Source of the DNA: Rhynchosporium graminicola
Taxonomy: Eukaryota; Ascomycota; Leotiomycetes; Helotiales; Ploettnerulaceae
Length of the DNA stretch: 64,000 bases
Direction: 5' to 3'
Assembly: GCA_900074885.1 (NCBI GenBank)
Contig: FJUW01000020.1
Span: 674,844 to 738,843, forward strand
The notes under the pieces were generated by a model that saw only the letters and a list, made by a program, of their open reading frames with translations, had not been told where the DNA came from and searched no databases. Of the stretch, positions 1 through 64,000 are shown piece by piece. A program made the position numbers and the translations under genes. The number at the start of each line of letters is the position of its first letter. Position 1 is the stretch's first letter.

Positions 1-1343
1 CTGTCATTGGCGCAAGTAAGTACAATTCTTAAACTCTGCGATTCAACTTACTAACTGGAATAGTCGCTGGTGTCAGTGTTATCGTCAACCCATATCTCGG
101 CCCAGGTGACGGATTATTGACTTATCTACCACTCGCCCACATCCTCGAATTTGTCTTCGAAAACGCATGCTTGTACTGGGGAGGAACCATGGGATACGGA
201 AACCCAAAAACACTATCAGATACATCCGTGAAGAATTGTAAAGGAGATATCCGCGAGTTCAAGCCTACCGTTCTTGTTGGTGTGCCAGCTGTCTGGGAGT
301 CCGTCAAAAAGGGTATTGTTGCAAAGGTCAACTCTGGAAGCCCTATTGTCAAGAACCTCTTCTGGGGCGCACTTTGGGCAAAGCAGAATCTGCTCCACTA
401 CGGCCTTCCAGGAGTCGGTGTCCTTGATAATCTGGTGTTCAAGAAGGTCAAGGATGCAACTGGTGGAAAATTGAGAATCTGCTTGAATGGGGGAGGACCA
501 GTCGCAAAAGATACACAAAGATTCATCTCAATGGCCATCACTCCCATGATCAGCGGTTATGGATTGACTGAAACAACCGCAATGGGTGCACTCATGGATC
601 CTATGGAGTGGACAGACGAGACCCTTGGTAATATTCCTGGTTCCATCGAGATCAAATTGGTTGATTTCCCTGATGCCGGATACCACGCCACGAACAAGCC
701 CAACCCGCAAGGAGAGATCTGGATCAGAGGAATCACTGTTATGGAAGGCTACTACCAGAACGAAGAACAAACGAAGGAAGCTCTTACCCCCGATGGATGG
801 TTCAAGACAGGCGATATTGGAGAATGGGATAAGAACGGCCATCTGAAGATTATCGACCGAAAGAAGAACTTGGTCAAGACCCAAAACGGCGAGTATATTG
901 CTCTTGAGAAGTTAGAGTCTGTCTACAGAGCTGCAACAGTTGTGGCCAACATCTGTGTGTACGCCGATCAGCAACGCACCAAGCCAGTCGCGATCATCGT
1001 TCCGGCTGAGCCGGCATTGAAGAAGCTTGCAGAGAAGATTGGTGTGACAGGTAACGGTATTGAGGATTTAGTCCACAATCAGAAGATCCAGGATGCGGTC
1101 TTGAAGGAGTTGCAACAAGCTGGTCGTGCAGGTGGTTTGAGTGGTATTGAGATCATCGAGGGAGCAGTATTGGCCGATGAGGAGTGGACACCACAAAATG
1201 TAAGCGCCTTCCTTCCACAAGTATGGAAACCGAAACTAATCATGTAACAGAACCTGGTCACATCAGCACAGAAGCTCAACCGAAAGTTGATTCTAAAGAC
1301 ATACCAGAAAGAGGTCGATGCAGCTTATAACAGGAATGGTTAG
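1..1343 (+). CDS. Long-chain acyl-CoA synthetase (FAA1/ACSL type), 5'-truncated by the window
   Basis: Enzyme that activates long-chain fatty acids to acyl-CoA with ATP, probably at the ER, lipid droplets or peroxisomes. Seen: exons 1-15, 64-1199 and 1251-1343, joined by introns 16-63 and 1200-1250; all three exons read in phase and end at TAG 1341-1343. The reading frame holds the adenylate-forming signatures SGYGLTETTAMG, GEIWIRGITVMEGYY, GWFKTGDIGEW and DRKKNLVKTQNGEYIALEKLE, the last being the fatty-acyl-CoA synthetase signature with the catalytic lysine region. About 40% of the family's usual 650-700 residues (the N-terminal part, including the first ATP/AMP motif) lies left of the window. 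The C-terminus is YNRNG, so no SKL-like peroxisomal signal is present. The family assignment is firm; which paralogue (Faa1, Faa2 or Faa4 type) cannot be decided here. Confidence 0.93.
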
Positions 1344-1641
1344 ATACCGCTAATCCGACATGATCTGGGAGGAGCTAATAGCAAGGCATCGTTTGGTCGA
1401 AGGGCCGTTTATGGATGTAATAAGGGAGTGACACATTGCAAAATCAGGTTGAGCGTCTTATTTTTTGATTTGATGCTTGTATGATAAATTTCGTGCCAGA
1501 AATGCAAATCAGGTCATCGTTTTTGATGATGTGAACAGTGATGCGAATGAATTGCCAACTTGCTCATCTGCCCATTGAAGGGAATGTAGTTTTCTTTCGG
1601 AGTCTGGTCATGCATTTAATTACTCAATTTCCAGTAACTCA

Positions 1642-3561
1642 TCAAGCAAGTTCATCTTCACTATCATCGACAACATCTCTTACCCTCTTCGTTCCCCTCC
1701 TTCCGTCCTTCCCCTCGTCACCCAGATCCTTCTCTTCCCCCAATTCCATACCTAGTTCCAATATCTCCTCATCGCCCTCCCCCTCCTCAACGGGCGGCGC
1801 CAACGCATCCTCGCTACCCTGCCACTGCGGCGGCGGAGGCGGTAATTCCTCCTCGTCTTCTTCCGCCCATCCGTAGTCTTCGTCGTCTTCGGCGTCGGAG
1901 TCGGGGATTTCTAGATCTGTTGGAGGGGTTTTGCGTTTTTGTGGGGGGAGGTTAGAGGGGAGGTGTTGTGAGGCGGTAGGGTTTACGCGGTGGTCGGGCT
2001 GGGAGGGAGGCTGGGGTTTGAGTGGTGAGGAGAGAGTATGAGGGTTAGGAGGTGCGGGAGAGTGAGTGAGGGTCGAGGGGAGAGAGATGAAGTATAGTCC
2101 TCTCTGTTGTGGGTCGGTCGGTCAGATTTGAGCTTGGAAGATTGTGAGAGCAGTTGAATATATGTTGTAGGGGACATTGGGGGGGGCTGGGGAACTAGAA
2201 GAATAGGGAACAACATACCTCACCAACACCAAGCCCAACCAGCCTACTCCCACCAGTAGCCACACCTTCCGCCTTCACCACCCTCGCTAACCTCACTCCT
2301 TCAACCAAATCTCCATTCTCTTCCTCCCATCCCCAGTCACGCAACAGCTCGACTCGACATCCAAGTCCTTGCTCCCAGGCCGTGGCGTTGACGGCTGGTA
2401 CGAGCACGGCGCCGGCGCCGGGCCGCATCTTTGTCACACATTGAGAAGTTACGACGATGGCGAGGTTGCGCGTGGTGGCTAGTTTTGAGAGGGAGGAGAT
2501 GAGATGTTGGAGGATGGGAAATTTTCGGGATGAGAATTTGGGCGCTGTCGTTTGGATGTCAATTGTTCAGTGTCTTAAAACATATAATTGTAGATAGGAA
2601 GATGACGAGCTCTTACCGCTTGGTTTCCTAGGTGTCGCATCTGTAGAGCGCGGAAATGCGTTACTGATCAGGGTTGAAAATGAGTCGATTACTATCAAAC
2701 TTGTGTTTGGTGCTGGGTTTGATGTCGTGGGGTGTGTGAGAAGGGCAAGTAGGTGTGCGAGACTTGGAGTGAAGAAATGGGTGAGGTTTGAGAGAAGGGT
2801 TGAGAGAGTTGCTGGATTTGAGCTTGAGTCTTGAGATATGGGTTGGTGAGATGTTAGTATCTGAGCAAGGCGGGTTCCAGAGATTGGATGCGAAGCGTCT
2901 GATCTTGATGTTAGACAAATTCTGCGCAAGGCAGAGATCTAGAAAGAAAAAATGTGCAGAAGACCAATGGATGTGAATCTCAAATAGTAGCTTTCATGTC
3001 AATTAAAAGGAGCAGTACTACCAAAAGTAGAAATAAGACATCAGAACCATAACGGAAAGTAAACAAAGGAGGGAGGGGAACGATCCGAGTAGGCGAAACC
3101 AAGCGAACTTTCGCGCAATCGTAGGAACCGAGTTGAAGTCGCGGGAATTTGATGATTACTGACCCACCCATATAACACCCTCACCAGCATGTAACGCACT
3201 GGTAGCCAGTTGCATTCTAGATCTGATCAACGATGTTCTGTCCTATACAGGAAGACGACTCACCCGAGAGCCGTTTTCCCAACACCAGGAGGACCATAAA
3301 TCTCAGTCACCTTTCCTCTCGACACGCCACCATACACGGCTTCTTCTTCCAAGGAAACTACTTCCCTGTTCTGCAACGCGCAGTCAAGATGGCTCAATCC
3401 GGTGGAGATACATCGCGTCGGTGATGTCTTCAAGTCTTGTAGCGCTTGTGCTGCAGAGACTGTGGGCATACGATCTGAAAAAGTTAGCAATGTTCGAGTC
3501 TATTATCGGACAGCTTACGAACGAGCAATAGGAGACGAGAAATTAGAATGCCCAGGGCCAT
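1642..3561 (-). CDS. RAD51-paralogue recombination ATPase (RAD55/Rhp55-like)
   Basis: Predicted RecA/RAD51-fold ATPase that helps Rad51 filament assembly in homologous recombination. Exons by phase: 3561-3519, 3474-3264, 3216-3164, 2898-2617, 2544-2219 and 2103-1642; total 1377 nt, 458 aa, without internal stop. Walker A GPPGVGKT is at about residues 75-82, VIWVDASHPI follows, and Walker B (SLIVIDSF) is near 170. The segment LATTRNLAIVV-TSQC and NATAWEQG are typical of RAD51 paralogues. The C-terminal ~150 residues are proline-rich, then acidic, ending in KRVRDVVDDSEDELA. Rad57 is less likely because that family has a GESGAGKTQ-type loop. The start ATG at 3561 was chosen because only that frame joins through the 44-nt first intron; a start inside exon 2 (MPTVSA) is possible. 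Intron 3 (2899-3163) is long for this window and uses the branch site TCTAAC just before the acceptor. Divergent from the GH76 gene. Confidence 0.82.
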
Positions 3562-4600
3562 GCATAGAGTTGTAATCCATGATTTCTTGACTTGGTGGTT
3601 GATGTCCTGGTGGAATCTCGCACGACGCGACGAACAGGAAGAGCAGGGGATGCGAAGTCACATGACTGGATCTAAATTGGGAACCGACCACAAGAGGAAG
3701 CATTCGTTTGATGGTTAACGCGCTAAAACCATCAACATCATCCTTCCAACCTAAATTATTTTGGACGACAACATATTTACGAGGATAACCTTGATTACAG
3801 TCCCGTATTCTAGGTCAGGCATACCAGCAATAGACGCACCCTCGCGCCGTTGCCTGGCCATTGTCCTATCCAGCAAACGAAACTTCTTACCAGGGCTGTA
3901 ATAACCACTAGGTATCATGACAGTGCGTGTTTCATGGAGTTCAGGAGACGCCAACAGGGTGTATACGAGCCATCACATCCTTACCGGGTCCACTGGATCA
4001 CTATGGCACCTGCATGTCCTTGGTTCCTTGGTTGAACTTGGAACTCGATTCACACTTCATAGATAATATATTGGATCCACCAAAACAAAGTCAATGCCGA
4101 TCACTCTGAGATCGACACTCCAGAGCAAGTCAAATAAATGCATTGTGTTTACAGACCGCTACATTTATTACTACAGTGCTATCTACAGATCTTTCCATTC
4201 GAAAGACAAAGCTCTCCAGAGGTTGGAGATAACCGACCCTTTCATTCATCACTCATCCCTTGGCGTCAAAGAGTTTCAGTCAAAGAGCGGCGTCTAGCAC
4301 GATACGAGCCTCGTGTGGACTCAGCGAACTCCTTATTGGAATAAGCAAACGGAGGAGGCCATGATTGGCTCGAGATTGGAAACCTTTAAATATTGCTGTG
4401 GATACGAGTCCCTTTAAATATAAATCCCTGTCTGGAGATCGCTACGATGCGGGTCTGCAGAGTTCAGACGATGGGACCTGCTGATTCAGAGCTTGGGACG
4501 AACGGAATACTTAACCCGCTTCCCTTCCGACCTGCCTCTATCATGTACTTCTTTGACATCTCACCCACTCCCTTTATGCGTTCATAGCACACATCCAACA
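3562..4600. promoter_or_regulatory. Divergent intergenic promoter region, RAD55-like / GH76
   Basis: About 1 kb between two divergently transcribed genes. Two TATA-like TTTAAATAT boxes lie at about 4386 and 4412, 190-220 bp before the GH76 ATG, the second within CCTTTAAATATAAATCC. No convincing coding exon was seen. Regulatory roles are inference from position. Confidence 0.4.
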
Positions 4601-6026
4601 ATGAAGGACATTCTTGCAGCATTTGCTGTGCTCTTATCAGTACTTGCCCCGCAGTCTATAGCAATTGTGTTGAATGTTACCAACGATGGTATATCCCTCT
4701 CTCTGCCATGTGGAACTGTCAAGCTAATATTGTACAGCATCAATTCGCAGTGCTGCAAGTACGATTGCTTACGGAATGGTAAAATACTATGACGGAAATG
4801 TTACGAATACCCCATGGACAATCGCTATTCTTCCAAAGCCTTCCTACTGGTGGCAGGCAGGGGCTATGTGGGGATTGCTATTGGATTATTACCACTATAC
4901 GGGGGACGACTCATACAACAATATTACCACCCAAGCTCTCGTCTCGCAAGTCGGCCCGGAATTTGATTATATGGTACCTCTCTACAATCTGAGTGAGGGT
5001 AATGACGATCAAGCTTTTTGGGGCTTTGCAATATTGTCGGCCGCAGAGAAAGGATATCCGGAACCGGGAGTTGGATACACCTGGTTGCAACTCACAGAGA
5101 ATCTATGGAACACACAAGTACGGCGGTGGAATACGGAGACTTGCGGGGGAGGTTTGAAATGGCAGATATTCGATTTCAACAAGGGCTACGACTACAAGAA
5201 CTCGATTTCCAATGGTGCTTTCTTCCAGCTCTCTGCACGACTTGCACGATTCACCGGCAACCAGACATACTTCGACTGGGCGAACAAGGTGTATGATTGG
5301 ACACGAGATATCGGCCTTATCTCTGATGAATACTATGTGTATGACGGTACGGGTGAAAAAAAGAACTGCTCGGAGGCGAACAAAATCATCTGGACGTACA
5401 ATACTGCTGTCTTCATGTACGGAAGTGCCGCGTTATACAACTACACGAACGGGTCCGCTATATGGGCAGAGCGTACGCAGGGATATCTCACAGCCTCAGC
5501 CAACTTTTTCGGTCCCTATTCGAATTCTACGAATATCATGTACGAACCTGCCTGCGAAACTGTTAACACCTGTAACACCGATCAATTTTCTTTCAAAGGA
5601 TATCTTTCACGATTTATGTGGGCAACCGCACTTCTCGCGCCCTTTACAGCCGAAGCAATCAGAACGTTCTTGACAGCATCAGCTCAGGCAGCGGCAAAGA
5701 GTTGTACAGGTGGAGATGATGGGGTCACATGCGGAACGCGATGGTATACATCCGGTTATGATGGAAAACGTGGCGTTGGGCAACAGATGAGCGCCCTAGA
5801 GACCGTCCAAGGACTCCTCAGCAGCAAGAGTGTTCCGCCGTTACACAGTAAAAATGTACACTTAGGAAGGTCGCCATATGTGGCTACGCATCTGGGTCCG
5901 TTGGCTACGAAGACAGATACTGTAAGCCAAACGACTTCCAAAAGGAGCGAGGGAATCAGCGGGATGAGTGGAAATTCATGGACAATGGTGGCTGTCTTGT
6001 CGATTACTTTACTGGGAATGTTGTAG
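4601..6026 (+). CDS. GPI-anchored GH76 family protein, endo-1,6-alpha-mannanase-like (Dcw1/Dfg5 type)
   Basis: Cell-wall enzyme of glycoside hydrolase family 76. Dcw1/Dfg5 proteins are thought to process the GPI mannan core so that GPI proteins can be linked to wall glucan. Seen: exon 1 4601-4688 and exon 2 4738-6026, with a 49-nt intron; 458 aa. It starts with a hydrophobic signal peptide (MKDILAAFAVLLSVLA). The mature start SIRSAASTIAYGMVKYY and the WWQAGAMWG motif are family hallmarks. The catalytic Asp pair is in GNDDQAFWG, at about residues 119-120. Many NxT/S sequons are visible. The C-terminus is a Ser/Thr-rich spacer, then a small-residue site (SGMSGNS) and a final hydrophobic run without charges, which fits a GPI-attachment signal. 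Length fits the family (about 450). Function is from family knowledge; GPI anchoring is inferred. Confidence 0.93.
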
Positions 6027-7668
6027 ACCGTCTTATGCTTTTGAGGTAAACTGCGAGGTTGCATTAGAGAGTAGTCATGGGGTCCGTGGGACATAGAATA
6101 CCACCGGCAGCGTTCACGATCATGGATTAGATAGATATAGAGAATTATTAAAGTTTCAAGCACACCCCACGGGGATACTGTCATATCGAGCACGATGTCA
6201 AGTGAGTCCGATCTCGAATGCAAGGACATGAACAGTACGATGCACTTCCAAAGACTCGTCTACGTGACTAGATCGTATCCTCAGATTCTCACACCATGCT
6301 CGACACTCATGATCCTCACTTTTTGGTGCCGCTGGGAAGGACACAATTACAAGTACAGTGAGCGTAACATGCGAGTAGTCCTCTTTCACCAGTCCGCTAG
6401 TGTAGGTGACTGAATCATTATGTTACAGACCGCATCTTACTGAGGACTTTCTTTGTAGGAACATCAGAAAGACCCGGCCTTATGAGACAGTCAGTTGACC
6501 CGCCACAAACGATAATCTTTCAAAATCTAATGAATGACAGTCAAGGAGTATCTCTTTCTTTCGAAGCAGTTTCTTTCACGTATCCATCTCCGAATAGGCT
6601 TTGCGTTCACGATGCAGCTCGGTCGCAGTCGAGCTTCGACATTTAGCCCATCACGAAAAATACCTTCGGTTTATTTGCTCGCCTTTATGATCGGTGATCT
6701 GATGGTACTGGTTCTTCGTGTTTCGGACAAATGAGATGGGGGTTCTGAGTTTGCCAGGCAGATTTCTGGACTCAGAACTACTTTCCTTTTAGATTCAAAA
6801 TTTACATTGCAGATCACTTCAATAACGTTTGATCAACTTCCATATACTCGGTTTCCTCGTGGGTCTGAATCTGTCCACAGTGGATCTACAGCAGGTTCTT
6901 GGCTAGATTTGACCCTTTATATCTACCTACGCACGGAGGTTCAGACCCGCGATGAACCCGAGTATGCATACGGAGTATGCTGTATAGACAGGGTCAGAAC
7001 GCCACGCCCGCCGCCATCCCGTCTCCAGTGCCGGACGCGCCATACCTCGAGTTGTGAAGGGTTCAATCCGTTGTACGGTACCGGGCTTTGGCTCGCTCAT
7101 TTGCCCCACAACGCAGAATCGTAGACTGGCACTGCAATAGTACGTCTCTGCATTGTTTACTCCATCCAAGTGAGTAGTGAATTTCACGAGATGGAACCGA
7201 CCCGAGGAAAAAGTGACAATACTTCAGGCGGGGAATACACACACGCTAGTATGCTCGTGATATTCACCTATCACAACTCGAGGGTTCAGCCGTTCTGCAG
7301 GGCTGAGGCACACGATAATAGCCGCCCTACCTTGCGTACGTTGTGTTACTGTTTCCGGTGTCTTTTGTGGTAAGATATTAAATTTCCTTTTCTCCTTTTC
7401 GTTCGAAATTTTGTCGTTCGAAATTTTGGGTGCATTTCGCACCTTCAGCACCACGCTGTGCAGTCAGATTTCGGAACTGGCGAACGACTTTGGTTTTGAG
7501 ACGCCTTATTTACATTTCGGATACATCGCGAAGGCATGCCAACGAAACCGCGCACAGCTCTATAGCGCAATTTGTTTCGGAGATTCTTCCTCTTTTGCCA
7601 GTAATGGTTTCAAGTACACCTATCTCAATTGAAAATACGCCCTTCAAATCTGGAGGCCCCAGGCAGGT
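6027..7668. other. Intergenic, no gene recognised
   Basis: About 1.6 kb between the GH76 gene and the DUF3433 gene. Only short unrelated ORFs occur. A direct repeat GTTCGAAATTTTG occurs twice in tandem at about 7401-7428, with TTCGAA palindromes, about 250 bp before the DUF3433 start. An ATG at 7604 opens a 21-codon frame ending exactly at a CAG|GTATGC site (7667), so the DUF3433 gene could begin there if a 44-nt intron (7667-7710) is spliced. Confidence 0.5.
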
Positions 7669-10600
7669 ATGCGACGGACGGATGTTTCTCAAGGCAGCGA
7701 GATGGAGCAGTTGGGGACTTCTGAGAGTGAATATACTGGCGGATCCAGTCTGGTCGATGAAGGATTCTGGAGACCAGATGATCCTCCTCGGGACATTGAA
7801 ATACAGCAATTACAGCAATCAATTGTGACCAAAGCATTACTGGAATCCGACGGTGCCAGCGGGACAACACTTCCCACTGAAAATGCAACGCTCATTCAAC
7901 CTGCCGTTCCTCCAACGGGTAATGACAGGAATGATTCTCTACCAAATACTGTAACACGGCAATCAATAGCCCCAGAAACGTCGCTTGGCGATAGACATCA
8001 TGACGAGGAGGACGTCCAAGAACCACTTTTAGCACTGCCAGCCCAAACTCAGTGCATCCTAGAACCGATCGAACGGAGACCTGACTCCTCTGGGAATGCT
8101 AGCATATGGTACTCGACAGTACTAGAGAGTGAAGTGGCGGAACTACCAGAGAGCGAAACAATCATACGGACTTCATCGACATCGTCAAGAGCCGTCCATC
8201 CAGCCAACTCGAAACAACCGCTATGGATTCCATATGCCCTGGAGTGGCCTTGGATGCTGGGCATTATTGCGTTCGGCATCATGCTACTCGTTATTGTTAT
8301 AGTCTTTCACAGCATCTCGAGCGAGACGGAGGGGTCGATGGACGACACGGAATCATCGTCTGCCTATTTCGCGTGGCATTTTCTACCGACGCTTCTCGCC
8401 GTCACTTACTCGATAATGCTTATGATCATTCAAGATGCAGTCAAGCGGACTGAAGGCTTAGCAAGATTAGCGAATGTAGGAGGCGCGAGTGCTTCTGCCA
8501 GTATTCTCAGGACTCCTGGCCCGTGGTGGAGCGCTTTTGTCGACAGTTTTCCCCGCCAGGGAAACGGATCTCGATTTAGTCCCGCCATGTTCAGTGTTGT
8601 CGTGGCATATATCCTGGGATTTCTGATCATATCTCCATTTTCAGGAGCCTTACTTAGCTCCAAGGAATTGATGATGTCCATGAAGACTGCCATGGTAAGA
8701 GTTCAGCCCGCTTCTGGGCAGGTAATGCGACCACGACTTGATACTTCAGAGTTTTACGCCGCTATTGGGCACACATTCCAGAATGTGGGGATTTCACCAT
8801 GGATTACAGATACCTATACGGTTTTGCCGTTTTGGCCTGCTAATATTAAGCGTCCTACTGGTTCCAGTTTCGACACGGCCGCTGGAGACTGGACAGCTAA
8901 AACGTCTGTGTATCAAACGAACTTACTGTGCGAAGACATGAGGCTCGTAGGTGGCCCGAACCATATCAACTACACATATGATCCCAAGCCAAAAAGGCAG
9001 GGTCTCGGCTTTGATAACATCACCTCTCTCAAATTCGCATCGGACTCTGGCTGCCGATATGGCGTGTCGCACTACGAATTCAGTAGGTTTTCTACGTACG
9101 ATGAAGGCATGTTCTATTGGTCAAATGTGACTGGCGTCAATATCAATACCTTTTTGAGTGCAAAGCCTTGGCCATTCAATGAGCTGTTTTTGAATCACAC
9201 GACTCAGTGCGATAATTCTGACATTTTTCTCACGGTGCTGAATCGACCCTTCAACTCCAGCGGTACAGGAAACGCCGCTAGCTATGAAGTTGCAGGGAAA
9301 GTTTGCCAGCAAAGCTACTTTGAAGCCAAACTCCCTGTCACTGTTTCTACAGGTGCTGGTTCTACCACATTTCAATTTGATCAGGATGATTTCCAACGAT
9401 CACGAATTCCTATCGATAGCAACAACATCAATATAACTGCATTCCATGAGGCTTTCTTCTCTTCAAGTTGGGACGATTACTTGCGATATGATATAACTCC
9501 TTCGCGCATCAATTTTTCACGTCCTATTCTTGGAGGTCCTGCTAATATACTGGGTGCTGGATACAATTTCAAAATTCCTGGGATGCTACAAGATCCGGAA
9601 TTTGCAGCAAAGGCAGCAAAAATCAAGCAGCATACTTTCGGATTAGCTCTACACGCAGCAATACAAAATATCACAGCTATGACCGGAATTGAAGGGGAGA
9701 TCAGAACACGCCAGAGACGAATCGTCGTTGCCCCAGGTGTCGCCATCACTCTCGAAATTGTCCTGGGCCTTGCCACTATTTTGCTTCTGGTTACTTTCTG
9801 GACTACCCGTCTCCATCGTCGGCTTCTCAGGTTATCTCAAGATATAGGCATTCCAAATACTGTCGCTTCACTTATAGCGGCCCAGTGTAAGTCGAGTCAT
9901 GATCTGCAAGAAATATCCGGTATGTCAGTAACGGATGCGAGATACATGCTGGCTGGCTACTCGTACACCATTGGCAATGGCAATCTTCAGATGAGCCCTT
10001 CGACACCTCGTAGATCAATTACACCCTTTGTACGGCTGACCAGGACTACAAACATGGCCCGAACTAGATGGGAACCTTCAATACTCTCTACATGGGCGAT
10101 CGTCGGCTTCATCTTTGTACTTACCGCACTTCTCGCTGCCATATCTTTCCTGTACTGGTACTCACGGAACCATGGGCTTTATCAATCAGGTTTTGTCTAC
10201 GAAGCCTCATGGAGCATTGGCGAACTCGGCGCCATTGCACCATACTCTATCATTCCCACTTTGATTGCTGTTGTGGTTGGGCTGTGGTGGGATGCGATCG
10301 ATATTAGCTTTAGGACCGCTCAGCCATTTGTTTCCATGACGAAAGGCCCGACCATAGGCCGGAATGGCAGTGCTCTATCATATCAGTCATCGTATCTCGC
10401 ATGGGCAGGTCTAAGAGCAATTAAGCGACGGCACTGGCTGCTCGCTTTCGTCTCCACTGGCGCCTTTCTGTCGCAGATTTGTAGGTACCCAGTTGGGTCT
10501 TACTGACATGCTTTACTAATCATTTTCCGGTAGTTGCAATTTCAATGTCAGCCCTTTGGCAGAGGGAGCCTATTCAGCTGGAACGAGCTGTCGAGGTATT

Positions 10601-12584
10601 GCAACCTTTTCAAATTCGGGACGTTCCATTTGTTTACGACAGAGCCTACTCAGGCAGAAATGCCGAGTACGCGAGGAAAATTCTTGGTACTGCTTTTCAG
10701 AGCCTGCAAACGAATTGGTTGTACAGCGCTTCTCTTCAGCTAAGTGTGAATGCTTCGCAGCCGACTTGGTCAAGCGAAGGCTGGAGTTTTGTGCCGGTTT
10801 ATGTCCCGACTTCATCGTGGAAGGTGAAACAGAAGTCCAACTCGAGCAGCGACGAACCTCAGGCAAAACGTGCCGTCGTAAATGTCAATGTACCAGCTAT
10901 GCGCGGCCGCTTGGAGTGCTCAACTATCGCAAAGGATTTGGAAGATAGGTTCTGGCTCACGGAAATGAACTTGACAATGAAAGGTTATTACAATGAGACC
11001 CTTCGGCCTCGACCATGGAAAACTGGCTATGAGCTTGGATGTTTAAACAATCCCGGTGGGCGTGCGTCAGGAGGCATCAACTTCAGCCCAAATATGACAG
11101 CTAACTTCACCGACGCGTATGGATCAGATGGCAACTGCAGCTCTACTAATGGTACGTTCAGCATCACTTCCTCCAATGGAAAACTTCTTACCCAGCACTC
11201 TTATTGGACCTTACATCTGTTTCTTTCTTTCTTTCTTTCTTTCTCTCAACAGGTGTCCGTCGATGCATAAGGCTGACGGCTACCAGCAATTGCCCACGTG
11301 CTAACTCAAGGTCGTTTAACTTGCTGCGCTCAAGAGGTGGAACACCAGCCAGACAATGCATCAATTGGACAATGGAGCCCAGTTGAGATAGATGCATACC
11401 CTCCGGGCTGGAAATATAAAACTAGCACGGACAATTTCACCGTAAAATGGATACACGGCCCTGCTCCTGTGAACTTTCCTGTCAATTGGACAGATGGTGC
11501 GCCTGTTCTCGTCTGGCCGGAACCTCCTAAGCTTTCGATGCTGAATTGTGCCCCATTCGTGGAAGTCGCAAACGCAAGCGTAACCGTCGATCTAGAAACG
11601 GGTAATGTACAACATTACAGCATATTGGGCAAACCTATACGGCACGCTGAAGCATTCTCAGACAACTTTGTTCAACGCACGTACGGCAATTCAAGTACCT
11701 TCAATGTCAGCGTAAGTTTCGGCACGATCTTTGTAGCCTCCCTTCTCGGAGCGGCGCAATTACTATACATTGGTGGTTGTAGCTCAGTCGGCAGCCCCGA
11801 TGACTGCAACGAAGATAGCTCCGACCGTACATTCAGCTATCGAGCTCCGGGTCTCAATCTAGATTACATGTCGTATTCCATGCTCAAGATGGCAGGAGAC
11901 GACCAAGCTTCACTTCTCAACCACACTAAACTTCAGGAGCTAGCAGAGATCACCTTCACGACATACTTCCAGCACTATGCTAGCCAGAATGTGCTAATGA
12001 ATGGGTCTGGAGGCCGGGCTTTCCAGAGAGCAAACGAAACGTTGGCTGCCGATATGGGACCACCCGCATGGGCATATGATGCTACGAAAGTCGGTCCAGC
12101 GCGCGTTAAGGTCGCTGTCAGTCCAACTACTATGGCGAGCGTGTCACAGCCTGTTGAGATGCTACACATGTCACCAACAGCTGTCTGGCTCTGCCTTATC
12201 ATTCTCATATGGCTGATCATCACCATGGTAGCTGTTCTCGCCTTGAAGAAGCGGTACTTCTCACCACTTCTTGGTGGTGTAGAAACTATTGCAGATGTTG
12301 CGATGATGGTGGCTGGCAGTGATAGATATCTGGAACTGGCTCGACGAGAAGGAGCTACTGGGATGCGAGCCGATAAGTCGTTCAGGACGAAACTTGGATG
12401 GTTTAGAATAGGTGGTGGAGAGGTAAGATGGGGAATTGAGCTTGCTGATGATGATACGGTACATTTTTTGAGTGATGAGGAGGTAAGTTTGCTGTATGCG
12501 GGACACGGGGCGGAGGAAGAACACGAGAGGGCGACTGTGAGTGGAGGTAGTGGAGGACTAGCGACGACAGGGCGACCGCGTTGA
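7669..12584 (+). CDS. Large multi-pass membrane protein, DUF3433 family
   Basis: Function unknown; the fungal DUF3433 family consists of big, duplicated membrane proteins with glycosylated extracellular regions. Exons proposed: 7669-10480, 10534-11151 and about 11311-12584, giving about 1567 aa. The first intron has a clean GTAGGT/TAG pair; the second is less certain. Hydrophobic segments are visible after the acidic, low-complexity N-terminal ~180 residues: WPWMLGIIAFGIMLLVIVIV, FLPTLLAVTYSIMLMII, FSVVVAYILGFLII, ITLEIVLGLATILLLV, IVGFIFVLTALLAAISFLY, YSIIPTLIAVVVGLWW, WLLAFVSTGAFLSQ and, near the C-terminus, VWLCLIILIWLIITMVAVLAL. Extended loops carry many NxS/T sequons and cysteines, and the two halves look like a repeated module, as in the family. 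An alternative start at ATG 7604 needs an extra 44-nt intron. The join at 11152-11310 uses an AAG acceptor for phase; the obvious CAG after the TTTC microsatellite leads out of frame. Confidence 0.78.
11219..11244 (+). repeat. (TTTC)n microsatellite inside the DUF3433 intron
   Basis: About six TTTC units form the pyrimidine tract of the second intron of the DUF3433 gene, followed by CTCTCAACAG. Length change here could alter splicing but not coding. Confidence 0.9.
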
Positions 12585-15553
12585 CCAGCAGCGACTCGAG
12601 GGTAATATGACAAGGAAAACAGGACAGAGAGTATTTAGAAGGAGTTAAGATACCACGCCGGGTCACAGATTAGACGCACATGTTAACGGCATGTCATGAA
12701 GATAATGGCCACACATTGAATGAGGCCACAATAGAAATTTCGTGCATTTTGAGAGTCGTATCTCAAGCATGTAGTGACACCTTTCTATATCTACGCTGTT
12801 AAGTATTCTTCTTCGCAATACTGGCGAACCAGTATCTGCAATGAAAAAAATCTGTCATCAGTGTCTTGATGAGTATGGACCCCCTAAACTAAATATGAGG
12901 AGGTAAGTCCGACTCTCCTGTCTGGGTAAGCTCAGCCAAGAGAGTCGTGTCAGAAGGCAAAGCATTAAACGGCATTTGCACTTCGTTACTAGTGTCCTTG
13001 AGAAGAGAAGAAGAGAAGGTTGGATGCAGGGGAGAGAGGGCTTTTACATGTGGCAGTGGCTAGTTTCTGAGTCACCCTGGCACTAGAGGGACTCCGTTTT
13101 AATGGTGTTACGTTATGGCATGGTATAGTGGAACTAATAGGGCTTTATAGTCAAGTGATGTGATGTGATTGTAAGAAGGGAGGAGTGATCGTGGCTGAAC
13201 TAAGAATTCCTTCATAACCGAAGTGAACTGAGCCGAGAGGGTCTTCAGTGTGCCATTCCCATATAAAGTTTTGGGATGCACGCCTTTCACAATACTCTTC
13301 ACGGCGACGTTTGCGTGAGAACACTTTTCAATGTACCGTAACACTTCTGGCATTTCTACTCTTGACGATATATTGGCAACTATTTGTGTTGGTATCACTC
13401 TGTCGTAGTACGTACAATCAAGTAGTCTACGTGAGCCAAATTACAGTCATAGTTATGGTAGTATTATCAGTTATATCGTGGCTTCAAAATCTAGGTAGTC
13501 GAGACTCCGAAAGGGAGATATATCTGGCCGGCTAAACCCCGGCATAGACACTCGACTAACTCGTGACTATGGACCAACAATTTGCAATTGTTCCCTCGGT
13601 TCATCTGGTTCACGAGGCCATCCAACGGTCGATTCGATGCGTTTTGCAGGGTGCGAGGACTACAACTATTTGTGTTTGTTTCAACACTACTTGATTCTAG
13701 TATCAATAGGTTAGAATTCGGTGTCAGTTGTAGGCTGTAACACCAAATCAGCATACCAAACTCGCTTTCTGAAATGTAATAAATTTGGGCCCAGAAATAG
13801 AGGGAAGATTAACACAGTATACTCGCAGAGAGTACTAGTCTGAGTGGCAGAGCTGATGCTCGTAGACTCGGCATTTGAAATGATGCAAGAACGTGCAGGA
13901 TCCAGTCAACCGTAGAAAGACCGTGCATGGCTTGAGACATTCCGGGACAATGAAATTCCTCTTCTCGACCGCGACTACTAGTTTAGATATTGGTGAGGTG
14001 GTAGTTTTTTTGGTATATGTTGTAAGTCCGGTCGTGTGACAGTTGTCGGAACGGCACAGCGGTTTTCATTGACGAGATGGCCGACAACAAGAACGTGAAC
14101 TGAGAGCGTCGCAGCCTTCGCGATGGTAGGATCCTGGGTGATGAAAGATTGCACCAAAGTCGAAATGGGTGACACCGATGGAAGAGAAATGAAGGAGAAA
14201 TATATTCATGATGACGTGGAGATGCTTGTAATATCAATAACAAGAAAAGGATCGCTTCTGGATATAGTCATATATAAAGGTTAGGCTGCCCGAGCTATTT
14301 TCTGCTTATGCTTAGACAGAGGATCGAATCGATGGATTTTGCGAACATCACGTGGGGCCGTAACATGGCAGTATCATGGTTGTTTTGATAGGTCTCGGTA
14401 GTTGCCTGGCGAAGCGAACGGGAAATTGACTGTTTCGCAAGTTTCCATTTGAAATATTGGCTAGCTTGAATCATATGATTTTAAGCTACCAAAGAAAGAT
14501 CGAAAGGTACTAGACTGCTGCATTGAGCGAAACAACTTACATATGTGTTGTTTGAAAACCCAATCGATGCTGACCTAGTTTGAACTGTCAGACAACCTTG
14601 ACTTCAAATATTGACACTCATAAAGGGCTGAAAAATCCCTAGATATTTGAAGTAAGAACACACATAAAGTGCTTTATTCACTTGCCGGAATCCACCTAGA
14701 CTCTTTCCCTAGAGTTGCCTGAAGAGCCTAATTGCGAATATTGACGATTAGATCGTGAATAGCTAAACAAAACGCACGTACCAAATATGCTCGAGTGCGT
14801 GGACCTCAGCATGCTGCCTTCTGGTCTTTCAAGTTGTAATCTATGAAGTCAAGACGTAGGAAATGTGCATTAGAGTGGTTTGGATTGGCATTCCGTGAGC
14901 CACTTCCGGTGCGGATGATCTAAGAAGTGATCAAGATCTGAAAATTGACACGCTCCGTTCTGAGAAGACTTGCTGAAGAGAAGTAGTCCTAGGGATCCAG
15001 ATCTTCGTCAGGCTCTCTAGCATCAAGTTTCTTCCATAAGTACTATTTTGCACTACTATGCCCAATTGCGAGTGATAGCGTCCATGAGAGGTAATCAAGG
15101 AATGCTTAAATAGCATCCTATATATCTCCTGCGAAGTGTGTGTGTGGTTTAAGCTTTCCATGTGCTCCGGGAATTCGTGGTGCATCCCAGATATTAGTTT
15201 GGCCGTATCCATGGACAAGAGAATTAAGTTCACAGGTCTCCTTGCAGTTTGCGAGCCTCGTGCGTCGCACTGTGCTACCGAGCTGCAATGGCCCGTTATT
15301 ATGGTTACCTTATGATTGCCAATTCCGATAGATTTGATAGGCTTTGTATCGTAGGCACCCTGCGGTACTACCAGCACTAACTATTAGAAATAGAGGGTCA
15401 GGGTGGCAAAGCCAGGTTCGCCTCTCAAGACTTCAACTCTTTACCCGGGTCGATTTCGAATCTGTACGGAACTTCTTCGCGAATACATCGACGACCCCTT
15501 CCTCAACTGCGCGCTGCTTTCACAAGCATTGGGGCGTCGTTCCTCGCACAATC
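12585..15553. other. Gene-poor stretch, nothing recognised
   Basis: Nearly 3 kb without an open frame that shows a domain, signal peptide or plausible exon chain. ORFs are below 150 codons and unrelated to each other. The composition is moderately AT-rich. It precedes the P450 pseudogene and may include its dead promoter or older decayed sequence; no terminal repeats or transposase motif were seen. Confidence 0.5.
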
Positions 15554-17524
15554 ATGTCTCTTTCTGCAACTTCCAATGTCTTGCTTCAAGGCTATACACC
15601 TTCAATCCTTCTGGGAATTGCAGCAGCCGTACTGGTCTGTTGGCAAAGACTGTCCGTTCAAGTGTGACCCGCAAGAGCCGTCGCTCCTGAAACCGACCGT
15701 CCTTTATATTGGTCACATCATTGGTGTGTATCCTTTTGCCGCACTGAGAAATTAAAGTCTTAGAATCCCAGATTGACGCTGTTGTACCGGGTTTGAGGCA
15801 TTGAATGAAGTGGATACCGAGACGTTCGCTAGGATTACTCAGATATATTGGGAAGTATTTTGAAGAGCGGAAGTTAGTATCGATATGATCGGGCCTCGTA
15901 CAGATCTCTGAATTCCTACCGCGCCAAACGCCTTTCCAGATCGCTACTTTCCCTTTGATCAATGGCAAAATTTATGTCATTAACTCGCCCGCTCTAGTCC
16001 AAATTGCCTATCGGAATAAGAATCTGTCTTTCGATCCGTTCATCATCGTATTTTCGAAGAACATGCTCTCATTGTCCGAGGTTCGTACCTCTTCAAACTC
16101 TATTAATTGCCTACTCCCTTTTCTAGGACTGGGAGAGCCTAAGAATACTACTTACAGCTATCTAGAGGGTCATGATAGCATTGGAAAACGTAGACTTCAT
16201 TCCAGGATTGGTCAGGGAGATTCACGTTCGATGGCAGGAGAACATGTGCACAAAATGAACACCTTTGCACTCAAAGATGTCGCTCTGACTTTCAACGAAA
16301 TGAAAGATGCCTTTGAACCAGATAGTCTGTACCTGTGGATTCGGGACGTATTGACTATGGCTACGTGCAATTCTCTTCTGGGGTCCCATAATCCGATGAA
16401 GAGCGACAAGAGTTTAGTGGAAGCTCTGTGGTAAGTTTAACTAAAAGCGGTTCTGGTATTGCTTTTGATGAAATACTAGGGACTTTGACGCTGGTGTCTT
16501 TCTCTTAGTTCTGAATATCATGCCGTCGATCGTCGCACCTAAGACTTATAAAGCACGAGAGACCCTTCAGGCTGCTCTACGGAGATACTATGGTACGAAT
16601 CATGATCTTGAACCAGATGTCGCAGAGTTGATCAAGGTCAGTCAATCACTTCTGCACCATGTCTTTGCATCGGAAAACCTTCTCCTCTGTCAACTTTCTT
16701 GGACTTCAAACATTACAAAAGATTTATGGCTACTAATGGATCAATCATAGGTTCGTGCAGCCTATTATAAAAAGTACGATCTGGGCACAGACGATACTGG
16801 GAACTTCGAACTTGCGTTACTGAACGTCTCAACTGCTAACGCTATCCCAACTGTCCTTTGGCTTGTCGCTTTCATCGTGTCTGAACCAGCGCCCATTGCT
16901 AGCATCAGAGAAGAATTACAAGCAGTAATCATAATCTCAGAACCCAAGAACGGAAAGCGTCAAGCAGAAGTGGACATCACGAAGCTTGATGATGACTGAC
17001 CTCTCCTAGTCTCGTCTTATCGCGAAGTTATCCGTCTTATCAATTCGCAGCTTGGAACACGACGTGTAATGGCAGACACCATAATCTCAGATGAAAAATC
17101 CACATATCTCCTTCGTAAAGGTTGGGATATCCAAATACCAGCTGGCGTGCCTCATCGGTCGACTGAAGTTTGGGGTCCCAACGCTGCTTCCTTCGACGCG
17201 AGACGTTTCATGAAGCTGGATACGAAGGGCGCTATGAGCGAGAAGGCGAAGGAAGAGAAGCAGGCTTACATTCCCTTAGGTGGTGGGAAAAATCTTTGTC
17301 CGGGCCGAAACTTTGCCTTTGCGGAGATGTTAGGCTTTATCGCCACGCTGATAGAGGGATTTGATGTGAAGGCAAAGGATGGCGGTTTGATTACAGTACC
17401 GTACGTTCCAAGGACTCCGCATGCAGTGACAGTATCGAAGCCTGTTGGGAAGGGTCTTGAGATGGGTGCCAAGATTACACGAAGAGCTGGCTGGGAAGAT
17501 GTCGTTTGGCAATATATCACTTGA
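15554..17524 (+). pseudogene. Cytochrome P450 pseudogene (CYP7/CYP8-like fungal group)
   Basis: Remnant of a microsomal haem monooxygenase. Seen in order: an N-terminal membrane anchor from ATG 15554 (PSILLGIAAAVLVCW); the motif LLKPTVLYIGHIIG in another frame; NGKIYVINSPALVQ; a helix-I-like NVSTANAIPTVLWLV; the ExxR helix SYREVIRL; and the haem loop IPLGGGKNLCPGRNFAFAE with its cysteine. Probable old introns: 15724-15832, 16431-16479 (clean) and 16637-16750 (clean). Lesions: a frameshift near 15660-15667 that ends the anchor frame at TGA; TGA at 15886-15888 in the frame leading to NGKIY; and TGA at 16997-16999, where the next residues continue the ExxR region. The rest of the C-terminal half is open to TGA 17522-17524. 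Two independent stops plus a frameshift make a sequencing error unlikely. The substrate is unknown. Confidence 0.82.
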
Positions 17525-18465
17525 TTTGTTCTTGGTAAGCGACATTCTCGATTTTGCTTACGGCTACGTCGCGTCAGGTCATGAACATATATTCTCACGC
17601 TATATATATACTGAAGCATGTAACATAAGTGCGTGCAACAACGGCACTGATTGAGTATGTCCTTCCAGTAAATTGCGGTATTTGAGCATATCACGATACC
17701 AAGACCATTTGAAGCCGCAAATGAGTCGCAAAAGCTATTACGGAATCTAGTAACTAACACCAACTATAGAGATGTCTCATATACACAGCTCGGCTGATGC
17801 CAGTCCATCTTCCACACTAGAAGCTCTGAAGGTATTCAAGTGTAGCTTGGCACGACCAGCAATTAAAAGTGGGGTTCGGCAAAAATGAAAAGTAAACAAA
17901 GGTCCAACATAAGCGCGCTCACCATATGGCGTCTGTTCTGGGTTTCCAGAATGATTGAATAGATCTTTCTAGAATAATGAATTCATGTAGGTGCAGAATT
18001 TCACCTTTGAGACCGCAAGCTCTTGCATCAATACAGTACGAAGCGTTCACTCGATGATAGCTCCTTTTGCCAGGGTTCTGAAGATATATAATAATCCGTC
18101 TCGTATTATACTCACTAACAGCTACGTAGCTTGCGCGGCGGTAATACTGAAGGTGAAAGGCGCGCGTGAAGTAGATTTGTCGCATCTGCCTTGTTGCAGA
18201 ATTAATAGCATAGCAAAGCTTCGCTTCGAGTCGTCTCCTTCCCTACAAATACTCTCTCCTCCACCACCTGACACCATCTTTCGACTTCAACATTTCCGCA
18301 TCACAATCCAAACAACAAGAACCTCCACCACCAACAACACTTCAAGCTCATACTTTCTTCTACGGAAGCTGCAACCTGTTCGACCTCCTCGCATCACAAT
18401 CTCCAAAACTCCACCACAACCTCACCTTACAACAAACATCTACTACCTCAATCTCCACCTCCATC
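17525..18465. promoter_or_regulatory. Intergenic; C/A-rich leader of the repeat-peptide gene at its end
   Basis: No coding exon recognised. The last ~230 bp (about 18236-18465) switch to a C-rich, A-rich, G-poor leader with CAACAA and CTCCACC runs, typical of the 5' untranslated region of strongly expressed fungal genes, directly before the ATG at 18466. Confidence 0.45.
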
Positions 18466-19155
18466 ATGTTTTCCGTCAAGGCAAACCTCATCAACCTCCT
18501 CCCCACCGTCCTCACACTCATCGTCTCGGTCACCAGCGCTCCTACCGGTACCCCGTATTGCACCTCGCCACAAACCGGCAAGACCAAGGATTGTGACTTC
18601 TTATCCGTTGGCAAGACTCCCGTCCCTTGGGCTCGTTCCGTTGAGAATGTCCCCGTTCCCTGGGCCCGCTCCATCATTGAGGCTCGCGCCGAGGCTGTTG
18701 AGTTGAACACCGGCAAGACTCCTGTCCCTTGGGCTCGTTCCGTTGAGAATGTTCCTGGTCCCTGGGCTCGATCCGTCATCAAAGCTCGCGCCGAGGCTGT
18801 CGACTTGAGCACCGACAAGGTTCTTGTCCCTTGGGCCCGCTCCATCAAGAATGCTATCGGCGCTGCCTTGAACAAGGTTCCCGTTCCATGGGCTCGAGAT
18901 GTTGAGAATACCGCCGTTCCTTGGGCCCGCTCTGATACTGTCCCCTGGGCTCGCTCTATCGACACTACCGTCGAGGCTTCAAAGAACATCCTCGTCCCAT
19001 GGGCTCGCTCTGATACCGTCCCTCGGGCCCGCCGCCGCTCTGTCGAAAATATCGCAGTCCCCTGGGCTCGCTCCATCGACGCTGCTGCTTCCGTCTCGGC
19101 ATCTAAGAACATCCCCGTTCCATGGGCCCGATCCGACACCGTTCCATGGGCTTAA
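18466..19155 (+). CDS. Secreted repeat-peptide precursor with thirteen PWAR-type units
   Basis: No family recognised. Single exon, 229 aa. Residues 1-25 form a signal peptide (hydrophobic LLPTVLTLIVSV, then SVTSA|PTGTP). After a short Cys-containing spacer (Cys32, Cys43) come thirteen units with core [PALGT]-[VG]-P-W-A-R-[SD], with Pro at residues 54, 65, 88, 99, 122, 141, 152, 160, 178, 186, 199, 219 and 227. Unit 10 is degenerate (VPRARRRS) and unit 13 ends TVPWA-stop, lacking the Arg. Linkers alternate between short SVEN or SDT and longer ARAEAV(E/D)L and ASKN types. The W-A-R core is kept while linkers vary, as expected for a multi-copy peptide precursor (compare Kex2-processed repeat proteins, alpha-pheromone-like or RiPP precursors). 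However, classical KR sites are missing; only single Arg, one RRR and Lys-x occur. A 259-codon antisense ORF over the gene is a by-product of the repeats. Confidence 0.8.
   Translation: MFSVKANLINLLPTVLTLIVSVTSAPTGTPYCTSPQTGKTKDCDFLSVGKTPVPWARSVENVPVPWARSIIEARAEAVELNTGKTPVPWARSVENVPGPWARSVIKARAEAVDLSTDKVLVPWARSIKNAIGAALNKVPVPWARDVENTAVPWARSDTVPWARSIDTTVEASKNILVPWARSDTVPRARRRSVENIAVPWARSIDAAASVSASKNIPVPWARSDTVPWA
18611..18813 (+). repeat. Tandem ~102-bp duplication within the repeat-peptide gene
   Basis: Two adjacent copies of about 102 bp, each starting near GGCAAGACTCC and encoding KTPVPWARSVENV-PxPWARS plus an xARAEAVxL linker. They are near-identical in the first half and diverged in the linker. 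This suggests the array grew by recent in-frame segment duplication. Confidence 0.75.
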
Positions 19156-20059
19156 TTTCCTTCCTACCGCAATTCACACGTCAGTCTTAGGATCTATCCT
19201 GTCAGATACTGAATAAATGACTGAATGAACGATACGCACGCGTGGTGGATATCTCAAAACTGGCGTTCGTAGACGGCTTGGCATGGCATGGACATGAAAT
19301 GATTTGATCTGTTCTCCTTTAGAGAGAGTCAGATAAGGTTCGCGGAGCTCTGCAAAGCAATGGGTTTTACCAAACATGAGTAAGGCATAGTCTTTTAAAC
19401 CTCTTTTCTTTTTCTTTCTCCGTACTTTTGTGTGTGTGTTGTGATGTGATGTCTAAATCTGTAATGGTGATATGATTGTTTGAGTGTTCAACGACGGACG
19501 ATATTGGAAGAGGGAAATGCTCAATGCATACAGAGGTAGAGGACCGAGTAGATGCCATGATCTAGGACTGGCAAGTGTTTTCACACAAGAGGGATTTTTG
19601 GATGGTGATCTTATGTAACGCTGACAGGGCGTCAATAGTATCGTTTGAGTTGAGTGACGTAGGAGGATAATATCATGTCTGCAGTACGTATCTTGTTCAC
19701 ACGACAGGCAGTGTGACCCATGAACAGCTGTGACAGAAAGCTACCTCTGTTCCCCAAAGCACGCAAGGGAGGATGTCGAAATGTCGACGCGAACATGACA
19801 TACCAACAAGTCACTTGCAATTAAAGAATTAACAGAATACACATGACCGGAGTACCTATTGAACTATTGAAAAATGTATTTGTACAATGGAGACGCGCTC
19901 GTCTCCGTCGTGTTCCAATAATCCCACACTTTCGTGCTCATTCATCCTGTCGCCAGGAGCTTCCCCAACCAGCACTGACTGTTTTATCGCTCCACCAGAT
20001 AAAATGAAAAGGCTAACTATTGCTCATGCAAATTGGAAAAAGAAAGAAAAACCCGAGCA
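19156..20059. other. Intergenic, 3' regions of convergent genes
   Basis: About 0.9 kb between the repeat-peptide gene (+) and the kinase-fold gene (-). TG and GATGTG runs near 19430-19450; no supported gene. Confidence 0.5.
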
Positions 20060-22432
20060 TTAAACTTGCACTGGTGCCAAGCTGTCAATAACATGTCTGT
20101 CGTTATGCGTTTCTGTAGTCGTAGTCATCGTCAAATCGTCATCTAAATTCGCCGAAGGGATCTCTTGGGGGAACTTTGCGTAAGCAGTCCCGATGCCAAT
20201 TAGGTCTGGGTATGCTGTCGGTGGTGTTGGGATTGCCGCTACTGTGCTTCGCGACTCTGTAATTTCTGTTATGGGCTGCTTTTCCATATCATATGTGTAA
20301 TTCAGGGTTGTGTCCGCATCTTTGGAAGTTAAGAGCGAGGGTTCGATGGTGTCATTTGTGGGTGTTTTGTGGGTGTCTGTGTTTAGATAATCGGACCCTA
20401 CAGTGGAATGTAGTAATGATAGATCTCCAAGGTGTACGTCTCCATTTCGGAGTGATGTAGAATGTAGATTGGGAGTCGGAAAGTCTGCCACTCCATTCGG
20501 AGTTGAAGTATTGTCATTGCTGTCATAGTCTGAAGTGGGCCTGGAATCTGGAAGAGGGATGGTCGATGGAATTCTATCCCAACGGAATTGTGCTGGTGGA
20601 GATCTTCCTCGACTTGGGAACTCAGGCTCCTCTGATGTATCCGTTATGGCATAACCATACACATCAATGGGCTTGCCAAATTCGCCTGCGTGAGCATAAC
20701 TCGGATGTAAAGTCAGCGGATCTGTGAAATGGTGGCCATTTGTAAGGGCTCTTTGGCCATTATAGCAAGCATCTACCACGATTGGAATGGATCGCCCATT
20801 GTCGTGATGGCTTTCCCCGACATCTGGGAAAAAGGTGAGCAATGTCGACGCCTGTGACCGTGTTCTCGGATCACCGCTCAGGCAGCGGCAACACAATTTC
20901 CGGTAATACTCCGGAATATCATGAGAAAAAGTCGAAAGGTCGAAAGGACGATGCTTCTCCGGCTCATCTTGCTGGGTTGCCAAAGCAAACAGCACCATAC
21001 CCAGCTGATACAGATCCGATTTGACTCCGATATACATAGAGATTCGCTGACTACTTTCAATGAGTGCCGCCACTTCGGGTGGTTCCCAACCAACGGGGCA
21101 TCCTCTCCGATTGATATCGATGATCTTTGCATTGTCATTCCCATCAATGACTATATTCGAGAGTGTAAAGTCACCCTGGACGAAGCCAGCCTCGTGAATT
21201 TCAGAAAGACCTTGCACAATCTGCTTGGCCCATCGCTCACGACGTCTCCACGGTATTCTTCCTTCTCCATCATAAATCACGTCGATCAAAGCTCCTTGCT
21301 CTGCGAAGTCGATGAGTAGGCCCTTCACCTTCTCGCCTTGGTTATCAAGGACGACTCCGCCGAACCGAATCACGCTCTTGGAACCATACAGCTGGTGAAG
21401 AGCATTGATTTCGTAAAGGAACTCATCCACGGTATCAGGTCCTGGGATTTCTTTTTTTATGAACACCTGACCATCGAGCCTCACCTTGTAGACAAACCCT
21501 GATAGATGAGAGTCGAATACAAGCGCATCTTCACGCACTCTCCTGCAATTGAGATGACTGATGGCTTTGATAGGGGGATACGAGATGATCTCCGAAAGAT
21601 CCTCAACCACATGCACGTGCAATCTCTCTTTCTCCGTCTGGAGTTTGAGATTTGTGACTGTGTCGTAGAACTGGATGTCTGGCAAGGAATCGCGAATGGC
21701 CTCGTAGATACGGGCACTTTTGTCCCTCTGAAAACGCGTCCGCTGCAATTCTTCTTCCAAAGACCCTTCAGGCGCATCTCTGTAGTCCAGAGAAATTGTG
21801 ACTCGCCTCCAATGAGTTGGCGTCTCTGCATAAGTGACAAAGAACTTCTCCCTTTTGGACTTATCCCTGAAATGCATACTCAGGTTCAGAATCCACCGCT
21901 TCTCCAGCTCTTCCAGTATCATTTCGTCAAATGCCTCTGTCGATATCGATAGTGCATCCACGCAGGATGGATCTTTGGAGACCTCCACATATTCTTCCTT
22001 CACATCCAACTCGTTCACCTGCGGTATGTTTGAGGTCTCTATTACAGCATCGGTCTTGATTTCGTTGTCTGGCAGCTCCGGGGCACTCTGTCTCGGGAGC
22101 GACGCAACTGTTGCGGAGGAATTTCGGGCTAGAAGGTTTCGCCGTCGATCTACTGATACTGTTCGTCGTTCGTCTGCGTTCGGTTTTGAGGGTTCAAGTC
22201 TGTCTCGCAGCTCTGATTGCTGTCTTTTGAAGGTCCCGGGTCGAGGCAAGCCCGGCACAACCTTTCGAGATAGCCTCCGCGCAATACCAGGTTTTTGGAC
22301 ATCTTCTGGGGGAGGGGTCGATGGCGGTGCCGTCGCACTTGTGTCCTCCTTGCCGAAGAGCTTCCTCCATGACCAAGAGGTTCGATGATCTGTAGATGGG
22401 GTTCTCGTATGCGGCTTCTCCGTTTGTGTCAT
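20060..22432 (-). CDS. Protein kinase-like protein with atypical catalytic loop
   Basis: Single exon, 790 aa. Residues 1-150 are basic and disordered (SWSWRKLFGKED, RRLSRKVVPG). Residues about 300-535 show a kinase fold: the VAIK-type lysine in VFIKKEI (about 326-327), Glu in FLYEINALHQL, a catalytic loop GFVQGDFTLSNIVI with Asp421 and Asn426, and Asp439 in IIDINRRG where DFG is expected. They are followed by GWEPPEV (APE-like) and KSDLYQLGMVLF (helix F). The His-Arg of HRD is replaced by Val-Gln-Gly and DFG by DIN, so activity is uncertain although the catalytic Asp, Asn and metal Asp are present. The last 250 residues are Ser/Thr/Pro-rich. It resembles fungal HET- or NLR-associated kinase-like proteins of unknown role. 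Start ATG 22432 opens the frame. Confidence 0.8.
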   Translation of the reverse strand: MTQTEKPHTRTPSTDHRTSWSWRKLFGKEDTSATAPPSTPPPEDVQKPGIARRLSRKVVPGLPRPGTFKRQQSELRDRLEPSKPNADERRTVSVDRRRNLLARNSSATVASLPRQSAPELPDNEIKTDAVIETSNIPQVNELDVKEEYVEVSKDPSCVDALSISTEAFDEMILEELEKRWILNLSMHFRDKSKREKFFVTYAETPTHWRRVTISLDYRDAPEGSLEEELQRTRFQRDKSARIYEAIRDSLPDIQFYDTVTNLKLQTEKERLHVHVVEDLSEIISYPPIKAISHLNCRRVREDALVFDSHLSGFVYKVRLDGQVFIKKEIPGPDTVDEFLYEINALHQLYGSKSVIRFGGVVLDNQGEKVKGLLIDFAEQGALIDVIYDGEGRIPWRRRERWAKQIVQGLSEIHEAGFVQGDFTLSNIVIDGNDNAKIIDINRRGCPVGWEPPEVAALIESSQRISMYIGVKSDLYQLGMVLFALATQQDEPEKHRPFDLSTFSHDIPEYYRKLCCRCLSGDPRTRSQASTLLTFFPDVGESHHDNGRSIPIVVDACYNGQRALTNGHHFTDPLTLHPSYAHAGEFGKPIDVYGYAITDTSEEPEFPSRGRSPPAQFRWDRIPSTIPLPDSRPTSDYDSNDNTSTPNGVADFPTPNLHSTSLRNGDVHLGDLSLLHSTVGSDYLNTDTHKTPTNDTIEPSLLTSKDADTTLNYTYDMEKQPITEITESRSTVAAIPTPPTAYPDLIGIGTAYAKFPQEIPSANLDDDLTMTTTTETHNDRHVIDSLAPVQV

Positions 22433-25400
22433 TGCGCTGGCAGGGAGACCCTAGGTGACCTTGTGGATCGTCAGCTTCAGTATCTGATGGCAAGCATTGA
22501 TAGCTTTTGGATTGCGGGGTGAAGTTACTTTGAGACTGCTCTTGCCACCAGGAATTGCTTGTTGCAGATATAGATAGGTAGTGAAAGATATGGATGATCA
22601 CAAAGTTGTGGTACGAATAAGGCTCATGCAGCTACCCTTCTCACGATATACTCCGTACAGTCGAGAGCAATGGCACTTTCATGCTTTTGTATGGGCATAC
22701 CATTGCACTGCAATTGTTAATCTGGAAAAGATGTGTATATTTCTGAACCAGGTAAGGCGGACATCTCCCGGGACCAGGCCGGGTATATGAACGTCTCGAA
22801 GCTATTTGGGCGCAGAGAATTCGAGGGATTGACATTGAGGTGGTCGGTCAAGGAGCCACTAACCGATTTGGCCCATGAACAACGCAACACAGCGCAACGC
22901 AAGACGCAGGCTGGGCCAAGGCATTTTCCCGTTGGCAGCCTTATTATTTGCCCGTGGGGTTGGAGACGGTCAGTGTGACACAGAAAGGCAATGCAGTGAA
23001 GTGCAGTGCGCTGCGAGGCATTTGAATGGATGGATAGCAGGACGCAGCGGGGGGGGGAGGGGGGGGCCTGAGAGTACAGTCCAGTCCAGTCTCTCCAGTC
23101 CAATCCAATCCAGTCCAGTCAAAGACGATGTGACAGCGAATACAGAAGAGGAGCAGGACAGCAGAAGAAGGTTGGCTCAAGGTGGGATGGCACGAATCAA
23201 TGCAGCTAATTATTTAATGAAGGTGCATCTCTATACGACTGACAGACTCTACGACTTTACGACCAAGGTATTAACCCGTTACAGTATAAGTAGGTTAGGC
23301 CTGGATCAGACTGAAATGGAATGGAAAGGCCTGCTGGCGCCCAAAGCTACAGTACAAGTATAGGTAACCAAGTATAAGTAAGTACCTAGGTACCTCTCTA
23401 TTATAGAACATCCATCCATTAGCGGTGGATCGCCCCGGCTGCGGGAGGAACCGACAGCCTGAACGGAACGAGACGAACGACGTTGAAGACGGGGGGACTG
23501 CTACACTAAGGTACAATATCTACTATATTACACTTTTACGACGAAGGCCACTTTATCATTTGTATAAGCACGAATCATCCATTGGTACAATAAGAATCTG
23601 AAAAAGACCTGAAGAGGCAATCGATCCCCATCAACACATTATATTAGCGATCCCGCGTGACGGGAAAATGGAATTATCATATTTCCTTCTTATTTGACTT
23701 TTCCGTCCGTCTCACTCTCACCGTCCGTCTCACTTCTCACCCCCCTTCCCTCTCAGCCTGCCCCATTTCAACGTGAGTGAGTCTATTGGGAAGATTGTTG
23801 ATGGAGCCACCTTCGCCGAGATCTTTGGAGGCTGCTGGTTGGTATTAAACAAGCTTTGTACTTACTTATATAACAGCAAAACCCGAGGACCTTCGGCGAA
23901 TTAGACTTTTCTCAAAGTCAGTCCTGCAAGAAGATGCTACTTGGAGAGTAAGTGAAAGGAAGTACATCCATACCACTGCCTGCTGGAAGAATAGAACCTC
24001 AGGTTTGTGACGTCGATGAACAATTCAGTAGTTCGTGTGAATTTGCAGCGGGAACTGCTCCATACTCGATCACTACTACTTATTTAAAGCCTTTACAAAA
24101 TCATTTGGATCTTGGTTATTGTACTGTCATTCTTACTCACTAACAGTATTCCAATAATCAACACATTCCCCGCTAAACACGGGACCTCTAATAGCCAACG
24201 CGGACTATTAATTGATGACATCTCATTGATCGCTCCCGCCATATCTATTTGGCTCGCTTGTAAACGTAGGTAGATGGTAAAACTTTCGAGACAACCTGGA
24301 AACAGTAAGATGTGATGAATCCTATTTCTGAAAAGCGAAGACTCCATCCATCAATCAACACATCTCGTCGGGCAGCAATCAGTTTAACAACTGCTACATC
24401 ATCCTTACCTTGGGTACCCAAGCGGAATGAGGCTGGTGACCTGAACTCCAATTTGCGTGTAACACGTATCGCTTTGCCCCTGCCGACCGCCCAACGGTGT
24501 GTTCCCATCGGCTTATTTATGCCTTGGTTCCGCAGCCTAGAGAGGCAGACAAAAGACTCTCGACCCGCGAACTAGACTTGTGGTTGGGCCCTTTTGTGGT
24601 TCGTCTACATGTCGCGTTGCTTGCTGCATTGCATATGCGTCATGCAATGCAGAGCTACATCGGGTTGGATGTGAAGTTGGTTGGGGCTTATAAGTACTGG
24701 ATGATGTTAGGGGTGGCTAGAGGGTATTCCCGCATGGCCACTTCCCCCTCCAGCCTCCCGCGTCAAAACCTGCATACTGTAAGAAAGATGACGCCCCAGC
24801 CTTGAAATCATCAGTGGATATCGTCGTTGCAAGCAAGCAAGCAAGGGCCCGAGGAGCTACTGTGAGATCAACAAATGTACCAAGCTATGGTTGGCATAGA
24901 ATAACTACATAGGTACTTATGACCTGCAATAGTCTGTCCATACTACGCGGCCTTCCTCCGAGTCGGGCTGTGTTGCAAGAAAGTAGGCTGCGTACATTTG
25001 GTCGCGAGATGTATCTTGAGCGTGATATCGCGGCCGCCGCAGGAGCCAGGAGTTGGCAAAAAATGGTAGGAAGGAGGTGGGAGTTTGAGAAGATACAGTA
25101 ACTGAGGAGAAGAGGCAATGCTTGCGTACAAATTTCGAGCGACAATGGGAGTTCGTGTCATGTGTCTTGGTTTAGTTGTTCCGTACTGCTGAGATGAATG
25201 TAGCTATTCATTGCTCGGAGTTGTATTACCTACCTACGTAAATGACCGCATATATGATATACTCTCAGGTAGGCCAGTGACTGGCTCAGCCTTCACTTCC
25301 AAGCAAACGAACGTCGGACGTTCGGCGACATAGTGATACTACAGGCAGCGTAACACAGGCTAGCAGATATATTCATGACCTCGATTGAATGGAAGAGAGG

Positions 25401-25972
25401 ACAGTGAAAATTCTAACCTCCAACTCACCAACATTCTGTTTGCCTTCACATTCTTCTCCAAGGTTGATCATCAAGATTGCTCCACCGACGACCCGAGGAC
25501 TTTTCTCCCCATCGAGTGACCCCGTATTTGAGGCTCTGTTTTCCCGAATTTGAAGTACAGAGTACATACACAGAGTCATACAAAGCTTCCTGAGGAAGGG
25601 ATCCATGCGTGGATCATTTTCTGTAGTTCGAGGTAACTAGAAGCTGGAGGCGAGAGATTATGATAAGGATAGACATCTAGAACCATTTTCACTCTTAACA
25701 GAAGAACTCAGAGACGCTCATTCTTGATATTCCCTTCCAGCAATCGGGACCTTGGTCAGTGTTTACTTCACCTCGCCTCTTATGACGACAATCACACCAA
25801 GACAGCCAAGCTCTACTTACAATATAATTCGTGCGGGGTTGATCAGGGCCGCCCCGCGCTGTCATACAGTATCACGCACTAGGTTGCCGCTCCCGAGCCT
25901 CCTTATCGCATCTTTCAATTGTAACACTTTCATCTTCAGGTCCCATGCGACTTTGCATCTGGCGCCTTCAAC
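22433..25972. other. Gene-poor 3.5-kb stretch with low-complexity runs
   Basis: No supported gene on either strand. It holds a purine run of G tracts at 23049-23067, a CCAGT-rich segment directly after it (about 23079-23120), TACCTAGGTAC palindromes near 23379, CCGTCC/CTCAC runs at about 23701-23755, a (CAAG)n run near 24830-24845 and a short palindrome GAACGTCGGACGTTC near 25310. The last ~200 bp lead into the HET gene. Much of it is probably the long leader or promoter DNA of the flanking genes. Confidence 0.45.
23049..23120 (+). repeat. G-tract followed by CCAGT/CCAAT short repeats
   Basis: Two long G runs separated by a single A are followed by repeated CAGTC and CAATC pentamers. Low-complexity DNA with possible G-quadruplex potential on the + strand. 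Confidence 0.7.
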
Positions 25973-28247
25973 ATGTCGGAATCATCCTACGCTTACAAAC
26001 CCCTTGCCGAACCTACAAAGAACATTAGACTCGTCACCCTTCTCCCAGGTGATGGTGATGACCAAATCAAGCTCAGATTCTCTCAGACTTCGCTAGAGAG
26101 AGCTGCGATCCCACATCGAAGTGGCCAGGAGTTGAAGAATGCACGATCCAGTCTCCCGAAAGACTGGGAAGCATATGAGACTCTTGAAGCTCGAATCATT
26201 TACATCCATAGAGACGCGGCTGGAACTACAACAACCTCATGGCAGCATCCTGATGTCAACTACACACCAAAGGTCGAAGAGACTGATGAGGCTGAATCTC
26301 CGAGTCAGGATCTCCCATATGAAGCCATCTCATACATTTGGGGGATCGAAGACAATCCCCTTGAAGTTCTCATCGATCTGGCTTCCAAGGACTCGACTGA
26401 AGAACCAGTGGAAATCTTGGTTGTAGTCTCGACAGAACCGCTTCGATATGCCAAACTCTTCTTGGGGCAGAATCTGGCAAGCTCGTTGAGATTTCTGAGA
26501 AACAAGGATAAGAAAAGAGTTCTTTGGATCGACGCCATCTGTATCAATCAGGCAGACACTGTAGAAAGGAGTGCACAGGTTTCTCGCATGAGAGATATTT
26601 TCAGCATGGCTAGCCGTGTTATAGTGTGGGTTGGACCAGCTACGCAGGATAGCAATGTTGCAATGGAAACACTTGATTACCTTGGTAACCAAGCGGTGTC
26701 AACGACTGAACGGCGCCGTCTGCCTGCTCCTAATGCTGTTGAGAAAACATGGTTCGAGTCTTCTGTCCAGCTTCCATACGATGATAGCACTTGGGAAGCA
26801 ATTCGAAATCTACTAAAGCGCCCATGGTTTGAACGTCTATGGGTAGTGCAAGAAGCGCATCTAGCTAGGAAAGGTTTGTTCTTATGCGGTGATGAGCAGC
26901 TCGACTGGATCACCTTTCGTTACGCTATTCTGACTCTCTGGTACAACAAAGCGGCGTCATGGAGCTTACCATCAGTGATGAGATTGATAGGAAACTTGGT
27001 GGAATTTCTCCCCAACAAACATCCTATTTCGGACATACTCTATCAAGTGTACGGGCGGTCGTGTACAGACTCTCGGGATAGAGTGTATGGCATCCATGGA
27101 CTATTTCCGCCAAATTTTCAGGAATTGATACTGCCAGATTACACTTTGTCTGTCGATGAGGTTTACAGAAATACAACGGTAGCTCATATCGGCTACTCCA
27201 AACGTCTGGAAATACTGCGTCTCTGCCACACGGAAAGCTCGGAGAACTCGGATACGCCATCCTGGGTTCCGAATCTTTCTTCCAAGCTGAAGATTGCACG
27301 GAGAATGGACTGGCAGTTCGCAGCTGGACATTCCCGCTCGGAGGTATCTTTCGAAGGCCCAAGAACACTTATTGCAACAGGAATAATATGTGCGACTGTC
27401 GTCAAAGTCCACCAGCCACTACATACTGGTGCATCGTTAAAGGAATGTTTGCAATTAGTCCGGGGTTGGGAGCCCGAGAATATGGAGTCAGCAAAGTATG
27501 TCGCTGGAGGAAGTATCCGAGAGGCTCACGCCCGAACACTTACTGGAAATGCTTTGAAAGATAGGTTTCCAGAACGTGATTACGCTGGGTCCTGGGATGA
27601 ATGGATTGCTCAAGATTCACCAACAGCTCTATTTGGTGCAAAGGCCAAGACGCCTCTTTCAGCTGACTCCCAGCCAACACCACTTGAGAAGCTGGCTCTT
27701 TCCTTGGTGCCAGGTAGGGCATATGTAACAACCTCTGAGGGGTACTTCGGTTTAGCACCCATCGTTGCTCGTGCAGGTGAGATCGCCATGATTCGAACTG
27801 GCTCAAGCTGATTGTATTTTTCCAGGTGACATTATTGCGGTCTTTCTCGGTTGTGAATCACCCATACTCCTCCGCCCACAACCAAATAACAAATTCCGAA
27901 TTCTAGGCGAATGCTTGATATTCGGTTTGCATGACGGTAATGCCTTCTTGGGGTCCCTCCCCTCCCCATGGAAAGCTCACGTCTTCAACGACTCGACAGG
28001 TCTCTTCACCATCCTACGCTTCCACAATACCGAGACAAAGATCACTCAGGACGAGGATCCTAGACTCGATCCATTGCCAGAAGCATGGGAGGCTGTTGAT
28101 CGCGGCGAGAGAACTTCGGAAGATCCGCGCATATACAGATGTTTCAAGCATAAGCAGACAGGAGAGATTGTCAATTCGGATCCGAGAATGGAACCCGATA
28201 CTTTAAGAGCTAGGGGCGTGAATTTGAAATCATTTGCATTGGTTTAG
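25973..28247 (+). CDS. HET-domain (heterokaryon incompatibility) protein with WW-like C-terminus
   Basis: HET proteins take part in allorecognition and regulated cell death in filamentous ascomycetes; the partner here is unknown. Exons 25973-27776 and 27826-28247, with a 49-nt intron; 741 aa. The HET domain is at about residues 110-300: LPYEAISYIWG, VLWIDAICINQAD, SRVIVWVG, RPWFERLWVVQEAHLA and, later, SRDRVYGIHGL. The C-terminal half after GDIIAVFLGCESPILLRP is the usual HET-protein tail. The last 65 residues contain DPRLDPLPEAWE then CFKHKQTGEIVNSDPRM, which resembles a WW domain (LPxxWE ... TGExxxxDPR) with the second Trp replaced. The start follows CAACATG. Flanks are gene-poor. Family is certain; incompatibility function is inference. 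Confidence 0.92.
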
Positions 28248-29164
28248 TCGGATGGTTGGGGATTAGGTTGGTGGTGGCAATATATTAGGCGTTCGATGAT
28301 TTTGCGGTCTACTTAAACGTTGGTTATTCAGGCTTAGCGTAGGTGCAATGGAGTCTCGCGTCGCTCGCCTCATTTTTCCCTCCCCAAGTCAACGCCCTGA
28401 CGCTGGCTACAACAGCTACATGATCTGGTCTGAACGTCTATCCGTCTTCGTGGGGCACCCCTACCTATCTTGTTGATGCCAAGTTACATAGGTAGCTATT
28501 GATGACATCCAGTTCATGTCGGACGATTGAGCGAAGTTGTGCAGTTGCTGACCACTGCTATTGTCCAAACGCCCTTTCGCACCAAAAGTCACGTACTTGT
28601 GTTACCAGCCTATATCACGACAGTCGCCAACCAGACAAAACATCCTTTACCATTCGCTCATAGAGGCTAATATTTACAGTCACCACATTGATTTCGAATC
28701 AAAATTCAGATAAGGAATCATAAAACTAAAACGCATCAAAGTTAAGGAAATCGCCGAGTTCTAATTTCGCTGGTAAATTAAGCGAATACCGCGCAAGAAT
28801 CGACCCTTTGATTCGATCTTTGATATATTAGTACGTATGTAAGCACCAAGGATGGCTAGAAAATACCTATAGTATATGCTTCGAGTCTACCTGGCGTGAT
28901 AGTCATTTTGTTCACGCGATATGTGGTTGTATCAATCTCTTCAAGTGTTAGGAGAGCAAAAGGGCACTTTATGATGGGGGTTCGATTTCGGCCATGAGCA
29001 GTGGTCTAGTACCTACCGTAGAAGAAATGGATCCAGTTGTGCTAGATCGGATTATTTAAAGCCCACTCGCGTGTAAACGTGACCTACCATGGCTATCAGT
29101 ATCAGATAGAGGTTGCAGCATACAAAGGCTTATCTTGCGAGGCGATCATAGGTCTCAAAGTCAG

Positions 29165-29219
29165 GAAACGATTGCAGAACTTCACTTTATCATTTTAGTA
29201 AAATCAGGAGAATGTTATA
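29165..29219 (+). repeat. Diverged direct repeat, copy 1
   Basis: Begins GAAACGATTGCAGAACTTCA and ends CAGGAGAATGTTATA. It differs from copy 2 at about 6 of 55 positions, mostly transitions. Confidence 0.75.
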
Positions 29220-29477
29220 CGCTTCATATCAAGGATAATTCATTGTCACTAAAATTTGTTTGAATTTCACTCGATTGGTTAAGTAAAGTTACGAGAATAT
29301 TCATCTGTTTTCGACTTGGAGATTTAGATGGTGTTATGAAACGGTCCTAGAGCCTCATTGGGTGAGACTGGTCAAGTCACGAGAAAGTTCATACGACGGT
29401 GACTTGGAGGAGAAACTAAAGTCATGAAATATATTTGGCAATCCAAGTTAGGATCAAGGCGACATTTCATACGCGAC

Positions 29478-29532
29478 GAAACGATTCCAGAACTTCACTC
29501 TAATATTTCAGTAAAGTCAGGAGAATGTTATA
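29478..29532 (+). repeat. Diverged direct repeat, copy 2
   Basis: Begins GAAACGATTCCAGAACTTCA and ends CAGGAGAATGTTATA; 313 bp after copy 1. It lies just beyond the 3' end of the hydrolase gene on the other strand. Confidence 0.75.
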
Positions 29533-29591
29533 CCACTTTAAACTTGAATGAAGACATGCTGATGACCTTCCACGATACGCCCGCCCAAGTC

Positions 29592-30407
29592 TCAGCAAGG
29601 ATCCGGGATCATTTCGAGATTCAAGTACTTCACCACATCATCCACGACCTGCGGCTCGTGGATCCAATGATGATGTCCATTTACGTACGTCTTAAAAGTC
29701 ACCGGGAACTCCAAGCTCCTCATAGCCCTGTATACATTTCGACCATTCTCAACCGGAACGTTGACATCATTTTCCGAATGTGCCAAGAATATGCGTTGCA
29801 ACAGCATGCTCGCTTTGGAATATTCACTCCCGCACATATCTTCAAGAGACAAGCGATGGTTCCCGCCAATGATTGCCGGTATCCCATCTGCATCTATATC
29901 CATATATTGGCAGTCCACCTTGTATTTCACTCCTTCCACCTTTGATTGAAATGGAAGCCAGCCAGTGTACCCGATAAAGCCTCCGAGTCTGACTCTACTA
30001 CACAGCAGAGAGAAAATGGCAGTCGCGCATCCTTGATCGAGTCCGCCGAGGAAGATGTGCCTCAGCGGTACAATAGAAGCTTCAGCGCGTACGACTGCTA
30101 GTGTTTCCTGGACACTCTCTAGCAGACCTTCTCTCTGTAAACGCTGTTGCTGATGCGGATGTTGACTAGACCAGATATCGAACCATTGCTGCACGGGTTT
30201 GCGGAAGATAGTGGAGTAACGAAATTTGGACTCAGGGAAGACCCATTTGATCATTGGGAAGATTTGGCAGAGGAAACGACCGTCTGATGCTCTTTTCATT
30301 GAGAAATCGCTGGCGGATAGGCTCGCGTTGGTGTTGTATCCGTGGAGGAAGATGACGGTATGAGTATGGGCGGAAAGAGGAGGAATTGCGTATGATTTGT
30401 ATGCCAT
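29592..30407 (-). CDS. Acyl-protein thioesterase/carboxylesterase-like alpha/beta hydrolase, nucleophile Ser replaced by Asp
   Basis: Single exon, 271 aa, about the family length (220-280). Family role: removal of acyl groups from proteins or small esters in the cytosol. Seen: VIFLHGYNTN oxyanion strand at about 18-27; the nucleophile elbow IFLGGLDQGCATAIF with Asp124 where the family has Ser (G-x-S-x-G); catalytic Asp214 in HSENDVNVPVENG; and a His in NGHHHW at 245-247. The rest of the triad and the fold motifs are intact, so this looks like a nucleophile change, not decay. Either the protein has lost hydrolase activity or it uses an Asp nucleophile as haloalkane dehalogenases do; the sequence cannot decide. 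Starts at ATG 30407. Confidence 0.85.
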   Translation of the reverse strand: MAYKSYAIPPLSAHTHTVIFLHGYNTNASLSASDFSMKRASDGRFLCQIFPMIKWVFPESKFRYSTIFRKPVQQWFDIWSSQHPHQQQRLQREGLLESVQETLAVVRAEASIVPLRHIFLGGLDQGCATAIFSLLCSRVRLGGFIGYTGWLPFQSKVEGVKYKVDCQYMDIDADGIPAIIGGNHRLSLEDMCGSEYSKASMLLQRIFLAHSENDVNVPVENGRNVYRAMRSLEFPVTFKTYVNGHHHWIHEPQVVDDVVKYLNLEMIPDPC

Positions 30408-30800
30408 GGTCCTGGTGTAGTATTAATGTCTTGAATATCGATACTGTGTTGACGATGTTTGATGTGTGATTGATAAAATGAGTTGGATAGAACGTCAAGT
30501 TCCATTCGAAGCTCATGACAGAAAGCAATTTGTAGGTAGAGGCAGGTGCTGTGGTGTCGATACCTCCTGCCTGGACTGACGGCGGAGTAACTCGTCCGCA
30601 TTGCAGTCAATGGCTATTTTGAGCCCGGTACATGTTTTTGGAGCCAGGCTGGTGCTGGTGCTGGTGCTGCGCTTACGCTCTTTTTCAGGCCATTCGAGAG
30701 GAGACATCTTTGAAATGTTATTGAGTATATATATGACTTTGAAGTACTAATAATTCTTTATATATTGACACACGAATCCGCCATGTATACCTTCTGTGGC
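30408..30800. other. Intergenic between two minus-strand genes
   Basis: About 390 bp: 3' end of the zinc-finger kinase gene and promoter of the hydrolase gene. Contains a (CCAGCA)n-like run near 30648-30670; no gene. Confidence 0.45.
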
Positions 30801-32786
30801 TCAAATTGAGTTAATCTTGAGATTGCTGTACACAAGAGATTTAGAGTCTTGATCTGATACAAATCTGCATGAACACTCCGAGAAGCGAGAGCGCTCAACA
30901 AGAACCGAAAGCACTTTCTCAGCAGAAGGGCGCAAATGCTGGTCCTCAGATAACATTTCCAGGATCAAAGGATAACAAGACCACGGTTCTGCATCTGCTT
31001 CGAACCACTCACCCAATCTGTGAGCTGTGGCATAGTAGCAGAGCGTCATTCGATCAGGTTCATCTGGAATCGGTTCACTTCGAAATTCGTGGAAGTCTTC
31101 GATGGATCGCCGACCAACAACCGTGGCCATCTCCGCAAATACACAGCCTAAGGAATAGATATCTGCTGGTCTTCCTCTGCGATCCAATGAAATAACTTCT
31201 GGTGCACTGTACATCTTGGTGATACCTACTGCATAGCCTTCCGTAGAACTGGTAAGGCCAGCACTGAATTGGTGAGCGGAGCCGAAGTCCGTCAAGAATA
31301 CCGCTCCACCTTTGCAAATAACATTACTGGGTTTGATATCCTTATGTCGAACATTGCAGGAGTGTATATATTCAACAGCAGACGCGAGACAATACTGCCA
31401 TTTTTCCAGCAGATGCAAATCAGTTTCCGGGAAGTCGTCTTCACAAACGCGTTCCAGATAGTGACTCAAATCCTCATCTCCAGCAGGGAAAAAGAGGATG
31501 CCGAATTGGCGTGGTGCAGATGTTGTTTCGTATGTGCTGATGATTTGGATGATGTGCTTGTGTCGCAGCTCTCGCAATACGGAAACTTCTTGCTGGATGA
31601 GAGGTAGGAGTCGTTTCCGAGCCATGTTTGGCAATCGAATCACTTTTCGAGCTAGGATTACACCATCTGGTTCACCATTGTGCCGGACTGCGTCTACGCT
31701 ACCAAGTGAGCCATGCCCAAGTTGTTCAACTGTTGTGAAAGGGACGACTTTGTGACTTGCGTATTCGAAATGAGTGAAATCTTGGGGCTCTGCTCTTGTA
31801 CTAGCGTATCCGGAGTTTTGGCCTAGATCGCTTCGATTCGTTTGACTTGTTGCGAGATCTTGACTTTCCGCTTCGCCCTTAGGAACCTTACTCTTCATCA
31901 TAGCAGAAGCCGAAGCAGCATCTTCAGAGAATACTGAGGCAGTGGCAGACTTTTGCGTGCTTGTATCGGCATACAGACGAGAAGAATTGATTACAAGCTC
32001 CTCTGAAAGACTCCCTGCTCTTAATGTCGGATACTCAACAATCGACTTCCGGATGTATATTCGTTCTGCTTCACATTCTTGATTGCAAGTCTTACATGTC
32101 CAGCCATCTATCTGCACGACAATGCTAGGGCCTAGACATCGCACACACCTCCACCAGACAGGAGAAACGATCCGACTATTCCACCATTCCTCCTCTCGAT
32201 GTTTTCTCTTATGCCTCTTCAGCATATCTTCTAGATGCCATTCTCTCAGGTGATCTCGATACGAGTCTTTCCTCGTAAATGGGTCTTCTGATCTTTTACA
32301 TGATTCATAGCCGCAAGGAATCGTCTCTTCTTCGATCCGAGCAGGGTGGGATTTCTTGTAGTGGTTTGCGAGGTCGGCAAAGACATTGAAACGGAATTTA
32401 TCCTTGACATCCCAACAGCTTGGATGTTCACAGCGGAATACACCCCATGAACCATCTCCAGATCCAGCTTCAAGAATTTCCTTCTCTTTGACGGAGATAA
32501 ATCCCAATTGCTCTGGAAAGTCATAGTCATCTGCTAGGATATTTTCAATTGGAATTACTGGCTGTGAGCGATTCGATTTCCCTAGACAATTGGTTTCATC
32601 GTCGTTGTACGGCGTGAACTTTATGTTCCTGGATCTTGGCACCGCAGTTGTTGAAGCATGTTGCTGTTGACCAATAGTTTCCTCAAGGCTTATTATGTGG
32701 TTCTCGTCAACATTTTCCAGGTTTGGTGCAATAACAGGTAAGCTGGTAGGATCCGGCTCCTCGTAAACTTTGGGAAGATAAAACAT
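30801..32786 (-). CDS. Zinc-finger plus serine/threonine protein kinase fusion protein
   Basis: Single exon, 661 aa. N-terminal part: two C2H2-like fingers at about 119-147 (FRCEHPSC...NHYKKSHP) and 158-184 (CGYESC...HLREWH), then a CxxC...CxxC pair at about 214-234 (RCVRC, CKTC). Residues 350-640 are a complete kinase domain: Gly loop GHGSLGSV (357-364), Lys381 in ARKVIRL, Glu400 in IQQEVSVL, catalytic loop VRHKDIKPSNVI (Asp483), DFGSA (500-504), APE (528-530) and DIYSLGCVFAEM. All catalytic residues are present, with HKD for HRD. It is probably an active Ser/Thr kinase. This finger-kinase layout is common among lineage-expanded fungal proteins of unknown pathway. Start ATG 32786 opens the frame; the end is TGA/TAA near 30801. 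Confidence 0.88.
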   Translation of the reverse strand: MFYLPKVYEEPDPTSLPVIAPNLENVDENHIISLEETIGQQQHASTTAVPRSRNIKFTPYNDDETNCLGKSNRSQPVIPIENILADDYDFPEQLGFISVKEKEILEAGSGDGSWGVFRCEHPSCWDVKDKFRFNVFADLANHYKKSHPARIEEETIPCGYESCKRSEDPFTRKDSYRDHLREWHLEDMLKRHKRKHREEEWWNSRIVSPVWWRCVRCLGPSIVVQIDGWTCKTCNQECEAERIYIRKSIVEYPTLRAGSLSEELVINSSRLYADTSTQKSATASVFSEDAASASAMMKSKVPKGEAESQDLATSQTNRSDLGQNSGYASTRAEPQDFTHFEYASHKVVPFTTVEQLGHGSLGSVDAVRHNGEPDGVILARKVIRLPNMARKRLLPLIQQEVSVLRELRHKHIIQIISTYETTSAPRQFGILFFPAGDEDLSHYLERVCEDDFPETDLHLLEKWQYCLASAVEYIHSCNVRHKDIKPSNVICKGGAVFLTDFGSAHQFSAGLTSSTEGYAVGITKMYSAPEVISLDRRGRPADIYSLGCVFAEMATVVGRRSIEDFHEFRSEPIPDEPDRMTLCYYATAHRLGEWFEADAEPWSCYPLILEMLSEDQHLRPSAEKVLSVLVERSRFSECSCRFVSDQDSKSLVYSNLKINSI

Positions 32787-33420
32787 ATTCTCTACAATCT
32801 GCTGTAACCTTCATGTTGAAGTGAGCTTGCCGAAGTCGGGGGTTTGCGCTTCGTGACCATCGCCTATGATCTGCCAACTTGCTCATATATGATTCCAAAA
32901 ATATGAAACGCGGGAAGATGTAGAGGGATTGGAGTGATGTTCTTCAGCTGCGGTGACTAAGACCAATCTGGAACCCCGCGTCGTACCCATGTTACATACT
33001 GGACGTAATAGAAGGAGGCTGACGCAGAAAGAATATAGCTCCAATCACCATATTTTAGGGCGGATGAATGAAACATTCATCCACGATGGCAAGTGGAGAG
33101 GCAGGTGTGTATCATAAGCGATTCGAATGCTCTAAATCAGGACGTTTATTCGGCGAATTGGATTAGTACTGTACTAAGTACTACCTTCAAAGATCTCAGT
33201 CTCCTCTGCTTCTGTAAATCCCCAAATACATACTTGAAGTCCATTTATTCATATTTGATTAATAATATGACTGTACATGACCTGACCGCGAGGTATCGTG
33301 CCCCGCAAGTACAGATGTAGCGACATAACTTGAGCTTGCCATATAACATGACGTGAACCCAATATGCCAACTCTGAATGTCAATTTGATACCGAAGGACG
33401 AAGGAAAGGGATCCTTTTCC
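32787..33420. other. Intergenic, nothing recognised
   Basis: About 630 bp between two minus-strand genes: promoter of the zinc-finger kinase and 3' flank of the peptidase. No gene or clear motif. Confidence 0.45.
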
Positions 33421-34338
33421 TTAGGTCGTCGTTGGCGTAGAAGCAGCTCCGGTTGTCTTTGGCGAGCTTGCATCCACCTTCTCAATCACGACACATTTAT
33501 CCTCCTCTGAATCTCTCTTCTCCTTCTCCAGTGCATCAGAGTAGTCTCCCCACAACTGCTCCACTGGACGTCCAACAAGCTCTGTCCAAAATCGCTTCCC
33601 ATGATATTTCCCGATTCTTAGCTTCTCATTCAATCTCGCAACGGTTCCCTTGCCAAACCTGACCTCAAGATATTGCAAGAAGTATCCAGTATGTTGATAA
33701 CCTGCGTCCCATTTTCCAGTAGCATCTCTCTTCCAGTGTGGAGGACTCAGGTCGGCGTTCAATCGTACCCAATCGGCAACTCCCTCCACGAGACCCCCTG
33801 GACATGTGTTGAAAGCGTTATATTGATAGCAATGGACCATTTCATGTGTGAGCACTCCCATAATCTCATCCTTCTTTCGAGATTTTGATATACCGTGTAT
33901 GTAGTCTAGAGAGAAATGTATTTCTTTGTGGTCATCATCGAGCTCGCTGCCAGTGGTGTAAGCAACACCTGGCATAGATCTGAGGATCAGAGTGACGGAG
34001 CGCGTGGTAGGTACAGTTGTTGTTGGCGAATCTGGCGAATGGTATAGTAAGGACAGAACGCTCTGAACAGACTCCTCGAGAGCCTTGCTGGCAATGACAG
34101 CCTTGAGGAATGTTAAAGATCCTTCATGATTCAAATCACGGATTTCGAGGCGGATCTTAGGCAGATCAAACTTGGGAGAAGGTTTGGAAGAATGTTCTCC
34201 TGCTGCTGCTTTTGGATTCGAGGTAGTTGGCTTTTGCGAATTCGGGGGGAGTGGTGTTGAAGTGGGCATGGGTGCTGAGGCTTGGGAGGATTGTGGAGGC
34301 ATGAAGACCAGATGAGGGATTGGTGACGATTCGACCAT
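33421..34338 (-). CDS. Basic-secretory-protein-like HEXXH peptidase
   Basis: Putative metallopeptidase of the plant basic secretory protein (BSP) family. 305 aa from ATG 34338; the frame is open upstream but without ATG, so this start was chosen. Residues about 1-60 are Pro/Ser-rich linker. The domain runs from KIRLEIRDLNHEGSLTFLKA to about residue 270. Zinc site HEMVHCYQ (His165, Glu166, His169) is followed by GGLVEGVADWVRL, where Glu/Asp match the third-ligand region of the family. GYFLQYLEVRFG and LWGDYSDAL are the usual C-terminal motifs. The C-terminal ~40 residues are charged, then Thr/Ala-rich. No clear signal peptide is seen, unlike plant members, so it may be intracellular. Divergent from CLASP with about 520 bp between starts. 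Peptidase activity is inferred from the motif only. Confidence 0.85.
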   Translation of the reverse strand: MVESSPIPHLVFMPPQSSQASAPMPTSTPLPPNSQKPTTSNPKAAAGEHSSKPSPKFDLPKIRLEIRDLNHEGSLTFLKAVIASKALEESVQSVLSLLYHSPDSPTTTVPTTRSVTLILRSMPGVAYTTGSELDDDHKEIHFSLDYIHGISKSRKKDEIMGVLTHEMVHCYQYNAFNTCPGGLVEGVADWVRLNADLSPPHWKRDATGKWDAGYQHTGYFLQYLEVRFGKGTVARLNEKLRIGKYHGKRFWTELVGRPVEQLWGDYSDALEKEKRDSEEDKCVVIEKVDASSPKTTGAASTPTTT

Positions 34339-34862
34339 TGTGAGGGGCTTGTTATTGATTCGACGTGCAGAGGCTGTATTTGAAATGTTGCGTATACTAA
34401 AATCATCAGAATGCAATCACTTTATAATAATTCGAGATTTTGCGATTACATGGAGCAAGAAGAGAGCGCCTCGAAGATGAATGTCGGGCTTACGTGGAAG
34501 ACGTGTTTGGCAGGGATATTGGGATATTGACCTTAATACGCCCCCTGGCCTGCCATGGCTAGACGCGTTCGCGCACAGGACAACTCAACCCACCCTACCC
34601 GCAGGGGATCAATAAGGTAGCAACGAACTTTACCTGGGTAGCACTGACACTTTTTGTTTACATCACACATCGACACTTTGCTCTCGCCCCTCACTGATTA
34701 CTGGCCTGGTGGTTAGTTGCTCTATCCTTGCGAGATAGATAATATTTGCATAATTCAAGCAACCCAGCAATTGAATACCCCTTTACATAATACGACTATT
34801 ATATCCCGACGCCGCAACTGACAAACTTCACCAGCGCGGCAACCTTCACTTTTCCTGGCAAC
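34339..34862. promoter_or_regulatory. Divergent promoter region, BSP-like peptidase / stu1
   Basis: About 520 bp shared upstream DNA. A C/T-rich stretch at 34700-34860 just before the stu1 ATG is its likely leader. An alternative 5' exon for the peptidase, ending near TTTTAG at about 34398, cannot be excluded. Confidence 0.4.
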
Positions 34863-37800
34863 ATGGGCGAAAAGATCAGTGAAGAGCAGGTCGCGAACCT
34901 CCTTGTGATTCTACGAGCCGATTCTTCTATCGATGCAAAGGTCAACCAAATCAATAATGTCAAATCCGGTATCAAGCAGAACAATGTTCCCGAACCATGT
35001 ATCGTCCCTCTCTTCGAAGCCACGCGCATATCCATGACCTCGTCGCATGCGGCGATAGTTAATGCTGGATTCTCTACCCTAAATCATCTTCTCACACGAC
35101 TGTCGCGACAAGAGCCGAAATATGTTGTGAAGGAGGCTGGACGGACTCTGCCCTTGGTCATTGAGAAAATGGGCGATGTGAAGGAGAAATATAGACAGCT
35201 TGCGGCGCAATGTCTCACGACCTTCTGGAAGATTGCACCATTAGATGTGGAGAGAATAGTCAAAAATGCCGGCCTTGTAGGCAAGAATCCTAGAATGAAG
35301 GAGGCATCTATGACTTGGGTAGTACTGGTAGGATCATCTATACAGACGTGGCTATAGCTTTACTGACAGGGTGTAGATGCATGAAGAGAATGGCATGCCG
35401 TTTAAAAGCTTCGTTACTACACTAATGGATCTTCTTGAGGATGCCGACGGGATGGTCAGAGACACTGCGAGGAATTCGGTTATTGCGCTCTTCCAGTGCG
35501 TTCTTTACGAGAATTTAGGGAATTACACTAAAGCTGACGATCTGCAGAAATGCCCCCAATGCAGCCAAGTCCGATCTGAAGAAGCAATTGAAGAATTTCA
35601 ATGTTCGTCCAGCAATTGTGGCAGCTATCGTGCCTCATCTTGGGCCAGGAGGACCACCAGAAGCAACGGAATCCGAAGTAGTGGATGTACCCTCGCGGCC
35701 GATTTTATCCAACAGCGTTTCCTCCATGTCGAGCGTCAGGCCTTCAACGCCTGTAATTGAAGTAAAAATAGAGCATGTCGAGCCCTCATATGTCAACACA
35801 AATAGGGAACTAGAGGACACCTTCAGAGACATGCACCCACACTTTGAGGGCAAGGAATCTGAGACGAATTGGCTGAAGAGAGAACAAAGCTGCATAAAAC
35901 TACGACGACTCAATGCTGGAAATGCGCCAAGCGACTTCCACGACAGTTTTCTAGCAGGTATCAAAAGTCTCCTCGATGGAATCCTTAAAGCAGTCAATTC
36001 TTTGAGGACGAGTTTGTCCAAAGAGGGATGTAGTGTGATCCAAGAAATTGCAAGAACTGCTGGCCCAGGACTAGACCCGATGGTTGAAATCTTGCTGCAG
36101 AATTTGATCAAGCTATGTGGTGGTACTAAGAAGATCAGTTCGCAAAATGGAAACCTAACAGTTGATATCATCATTGGCAAGGTCACCTACAACATTCGTA
36201 TAATGCAGCACATATGGTTAGCTTGTCAGGATAAGAACGTACAACCAAGAACGTATGCGACTGGTTGGCTGAAGACTTTATTGAAGAAAGAAGCTCATCA
36301 CAAGTCTCATATTGAGCACACAGGTGGATTAGATCTCATCGAAAAATGCTTGAAGAAGGGTCTGGCAGATGCCAACCCAAGTGTACGAGAGAACATGAGA
36401 TCAACATACTGGACATTTGCTCAAATTTGGCCAGCAAAAGCAGAGTCGTGAGTTTCGAATGAAAGCAACCTGAGATACCGTCATCTAACACGTTTTAGGA
36501 TATTGGGCACGTTAGACGCCACACAGCAAAGACTTCTGGAAAACGCGCCAGACAACCCAAATTCTCCGAAGAAAGCAGAACCTGTCGCTGCTCGACCTGG
36601 ATTAGGTTTCAGTAAAAGCACAACTGGACCACCGAAACCTTCCTTGAGGGAGACCATGTTAGCTCAGAAAAAAGCTGCTATGGCAAACAGAAACCTCCCA
36701 GCCCGCCCAGGATCAGCAATGTCTTCATTTTCGCCTATGCGTACAGTCTCTACATCATCCAACGTATCAGCCAAATCCAGCACAGGATCTAACAAAGAGC
36801 GACCGGAGTCAACCACTCTGGCACATGGCGGACTGTCTGTTGCCCCCATGCGGCCGACGAAGTTCCGCCCTGCTCCTCGACCAGAACTCGGTCCAAGACC
36901 TGCGACTGCAGGTCCGTATTCTGTCCGACGACCCGGACATGGTCCTACTAACAGTGATTCCCACACAAGCCCATCGACCAGACCAGCAAAGACGAGAACA
37001 CCAAGTGCAAGCAGTACCAGTCCCCCGAAAAAGCAGCCGATCGCCAGACCTAACACTAGCCACTCCAGTCATGCAAGTTCTAGCCATACAAGCCCGGCGA
37101 AAAGTACTATCAGTAGAGTAGCACCTTCGCCCCGTTCAAGCCCAGCCAGGCCCAAACCTTCCACGAAATACCTGAATTCATCGAGTCCATCGAAAGCGGA
37201 TGAAGACTTGACTATGGTCGTACCAACGCTCTCTGGGCTTCCAGAGCCTCATCCTCAAAGCGTTCCTCTTGCATCTGAGTCTTCTGATGAAGATGATATC
37301 GTGACACCGTTAAAGTCTATGAAAGTGTATGAGGATCCGTTCTCAAGTACCAATGACAACACAACTCCGCGACCAGTGATGACTGCTCCTGTTCTTGAAG
37401 AGGTCCCTGTTAATGAGGATGCGGCCAACCTGGCTCGGAATGGTATTGAATTGACAGACACGCCCAAGACTCTAGCAATGACAGCAGAACGGTCTAAGCA
37501 AAGCTTCAGATTACTCGACAGCGGTATTGCGAAGATCAAGGCAATGTCATTGGATGTTCACGGTTTCCGAAAATTGCAAGGATTGATCAGAGACAACAAA
37601 GTATCTTGGTCAGACGATAAATTCGATGCCTTACTAGTCGGTCTCTTCGAGTATCTCGAAACTCGCTTGACCAGTCTCAGCCCCGAAAAGGACCAGGACG
37701 TTAAGACTCAAATCCTAGCTACCATCAAGCTCATGTACAAGAAGGACCGCGAGTCATTCCAACCACACGTCACCAAAGGCTTAGAAGCCATCCTTGCAAC

Positions 37801-38236
37801 ACGAAGCTGCTACGATGCCCGTACCCATATCGTAAGCGGCCTCGAACTCCTCGCCGACGAGCTCGTCACGCTTTCTAACCCCCAACAAACAAGCGAGACC
37901 ATCACCTCCCATCTCCAAAACAAAGAGATGACTCTCGAAGGCTGTCGCACTCTCAGTATGGGCTTACACGTCTTGAAGGAGTTATTAGAAGTTAAGAAGT
38001 CGTTTGAGCCTAGTGACGAGGAGGTCGGTGAGGTGTGTAGACTGGCAGCGAGGTGCTTGGCCAGCGCGGAGAGTGGTGTGCGCATGGATGCTGTGCAGCT
38101 GTGTGTTAGTTTGCATTCGAGGGTCGGGGAGTCGAGGTTCTGGAGCTCGTTGGGAGGTGTAAAGGATGATCCGAAGAGCTTGATTACTTACTACATTGTG
38201 AAGAGGCAGAGGGAGTTGGCTGCGGCTTCTTCGTGA
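34863..38236 (+). CDS. stu1: CLASP-family microtubule-binding protein Stu1
   Basis: CLASP proteins bind tubulin and microtubule plus ends, and stabilise spindle and kinetochore microtubules. Exons 34863-35327, 35377-35495, 35548-36447 and 36499-38236; introns of 49-52 nt; 1073 aa, all phases consistent. N-terminal TOG-like HEAT repeats: LSRQEPKYVVKEAGRTLPLV, KYRQLAAQCLTTFWK, then MLELL-type repeat LMDLLEDADGMVRDTARNSV. A second TOG domain spans about residues 290-480 (WLKREQSCIKLRRL, GLADANPSVRENMRSTYW). Residues about 500-770 are a basic Ser/Pro/Arg-rich microtubule-binding linker (TKFRPAPRPELGPRP, many SSP). The C-terminal ~250 residues form another helical repeat domain (LDSGIAKIKAMSLDVHGFRKLQGLI, GVRMDAVQLCVSLHSRVG). 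Length fits fungal Stu1 (about 1100). Exon joins 1-3 restore conserved text across each splice. Confidence 0.93.
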
Positions 38237-41200
38237 TTACCTTTTCGCGATGGATGATCGATGTAATTGGGGGCAAGGTGCTTAACATTCCAGAGCATTC
38301 TGATTCTAATCAGGTGTTTTTCATTGTACGAATAATCTTTTTTGGCTATTGTCGATTTTCACATGCTGCGATGGGAGGGCGTTCTGGAGTTCGAGAGTGT
38401 GCATTGCCCATCGGCATTGGGTTGAGTAGGTAGCGTCTTGGTACTTCTTCGTTCGCGATCACTTACTAGGTAGGGTAGATAAGAGCCAGCGAGCGTTTCT
38501 GCCCTGTAGGATGGGAAGAGCTGAGTGTATAGTAATCTTTAAATACGAATGTTCTGCCTGCCTATCTGCCAGTCCTTCGCTATGAGGCTTTGATGAGAAC
38601 AGACAACAGAGTCTATCGGAGGTAAGCATGTAACCTGTTGCTTGAATGGCTGAGGTAGACTGGTTTCGGGGCAGAGCTTGATATCTCGATTCGTGATATC
38701 CTTTGCTTGTTAGATGGATCATTCGGTGAGCTGAGCATCTTCCTCGGAAATCAGGCGGGGTGAGGATGTGCGTTGTGTGTATAGACCTACCTACCTGCAT
38801 TGCAACGACAAAATTTTGGAGGCGTCAGTTGATGTTCCGAGCTATCCGATGCACGATCGTAGGGAAACATGAGGCGTTTGTTCATATTGAGATCACTTCA
38901 CTTGACGTGTTGATACTACCTATCTTACCTAGGAAAGAGGTAGCTCGATCGATTGCCCGAGCGGGTTCTATTGTTGAATTCATCTTGGCACTTAGGTGCC
39001 CCCCTGGGTAGGGGTGAAGAGCTGATATCCTCATTCCAGGGTGCCGAACAGGTTTATCGTAACGTGGTGATCGATAGATGAAAGTGATATCTTTATGAAT
39101 CTCTGAGTACGATTTCGTGTGTATACATGTATATCATCCTGGTGGTTTTTTATTGAATTGTGTCTTTTTTTTCTTTCTAGGTAAGTTCTATGGGGTTTGG
39201 GTTGTTTGTTTTGTTTTGTTCTGTTTTGTGTTCTATGTTCACAGAGTCGGAGTAGAGGTATGTATGCTGCAGAGTTATTTGCGCCTGGAAAATATATTCC
39301 TGGATGTAGGTACTTATATTATGTATTCAGGTACCATGACGCACCGTAAGGTACCTTGACGCAATGGATTAACGCGATGTGATGCGACAGCCAGTTCGGA
39401 AAGATCAAGAGCATATAGTCACGAAAGCTATTATCATGCCTTTACATCTTGTAGAGTCCGCCTCGCGATATGCCTCAGACTTGTTGTACGATATCTGACT
39501 GTTTATCTTCTTGGATATGAGTATGACTTGTAAAACGAGCTCGTCTAATTTTATGATAAAGAGAGTTGTGACGAAGTACTCGGCACATCTCGCGAGTCCC
39601 ACGATCCTTAATACCCGATATGAGATGAGGAGGAGTGGCGGAGAAAGGGGATGTTGATCTGAGCTGTAACATAACCCTCCGAGATGACCTTCCTTTCTGT
39701 GATTTCCGGGTGAAGAACTTATGGATTTGGCAGGTCGAAGGAGTGCTTGGACTTGCGATGTTTGATCGGTGAGCGTGGGAGATGAAATGAGTTGCGATGG
39801 GATGTGACATGGGATTCTGTGCATGATCGATGATACACGGATTGATCCGTCTGTGCTGTACTTCTATTGCATTGCTGGAAATATGAATTGGGACATGAGA
39901 GAGGCGTATGTATGGAAGGACGGGTTTGCAAGGAGCTTTAGTATGCAATGCAGTTTCACGTGATGGGCGTGGTTGTCGCAGATACCCTTCCTTGTAGGTC
40001 GAAAGTGACGTACTGTCAGCGAAAGCGCGGATATGCTTGAAGTGGTTGATTAGTTCGAGGCTACCTAGCTGCTGTTGTTATTGTTGCTCGGGGCTCTTTT
40101 CCAGCGTTACGCTAAGGGCGCTTGTTACGATCTTGCTTTCTTGGGATGTTTTGTTGGGATGATAGGTTTGAAAGCTCGAAGTGTATTTCGCGATTAGTGT
40201 TCCATGATTCTCGAGTCATGCTGGTGTTCCGCATTGATGTATGTGGGTTGGAGACGACGACGACCTACCTGGAATTACACTGCTCTGAATGATGCTGATG
40301 ATATTGTTTTTTCGTGTTTGTGATTGCTTCTTGCGGAAGGACAAACGGATGTATCTCCTTAAATCTTATGCGTGATCCTGCGGAGACGTATTCATGTTTC
40401 AGAAGTCGAGTGAACGAGTTGATTAGCTGGCTGTCAGTGAACGGTCATGTTGTCATATCCTCCCTTCCGACATGTTGCTGAAACAGTGAAACCTATATAT
40501 CTGGTTGCGAGCAGGACAAGCCGGTGGACGGTATGTACGACGGTGTGACTCGAGTTGTCGCTTTTGCGTTGGGAGACCACGTGCTCGAGCTGTTATTGGA
40601 AGCGTCTGTGTTTGGCGGGCTGAGCCTCAAACCCCTAAAGGCTCCAGGTTTTCTCATTAGGTAGTATAAAAAGATTCTTAAAATGGAACTGGATTCCAGA
40701 ATTGGCTAAAGGTCAATAGATATGTCTGGGAATCCCAGCTATCCGTTAGTGTTAGTTCAAGTTAAGGCTACGAAGTAATATTAGAATCCATAGTATGCCA
40801 GAAACCACGCTTCGTCGGATAGGCACTGCTCTGCAGGCGCAGAGCACGGCAGCTTGCCATGTGTTGAGCCATTCAACCTTGAGTGTCTCGTGCACAAATT
40901 GAACATCGGTAGGAAGGTGCAAAATTGGTGGAGGGTGGCTCTGCCAGTGCATTTGCCAATTTCCACTGTACAGTGAAGTATATGCCTCCTGACAAAGTCT
41001 CCGATGCAAGCTCAGAGGCAAATCCTTTCTTTGTATCCTCCGATCCTTGCAAGTCGCGGTCATGACATGTCGTTAGGTTACAGCATGTGGCTTTTTGGGA
41101 CGGTTAGAGACAGGGTAATCTTGTGATACGGCGAGCACGAGGGTGTTACCTGTTGGGCTCATGGAGGGTTCGGGCTTCTAATTCTCCTTTTGCAGAACAA

Positions 41201-41952
41201 ACGATCAAAATATACCTGTACCTACAGGACGAAGTTTTTAGCCTTTGGGAAAAGGTTAGATCCCCGCGTTAGGAATGGATGGAAATTTCGGAACAAATAA
41301 ATACCGGAGAGTCCCGTAATCAAAATACTGAGCTTAAAAGCAATAGTCTGGCAGAAACCCAGGTAGATGAGTAGTGAATTTTCAGGCAGACAGAAAATCA
41401 ACACTTATCCTACATACAATAGATGGTGATAATCCGAGTGACCACTATGGTTGCAGTTGTAGTTATGGTTGTGGATGTGGATGTATGGCTGTCTCTATTG
41501 CAAGCTCTTTGTAGTCGTTCCAGCTGCACAATTGTGGATTAATCCTGAAACACAGAGTGTAAATTACGCCACCAAGATCTGGTACCCATGTCTGACCAAC
41601 ACATCCATCCATCCCGGTTCCTAGATGCCGCTTCTTCTCCTCTCCCCTCCTCTCCTGTCCTTCCTTGCGCGTAAAAGAGCTCGACCTAATTCAGGGGTCG
41701 TTGTTAGGCCTAGGCTGGCTTGTATCTTACAGTACTACTTGTAGATAGATAGTAGGCTGGTAGGAACACGGTGGTCAGTATGTCGATGTTCGCTTCTAGC
41801 TTTTTCGTGTGTATGGTGGACGCCTAGAACATCGAACTGCTTACCACCGTGTATGTTTGTTTAATCATACCTAGTCATTACACCTACCCACCCAGGCAGA
41901 GAACTGGTCCAGCACCGACCGCACTTGATCCTTCCAGCTTGAGCTTTGCAAT

Positions 41953-41983
41953 ACTGACTGACTGACTGACTGACTGACTGACT
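41953..41983 (+). repeat. (ACTG)n microsatellite
   Basis: About 7.5 perfect ACTG units. Confidence 0.95.
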
Positions 41984-42137
41984 ACGGAGTAACCTAGCCT
42001 GGCCTGGCCTACCTGGCCTACCTAGGTAGGCACCACCTACTTAGTACTTACTGACTGTAAGGTATTGTAATCATTCCATACGAACGTTGAAAGGCCTATC
42101 CCAGCACAGTCACACCACTACAGTAGGAGAATGGCAG

Positions 42138-42167
42138 GCTGCCTGCCTGCCTGCCTGCCTGCCTGCC
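42138..42167 (+). repeat. (GCCT)n microsatellite
   Basis: About seven near-perfect GCCT/TGCC units, followed by CATGCATCG. Confidence 0.95.
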
Positions 42168-42536
42168 ATGCATCGCTGTGCATACTAGGTATTTACTGCA
42201 TTTCCGTTCTATACCCTTAGAGCCATCTCCACCTCCACCTCCATCTTCATCTCCATTTCCATCTCCAGCATCTCCATCTCAATCTGCATCCCATCCCATT
42301 CCATCCCATCAAAGGGCAGCGCCATTACTCACGACTATTGAACAGCGGCCGCACGAACACGATTGCCCTTGTGCTCTCAGAACCTTCATGGAGTCTGGAC
42401 TGGCATGCATGGCATGGCATGCTATGGTATGGTGTTGGCCTCCACTCCCTCACGACTTCATACTTCATTCATCGTAGACACTTCGCCCTGTCCGCTAGCT
42501 GACGAATTTACAATCCCTATCCCTCCACTAAAGTCT

Positions 42537-42593
42537 CCTTCCCCTTCCCCTTCCCCTTCCCCTTCCCCTTCCCCTTCCCCTTCCCCTTCCCTT
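42537..42593 (+). repeat. (CCCCTT)n pyrimidine hexamer array
   Basis: About nine CCCCTT units, pure pyrimidine on the + strand, some 540 bp before the RhoGAP ATG. Mirror-repeat composition could form triplex DNA; that effect is inference. Confidence 0.93.
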
Positions 42594-43128
42594 GCCCTTC
42601 AACCCCTGGTGGAATGCTGCATGAGCCTATCATATCAGCTTCCTGCAAACTGCAAACTCTCTCCTTCACTAGATTCATCTCTCGTGTCGTCTCAACCTCC
42701 AGTCGCTTCGTACTCCGTACAACCTCAATCCCCTAATTCTCCGTTCGCATTCAACATTCCTCCTCTCCCTCCTCCTCTTCCACGGTTGACAGTCGTATGC
42801 CCTGGAGCCACTGATCTTTGCAACATAAGTATCCATTCTCGAATTGTTTCTCCATAACACCATCGCACACTCATTTTACGGCCCGCGCACTCCACTCCAC
42901 TCCACCGATTCGAGATCGACTTGACTAGCTCCTCCCCTGCGATTTGCGTACTCGCCAGCGACCGTGCGTGTCTGCTCCTCGAACCCACGAAAGACGTCTC
43001 TCGAAAGGATCGCATCTGCTAACCCATGTTCTGATCGTCTGCAAAGCCAAGGAATCAAGCTGGCAGAGCTGTTGTTGGATACTCGGAACATACATTGAAA
43101 GGAAGAAGAGGAACCTACAGAGACAGAC

Positions 43129-46100
43129 ATGGAGTCGCCGGCCGATTATCTTGATTCTCCAATGGATGGTGAAGATGTGGCATATCCGTGCAAAGGATGC
43201 GGAGATGTACGTTCTGGAACATAGGTCATTGCGATTTAATTAGACTGACCGTGATTCACAGATTCTCGAGGAAGGCAAAGCATTCGAGCTTGGTGAGTGA
43301 CATCTACTACCCACCCTATGCAGGTGGAGTTACCTGGACTTTTCGAATCGGCTTCCCTTACAGTCCTCTGTCATCATGGAGCTCCCCATCTCCAAGTTCT
43401 TTATGTCTGACGAGTCCACAGCTGGCAATCGATGGCATTTGAACTGCTTTCGATGCAACACCTGCGGCACCCTCCTCGATTCAGATGCCAACCTCCTCCT
43501 ACTCGGCGATGGATCTCTCATATGCAATAACTGTACGTATAGCTGCAGCGCGTGTGGCAACAAAATTGAAGATCTGGCTATCCTCACTGGCGATCAAGCA
43601 TTCTGCGCGACCTGTTTTCGGTGCCGTAATTGCAAGCGCAAGATCGAAAATCTCAGATATGCACGTACATCACAGGGGATATTTTGTATGAGCTGTCATG
43701 AATCGTTGATGGCTCGGCGGCGGAAGAAATCAAGGGCTGCTGCAAAACAGAAAAGGGAAGACCAGTCTCCCATGCTGGTGGACAAATCTTTACCTGCACT
43801 TCCGCCCAACGCCATTCCACAGAGCGCATTCTCTCCCGACCGAGAAGCTACCGATCCATTGGACACAGATATACCCACTGAGCTTTCACCGAGACCTCGA
43901 CAAGGTTATACACAAAACGACTCTTCTTCACGTAGCAGCTCGAGACGTCCTCGTGAGCAATCACCAGAGCGGTACTCAAGCGATACGCCTGGGTTGACAC
44001 TACCAACAACGACATACCGAAACAATCGAAATTCTGCGATTTCCCAGGCCTCTGATCTCAATAGTGGTGATGCCGAAAGCTTCTTCATCCCCCTTGCCCT
44101 GGATCCGACACCTGCGCCGAGCATGACCCCGCGCTCAACATCAGAATCGTGGACAGATTCAGGAAAGAGGACAAAGGAAAACAAACCACCAGAGAAGGAT
44201 TACTTTGGGGCCAAGAGCGTTGCGAGGCAGCAAATCGACAACCAGAAACAGAGAGACTCTTCGGTTCCACATATTGCCTTCCAGGAGAAGGGGCGGCAAG
44301 CTTCTGCGGATGAGTTGGCACAGATCAAGGACTCCCTGCGCAAGGCTGCAGCTGGAGGTAAATCTTCCTCCGCCAAAGCATCTCCTGCTGCCGGCAGTGA
44401 TGATACCCGAGTCCAGCACGCTGCTCATTCCCCCACGCCTTCGAATGCGAACGGCAAAAGTCAGAATGGGAGCGAGAAGTTTCGCTTAGGTGATGTTCCC
44501 AAGGGAAAGAAGTCTGGTACTTCACGGACGGACTCGCAATCTGAAATCAGTGAAAATAGCATTTCTCGAACTGGTTCTGGGGGCCTGTCTGCTCCGTCTC
44601 GGGGAGAGAGTCAATCTGGTCCACCCCGAACAGACTCACCAAAGCAAATCCTTGGCACAGACAAACTCTCAACGCCTCGATCTTCCCAAGATTCCAGGAT
44701 AAGAGAAGAGCTGGAAGCCAGACATTCTTTAGAAACAGCTACTTCTCCATCACGAATCAATCGAATGGATTCTGGTGGAACTGCAAGATCGATTCCCCGC
44801 AAGGAAATACCTTCTGGTGCGGTGAAGAATACTATGAGCTCAATCAGCTCATCCTCGGGAGCAGACACTTCACCCTCTTCTGCATCTTCTTCGGAGACTC
44901 CTGGGGTCACGCCAAACATGGCTGGCAAATCAACCTCCGCACCATCAGGGCTACAATCACCGATGAGGGATGATCTAGCCCCTCCTGGCCGCGCACCAAA
45001 TCGTCCCTCTGCTCCTCAGCAGAAGTTAAGCGATTCATATATGACTCCTCGAGCTCCACCAGCTCCTCCAACTGCCGCAGCGCAAAACCCGCAAGAATCA
45101 AATGCTTCAGCAACTGGCCCGCCAGTTTCGCCTAAGCTACCGCGATGGAGTGCTGGTGGAGATTTCACAATGGACGAAGACATGGCTCGAATCTTGGGCA
45201 ACACAGATGAAAGCTCGCAGTCAATCCTTCGTCGTGTTTCGAACGCTGTACGCCACGGCCGAACCGCGAGTGAACAGAGCAATGGACGGCAACCAGGACA
45301 TGGACGCAGTGTGAGTGAGACTACACGGACGACAGCATCACCACGATGGCCCAAGACACCTATTTTTGAAGATGTAGCCGCGAAAGATATCAGCAGTCCA
45401 ATCTCAATCGCGTCTCCTCGCTCTGGTGATGATCCAGCTCTCCTTCGGAGACAGCTCCGGAATTCGGAACAGCGGGTCGCAGAACTTGAGCGCCAATTCA
45501 TGAGCGAAACGGATCTAAAAGACTTGAACAAGAAATTGGTTGAGAAACGCAAGACTGTTTCTGTCCTGGATTCTCAAACAGAAATCATGATTCGACAGCT
45601 TGAAGTTCTAGCCGGTTATGTAGAGAGAGCCAAGGGTACCAAGCAACCAATCAACATTGCCGAGTTAGAAGAATCGGCTATCAAAGAATTCGTTCAGAAG
45701 TTGGAGCGTCTGAAGCAGACAATGTCTGGTGCAGTGGAGACCTTGTATGAAGAGCGCAATGATCTTTTGGAAGAAAAGAACCAAATCATTGCGGATCGCG
45801 ATAGGGCATTGGTGGAGTTTGAGCAGCTTTCATCGAAGAATGCCCAGCTTGCAGATATGAACAACGACCTGACACATCAGATTCAAGAGCGCTTCAAAGC
45901 ACAAAGTGGGCCTGGTCTTGAAAGTCCAAGACCTCCTCTGAACGGCCTCGGAATCTATACTCATCACAGCAAGGCCAAGTCCAACGTTTCTGTACTCTTA
46001 GATGATTCAAGTATTCGAGCTTCGACGAGTACAACTATGTTCGGCTCCGTCGGCAGTTACCCACAAGCTATGGATCAGGACCCAAGCATGGAACCAGCTA

Positions 46101-47142
46101 CAGTTCTTTCTGCGCCTCACGTCATCAACATTCGCAAGGGCCAGGCAAAGAAATTCAATTGGAAGAAGGGTGGTCAGACGGTAGCGAAGGGTGTGTCTAA
46201 GGGTTTCAAGGGAGCTTTCGCTTCCGTGCAACAGGAACGCGGTCAACAGTGGCAAGGCCAGACAGGTGATAGTATTGGCCTGCCGTACAACATGACAGTC
46301 CAGGCGGTTGAAGCACCAGCAGTCACGACCCAACCTGGTAGCCTTACTCGAAATGGTTCGAATGACCCAAAACAGGGTGGGTTTGGTCTTTTCAAGAAAA
46401 ATACCACAATGCCGAAATCCATGTCCAGTGGTGGTTTGGCGGCTGCAGAGCCTCCATCGACGCTTTTCGGGTCTGAATTGGCTGAGAGAGCTGAGTACGA
46501 ACGTCGTCAGATTCCAAGTGTGGTGACTCGCTGTATTGAGGAAGTCGAATTGCGCGGAATGGATACAGAGGGAATTTACAGGAAGACTGGAGGAAGTGGC
46601 CAGCAAAAGATTGTGCAGGAAGGATTTGAGAGGATTGAGGATTTTGATATCTCAGACCCCGAGTTGGATATCACGGCTGTCACCAGTGTCTTGAAGCAAT
46701 ACTTCAGGAAACTCCCAACGCCACTTTTGACTTTCGACGTCTACGACCGAATCTTGGAATCCATCAGTAAGAATCTCATCTTTTGCTCATGCGCCCAGCT
46801 AATTGTATATCTAGCTATTGAAATTGACTCCGAAAGATGTGCTCATTTGAAGAGGACATTCTCAATGCTCCCTGATAAGCATCGTGACTGTCTCGAATTC
46901 CTGATGTTCCATCTCTCTCGAGTTGCGACTCGCGAAAGCGAAAATCTGGTAAGTCCCCCTGTATAGAATGAAGATTGAAATTTCCTAACAAAATCCAGAT
47001 GACTACAAAGAACTTGGCCGTAGTATTTGCGCCAACAATCATGCGAGATCACAGCCTGGAGCGCGAGATGACAGACATGCACTCCAAGAACACCGCCATG
47101 CAATTTATCATCGAGCACAGCCATGAGATATTCGCACAGTAA
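43129..47142 (+). CDS. LIM-domain Rho GTPase-activating protein (Lrg1/Rga type)
   Basis: Negative regulator of Rho/Cdc42-type GTPases in polarity, septation and wall synthesis. Exons 43129-43206, 43262-43292, 43422-46948 and 46999-47142. The third exon contains a probable extra 48-nt intron, 46767-46814 (GTAAGA ... CTAATTGTATATCTAG), that is a multiple of three and stop-free. Splicing it gives ITIEIDSERC and 1243 aa, retaining it 1259 aa. LIM1 begins CKGCGD (split by introns 1-2) and continues WHLNCFRCNTCG; LIM2 is YSCSACGNKIEDLAI...CFRCRNCK...FCMSCHES. Residues about 120-680 are disordered Ser/Pro-rich, 690-830 a coiled coil (QLRNSEQRVAELERQF, LEEKNQIIADRDRALVEF), and the RhoGAP domain begins FGSELAER with the Arg finger in DTEGIYRKTGG and ends NLAVVFAPTIMRD. 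A very long upstream region is described separately. Confidence 0.94.
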
Positions 47143-48002
47143 ATGGCTTCACTCAGCCCTTCTCTTTGGCTCGGAGCAGACATTTTTGTAATCCAACTTG
47201 TATATTTTGGCTCCCATTCCCGAGACGGTTGGGCATGGAATGCGAGGAGGCGTTTCCTTTGGATGGTGTGAGCGGACTGCTTTGTTTGTTTTTACAATTG
47301 GTGGCATGGCGGATAGATTTTCTTCTCATCCGCGAATCTTATATACTTTGGTGTTCATGATTAACTTTGATTTGCTGTGGAAAACTTTTGCTCACTGCTT
47401 CTCGACGTTGTGCGAAGGCTCCAAGTCGAGGATCGGCTTTTGCGTAGATTGATATCCAGATTCATATTTGCGAGAGAAGGAAGAGATGGGAACTCATGGA
47501 GGATGTGATAGGGGTACAGGGAAGTGATGATGGGTGTTACGAGGCAGTGCAAGAAAAAGTCTTTCTTGACCCATTAACTTAGGATGAGAGAGCATCAGAA
47601 GAAATGTATTTAGATACCTCGATGTCCTAAGATATTGTTTCCCTTGGTTCGGATTCCGCGAGTCCGTGATTTGAATTTGGTCTTGTGAAGTACCCAGGTA
47701 CTATGGTACATGCGATGTGATGCATTTCGAACGTTGACTTGTAAAACGAGTCGAGCACATGTAGCGGGTATCCTAAGTTGTGAATCTCCGGAGGAGTCTC
47801 GACCGATTTGGCGTTCTATCACAGACAGTGCTTGACCAAAAAAAAAATATGAGCAAAGTCATCTACATACTACAGAACATTGCTAACGAAAGAGGAAGGT
47901 TTACTTTTAGTGCCTCGTAACAAGCTTACGACCAAGTGTACAGATTTGTGAAGATTTTTCGGTTATATATTTTTGTATTAGGCTCCAGCTAACCAATCAT
48001 CA
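47143..48002. other. Intergenic, 3' flank of RhoGAP
   Basis: About 860 bp; AT-rich toward the tRNA with an A run at about 47838-47848. No gene seen. Confidence 0.45.
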
Positions 48003-48091
48003 GCCTTGATGGTCTAGCGGTATGATTCTCGCTTAGGGATTACTCTGAGTATGATTGCGAGAGGTCCCCGGTTCAATCCCGGGTCAAGGCC
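48003..48091 (+). tRNA. tRNA-Pro(AGG): tRNA-Pro (AGG) with a 17-nt intron
   Basis: Acceptor stem GCCTTGA (48003-48009) pairs with TCAAGGC (48084-48090), discriminator C at 48091. Box A TGGTCTAGCGG and box B GGTTCAATCCC are present. Anticodon stem CTCGC (48028-48032) pairs with GCGAG (48057-48061), anticodon AGG at 48035-48037, then G37. A 17-nt intron at about 48039-48055 sits one base 3' of the anticodon, the canonical eukaryotic position. T-stem CCCGG/CCGGG pairs well. A TTTT run about 38 bp downstream may end transcription. Confidence 0.95.
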
Positions 48092-50083
48092 TGAACATTA
48101 CTTTAATTGATTCCGGAGTAGTGTTTACTTTTGATGTTTCCGGGGGGTTGGAGTTGACTTTTATATAGAAAGAAGCTGGGCTTGACTGAGTGAGGGTGTT
48201 TAGTTCTCGACTTGTACCTTTGGGCCGTTCATTTGCTGCTGGTGGAACAATAAGTGACATATTGGTACTACTTGCGAAGCCAATTATAATTAATAGGAGG
48301 TGCTTCTAAAGGCGCGAACCTAGAGATAGAGGTTTCGAAGTTATAGTTGAGATTTCTGGACCTTTTTTTTTGGTCTGTGCTGTGGGGGTGCTTTTGGGAA
48401 AGATCTAAGCGAACCCCTCGCTTAGTTTGGATGCAGTAAACACGATTCTCATGCAATCTGCAGGAGCTTCTTGAATAATTAAGCAGCGGGGGGGCCGTGA
48501 GGGTCGTAGATGAGATACTTTATTGAGTTTTGTGGGAAATTATAGTTGTATCTACTAGTTTTTTTTATTTCTCCCTTAGTGGCGCAGAGAGCACTGCTCT
48601 TGGCCGGTTGAATATTGAGTCTACCTCGCTTGGAGCTTGAAGGATCCGAGAGATGAGAGACGAGGACGAGGTTAGTAATGCTCGCATTAGGAATAGTCGA
48701 TCGATGCTATTGATTTTATTAAAAGATATACTATTGAAGAGGTAGTCCCTTTACAATTCTCCGGACGCGGTGTGTAATTTTATATTGTTAATTGGCCAGG
48801 ACCGGATAGTAGAAGTGAATATGTTAAGGTGATATGACCTTGATATGTTGTATAACTTCCTGTCGTCGGAAAAACCATCCTGACTTCGATGAGTCTGAGG
48901 AGATTCACTTCATCTCCCTAAAAGACCAAGCCTTTCCATTCGGGCATCATCGACCACTCGCCTTATTTATCACTACGCCTCCCACGGCCATCACCTCGCT
49001 AGGCTCACTCTTTGTTTCGTTCGAGTTAGCAACACGTGAACGACGCCGTGCGATTTGAACTTACTTCGGGAAAGACTTCGTTCGAATCCAGAACGAATCC
49101 ATTTTCTGGCTCCTGATAGCCTTAGGCGGTCTTCGCATCGTCCTGTTCTTGGCTGGTCTCCTCTGCTTGAGGACATGGATTGGACTCGTGACGTGAGAGT
49201 GATTCTCGACTCAAATTCCCGAAGCAGTTTTGTGACTTTTGATTGTCCACCATTCGAGATCGTGGTTAGGTCTAGTGACATTGAACATGAATATTTCGTC
49301 GATGTAAATTCGGTAGGTGGTATGCTGACTTTAAGAGCTCCCTAGATCCAAGGTCGTGGAATTTTTTGGTAACTTTAAATTCTTACTTTAGGCAAGATCA
49401 TAGGTTGATTTTTTAATGTTGAGTATTCCATAAAACTTCTTGGTATTACAAGTCTGGCTTGACATGCCGTGCCCAGACTGAGCATATTTTCATCAAAGTT
49501 TTGTCACTCATAGATGTTGTTGTGCTCATCAGCACCCTTCTCTTCCTTCTAGCACCTTTTCGTGAAGACCTGGAGGATAAGTAATGTTGGCTTCGCTCAG
49601 TAACCACATTTTGCTTCGTTGACAGTCTATACCACCTCCAAGTGTTGACTTCTGGCTGTAGCTTATAGCTTCACAGGCTTTACGATTTATATATTCTCAT
49701 TGCTGCCTTGACTGTTTGGTTATTGCTTTCCTTTCTACCTTTCTACCACTCACCTCTACAGACGGGAAACTTAGCCCACCTCGTGCTCATAGCCTTATTA
49801 GCAACCTTGCAACCTCATCTACCCTCTACATTCGTCGTTTGTCTTCAACCTTTCTATGATATTAGACCATTTCTCTTCTATCATAATCTCATTTGTTTTT
49901 GAGTCAGTGAAATTTCTCGCCTTCACTACCAATTATCCTTATTCACTTCTGCCAAAAACCAGCTGGCCATAACTACTTCCTGCCATAAATTGCTCGATTT
50001 CTGCAAACATCTCTTGCTGTCCACCAGATCACAGCGACGAGACTGCTCCATCTCGATTATCGATCAAGGCTAGGGGCGAGACA
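48092..50083. other. Intergenic, nothing recognised
   Basis: About 2 kb between the tRNA and the next gene. Small ORFs at 48834-49058 and 49055-49345 overlap in different frames and show no domain; an exon pair of an unknown small gene cannot be excluded. The last ~400 bp are T/C-rich leader-like sequence before the ATG at 50084. Confidence 0.45.
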
Positions 50084-51057
50084 ATGCCTCCTAAAACAAA
50101 TTTACGAGGCTTCCTCCGCAAAGACATTCGTCGGAATAAGATCACAACTGCACCTCTCAAAGGCCGCACCCTTGCTTTTCCAAAGCCAGTAACTGAAGAG
50201 GCTAATGAGCTTGATTATCCCTTCGATGAGGATATCACGGAATCGAAGGAGAATAATCCAGGATCAAAGCCAGACAGCATGTCTGTAAAGCCAATTGTCA
50301 AGGAAATGACCATGGAACAGAAGCGTCAGGAAATTTTGCAGCAGTTCATATCGAAAAGCAACGAAACCAGAATGTTTACTCGGAAGGATACGAATACAGA
50401 GAGCCTATTTTTGAAAGGGCTGAAGAAGGATCTTGAAGAGCTTGTCACACGAGAGGAACAGGCGAGCCGTGAAGAGAAATCGAAGCTCCGACTCGAAAAA
50501 AGCACTCTAATTCGAAAGATCACCAGTGTTGAGACTGAGGAGAAAGGCAACAGAGCGAGACAATTAAAATGTAATTGTCCTTGAGATGCTTCAAATTAGC
50601 TTCCTGACTCAATCTTCTAGCGAACCTCGATGAGTTCTCGAGATGTCTCCCAGCTTGTACATCCGAGGAGAAGAATACTACGAAGGCCAAAGCCAAGCAA
50701 ATTGCTAAGGCATTCGCAGGGTTTGAAGTGAATTCCGATCACATTGATTCTTGCATTGTTTTGCTGACATTGACATCTGCTAAGAAAACCCCATCGAAAC
50801 GAAATCGCGAAAATACCGATAATGATCTCGATGGTGAGGAGAGACTACGGATGGGCAAGTCTTACAAGCGGCCGGCTATGGAAGTCACGGGCCACTGGGG
50901 AATGACTGTACATGATTACTTTCCTGATTTTGAGGGAAACGGTTTAGATCGGGATGCTCTAACTGCCGAAGAGAAATTGCTGAATCGTAGGGAGCTAGCG
51001 GAGTTAGGAGAGGCCCTGGCTAAAGCTGAGCGGAAAAAGAGATTGCTGGAAAAGTAG
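50084..51057 (+). CDS. Uncharacterised charged coiled-coil protein
   Basis: Not recognised. Exons 50084-50570 and 50621-51057 (50-nt intron, GTAATT...TCTAG), 307 aa. N-terminus MPPKTNLRGFLRKDIRRNK is basic and followed by GRTLAFPKPV and an acidic patch (DYPFDEDITESKENN). Residues about 70-170 are helical and highly charged (MEQKRQEILQQF, LKKDLEELVTREEQASREEKSKL), suggesting a coiled coil. The middle has a Cys-containing conserved-looking segment (FSRCLPACTSEE) and a globular-looking stretch FAGFEVNSDHIDSCIVLLTL. The C-terminus again is charged helix (LLNRRELAELGEALAKAERKKR). No signal peptide or membrane segment. A nuclear or cytoskeletal role is only a guess. The exon join keeps phase and a sensible sequence (RQLKSNLDEF). 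Confidence 0.75.
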
Positions 51058-51528
51058 GGGCGGCACTTGGCAGGTTCTGGGTCAATTGATAGGCGACTGT
51101 ATTTGTAATACGTTGATTTTCTCTTGGCTGGAAGGAAATATCAATAATTCATCATTGAAAGGTGACCGTTAATAGTCGGTCACGTGGATCAAAAACAAAA
51201 TCACAAGGTGAAAAGCCATATCTTTAAACGTTGAACGTCAAATATTGATATGAGTTGATGACTATACCATAATGTGGTCATACAAATGTGAAACAATAAC
51301 AGGCCGCTGCGCATAGTGCGCTTTGAACCCCCGCGATGAATGATAGTATTCATACGATAGCGTAATACTAGGTCACGTTACCTACTATGCAACACTGGAT
51401 TTCATTTAAGCCAGCTAGATTGTTGACAATAAAGGCAATCACGTCGCGCAACCTGCGACATTCACTCCGAACATACTCGCTACTGCCCAAATCAGGCACC
51501 CGCTTGCGATTTTCTATAGACTGCGCTC
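51058..51528. other. Intergenic / leader of the SANT-like gene
   Basis: About 470 bp with no supported gene. An ORF starting at 51387 overlaps the next gene in another frame and is not supported. Confidence 0.4.
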
Positions 51529-53651
51529 ATGTTCGTCGCAATCAATGCCAACACACCAGCCACGGTGCCGCGTCTAGAAACATCAAGATCACGGTCACCA
51601 ATCGCTGCCAATATGGATTCCAATCCATCGTCTCCACACCCTATGGACAGTCTGAGAGTGAAGCCACTTTCGTGGACTGACGATCACAAAGAAAAATTTC
51701 AGGAGATAATCACGTCTCTTGGTAGCACAGTCGGCACTACAGGTGCGCCAACAAGCCATGCTCAACTCTTCGACTTGGCGTCCAAGAAACTCGCCGATCT
51801 CGGTATCATTAAATCTACCACGCAATGCAAAGACAAATGGTATCGGATGTCAAACAGAGCTGAGAATGAGGCTTTATTTAATTTCACTAGGGGCGGGTCC
51901 AAGCATGGTACATTTGGGGACGACAAACTTGAAGTCGTGGAGCCTGTGGCTGAGGAACCTTTAGATTCCAATTTTGCCCAAGATGAGGATTCACTCATTG
52001 CCGGAAACCGCGATGAGATTAATGCAGATAGCAATGATGTATCTGGTCATAGATCCACAATGCGCTGGGATGATAGAGAACGTGACTTTCTCATTGAGCT
52101 GGTCAGAGGTAGACGTGAACTAGAGCTTCAGGACACCACTCAACCTGTGTTCAACGCTGGCCAGCTATTCAAGTACGCATCCACCGAGTTGCAGAAACAA
52201 TACGGTATCGAACGAACGGTCAGCTCCTGCACGATCTTTTGGCGACGAAACGTTGCTGGCACATTCGGATTTGGCTCGGGGAACGAGGCTACAAAATTAT
52301 TGCCTGGCTCAAATAGTGCTAGCAAAACCATGAAGATAGAAGAGGCACCGAGCATGACTTTGAGGGAGACGCCGACAAAGTCAAAGCGATTACAAAACAG
52401 CCTCCAGGAACCTCAATCACCCAAAGAAGCAAAGCAACCAAAGCCACCAAAGCCCGCCGCGAGAGCCTCATCACCAAAGCTTGGCCGCAAGTTTACCACG
52501 GCTCAAAAGGAAGCTTTAGCGGCAGAAGCTGAAAAGGGATTAAATCCTAGTCAAGAGGTCAGAGCACGACTTGTTCAAGAGCTTAACTTGACTGGACAAC
52601 AGGTCTCTGTAAGCAATGTTCTCTACACAAGGTTATCCTCGCTGACATTACATCCTAGGGGTACTTTGGTAACGCTCGCTTCAAGGCTAGGAAGCTAGAA
52701 CTGATGGAAACTCCTAAGGAAGCCGATGGTGACGAAGGAGCTGACGAGGACGTTTCTCCAATGTCTATAACAGCCCAAGACAGTGGTGCTCCAGACAGTG
52801 AGGTCAAGAAGAGAAAATATAGAAAGCGCAAGCACCCAACGTCTATTGATTCTGATGATGAGCCGCTGTTGGCGCCCTTGATCAAGCATGCACCTCAGAG
52901 TGTTGATTCTGATGCCAGCTTTGGAGTGGAGGAGAAAGTTTACGGAGTAAGTGCTTAAAATCATGCGCTAAAATTCCTCCAGTAAAACAGTGCTAATGTA
53001 AAATATGCACAGAGCCGCCCTGGAATGCTCAGGCGCAAAGCTCCTGTACGTGACCCATCGTTGCCGTTCCTGCCACCACCAAGCTACGAGGACTCAATGC
53101 TAAAGGCATCGCCAAATCCATATGGTTCCCCACGCAACCCCCCTCACTTGTCACGTTCTCCGCTACCTACAGAACCAACTCGATCATCCAGTTCACGTCT
53201 TTCTCTAGAACCTTTGGCCGCAGCAAGCTCATCTCTCCGCGATTCAAATGCCAGTGCCCAAGGATCCATTACGTCAAATACAGCACCTGCCTCGGCAACC
53301 TCAGCAGCAACTCCAAACGTCCTATTAAACCTCCCACCCCCTGCCGACGATCAACAGATGGAGAGTATTCTTGCCTCTAAAGTCAGTCGAATTGATGAAG
53401 AAATGTCTGTATTGTTGAAGAGAATCGACGATCAAACGGTCAGTATACAAGCCGATCAAGAAGCAATCAATGATCTCGATCGCCAAAATCAGGTCATACA
53501 AGCTAGGAGAGCTGCTGCACTTGCTGCTCGGCAGCAGAAGGAAGTGACACGGGCGGAGTACTCAAACCGAATTCAGGTTCTGGGAAACAGAAAGTCTCAA
53601 ATTGCTAATGCTCTGAGGGATCTCAAAGCTGCTTTCGAAGACGATAATTAA
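51529..53651 (+). CDS. Nuclear protein with two SANT/Myb-like domains, a homeobox-like helix and a coiled-coil tail
   Basis: Probably DNA-binding. Exons 51529-52608, 52659-52946 and 53013-53651; all in phase, 668 aa. ATG 51613 (MDSNPSS) is an equally good start. Residues about 43-110 (LSWTDDHKEKFQEIITSLG...QCKDKWYRM) and about 178-245 (MRWDDRERDFLIELVRG...SSCTIFWRRNVA) look like Myb/SANT or MADF-type modules, with tryptophan spacing and a final K/RxxW-type helix. Residues about 315-375 (KLGRKFTTAQKEALAAEAEKGLNPSQ then QQVSGYFGNARFKARKLE) resemble a homeodomain, with the recognition helix reading YFGNARFKARK instead of WFxNRRxK. It is split by intron 1, whose removal creates that helix. Then comes an NLS-like KKRKYRKRKHP, a Ser/Pro-rich linker and a C-terminal coiled coil (LASKVSRIDEEMSVLLKRIDD...). 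Targets are unknown. Confidence 0.8.
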
Positions 53652-54328
53652 GAAGAAGTCCAAATTCGACACGGGTCTTACTTGATATAGGCTGGTGTGT
53701 AGCAGCAGGACTTTAGAACGAGTGAATCGTACGGTGTACTGGTATTAAGGCTCTTGGTCTGGCACATAAGAGATGCATCAATCTACGAGAGAAGTGGTCT
53801 GTGGTCTTTTGCGATGCGAGATCATATTCGCACTGGTTCCCAACAAGGATCTTCCTTCCCCAGCGAGATGGGGGACCATGATGTATGATAGGGACAACAC
53901 TTACATAATGGCGGTGATTTTGCTTGCATCTGGCGCCTTCGTATTGGGCTAGGTGGCCGGTAATTGTAAGAAGCATAGTTGTAAAGTAGTCATCAATGAA
54001 AGTTTGAAAAAAAAATATTAATGTGCTTCCATTTCTTAAGGTTCTTTTTAGTTTTGTGCTCTAATTTGTTTTCTATACCATTCTGGGAGGTCGCCCTCAC
54101 TGCCATGTATTTGAAAATTTATTTCACAATAAATGAGTTGCTGGCTTAGTTGTTAGCTCTTCATTTCAGCTGTTGTTATTGTCAGCCCCCAAACCAATAC
54201 GCTGAATGTCATCTACACATGACATCGCGTTGTCTATCACAACGGGTCCTCCAGCAACTTGATATAATCACATCCCAGCAGTCTTGCATAAACGCCCGTA
54301 ATCTTTCCAAACACCGACCTTCATTCTG
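53652..54328. other. Intergenic between convergent genes
   Basis: About 680 bp: 3' flanks of the SANT-like gene (+) and FYV7 (-). An A run near 54006-54015; no gene. Confidence 0.45.
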
Positions 54329-55025
54329 TCAACTCCCCACCATCCTCTTGACTCTCTCCAACAGAACCTGACTCTCCTTGCCCAACTTCCTCTGCCCATT
54401 CTTTCCCCCTGTCCTCGCCTTCCCCATCATCCTCCTCCACCGTTCCCTCTCCTCAATCTTCTCCTTCTTCTCCTTATCCCTCCTCTCGAACTCCCTCCTC
54501 CTCGCTTCCGCCTCCGCTTTCTGCTGTTCCGCAAATGCTTGTTCCTTCTCGAAATATGCTGGTTTCTTCCCTCTCCTCAGCTGCTGTTGCGGTCGCTGCG
54601 AATTCGATCCTGGGTTCGTTTTTGAAAATAATTCGTCTTGGCTAGGTAGTATGGAGGCTTTGACTGGTGCGTCGAGCATGGCTTGTCGATCGGGATGTAG
54701 TTCTTGAGAAGCGGGCTCGACGGCTTCGTAGGAAACCGTTTGGGCGGGGAGGTCGGCTTGTGCTTTTATTTTGGCGTAGGATTTCTTTATTTTGGCTTTT
54801 TGAATGAGGTCTTTTTTGATTTTGATTACTTGGAGGCTAAGTCAGTATATTTTGCGATTGTGTAGACATTGTTTGTAGTTTGCGACTGGGTTAAAATGCA
54901 GAGCGCGTACCTTTTCTCCGGTGCACTCCATCTGGAAGGTTGTCGGGACCGACCTTGAAGCCAGGTCGATGCTTTTTAGCCTTTGGATCTGATGCTCTAT
55001 CTTCTGCTGGTCGTTTGGAAGCCAT
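54329..55025 (-). CDS. fyv7: rRNA-processing protein Fyv7
   Basis: Small nucleolar protein needed for pre-18S rRNA processing. Exons 55025-54911 and 54828-54329, 204 aa. Exon 1 encodes [20 protein letters not shown] then [18 protein letters not shown]; exon 2 continues [22 protein letters not shown], matching the conserved Fyv7 basic motif. The C-terminal half is a long charged helix ([22 protein letters not shown]...[17 protein letters not shown]). The only phase-preserving join uses an AAG acceptor (54829-54831) a few bases beyond a TAG that would lead into a stop. The start ATG 55025 follows ATTATA. The gene is tail-to-tail with the SANT-like gene and head-to-head with the Atos gene. Confidence 0.85.
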
Positions 55026-55618
55026 TATAATTGTGTGTTGCTCGCGGTCGTGAGTATGATCAATCGTTTTTGAAATTGGCTATCTCGTCCAAAGATTGGA
55101 AGCTGAAAAAGACTGCTGGGATATCAGTCTGACTGATGTAGAAGCGGCCGCTAGACGAGCCCGCTCTGCTACGTGCAGGTGGGTACCGATATTATAACAA
55201 CCTAGAATCCTTACAAGCGTCTGTCACTGACGATTTCCTCCGATAAAGATAAAGATTATGCACCATTAGCACTTGTAGTCTACCTACTATGTATCTTCCT
55301 GCTCCATTCCTCCGTCAAACAACATTTGATTCCTGACTATTTTGATCTGTGACAGCTCCTGTATTCGCTTATTGCTTTTCCTTCCCGGGAAGTGAAACAG
55401 CTCCATACTCAGCATTGAGTCATTTTATGAAAGTTCTGACAGCTGCACGAGCAACTACAAAGAGAAGCAAGCGCCCCAGCCGTCCCCCGCTTATTACCAA
55501 CGACTCAAGCATCCACTGTACTTGCAGTGGCTTCACCGACTTCTACTTGTTCTCATAAGCTCCATATCTATACGATGTATGTATGACAGTGACAGGAGCA
55601 TTTTGAAATAGCTTCAAA
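55026..55618. promoter_or_regulatory. Divergent promoter region, fyv7 / Atos-family gene
   Basis: About 590 bp between divergent starts. CGGCCGC at about 55145; no coding exon recognised. Confidence 0.4.
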
Positions 55619-58080
55619 ATGCCCATATTTCAAGATGACTTCGGCAGCAGTCAAGGTACACCGCCGGCCAAGAGTGCCATACCTCGACGGTCGATGTCAC
55701 CGGAAGGTGGGAATACGATGGAGAGGAAGAGCTCGGAGGATAGTATACGGACAGACCTATGCGAAGGGCATATTCCGGATACTCCAGAAGAAGGACGATC
55801 TTTAGCAGCACCTGGTCTGACATCCAATTTTATATACGCAAAGACTGGTACATCGGACAGAAGCGAGCGTATAGAAAGATTGAAGCGGGGGGAGAGCACA
55901 GCTTGGTTGCCGAATCGCAATGTATGATGCGTTTCCCTCGTCAATTTTAAGCACACTTACTCACATCATTCTAGTTGGAAAGTCTCATTCAAGACTATGA
56001 CCAAATTCCAGGGAAGCCTTTTGCCAGTGCCTCCAATCCCTCGCCGTTATTACCTTCGCCCGAGATGCAACATACGCAGCGTCCCTCCACAAGCGAGCGA
56101 GAAAGGAATCAGGCTGGATTGCAGATTGAAAGACCGCGGTCTGCATTGCATAGCGGTGATTTTACGGAAGGCTTGCGGCAGGCAAATGATAGGGGTTTGT
56201 TACAACCGCACTCATCCCTAAGCAGGTCGGAGCAGGCTTCCTGGATTGCTACTTCGCCCCCTCGAGACTTCTCTCCCTTTCAACTCGACTCACGATTCCC
56301 TGCTCCAGAATCATCCTATCATTCGCGGTCTCGAGCACCTTCATTGTCTTCGTCATTTTCGTCTAGTTTCATATTGAAGCCTCCAACGAGTCCTTTGGTT
56401 CAATCGGAAAGTAATGAAGACTTGGACATGTCTTCGGGTATGAACCCGATGAATATTACACCATCCAATCAAAGACATCATCGACGATATACTTTACAAT
56501 CGGCTCATTCAATGCACTCCACGCCTTCAACGCCAGGAACAACATCTTTCAACCGCCCCGTGCCGTCTCTGAAGAGGGACAGCACGTGTCCTTACCAGGC
56601 TCACCAGCCGCGACGATCACTCACGTCCAACTTAATACCACAATCGTCTACACCCCAGACACCACAACTCTCAAAGTCGAGAAGACCCTCTTATACATCG
56701 GAGAGCTCACCACTTCACCACGCATCCATGGTCGGGTCATATGAAGAGAGTATTCTCCGCGGCCGAATGTCGACGAATCCATCAAGACCTCTAGATTTTG
56801 TGGCCCAAATCGGCGTTTTGGGTCTTGGTGAATGCAAACCAAACCTTCGCTGCCCAGCTCATGTGACAATACCCTTCCCTGCGGTATTCTACAGCTATGA
56901 AAGTACGAGTCACGGCCGTACACCAAAATCGGAAGATGGACCAAGTCCATATGTCGGCCAAATAGACCTTGAAAATAGTCTTCCAAATCCTGATGAGGCC
57001 AGGGAAATGAGGCGGAAGCGAATCGGCAACTTACCTCGCGATCGTACAGCGGATATCGATATGGCTGATGGGCCAAGCACAGCCATGCCATCGGAACGTG
57101 AGATGCGCAGGGCCAAGAAGCAGAAGAGGAGGTCAACTTCGCCCAGAGCACCACCAGGCGGTAGTTACAGACTTCCTGAAAAGGGTCAACTACAGATCAT
57201 CATCAAAAACCCCAACAAAACTGCTGTTAAATTGTTTCTCGTCCCCTACGATCTCACTGGTATGGAACCTGGTACCAAAACATTTCTTCGCCAACGAAGC
57301 TATTCTGCTGGCCCAATCATTGATATGCCAATCTCTGTCGCACAATTAGGTCCATTAGATCGTCCAATATTACGCTACCTGATTCATCTGCATATATGCT
57401 CACCATTTCGAGGTCGATTTTATCTTTACAAAAGCATTAGAGTCGTTTTCGCGAATCGCGTTCCAGATGGCAAGGAAAAGTTAAGAAACGAGATATCATT
57501 GCCTGAACCACGTTTCAGTACCTACAAGCCTGTTCGAGACTCTAGTCTTGGCCTTGCTCTTAACAGCGGTGCAGGCGCAACTCTAGCAGCCGACAAAGCC
57601 TTTCGAAGACGATCTTCGGGGTTTCCTCTTGGTCAGTTGAATCGAGCTTTCGATTCGATGGATGGGATTACATCAGCTTTGGAGACTGGATTTAGAAGCG
57701 GATCGGCTTTGGAAATTGGGTGGGGTACGAGCACTGCACCTGTCCAACCAATTCCCTTCTCCCTGCTCAGCAAAGCTGCCCGAGGAGAAACCAATCCCAG
57801 TCCAGATAGACGGATTGACGTCCAGTCTCCTTCTTCAGGGAAGAATAGTCAGCCCCCAATGTCCCGAGTGTCTGGGACAGCGATGTCCTGGAACAGCGAT
57901 AGCACAAGTGCCGGCATTAGCGGGTATGACAAGCTCAGCAGGGGGGATGCTGGATACGGTGGGAATTTTCTTACTGGATCTCCTGATAGCAAAGTAGTGT
58001 CTGAAGGTCTTCTTGCGAAGAGGTTGAGGGATCTAGGTGTAGGGCTGAAAAGCCCACAAGATGAGTTAGATGATTTGTGA
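55619..58080 (+). CDS. Atos-family protein (DUF4210 plus chromosome-segregation-like domain)
   Basis: Conserved eukaryotic family (animal FAM214/Atos; fungal members are linked to meiosis or transcription); molecular role unclear. Exons 55619-55921 and 55975-58080, 53-nt intron, 802 aa. Residues 1-340 are disordered Ser/Pro-rich. The DUF4210-type motif is VGSYEESILRGRMS, then DFVAQIGVLGLGECKPNL and HVTIPFPAVFYSYE at about 355-420. The second domain, at about 500-620, has GQLQIIIKNPNKTAVKLFLV, YDLTGMEPGTKTFLRQRSY and LIHLHICSPFRGRFYLYKSI, then VVFANRVPDGKEKLRNE. These are the hallmark blocks of the family. The tail is again disordered. The family is recognised with good confidence; any specific function is inference. 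Confidence 0.9.
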
Positions 58081-58368
58081 TTGAGAGCCTTTACCGGAGT
58101 AAATTGTTTACAGGAATACCCGGATTGGATAGGAGTATGCGAGTCTAGTTTGCATAGCGAGTAAGGAGTTTTCGTTGGCTAGAATTATTGGCATTGTTTG
58201 AATCGGCATTGTACCCTTTGTTATTTATCCACTTCCACATATCCACATTACAACACCAAATATCGATACATGAAATCTCAACTTACATCTCACATTCTTC
58301 TTCCAAAAATTATCGAGTAAGTATACAGAAAAAACATATCCGTGCATCCATCCACTGCCTCGGGATCC

Positions 58369-59720
58369 TCAGCTAGCAATACCCAACTCACCCACCCTCC
58401 GCATAGCCCACTCGGCCGCACCAGTCGCATCGTTCACATACGTCAGATGATCCCTTGAGACCTTACTCCCACCCCTACAAATATCATCTCCATCATGACA
58501 GAACGTTTTGGTCCTCTTCTCATCCACCCCTGGAATAGCCGTCCCGTTCTTTGGATCACCGAAGAGAACGACGGAGGAAATTTTCGAGGTGATGCTGGGT
58601 GGAAGTAAAGGGAGCGCAAGGTAGACCAACTGGGCGCCTTGGGAGTAGCCGGATAGGAGGAGGGGGGTCGATGGACAGTTTGTTAAGGAGGATTTAACGA
58701 GGCCGGCCCTGTGGGAGAGTAAGTAGAATTGGAGGTATGAGTGGCAGATGATGAGATTGGAATAAGGACTGGGACTGAAAGAGCAGTTTGGAGGAGAGAG
58801 GGTAGGGCGGAGTGGAAGAGCCAGAGGAAGTAACATACATCTTGATGGCGCCGTTCATGGATCCTCCAGCGAAGAAGCCAGCCGGCTGCGCTTCGTAGTC
58901 TACGCCCTGGATAGCGAGCTGGTTCGTGCCGTTGATGTACTCTCCTAGAGCGGCGAAGAAAGGTGGACCTGTGAGGATCCCGACATTGCCTACACGTTGA
59001 GATTATGATATCAGCCCATTATCCTGTGATATCAAAATAGCCACTTGAGATTCCGAGGTTTGAACCCCCAACACAACGTTGTCATGTCATTGTAACCATG
59101 CTTTTTCCTCCGAAAGTCCCAGTCAAGAATGTCATGTCTTCATCACAAAGACGGTCCCAATCCAAGATCGAATATAACGAAATCCCAATGAAGAACATCA
59201 CAAATTCAACAACAAACATACTAACAAAACCAACCAAAGAAAACAACTCACCAGGTTCCCCAGTTCCCCTCGCAAACACCACACTCATCTTCGGACACAC
59301 CACTTTCTTCCCCGTACCACTCATAACATTCGACCCATTCATATTCACACCCATACCCAAAGCCGCCAACCCATTCTGCAATATCGCCATTCCGTGCTGA
59401 CTTATAAACGCAACCAGTTCAGCAGGAAGATTCGAATTCGCAGTTGAATTCGATGCGGGCTTGAGCATATTTTCGATGGTATCGAGAATGGAGCCGGTGA
59501 CATTGGAGGCGAGATTTAATGCGGCGGCTGGATCGGGCGCGAGGGCGGCGGGGACGGGGAGAGGGGCAGGTAGAGGGGCAGGTAGAGGGACAGGAAGAGG
59601 GACAGGGAGAGGTATAGGTATGGGGATGGCAATGGGGACGGAGGCTTGTGTGTTTTCTGATAAGAGGGTGAGGATTGTGAAGACGAGGAGACTTCTCTGG
59701 CGAAGGCGTGGAGAGGGCAT
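58369..59720 (-). CDS. Secreted cutinase-family serine esterase with Pro-rich N-terminal repeat
   Basis: Secreted esterase for cutin or other polyesters. Exons 59720-59252, 58989-58839 and 58708-58369; 319 aa, phases consistent. Signal peptide MPSPRLRQRSLLVFTILTLLSENTQA, then a low-complexity P-[ILVA] segment at about residues 28-62 (PIPIPLPVPLPVPLPAPLPAP). The catalytic domain has VVFARGTGEPG (oxyanion) at about 147-157, GYSQG with Ser229, CHDGDDIC with the catalytic Asp near 282 and a probable Cys277-Cys284 bridge, and His294 in DHLTYVND. All triad residues are present. Normal cutinases are about 200-230 aa; the extra length is the Pro-rich linker and an Asn/Ala segment. Intron 1 (58990-59251) is long. 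It converges tail-to-tail with the Atos gene. Confidence 0.92.
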
Positions 59721-60392
59721 TGTGATTATAGTATTCTCCGATACTTGAAAGATAATTTATATTATGAGAGAAGATGGGACAGAGAATAGTTGCAAGTTCA
59801 AATAACAGAAGAAGAAATAATATAATAATTTGACATGAAATTCTCGGAGATGGCTAAATTCCTACGAGGAGGCACTGTGTGACGTGCATTTCGATAGATC
59901 ACAAATAGGAAACGTGAGACGAAACGGCAGAGCTAAACATTTCGAGCGGCAAGATCACGGACACGCTATGGATCGGACAGCGGGCAGCGGTTGAAACATC
60001 GCGAGATGTGATGCGATTGATGCCTTTTCGTCTGATCCCGGGAACCACAAGGCGTTTGGCGAGGGTTTGGAATGCATGCAATTCTAAGTGATTGAAAGCC
60101 TGACACGATGGATTGATACTTATCATGAAAATCTCTCGTCACTTATGAGATTTAAAACCGACAAATCTTAACACTTGGAAAAGAGATATGAAATTCGAAA
60201 AACATTGCAAGATTATGAGCGATGATTTTAGTTTGTTGAAAACTGCTTCGTTCAAACTTGGCACGATTCTGGAAGCGAATTCGGAACACGTGGTGCATGT
60301 CCTATTTCTAAAAAAGATTGATGTGGTAAGATACAGTATATTACAGTCTTTACAATCATGATACACGGTACACTCTACATATATAATGGCAC
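59721..60392. other. Intergenic, cutinase promoter
   Basis: About 670 bp AT-rich DNA between two minus-strand genes. No gene; GATA motifs occur (for example near 59750) but cannot be assigned a role. Confidence 0.4.
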
Positions 60393-63300
60393 TCAATATC
60401 CCCTGAGAATAGTCCGCTCCAAATGATCATCAACACGTTGCATAGTGACAATAGCTCTCACAACCCTCGGACAGTCCCTCTCCAAATCATCGAGGAGGAC
60501 TTCGCTATTTGGAGACTCGGCTGCCATGGATTGAAGCTCCAAATATCCCCTTGCTAGGTGAAGAATGGTGAGGTACTTGGGTCGGAAGAATGTAGGCTTC
60601 TGTCGCTTCGCGCGTAGGTCTACCGAGAGACGATTACGCTCTGGAAGTGTCCATCGAATTCGAGCCCAGCCATTCCATTGATCCATCAGATAGGCTTCGC
60701 AAAGTCGGAAACCAAGCTCGTATTTGTGCCTGATGGCTAGGAAAGTTATGTAGGCATTCCAATTGTGGTTATCGAGCGCGAAGCCGTCGCTTATGAGACC
60801 GTCTACCGTGGCTATCATCTCGTTGGTCTTTCGTTGAACGTGTAGCGATTTCATGTAGACGCCTAGGTGTCTGGATAGCTCTAGTTGGCGGGCGGGCATG
60901 ATACCTTGCCATTCACGCTGGACGAGATGATCTTCTGGAAAATTTCCGACGTCTGCCACGATTGCTTGTCCTAACTCCTTGGCTTGCATTACAGAAGCTT
61001 CCCAACACTTTTGTATCGTTTCGTGGTCTCTTTCAGCAAATTTCGCGCTCATTATGGTAAATAACATATCGAGAGGAGGCTTGTCCCGGGGAGAAGCAGG
61101 TAGAGTTTTCGTGTAGGCTTGGAAGAGATCATCTACAGATGAAAATTCGGCATAGTTGCCGAGGACGGAAATCATGAATCGATATATCATGGTCGAGTAC
61201 GCAATATCCAGAGGCACTTGGCCCACACCCTTCCTAGCGGGATCGGAGATGTCCTGAGCATCCATTGAAGAGATAGTTTCCTGGAAAATCTGCAAGGCAC
61301 GGTTCAATATCTCTTGGCTTGTGCCGTCCTCTAACAACCTACTATCCTGTGCAACAGTGGCTTCCAGTGCTAACAGCTTCGTGCTTGCCGTGGGTCTCTG
61401 ATTGCGCTTTTCCATCCGCCTCTGCAACTGGAAAACCTTGTGAAACTGATTGGTCACAATGTAGCCTCCCATGAGGATCGCGTAGTGAAAGCTCGTCACT
61501 TGAATTCCACTTGGACGCATCACATCTGTCATGATGGCGAATGCTCTATCCGGTTGCTTGACCATGACCAGTGACTGCATCAATGCAGCATATGTGTACT
61601 TATCGTGGTGAATACCTGCTTCTGACATACGCGTGAGCAACCGATTCACGTTGAGAAGGTCGCGGTTCATCGCATGCCCAACGATAAGATAATTCCACAT
61701 TCTCGTTCTAGTGCCTTTGAGGACCATTTTGAGAGCGTCTTCGCAAATCGTCTCGGCTTTCATAAGATCGTCGGCCTGCACATGGGTTAGGACCAAACAA
61801 TCTACCATGGCAGCGCTGGTCGAAATTTGCTGTTCTTCAGCGAATTTGTAAAGCCCGATGACACGATCAACATCGCCGCGGGCCGTACAGATGCCCATCA
61901 GAGTTCCCATAGTGTAGTCGTCTGGTCGGAGCTGTTCATTGTCGAGGAGCTGCTCAAAGCAGTCATACGCGCGATCCACATCGCCAACTTTGCCATACGC
62001 ATTGATAAGAATATTCCAGCAGCGAAGATCTGGTTCTAGATTGTAGACATCTTGGATTTGGTCGAAGTATGAGACGACCTCCTGCAGTTCCCCTCGTTTC
62101 GCATGCACATGGAGCACCGGCGCAATCTCACCGGGGTTTTGTAGGGACGAATGGCCTCCTGTTGAGTCTCGCGCAACCAGTTGATCGAAAAGAGCGTGAA
62201 CCGTTTGGGCATCGCCTAGGTTCGCAAATTCGGACATACACATCCTGTAAGCTAATCTGGTGGGCTTGGAGTATATTCGGAAGAAGTCATCGAGGATCTG
62301 TTGCATGCCAAGAACACTGTGATGATCACAGCAGATTTTCAGAAGCGTGTGAAGTGTTCGTCGACTGAACAGGACCTCCTTTGACCAACGTGCTCGTCGA
62401 TAACACTTTATTGCGAGCTTTGTCTCGTTCAAGCGTATAAGCATATCAGTTACCACGCCGAAGAGATTAGGCGTAAGAAGTTTCCAATTCTGCAAAATGG
62501 AGAGGAGACTAAAAAATCTTGTAGAGTCGAAAGCTTGCTCATTCAGCAAGGCCTTTCGAACAAATCTTGAAGCAAATTCTACGAAATCTGCAGACTCGTC
62601 AGATAAAGCGTCGGGAGATGTGTTCTCAAGCCTCCTATTCACATATCCTGCTAGTTCGATCGCCTGGGTTCCAATAGCAGGATCTCGACCGAGATTTTGG
62701 AGAATACTAGGACCCTTCGACTCGGTACTTTGAGCTCTAAATTCCTCATAATCTTTCCAAATAGAAAACGCTCGTGACCACGAAGAGTTATTGATCAGAT
62801 AGGCCAGCAGTTCTTCAGCACCTGCCGGGTATTTGAATGTTTCGAGAGCCGTGGTATACAAGGTCATTGCATCTGCGAGATTCCGCATCTCCAGGTAGGC
62901 TCGAATCGCAAATCGGAGAGTTACTGGTGTCATTTGCTCCTGCTCTAAGGCTTCGAATAGCTCGGTAGTTCTTTCGGCATCACTGAATCGTTCTGAGGTC
63001 GACAAGTACTGCATGAGAGGCACCCGAAGAACAGACTGCTGATCGCGATCTTCTAAGAGAGTGTATCGTCTCCAAGCCTCTTCGTAATCAAAACTTGTCG
63101 AAAGGCGAAGCTTTTCTTGGAGAAGAGCCATTCTTTGAGACTCTGCAACTGTATTGTCTATCTCAGCAGCAGCTCCAGGGGCGTCCACTGCCGTATTCGA
63201 GACGGTGTCCTGTGGTGCATAAGAAGTATACTGGCGATAGCTAAGCTTCTCCAGGCCATTTATAGCAAACCTACCGCCACCATAGCCTGAGCATTGCCGT

Positions 63301-63581
63301 AAAAAGTTCCATGTTCCAGCTGGATATAAAAAGTTCAAGAGCGTGCCATTACTTCCCCGTACAGCTGACCGTTGTTGCTGCACATCTTGCTCTCCTTGCT
63401 GTTCGATAGCAGCTGCCATCTGGACCATAGCAGTCCATAACGGAGATATTTCCAAATCGCTAGCACCGTGATTCCAGAATGATGAGTGGAGTATTCGGCG
63501 ACTCTTCAATACTTTCTTGGATGCTGGCAGCAGACGCCAGAGACTGCCTGATTCTAAACATCCTGCCGTAAGCTCCAGCAT
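60393..63581 (-). CDS. Mitochondrial pentatricopeptide-repeat protein (CYA-5/Pet309-like)
   Basis: PPR proteins bind organellar RNA; fungal members of this shape control translation or stability of mitochondrial mRNAs such as cox1. Single exon, 1062 aa from ATG 63581; the upstream open frame has no ATG. The N-terminus MLELTAGCLESGSLWRLL then PASKKVLKSRRILHSSFWNHG is Arg/Ser-rich without acids, like a mitochondrial presequence. Many 35-residue PPR units are visible, for example LRCWNILINAYGKVGDVDRAYDCFEQLL, DDYTMGTLMGICTARGDVDRVI, MWNYLIVGHAMNRDLLNVNRLL, DKYTYAALMQSLVMVKQPDRAF and FHYAILMGGYIVTNQFHKVF. The C-terminal ~200 residues are helical without clear repeats. PPR assignment is firm; CYA-5 identity is a tentative memory of the N-terminal pattern. 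An upstream 5' exon cannot be excluded. Confidence 0.87.
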   Translation of the reverse strand: MLELTAGCLESGSLWRLLPASKKVLKSRRILHSSFWNHGASDLEISPLWTAMVQMAAAIEQQGEQDVQQQRSAVRGSNGTLLNFLYPAGTWNFLRQCSGYGGGRFAINGLEKLSYRQYTSYAPQDTVSNTAVDAPGAAAEIDNTVAESQRMALLQEKLRLSTSFDYEEAWRRYTLLEDRDQQSVLRVPLMQYLSTSERFSDAERTTELFEALEQEQMTPVTLRFAIRAYLEMRNLADAMTLYTTALETFKYPAGAEELLAYLINNSSWSRAFSIWKDYEEFRAQSTESKGPSILQNLGRDPAIGTQAIELAGYVNRRLENTSPDALSDESADFVEFASRFVRKALLNEQAFDSTRFFSLLSILQNWKLLTPNLFGVVTDMLIRLNETKLAIKCYRRARWSKEVLFSRRTLHTLLKICCDHHSVLGMQQILDDFFRIYSKPTRLAYRMCMSEFANLGDAQTVHALFDQLVARDSTGGHSSLQNPGEIAPVLHVHAKRGELQEVVSYFDQIQDVYNLEPDLRCWNILINAYGKVGDVDRAYDCFEQLLDNEQLRPDDYTMGTLMGICTARGDVDRVIGLYKFAEEQQISTSAAMVDCLVLTHVQADDLMKAETICEDALKMVLKGTRTRMWNYLIVGHAMNRDLLNVNRLLTRMSEAGIHHDKYTYAALMQSLVMVKQPDRAFAIMTDVMRPSGIQVTSFHYAILMGGYIVTNQFHKVFQLQRRMEKRNQRPTASTKLLALEATVAQDSRLLEDGTSQEILNRALQIFQETISSMDAQDISDPARKGVGQVPLDIAYSTMIYRFMISVLGNYAEFSSVDDLFQAYTKTLPASPRDKPPLDMLFTIMSAKFAERDHETIQKCWEASVMQAKELGQAIVADVGNFPEDHLVQREWQGIMPARQLELSRHLGVYMKSLHVQRKTNEMIATVDGLISDGFALDNHNWNAYITFLAIRHKYELGFRLCEAYLMDQWNGWARIRWTLPERNRLSVDLRAKRQKPTFFRPKYLTILHLARGYLELQSMAAESPNSEVLLDDLERDCPRVVRAIVTMQRVDDHLERTILRGY

Positions 63582-64000
63582 GCCCTGCGCGCTAGCAAGG
63601 GCCTCGAGTAAAGACTTTGATTGTAGCTGATCAGCTTGTGAAATCAAGTGTATACGATGATTCTAAAAGTGCCCATCAACAGTTAGCCACCGAAATCTAT
63701 ACAAGCAACATTAAAGGAATCGTACGCAGCAGAGGACATGCTTCGAAACCAAAAGTAAGGCTCAATCGGGCTCCAGCAGTTGCTTCAGTGAATGTTATGT
63801 GCACATCCCAATGACCCGAAGAGTCGTAGTTGATTAGGTGGGATAGGATAGAAGATGAGGCGAAAGTTATGTCTCGGTCGGGTCGAGATCATGAACGGGA
63901 CAACAATTTTAGCTTATACTAATCCCTGCCGAAGTTCCAGGCTGAGCTCCCTTCCAGTTCGGCAAAGCCCACCACAAATCCGCGACCGCAACCCCACCAA
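63582..64000. promoter_or_regulatory. Upstream region of the PPR gene to window end
   Basis: About 420 bp; probable promoter of the PPR gene. No further gene start could be supported before the window edge. Confidence 0.35.

Follow-up and report, generated by a model that had tools for sequence, protein, structure and literature searches.

The open reading frame (ORF) at 18466..19155 (+) of the DNA analyzed here (the window, a stretch of 64,000 nucleotides that corresponds to C28:674844-738843 of a 55.3-Mb genome in 121 contigs) is best explained as the gene for a secreted, multi-copy precursor of linear peptides that would be cut at single Arg residues, leaving ...VPWA ends, an interpretation that we hold with moderate confidence. 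If the units are indeed released at single Arg residues, fungi may hold further secreted signalling peptides, which would be excluded by the dibasic rule of two surveys of Kex2-processed repeat proteins (KEPs), as that rule is described in the accessible text of the surveys (PMC6339444, PMC7329392). We suggest, far more tentatively, that the gene could belong to a class of precursors, separate from the mating pheromone, which are released at single A-R sites, yield ...PWA-ended products and have been overlooked by surveys restricted to dibasic sites. The gene offers a concrete, testable case, with one copy, defined peptide masses and, in the same genome, a precursor of a known kind as a control.

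Gene organization and the repeated core

The ORF is uninterrupted and encodes 229 aa; its position and length, as well as the hydrophobic N-terminus that the first-pass annotation ascribed to its product, agree with the ORF list, the translation and the hydropathy profile. The N-terminal leader (18466..18540 (+)) resembles a signal peptide: as read from hydropathy and translation, a hydrophobic stretch, with a hydropathy peak of 2.50 in the 9-residue windows that begin at residues 14 and 15, is followed by small residues, and the cut point, placed by eye, would fall after residue 24 or 25 (between VTS and AP or between TSA and PT). The leader is followed by a pro-region, YCTSPQTGKTKDC (18541..18612 (+)), which contains, judging from translation and composition, the only two Cys residues beyond the leader. 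An exact string match places the TATA-like TACAAATA, a putative promoter element, at 18244..18251 (+), 215 bases 5' of the ATG, and another string match, AATAAA at 19212..19217 (+), 57 bases 3' of the stop codon, is a possible polyadenylation signal. The codon index of the gene against the window ORFs is 0.797, with 0.795-0.837 for ten other ORFs, and in its codon usage the precursor gene is not set apart from the other ORFs of the window; its GC3 is 0.63 versus 0.42-0.51 in the ten other window ORFs compared.

The region beyond the pro-region had been described as thirteen copies of VPWAR joined by variable linkers. There are indeed 13 core positions, all on the plus strand, only 10 of which are exact VPWAR (core 1, 18622..18636; core 2, 18655..18669; core 3, 18724..18738; core 5, 18826..18840; core 6, 18883..18897; core 7, 18916..18930; core 8, 18940..18954; core 9, 18994..19008; core 11, 19057..19071; core 12, 19117..19131). 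The remaining three are GPWAR at residue 98 (core 4, 18757..18771), VPRAR at residue 185, followed by RR (core 10, 19018..19032), and, at residue 226, a terminal VPWA that is followed by the stop codon TAA and forms a unit without Arg (core 13, 19141..19155). The tetrapeptide VPWA occurs 11 times, whereas shuffling the 205 residues beyond the leader 20,000 times never produced more than two occurrences. The variability of the linkers is evident from the distances between successive core starts, namely, 11, 23, 11, 23, 19, 11, 8, 18, 8, 13, 20 and 8 residues (mean spacing 14.4 residues, 173/12). Long linkers hold two possibly decayed cores, IIEARA and VIKARA. Cores 1-5 are carried by a tandem duplication of 102 bases in 2.3 copies (18610..18843 (+)).

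Conservation of the core

The amino acids of the core are held at the protein level. In the alignment of the 13 units on the core, VPWAR showed pN 0.03 at pS 0.57, that is, pN/pS of 0.05, against 0.85 in columns -6 to -1 and 0.95 in columns 6 to 10, in agreement with the original observation that the core is kept while the linkers change; the cores were picked by their amino acids, which alone lowers pN, and the core ratio rises to 0.22 when IIEARA and VIKARA are added. The Ser column that follows the core is less constrained, with an intermediate pN/pS of 0.60. Within the VPWARS block, 28 of the 34 minority letters are on third codon positions. Given that the silent sites of the core vary nearly as much as those of the flanks (pS of 0.64 and 0.65), the best account of these values is that the peptide is constrained, not that it was copied recently. 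As a positive control, the 8 units of this genome's alpha-pheromone precursor yielded 0.00 within the unit versus 0.32 and 0.53 in the flanks. The sole comparison not selected by the core is that of two 102-base copies, which are too alike to decide: 2 silent and 1 changed among the 10 core codons, and 5 silent and 4 changed among the other 24.

A minus-strand open frame of 250 aa (18360-19112 (-)) spans the repeats and contains ERAQGT repeats of its own; the frame probably mirrors the codons of the plus strand. This overlapping frame and the 102-base duplication could also be taken to mean that there is no plus-strand gene at all and that the repeats are a by-product of DNA duplication or of the minus-strand ORF. 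We find this exceedingly improbable because pN/pS is 0.28 in the minus-strand block (11 units recognised) versus 0.12 in the plus-strand VPWARS block (13 units), and because the leader, the TATA-like string and AATAAA fit the plus strand, the strand on which the strings were sought.

Predicted processing of the precursor

The absence of KR between the units, noted in the first-pass annotation, is borne out: the VPRAR unit contains the sole dibasic run of the protein, RRR at residues 189-191. Beyond the leader, 14 of the 17 Arg residues are part of an A-R dipeptide; R187, R190 and R191 all belong to the VPRARRR unit. The final unit stops at PWA, which fits a role of Arg as a cutting signal that is later removed; with the mean spacing of 14.4 residues, the chance that an ORF ends exactly ahead of the final Arg is roughly 1 in 14.

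From these features, we infer a processing scheme that extends from secretion, cleavage and the cleaving enzyme, through trimming and the exact product, to expression and function. The precursor would enter the secretory pathway and would be cleaved behind the lone Arg that closes each (V)PWAR core, whereupon a Kex1-type carboxypeptidase would take off the Arg, giving linear peptides that end in ...VPWA. A Lys is located three residues before the core V in four cores (K50, K84, K118, K137) and four residues before it in two (K173, K214); in these six units, a second cut 3-4 residues ahead of the core is conceivable and would produce peptides of 6-7 residues. Dipeptide trimming at X-Pro/X-Ala might occur as well: Pro or Ala directly precedes VP in 8 of the 13 cores (binomial P 0.0007 relative to the linker composition, for units that are not independent). 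The pieces obtained by cutting at Arg differ in length and start mostly with S-V, S-I or S-D, which are not evident starting points for Ste13 trimming. The final product would probably serve the fungus as a bioactive peptide or as a signal outside the cell.

Under a variant that overlaps this best explanation, trypsin-like cutting after both Lys and Arg would release Arg-retaining 7-11-mers, with TPVPWAR, VPVPWAR, NIPVPWAR, SVENVPVPWAR and others as the predicted products. The Lys residues ahead of six of the cores are compatible with such cutting, as are two neighbouring trypsin-family matches, located close together on C66 and probably representing one gene. Nevertheless, 7 of the 13 cores have no Lys at either position, and the last copy has no Arg, hence a uniform product could not include it; we consider the variant, along with the products that it predicts, to be somewhat unlikely.

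The repeats and the secreted-type leader would in themselves suffice for a protein that is not cut at all, that is, a secreted repeat protein, wall-bound or exposed on the surface, in which the PWAR motifs bind something in place. Cleavage of the precursor is, after all, a prediction, and A-R does not count among the classical Kex2 sites. However, the core spacing is irregular (8-23 residues), the protein matches no Pfam family up to E 10, the structure predicted for it contains no confident fold (mean pLDDT 35.6, to be given little weight as the input was a single sequence), and the last copy lacks the Arg alone. An uncut protein is, accordingly, an unlikely alternative to release of the units at single Arg residues.

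As for the enzyme that might perform such release, the genome contains a P_proprotein match on contig C31 (positions 1-58 of 86, with one internal stop), as would be expected for a Kex2 gene. Single-Arg cleavage of heterologously expressed KEPs in fungi has been reported and ascribed "possibly" to Kex2 (PMC9769878), and killer toxins are described as undergoing Kex2-type cleavage behind a lone Arg, with an LKAR site deduced by comparison in a homologue of K74 (PMC13211469). Thus, as far as the accessible text of these papers goes, the missing KR does not exclude Kex2. The accessible part of PMC2515848 contains nothing on A-R cleavage sites, and a literature search on monobasic precursors returned no match.

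Copy number and genomic neighbourhood

The precursor gene was found in one place in the 55.3-Mb genome by sequence search (E up to 10). The VPWARS pattern, which took only CGN codons for Arg and TCN codons for Ser, produced 9 matches in the genome, all within the precursor gene (1 and 1 in the controls), and a three-core pattern produced 3 matches, again all within this gene (0 and 0 in the controls). The core pattern matched 23 times in prokaryote contigs and 4 times in viral contigs, with none of the matches confirmed; as these collections are not fungal, the counts say little. There were 0 matches to the precursor among PDB sequences at E up to 1, and among the matches listed by literature searches on VPWAR, the core variants, PWAR pheromone precursors and fungal secreted VPWA, none was relevant by title.

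Of the 61 stop-to-stop ORFs in the window that reach 130 aa, 30 were scanned against Pfam, along with the precursor. The nearest recognised neighbour upstream is a cytochrome P450 sequence (15889-17524 (+)), which ends about 0.9 kb before the precursor and of which two pieces were scanned, with a Pfam match only for the one at ~17000-17524; downstream, the nearest is a protein kinase (20060-22450 (-)). Elsewhere in the window, there are a HET-domain ORF (PF06985, 25925-27811 (+)), an ORF for a BSP family peptidase (PF04450, 33421-34416 (-)) and a cutinase-domain ORF (PF01083, profile positions 66-172 of 173, 58369-58854 (-)).

None of the 30 window ORFs scanned against Pfam matched UstYa. Genome-wide, UstYa (DUF3328) gave 31 exon-level matches (36 of 36 candidates scored), none of them on C28, which, together with a core devoid of Tyr, makes it very improbable that the gene encodes the precursor of a cyclised, ustiloxin-type ribosomal peptide, even though a secreted-type repeat precursor with a P450 piece upstream (17000-17524) would suit such a pathway.

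The alpha-pheromone gene of the same genome

The view that the gene is not a standard KR-processed pheromone precursor gains support from the identification of a separate alpha-pheromone gene on C60, at ~332.6-333.2 kb (L024 1147-1749 (+)). Its product, of 200 aa, contains eight RCGHPGQPCG units, the first of which is followed by KFKR, the second by a lone R (PCGRDAIP), which is in line with release at single Arg residues, and the other six by KR. The same decapeptide has been reported in 7 of 14 species of Ploettnerulaceae, Drepanopezizaceae and Mollisiaceae (PMC10569646), which makes the genome probably that of a Leotiomycete. The C-x2-P-G-Q-x-C pattern had 13 matches in the genome, eight of them in a single C60 ORF, versus 2 in the controls; a W-C-x3-G-[QE]-x-C pattern had 7 scattered genome matches versus 9 in the controls, and the Pleosporales PYG-type pheromone pattern had 0 in the genome and 0 in the controls. 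A lone match coding for CGHPGQPC at C103:216939-216962, outside any ORF of at least 80 aa, may be a pheromone unit that has strayed or decayed. In the alpha-pheromone precursor, the leader includes AIPWAAAEA and so shares PWA with the VPWAR core, probably by chance.

Comparison with known peptide precursors

Alpha-pheromone precursors, as exemplified by the C60 gene, follow a common plan with the present protein, comprising a leader, many short conserved copies and more variable linkers. They are defined by a conserved unit of 9-14 aa followed by KR, RR or KK, and in Leotiomycetes the vast majority of the pheromone units are described as containing a GQ or PG turn dipeptide (PMC10569646). Such a unit followed by a dibasic site is absent from the present protein, as is GQ; the sole PG sits at the border of core 4 (NVPGPW). 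X-Pro/X-Ala precedes many pheromone units; in the present protein, Pro or Ala stands before VP in 8 of the 13 cores, but the pieces cut at Arg mostly do not start with such a dipeptide. This partial likeness, along with the shared plan, could be construed as pointing to a second, highly diverged alpha-type mating pheromone. This possibility appears quite improbable, considering that C60 already encodes a precursor of the established type, with eight RCGHPGQPCG units, and that the present core has neither Cys nor GQ and bears a lone Arg in place of KR.

The KEPs are similar to the present protein in possessing a leader (in the present protein, one that resembles a signal peptide), at least three repeats and probable release at basic residues, but their repeats lie between dibasic sites, whereas the present protein has its one dibasic run at residues 189-191. 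In one of the KEP surveys, proteins are cut at KR or RR, or else at KK, and must give four or more fragments, of which three or more have to be similar for a pattern to be kept (PMC6339444); the other accepts repeats of 8 or more residues between KR, KK, RK or RR, provided that there are three or more of them (PMC7329392). Judged from these descriptions, the present protein is outside both definitions, and both surveys, by their rules as described, would miss it.

Precursors of dikaritin/ustiloxin-type RiPPs are alike in being secreted-type repeat precursors; they differ in that the present protein has no KR and no core Tyr and is encoded on a contig, C28, without a UstYa match. Yeast killer preprotoxins share cleavage at a single Arg, which we propose for the present protein, but are described as large-domain protein toxins rather than as short peptides made in many copies (PMC13211469). 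By the features tested, the present protein is neither a KEP nor an alpha-pheromone precursor and, by its context, it appears not to be of the ustiloxin type; it would work like a multi-copy peptide precursor.
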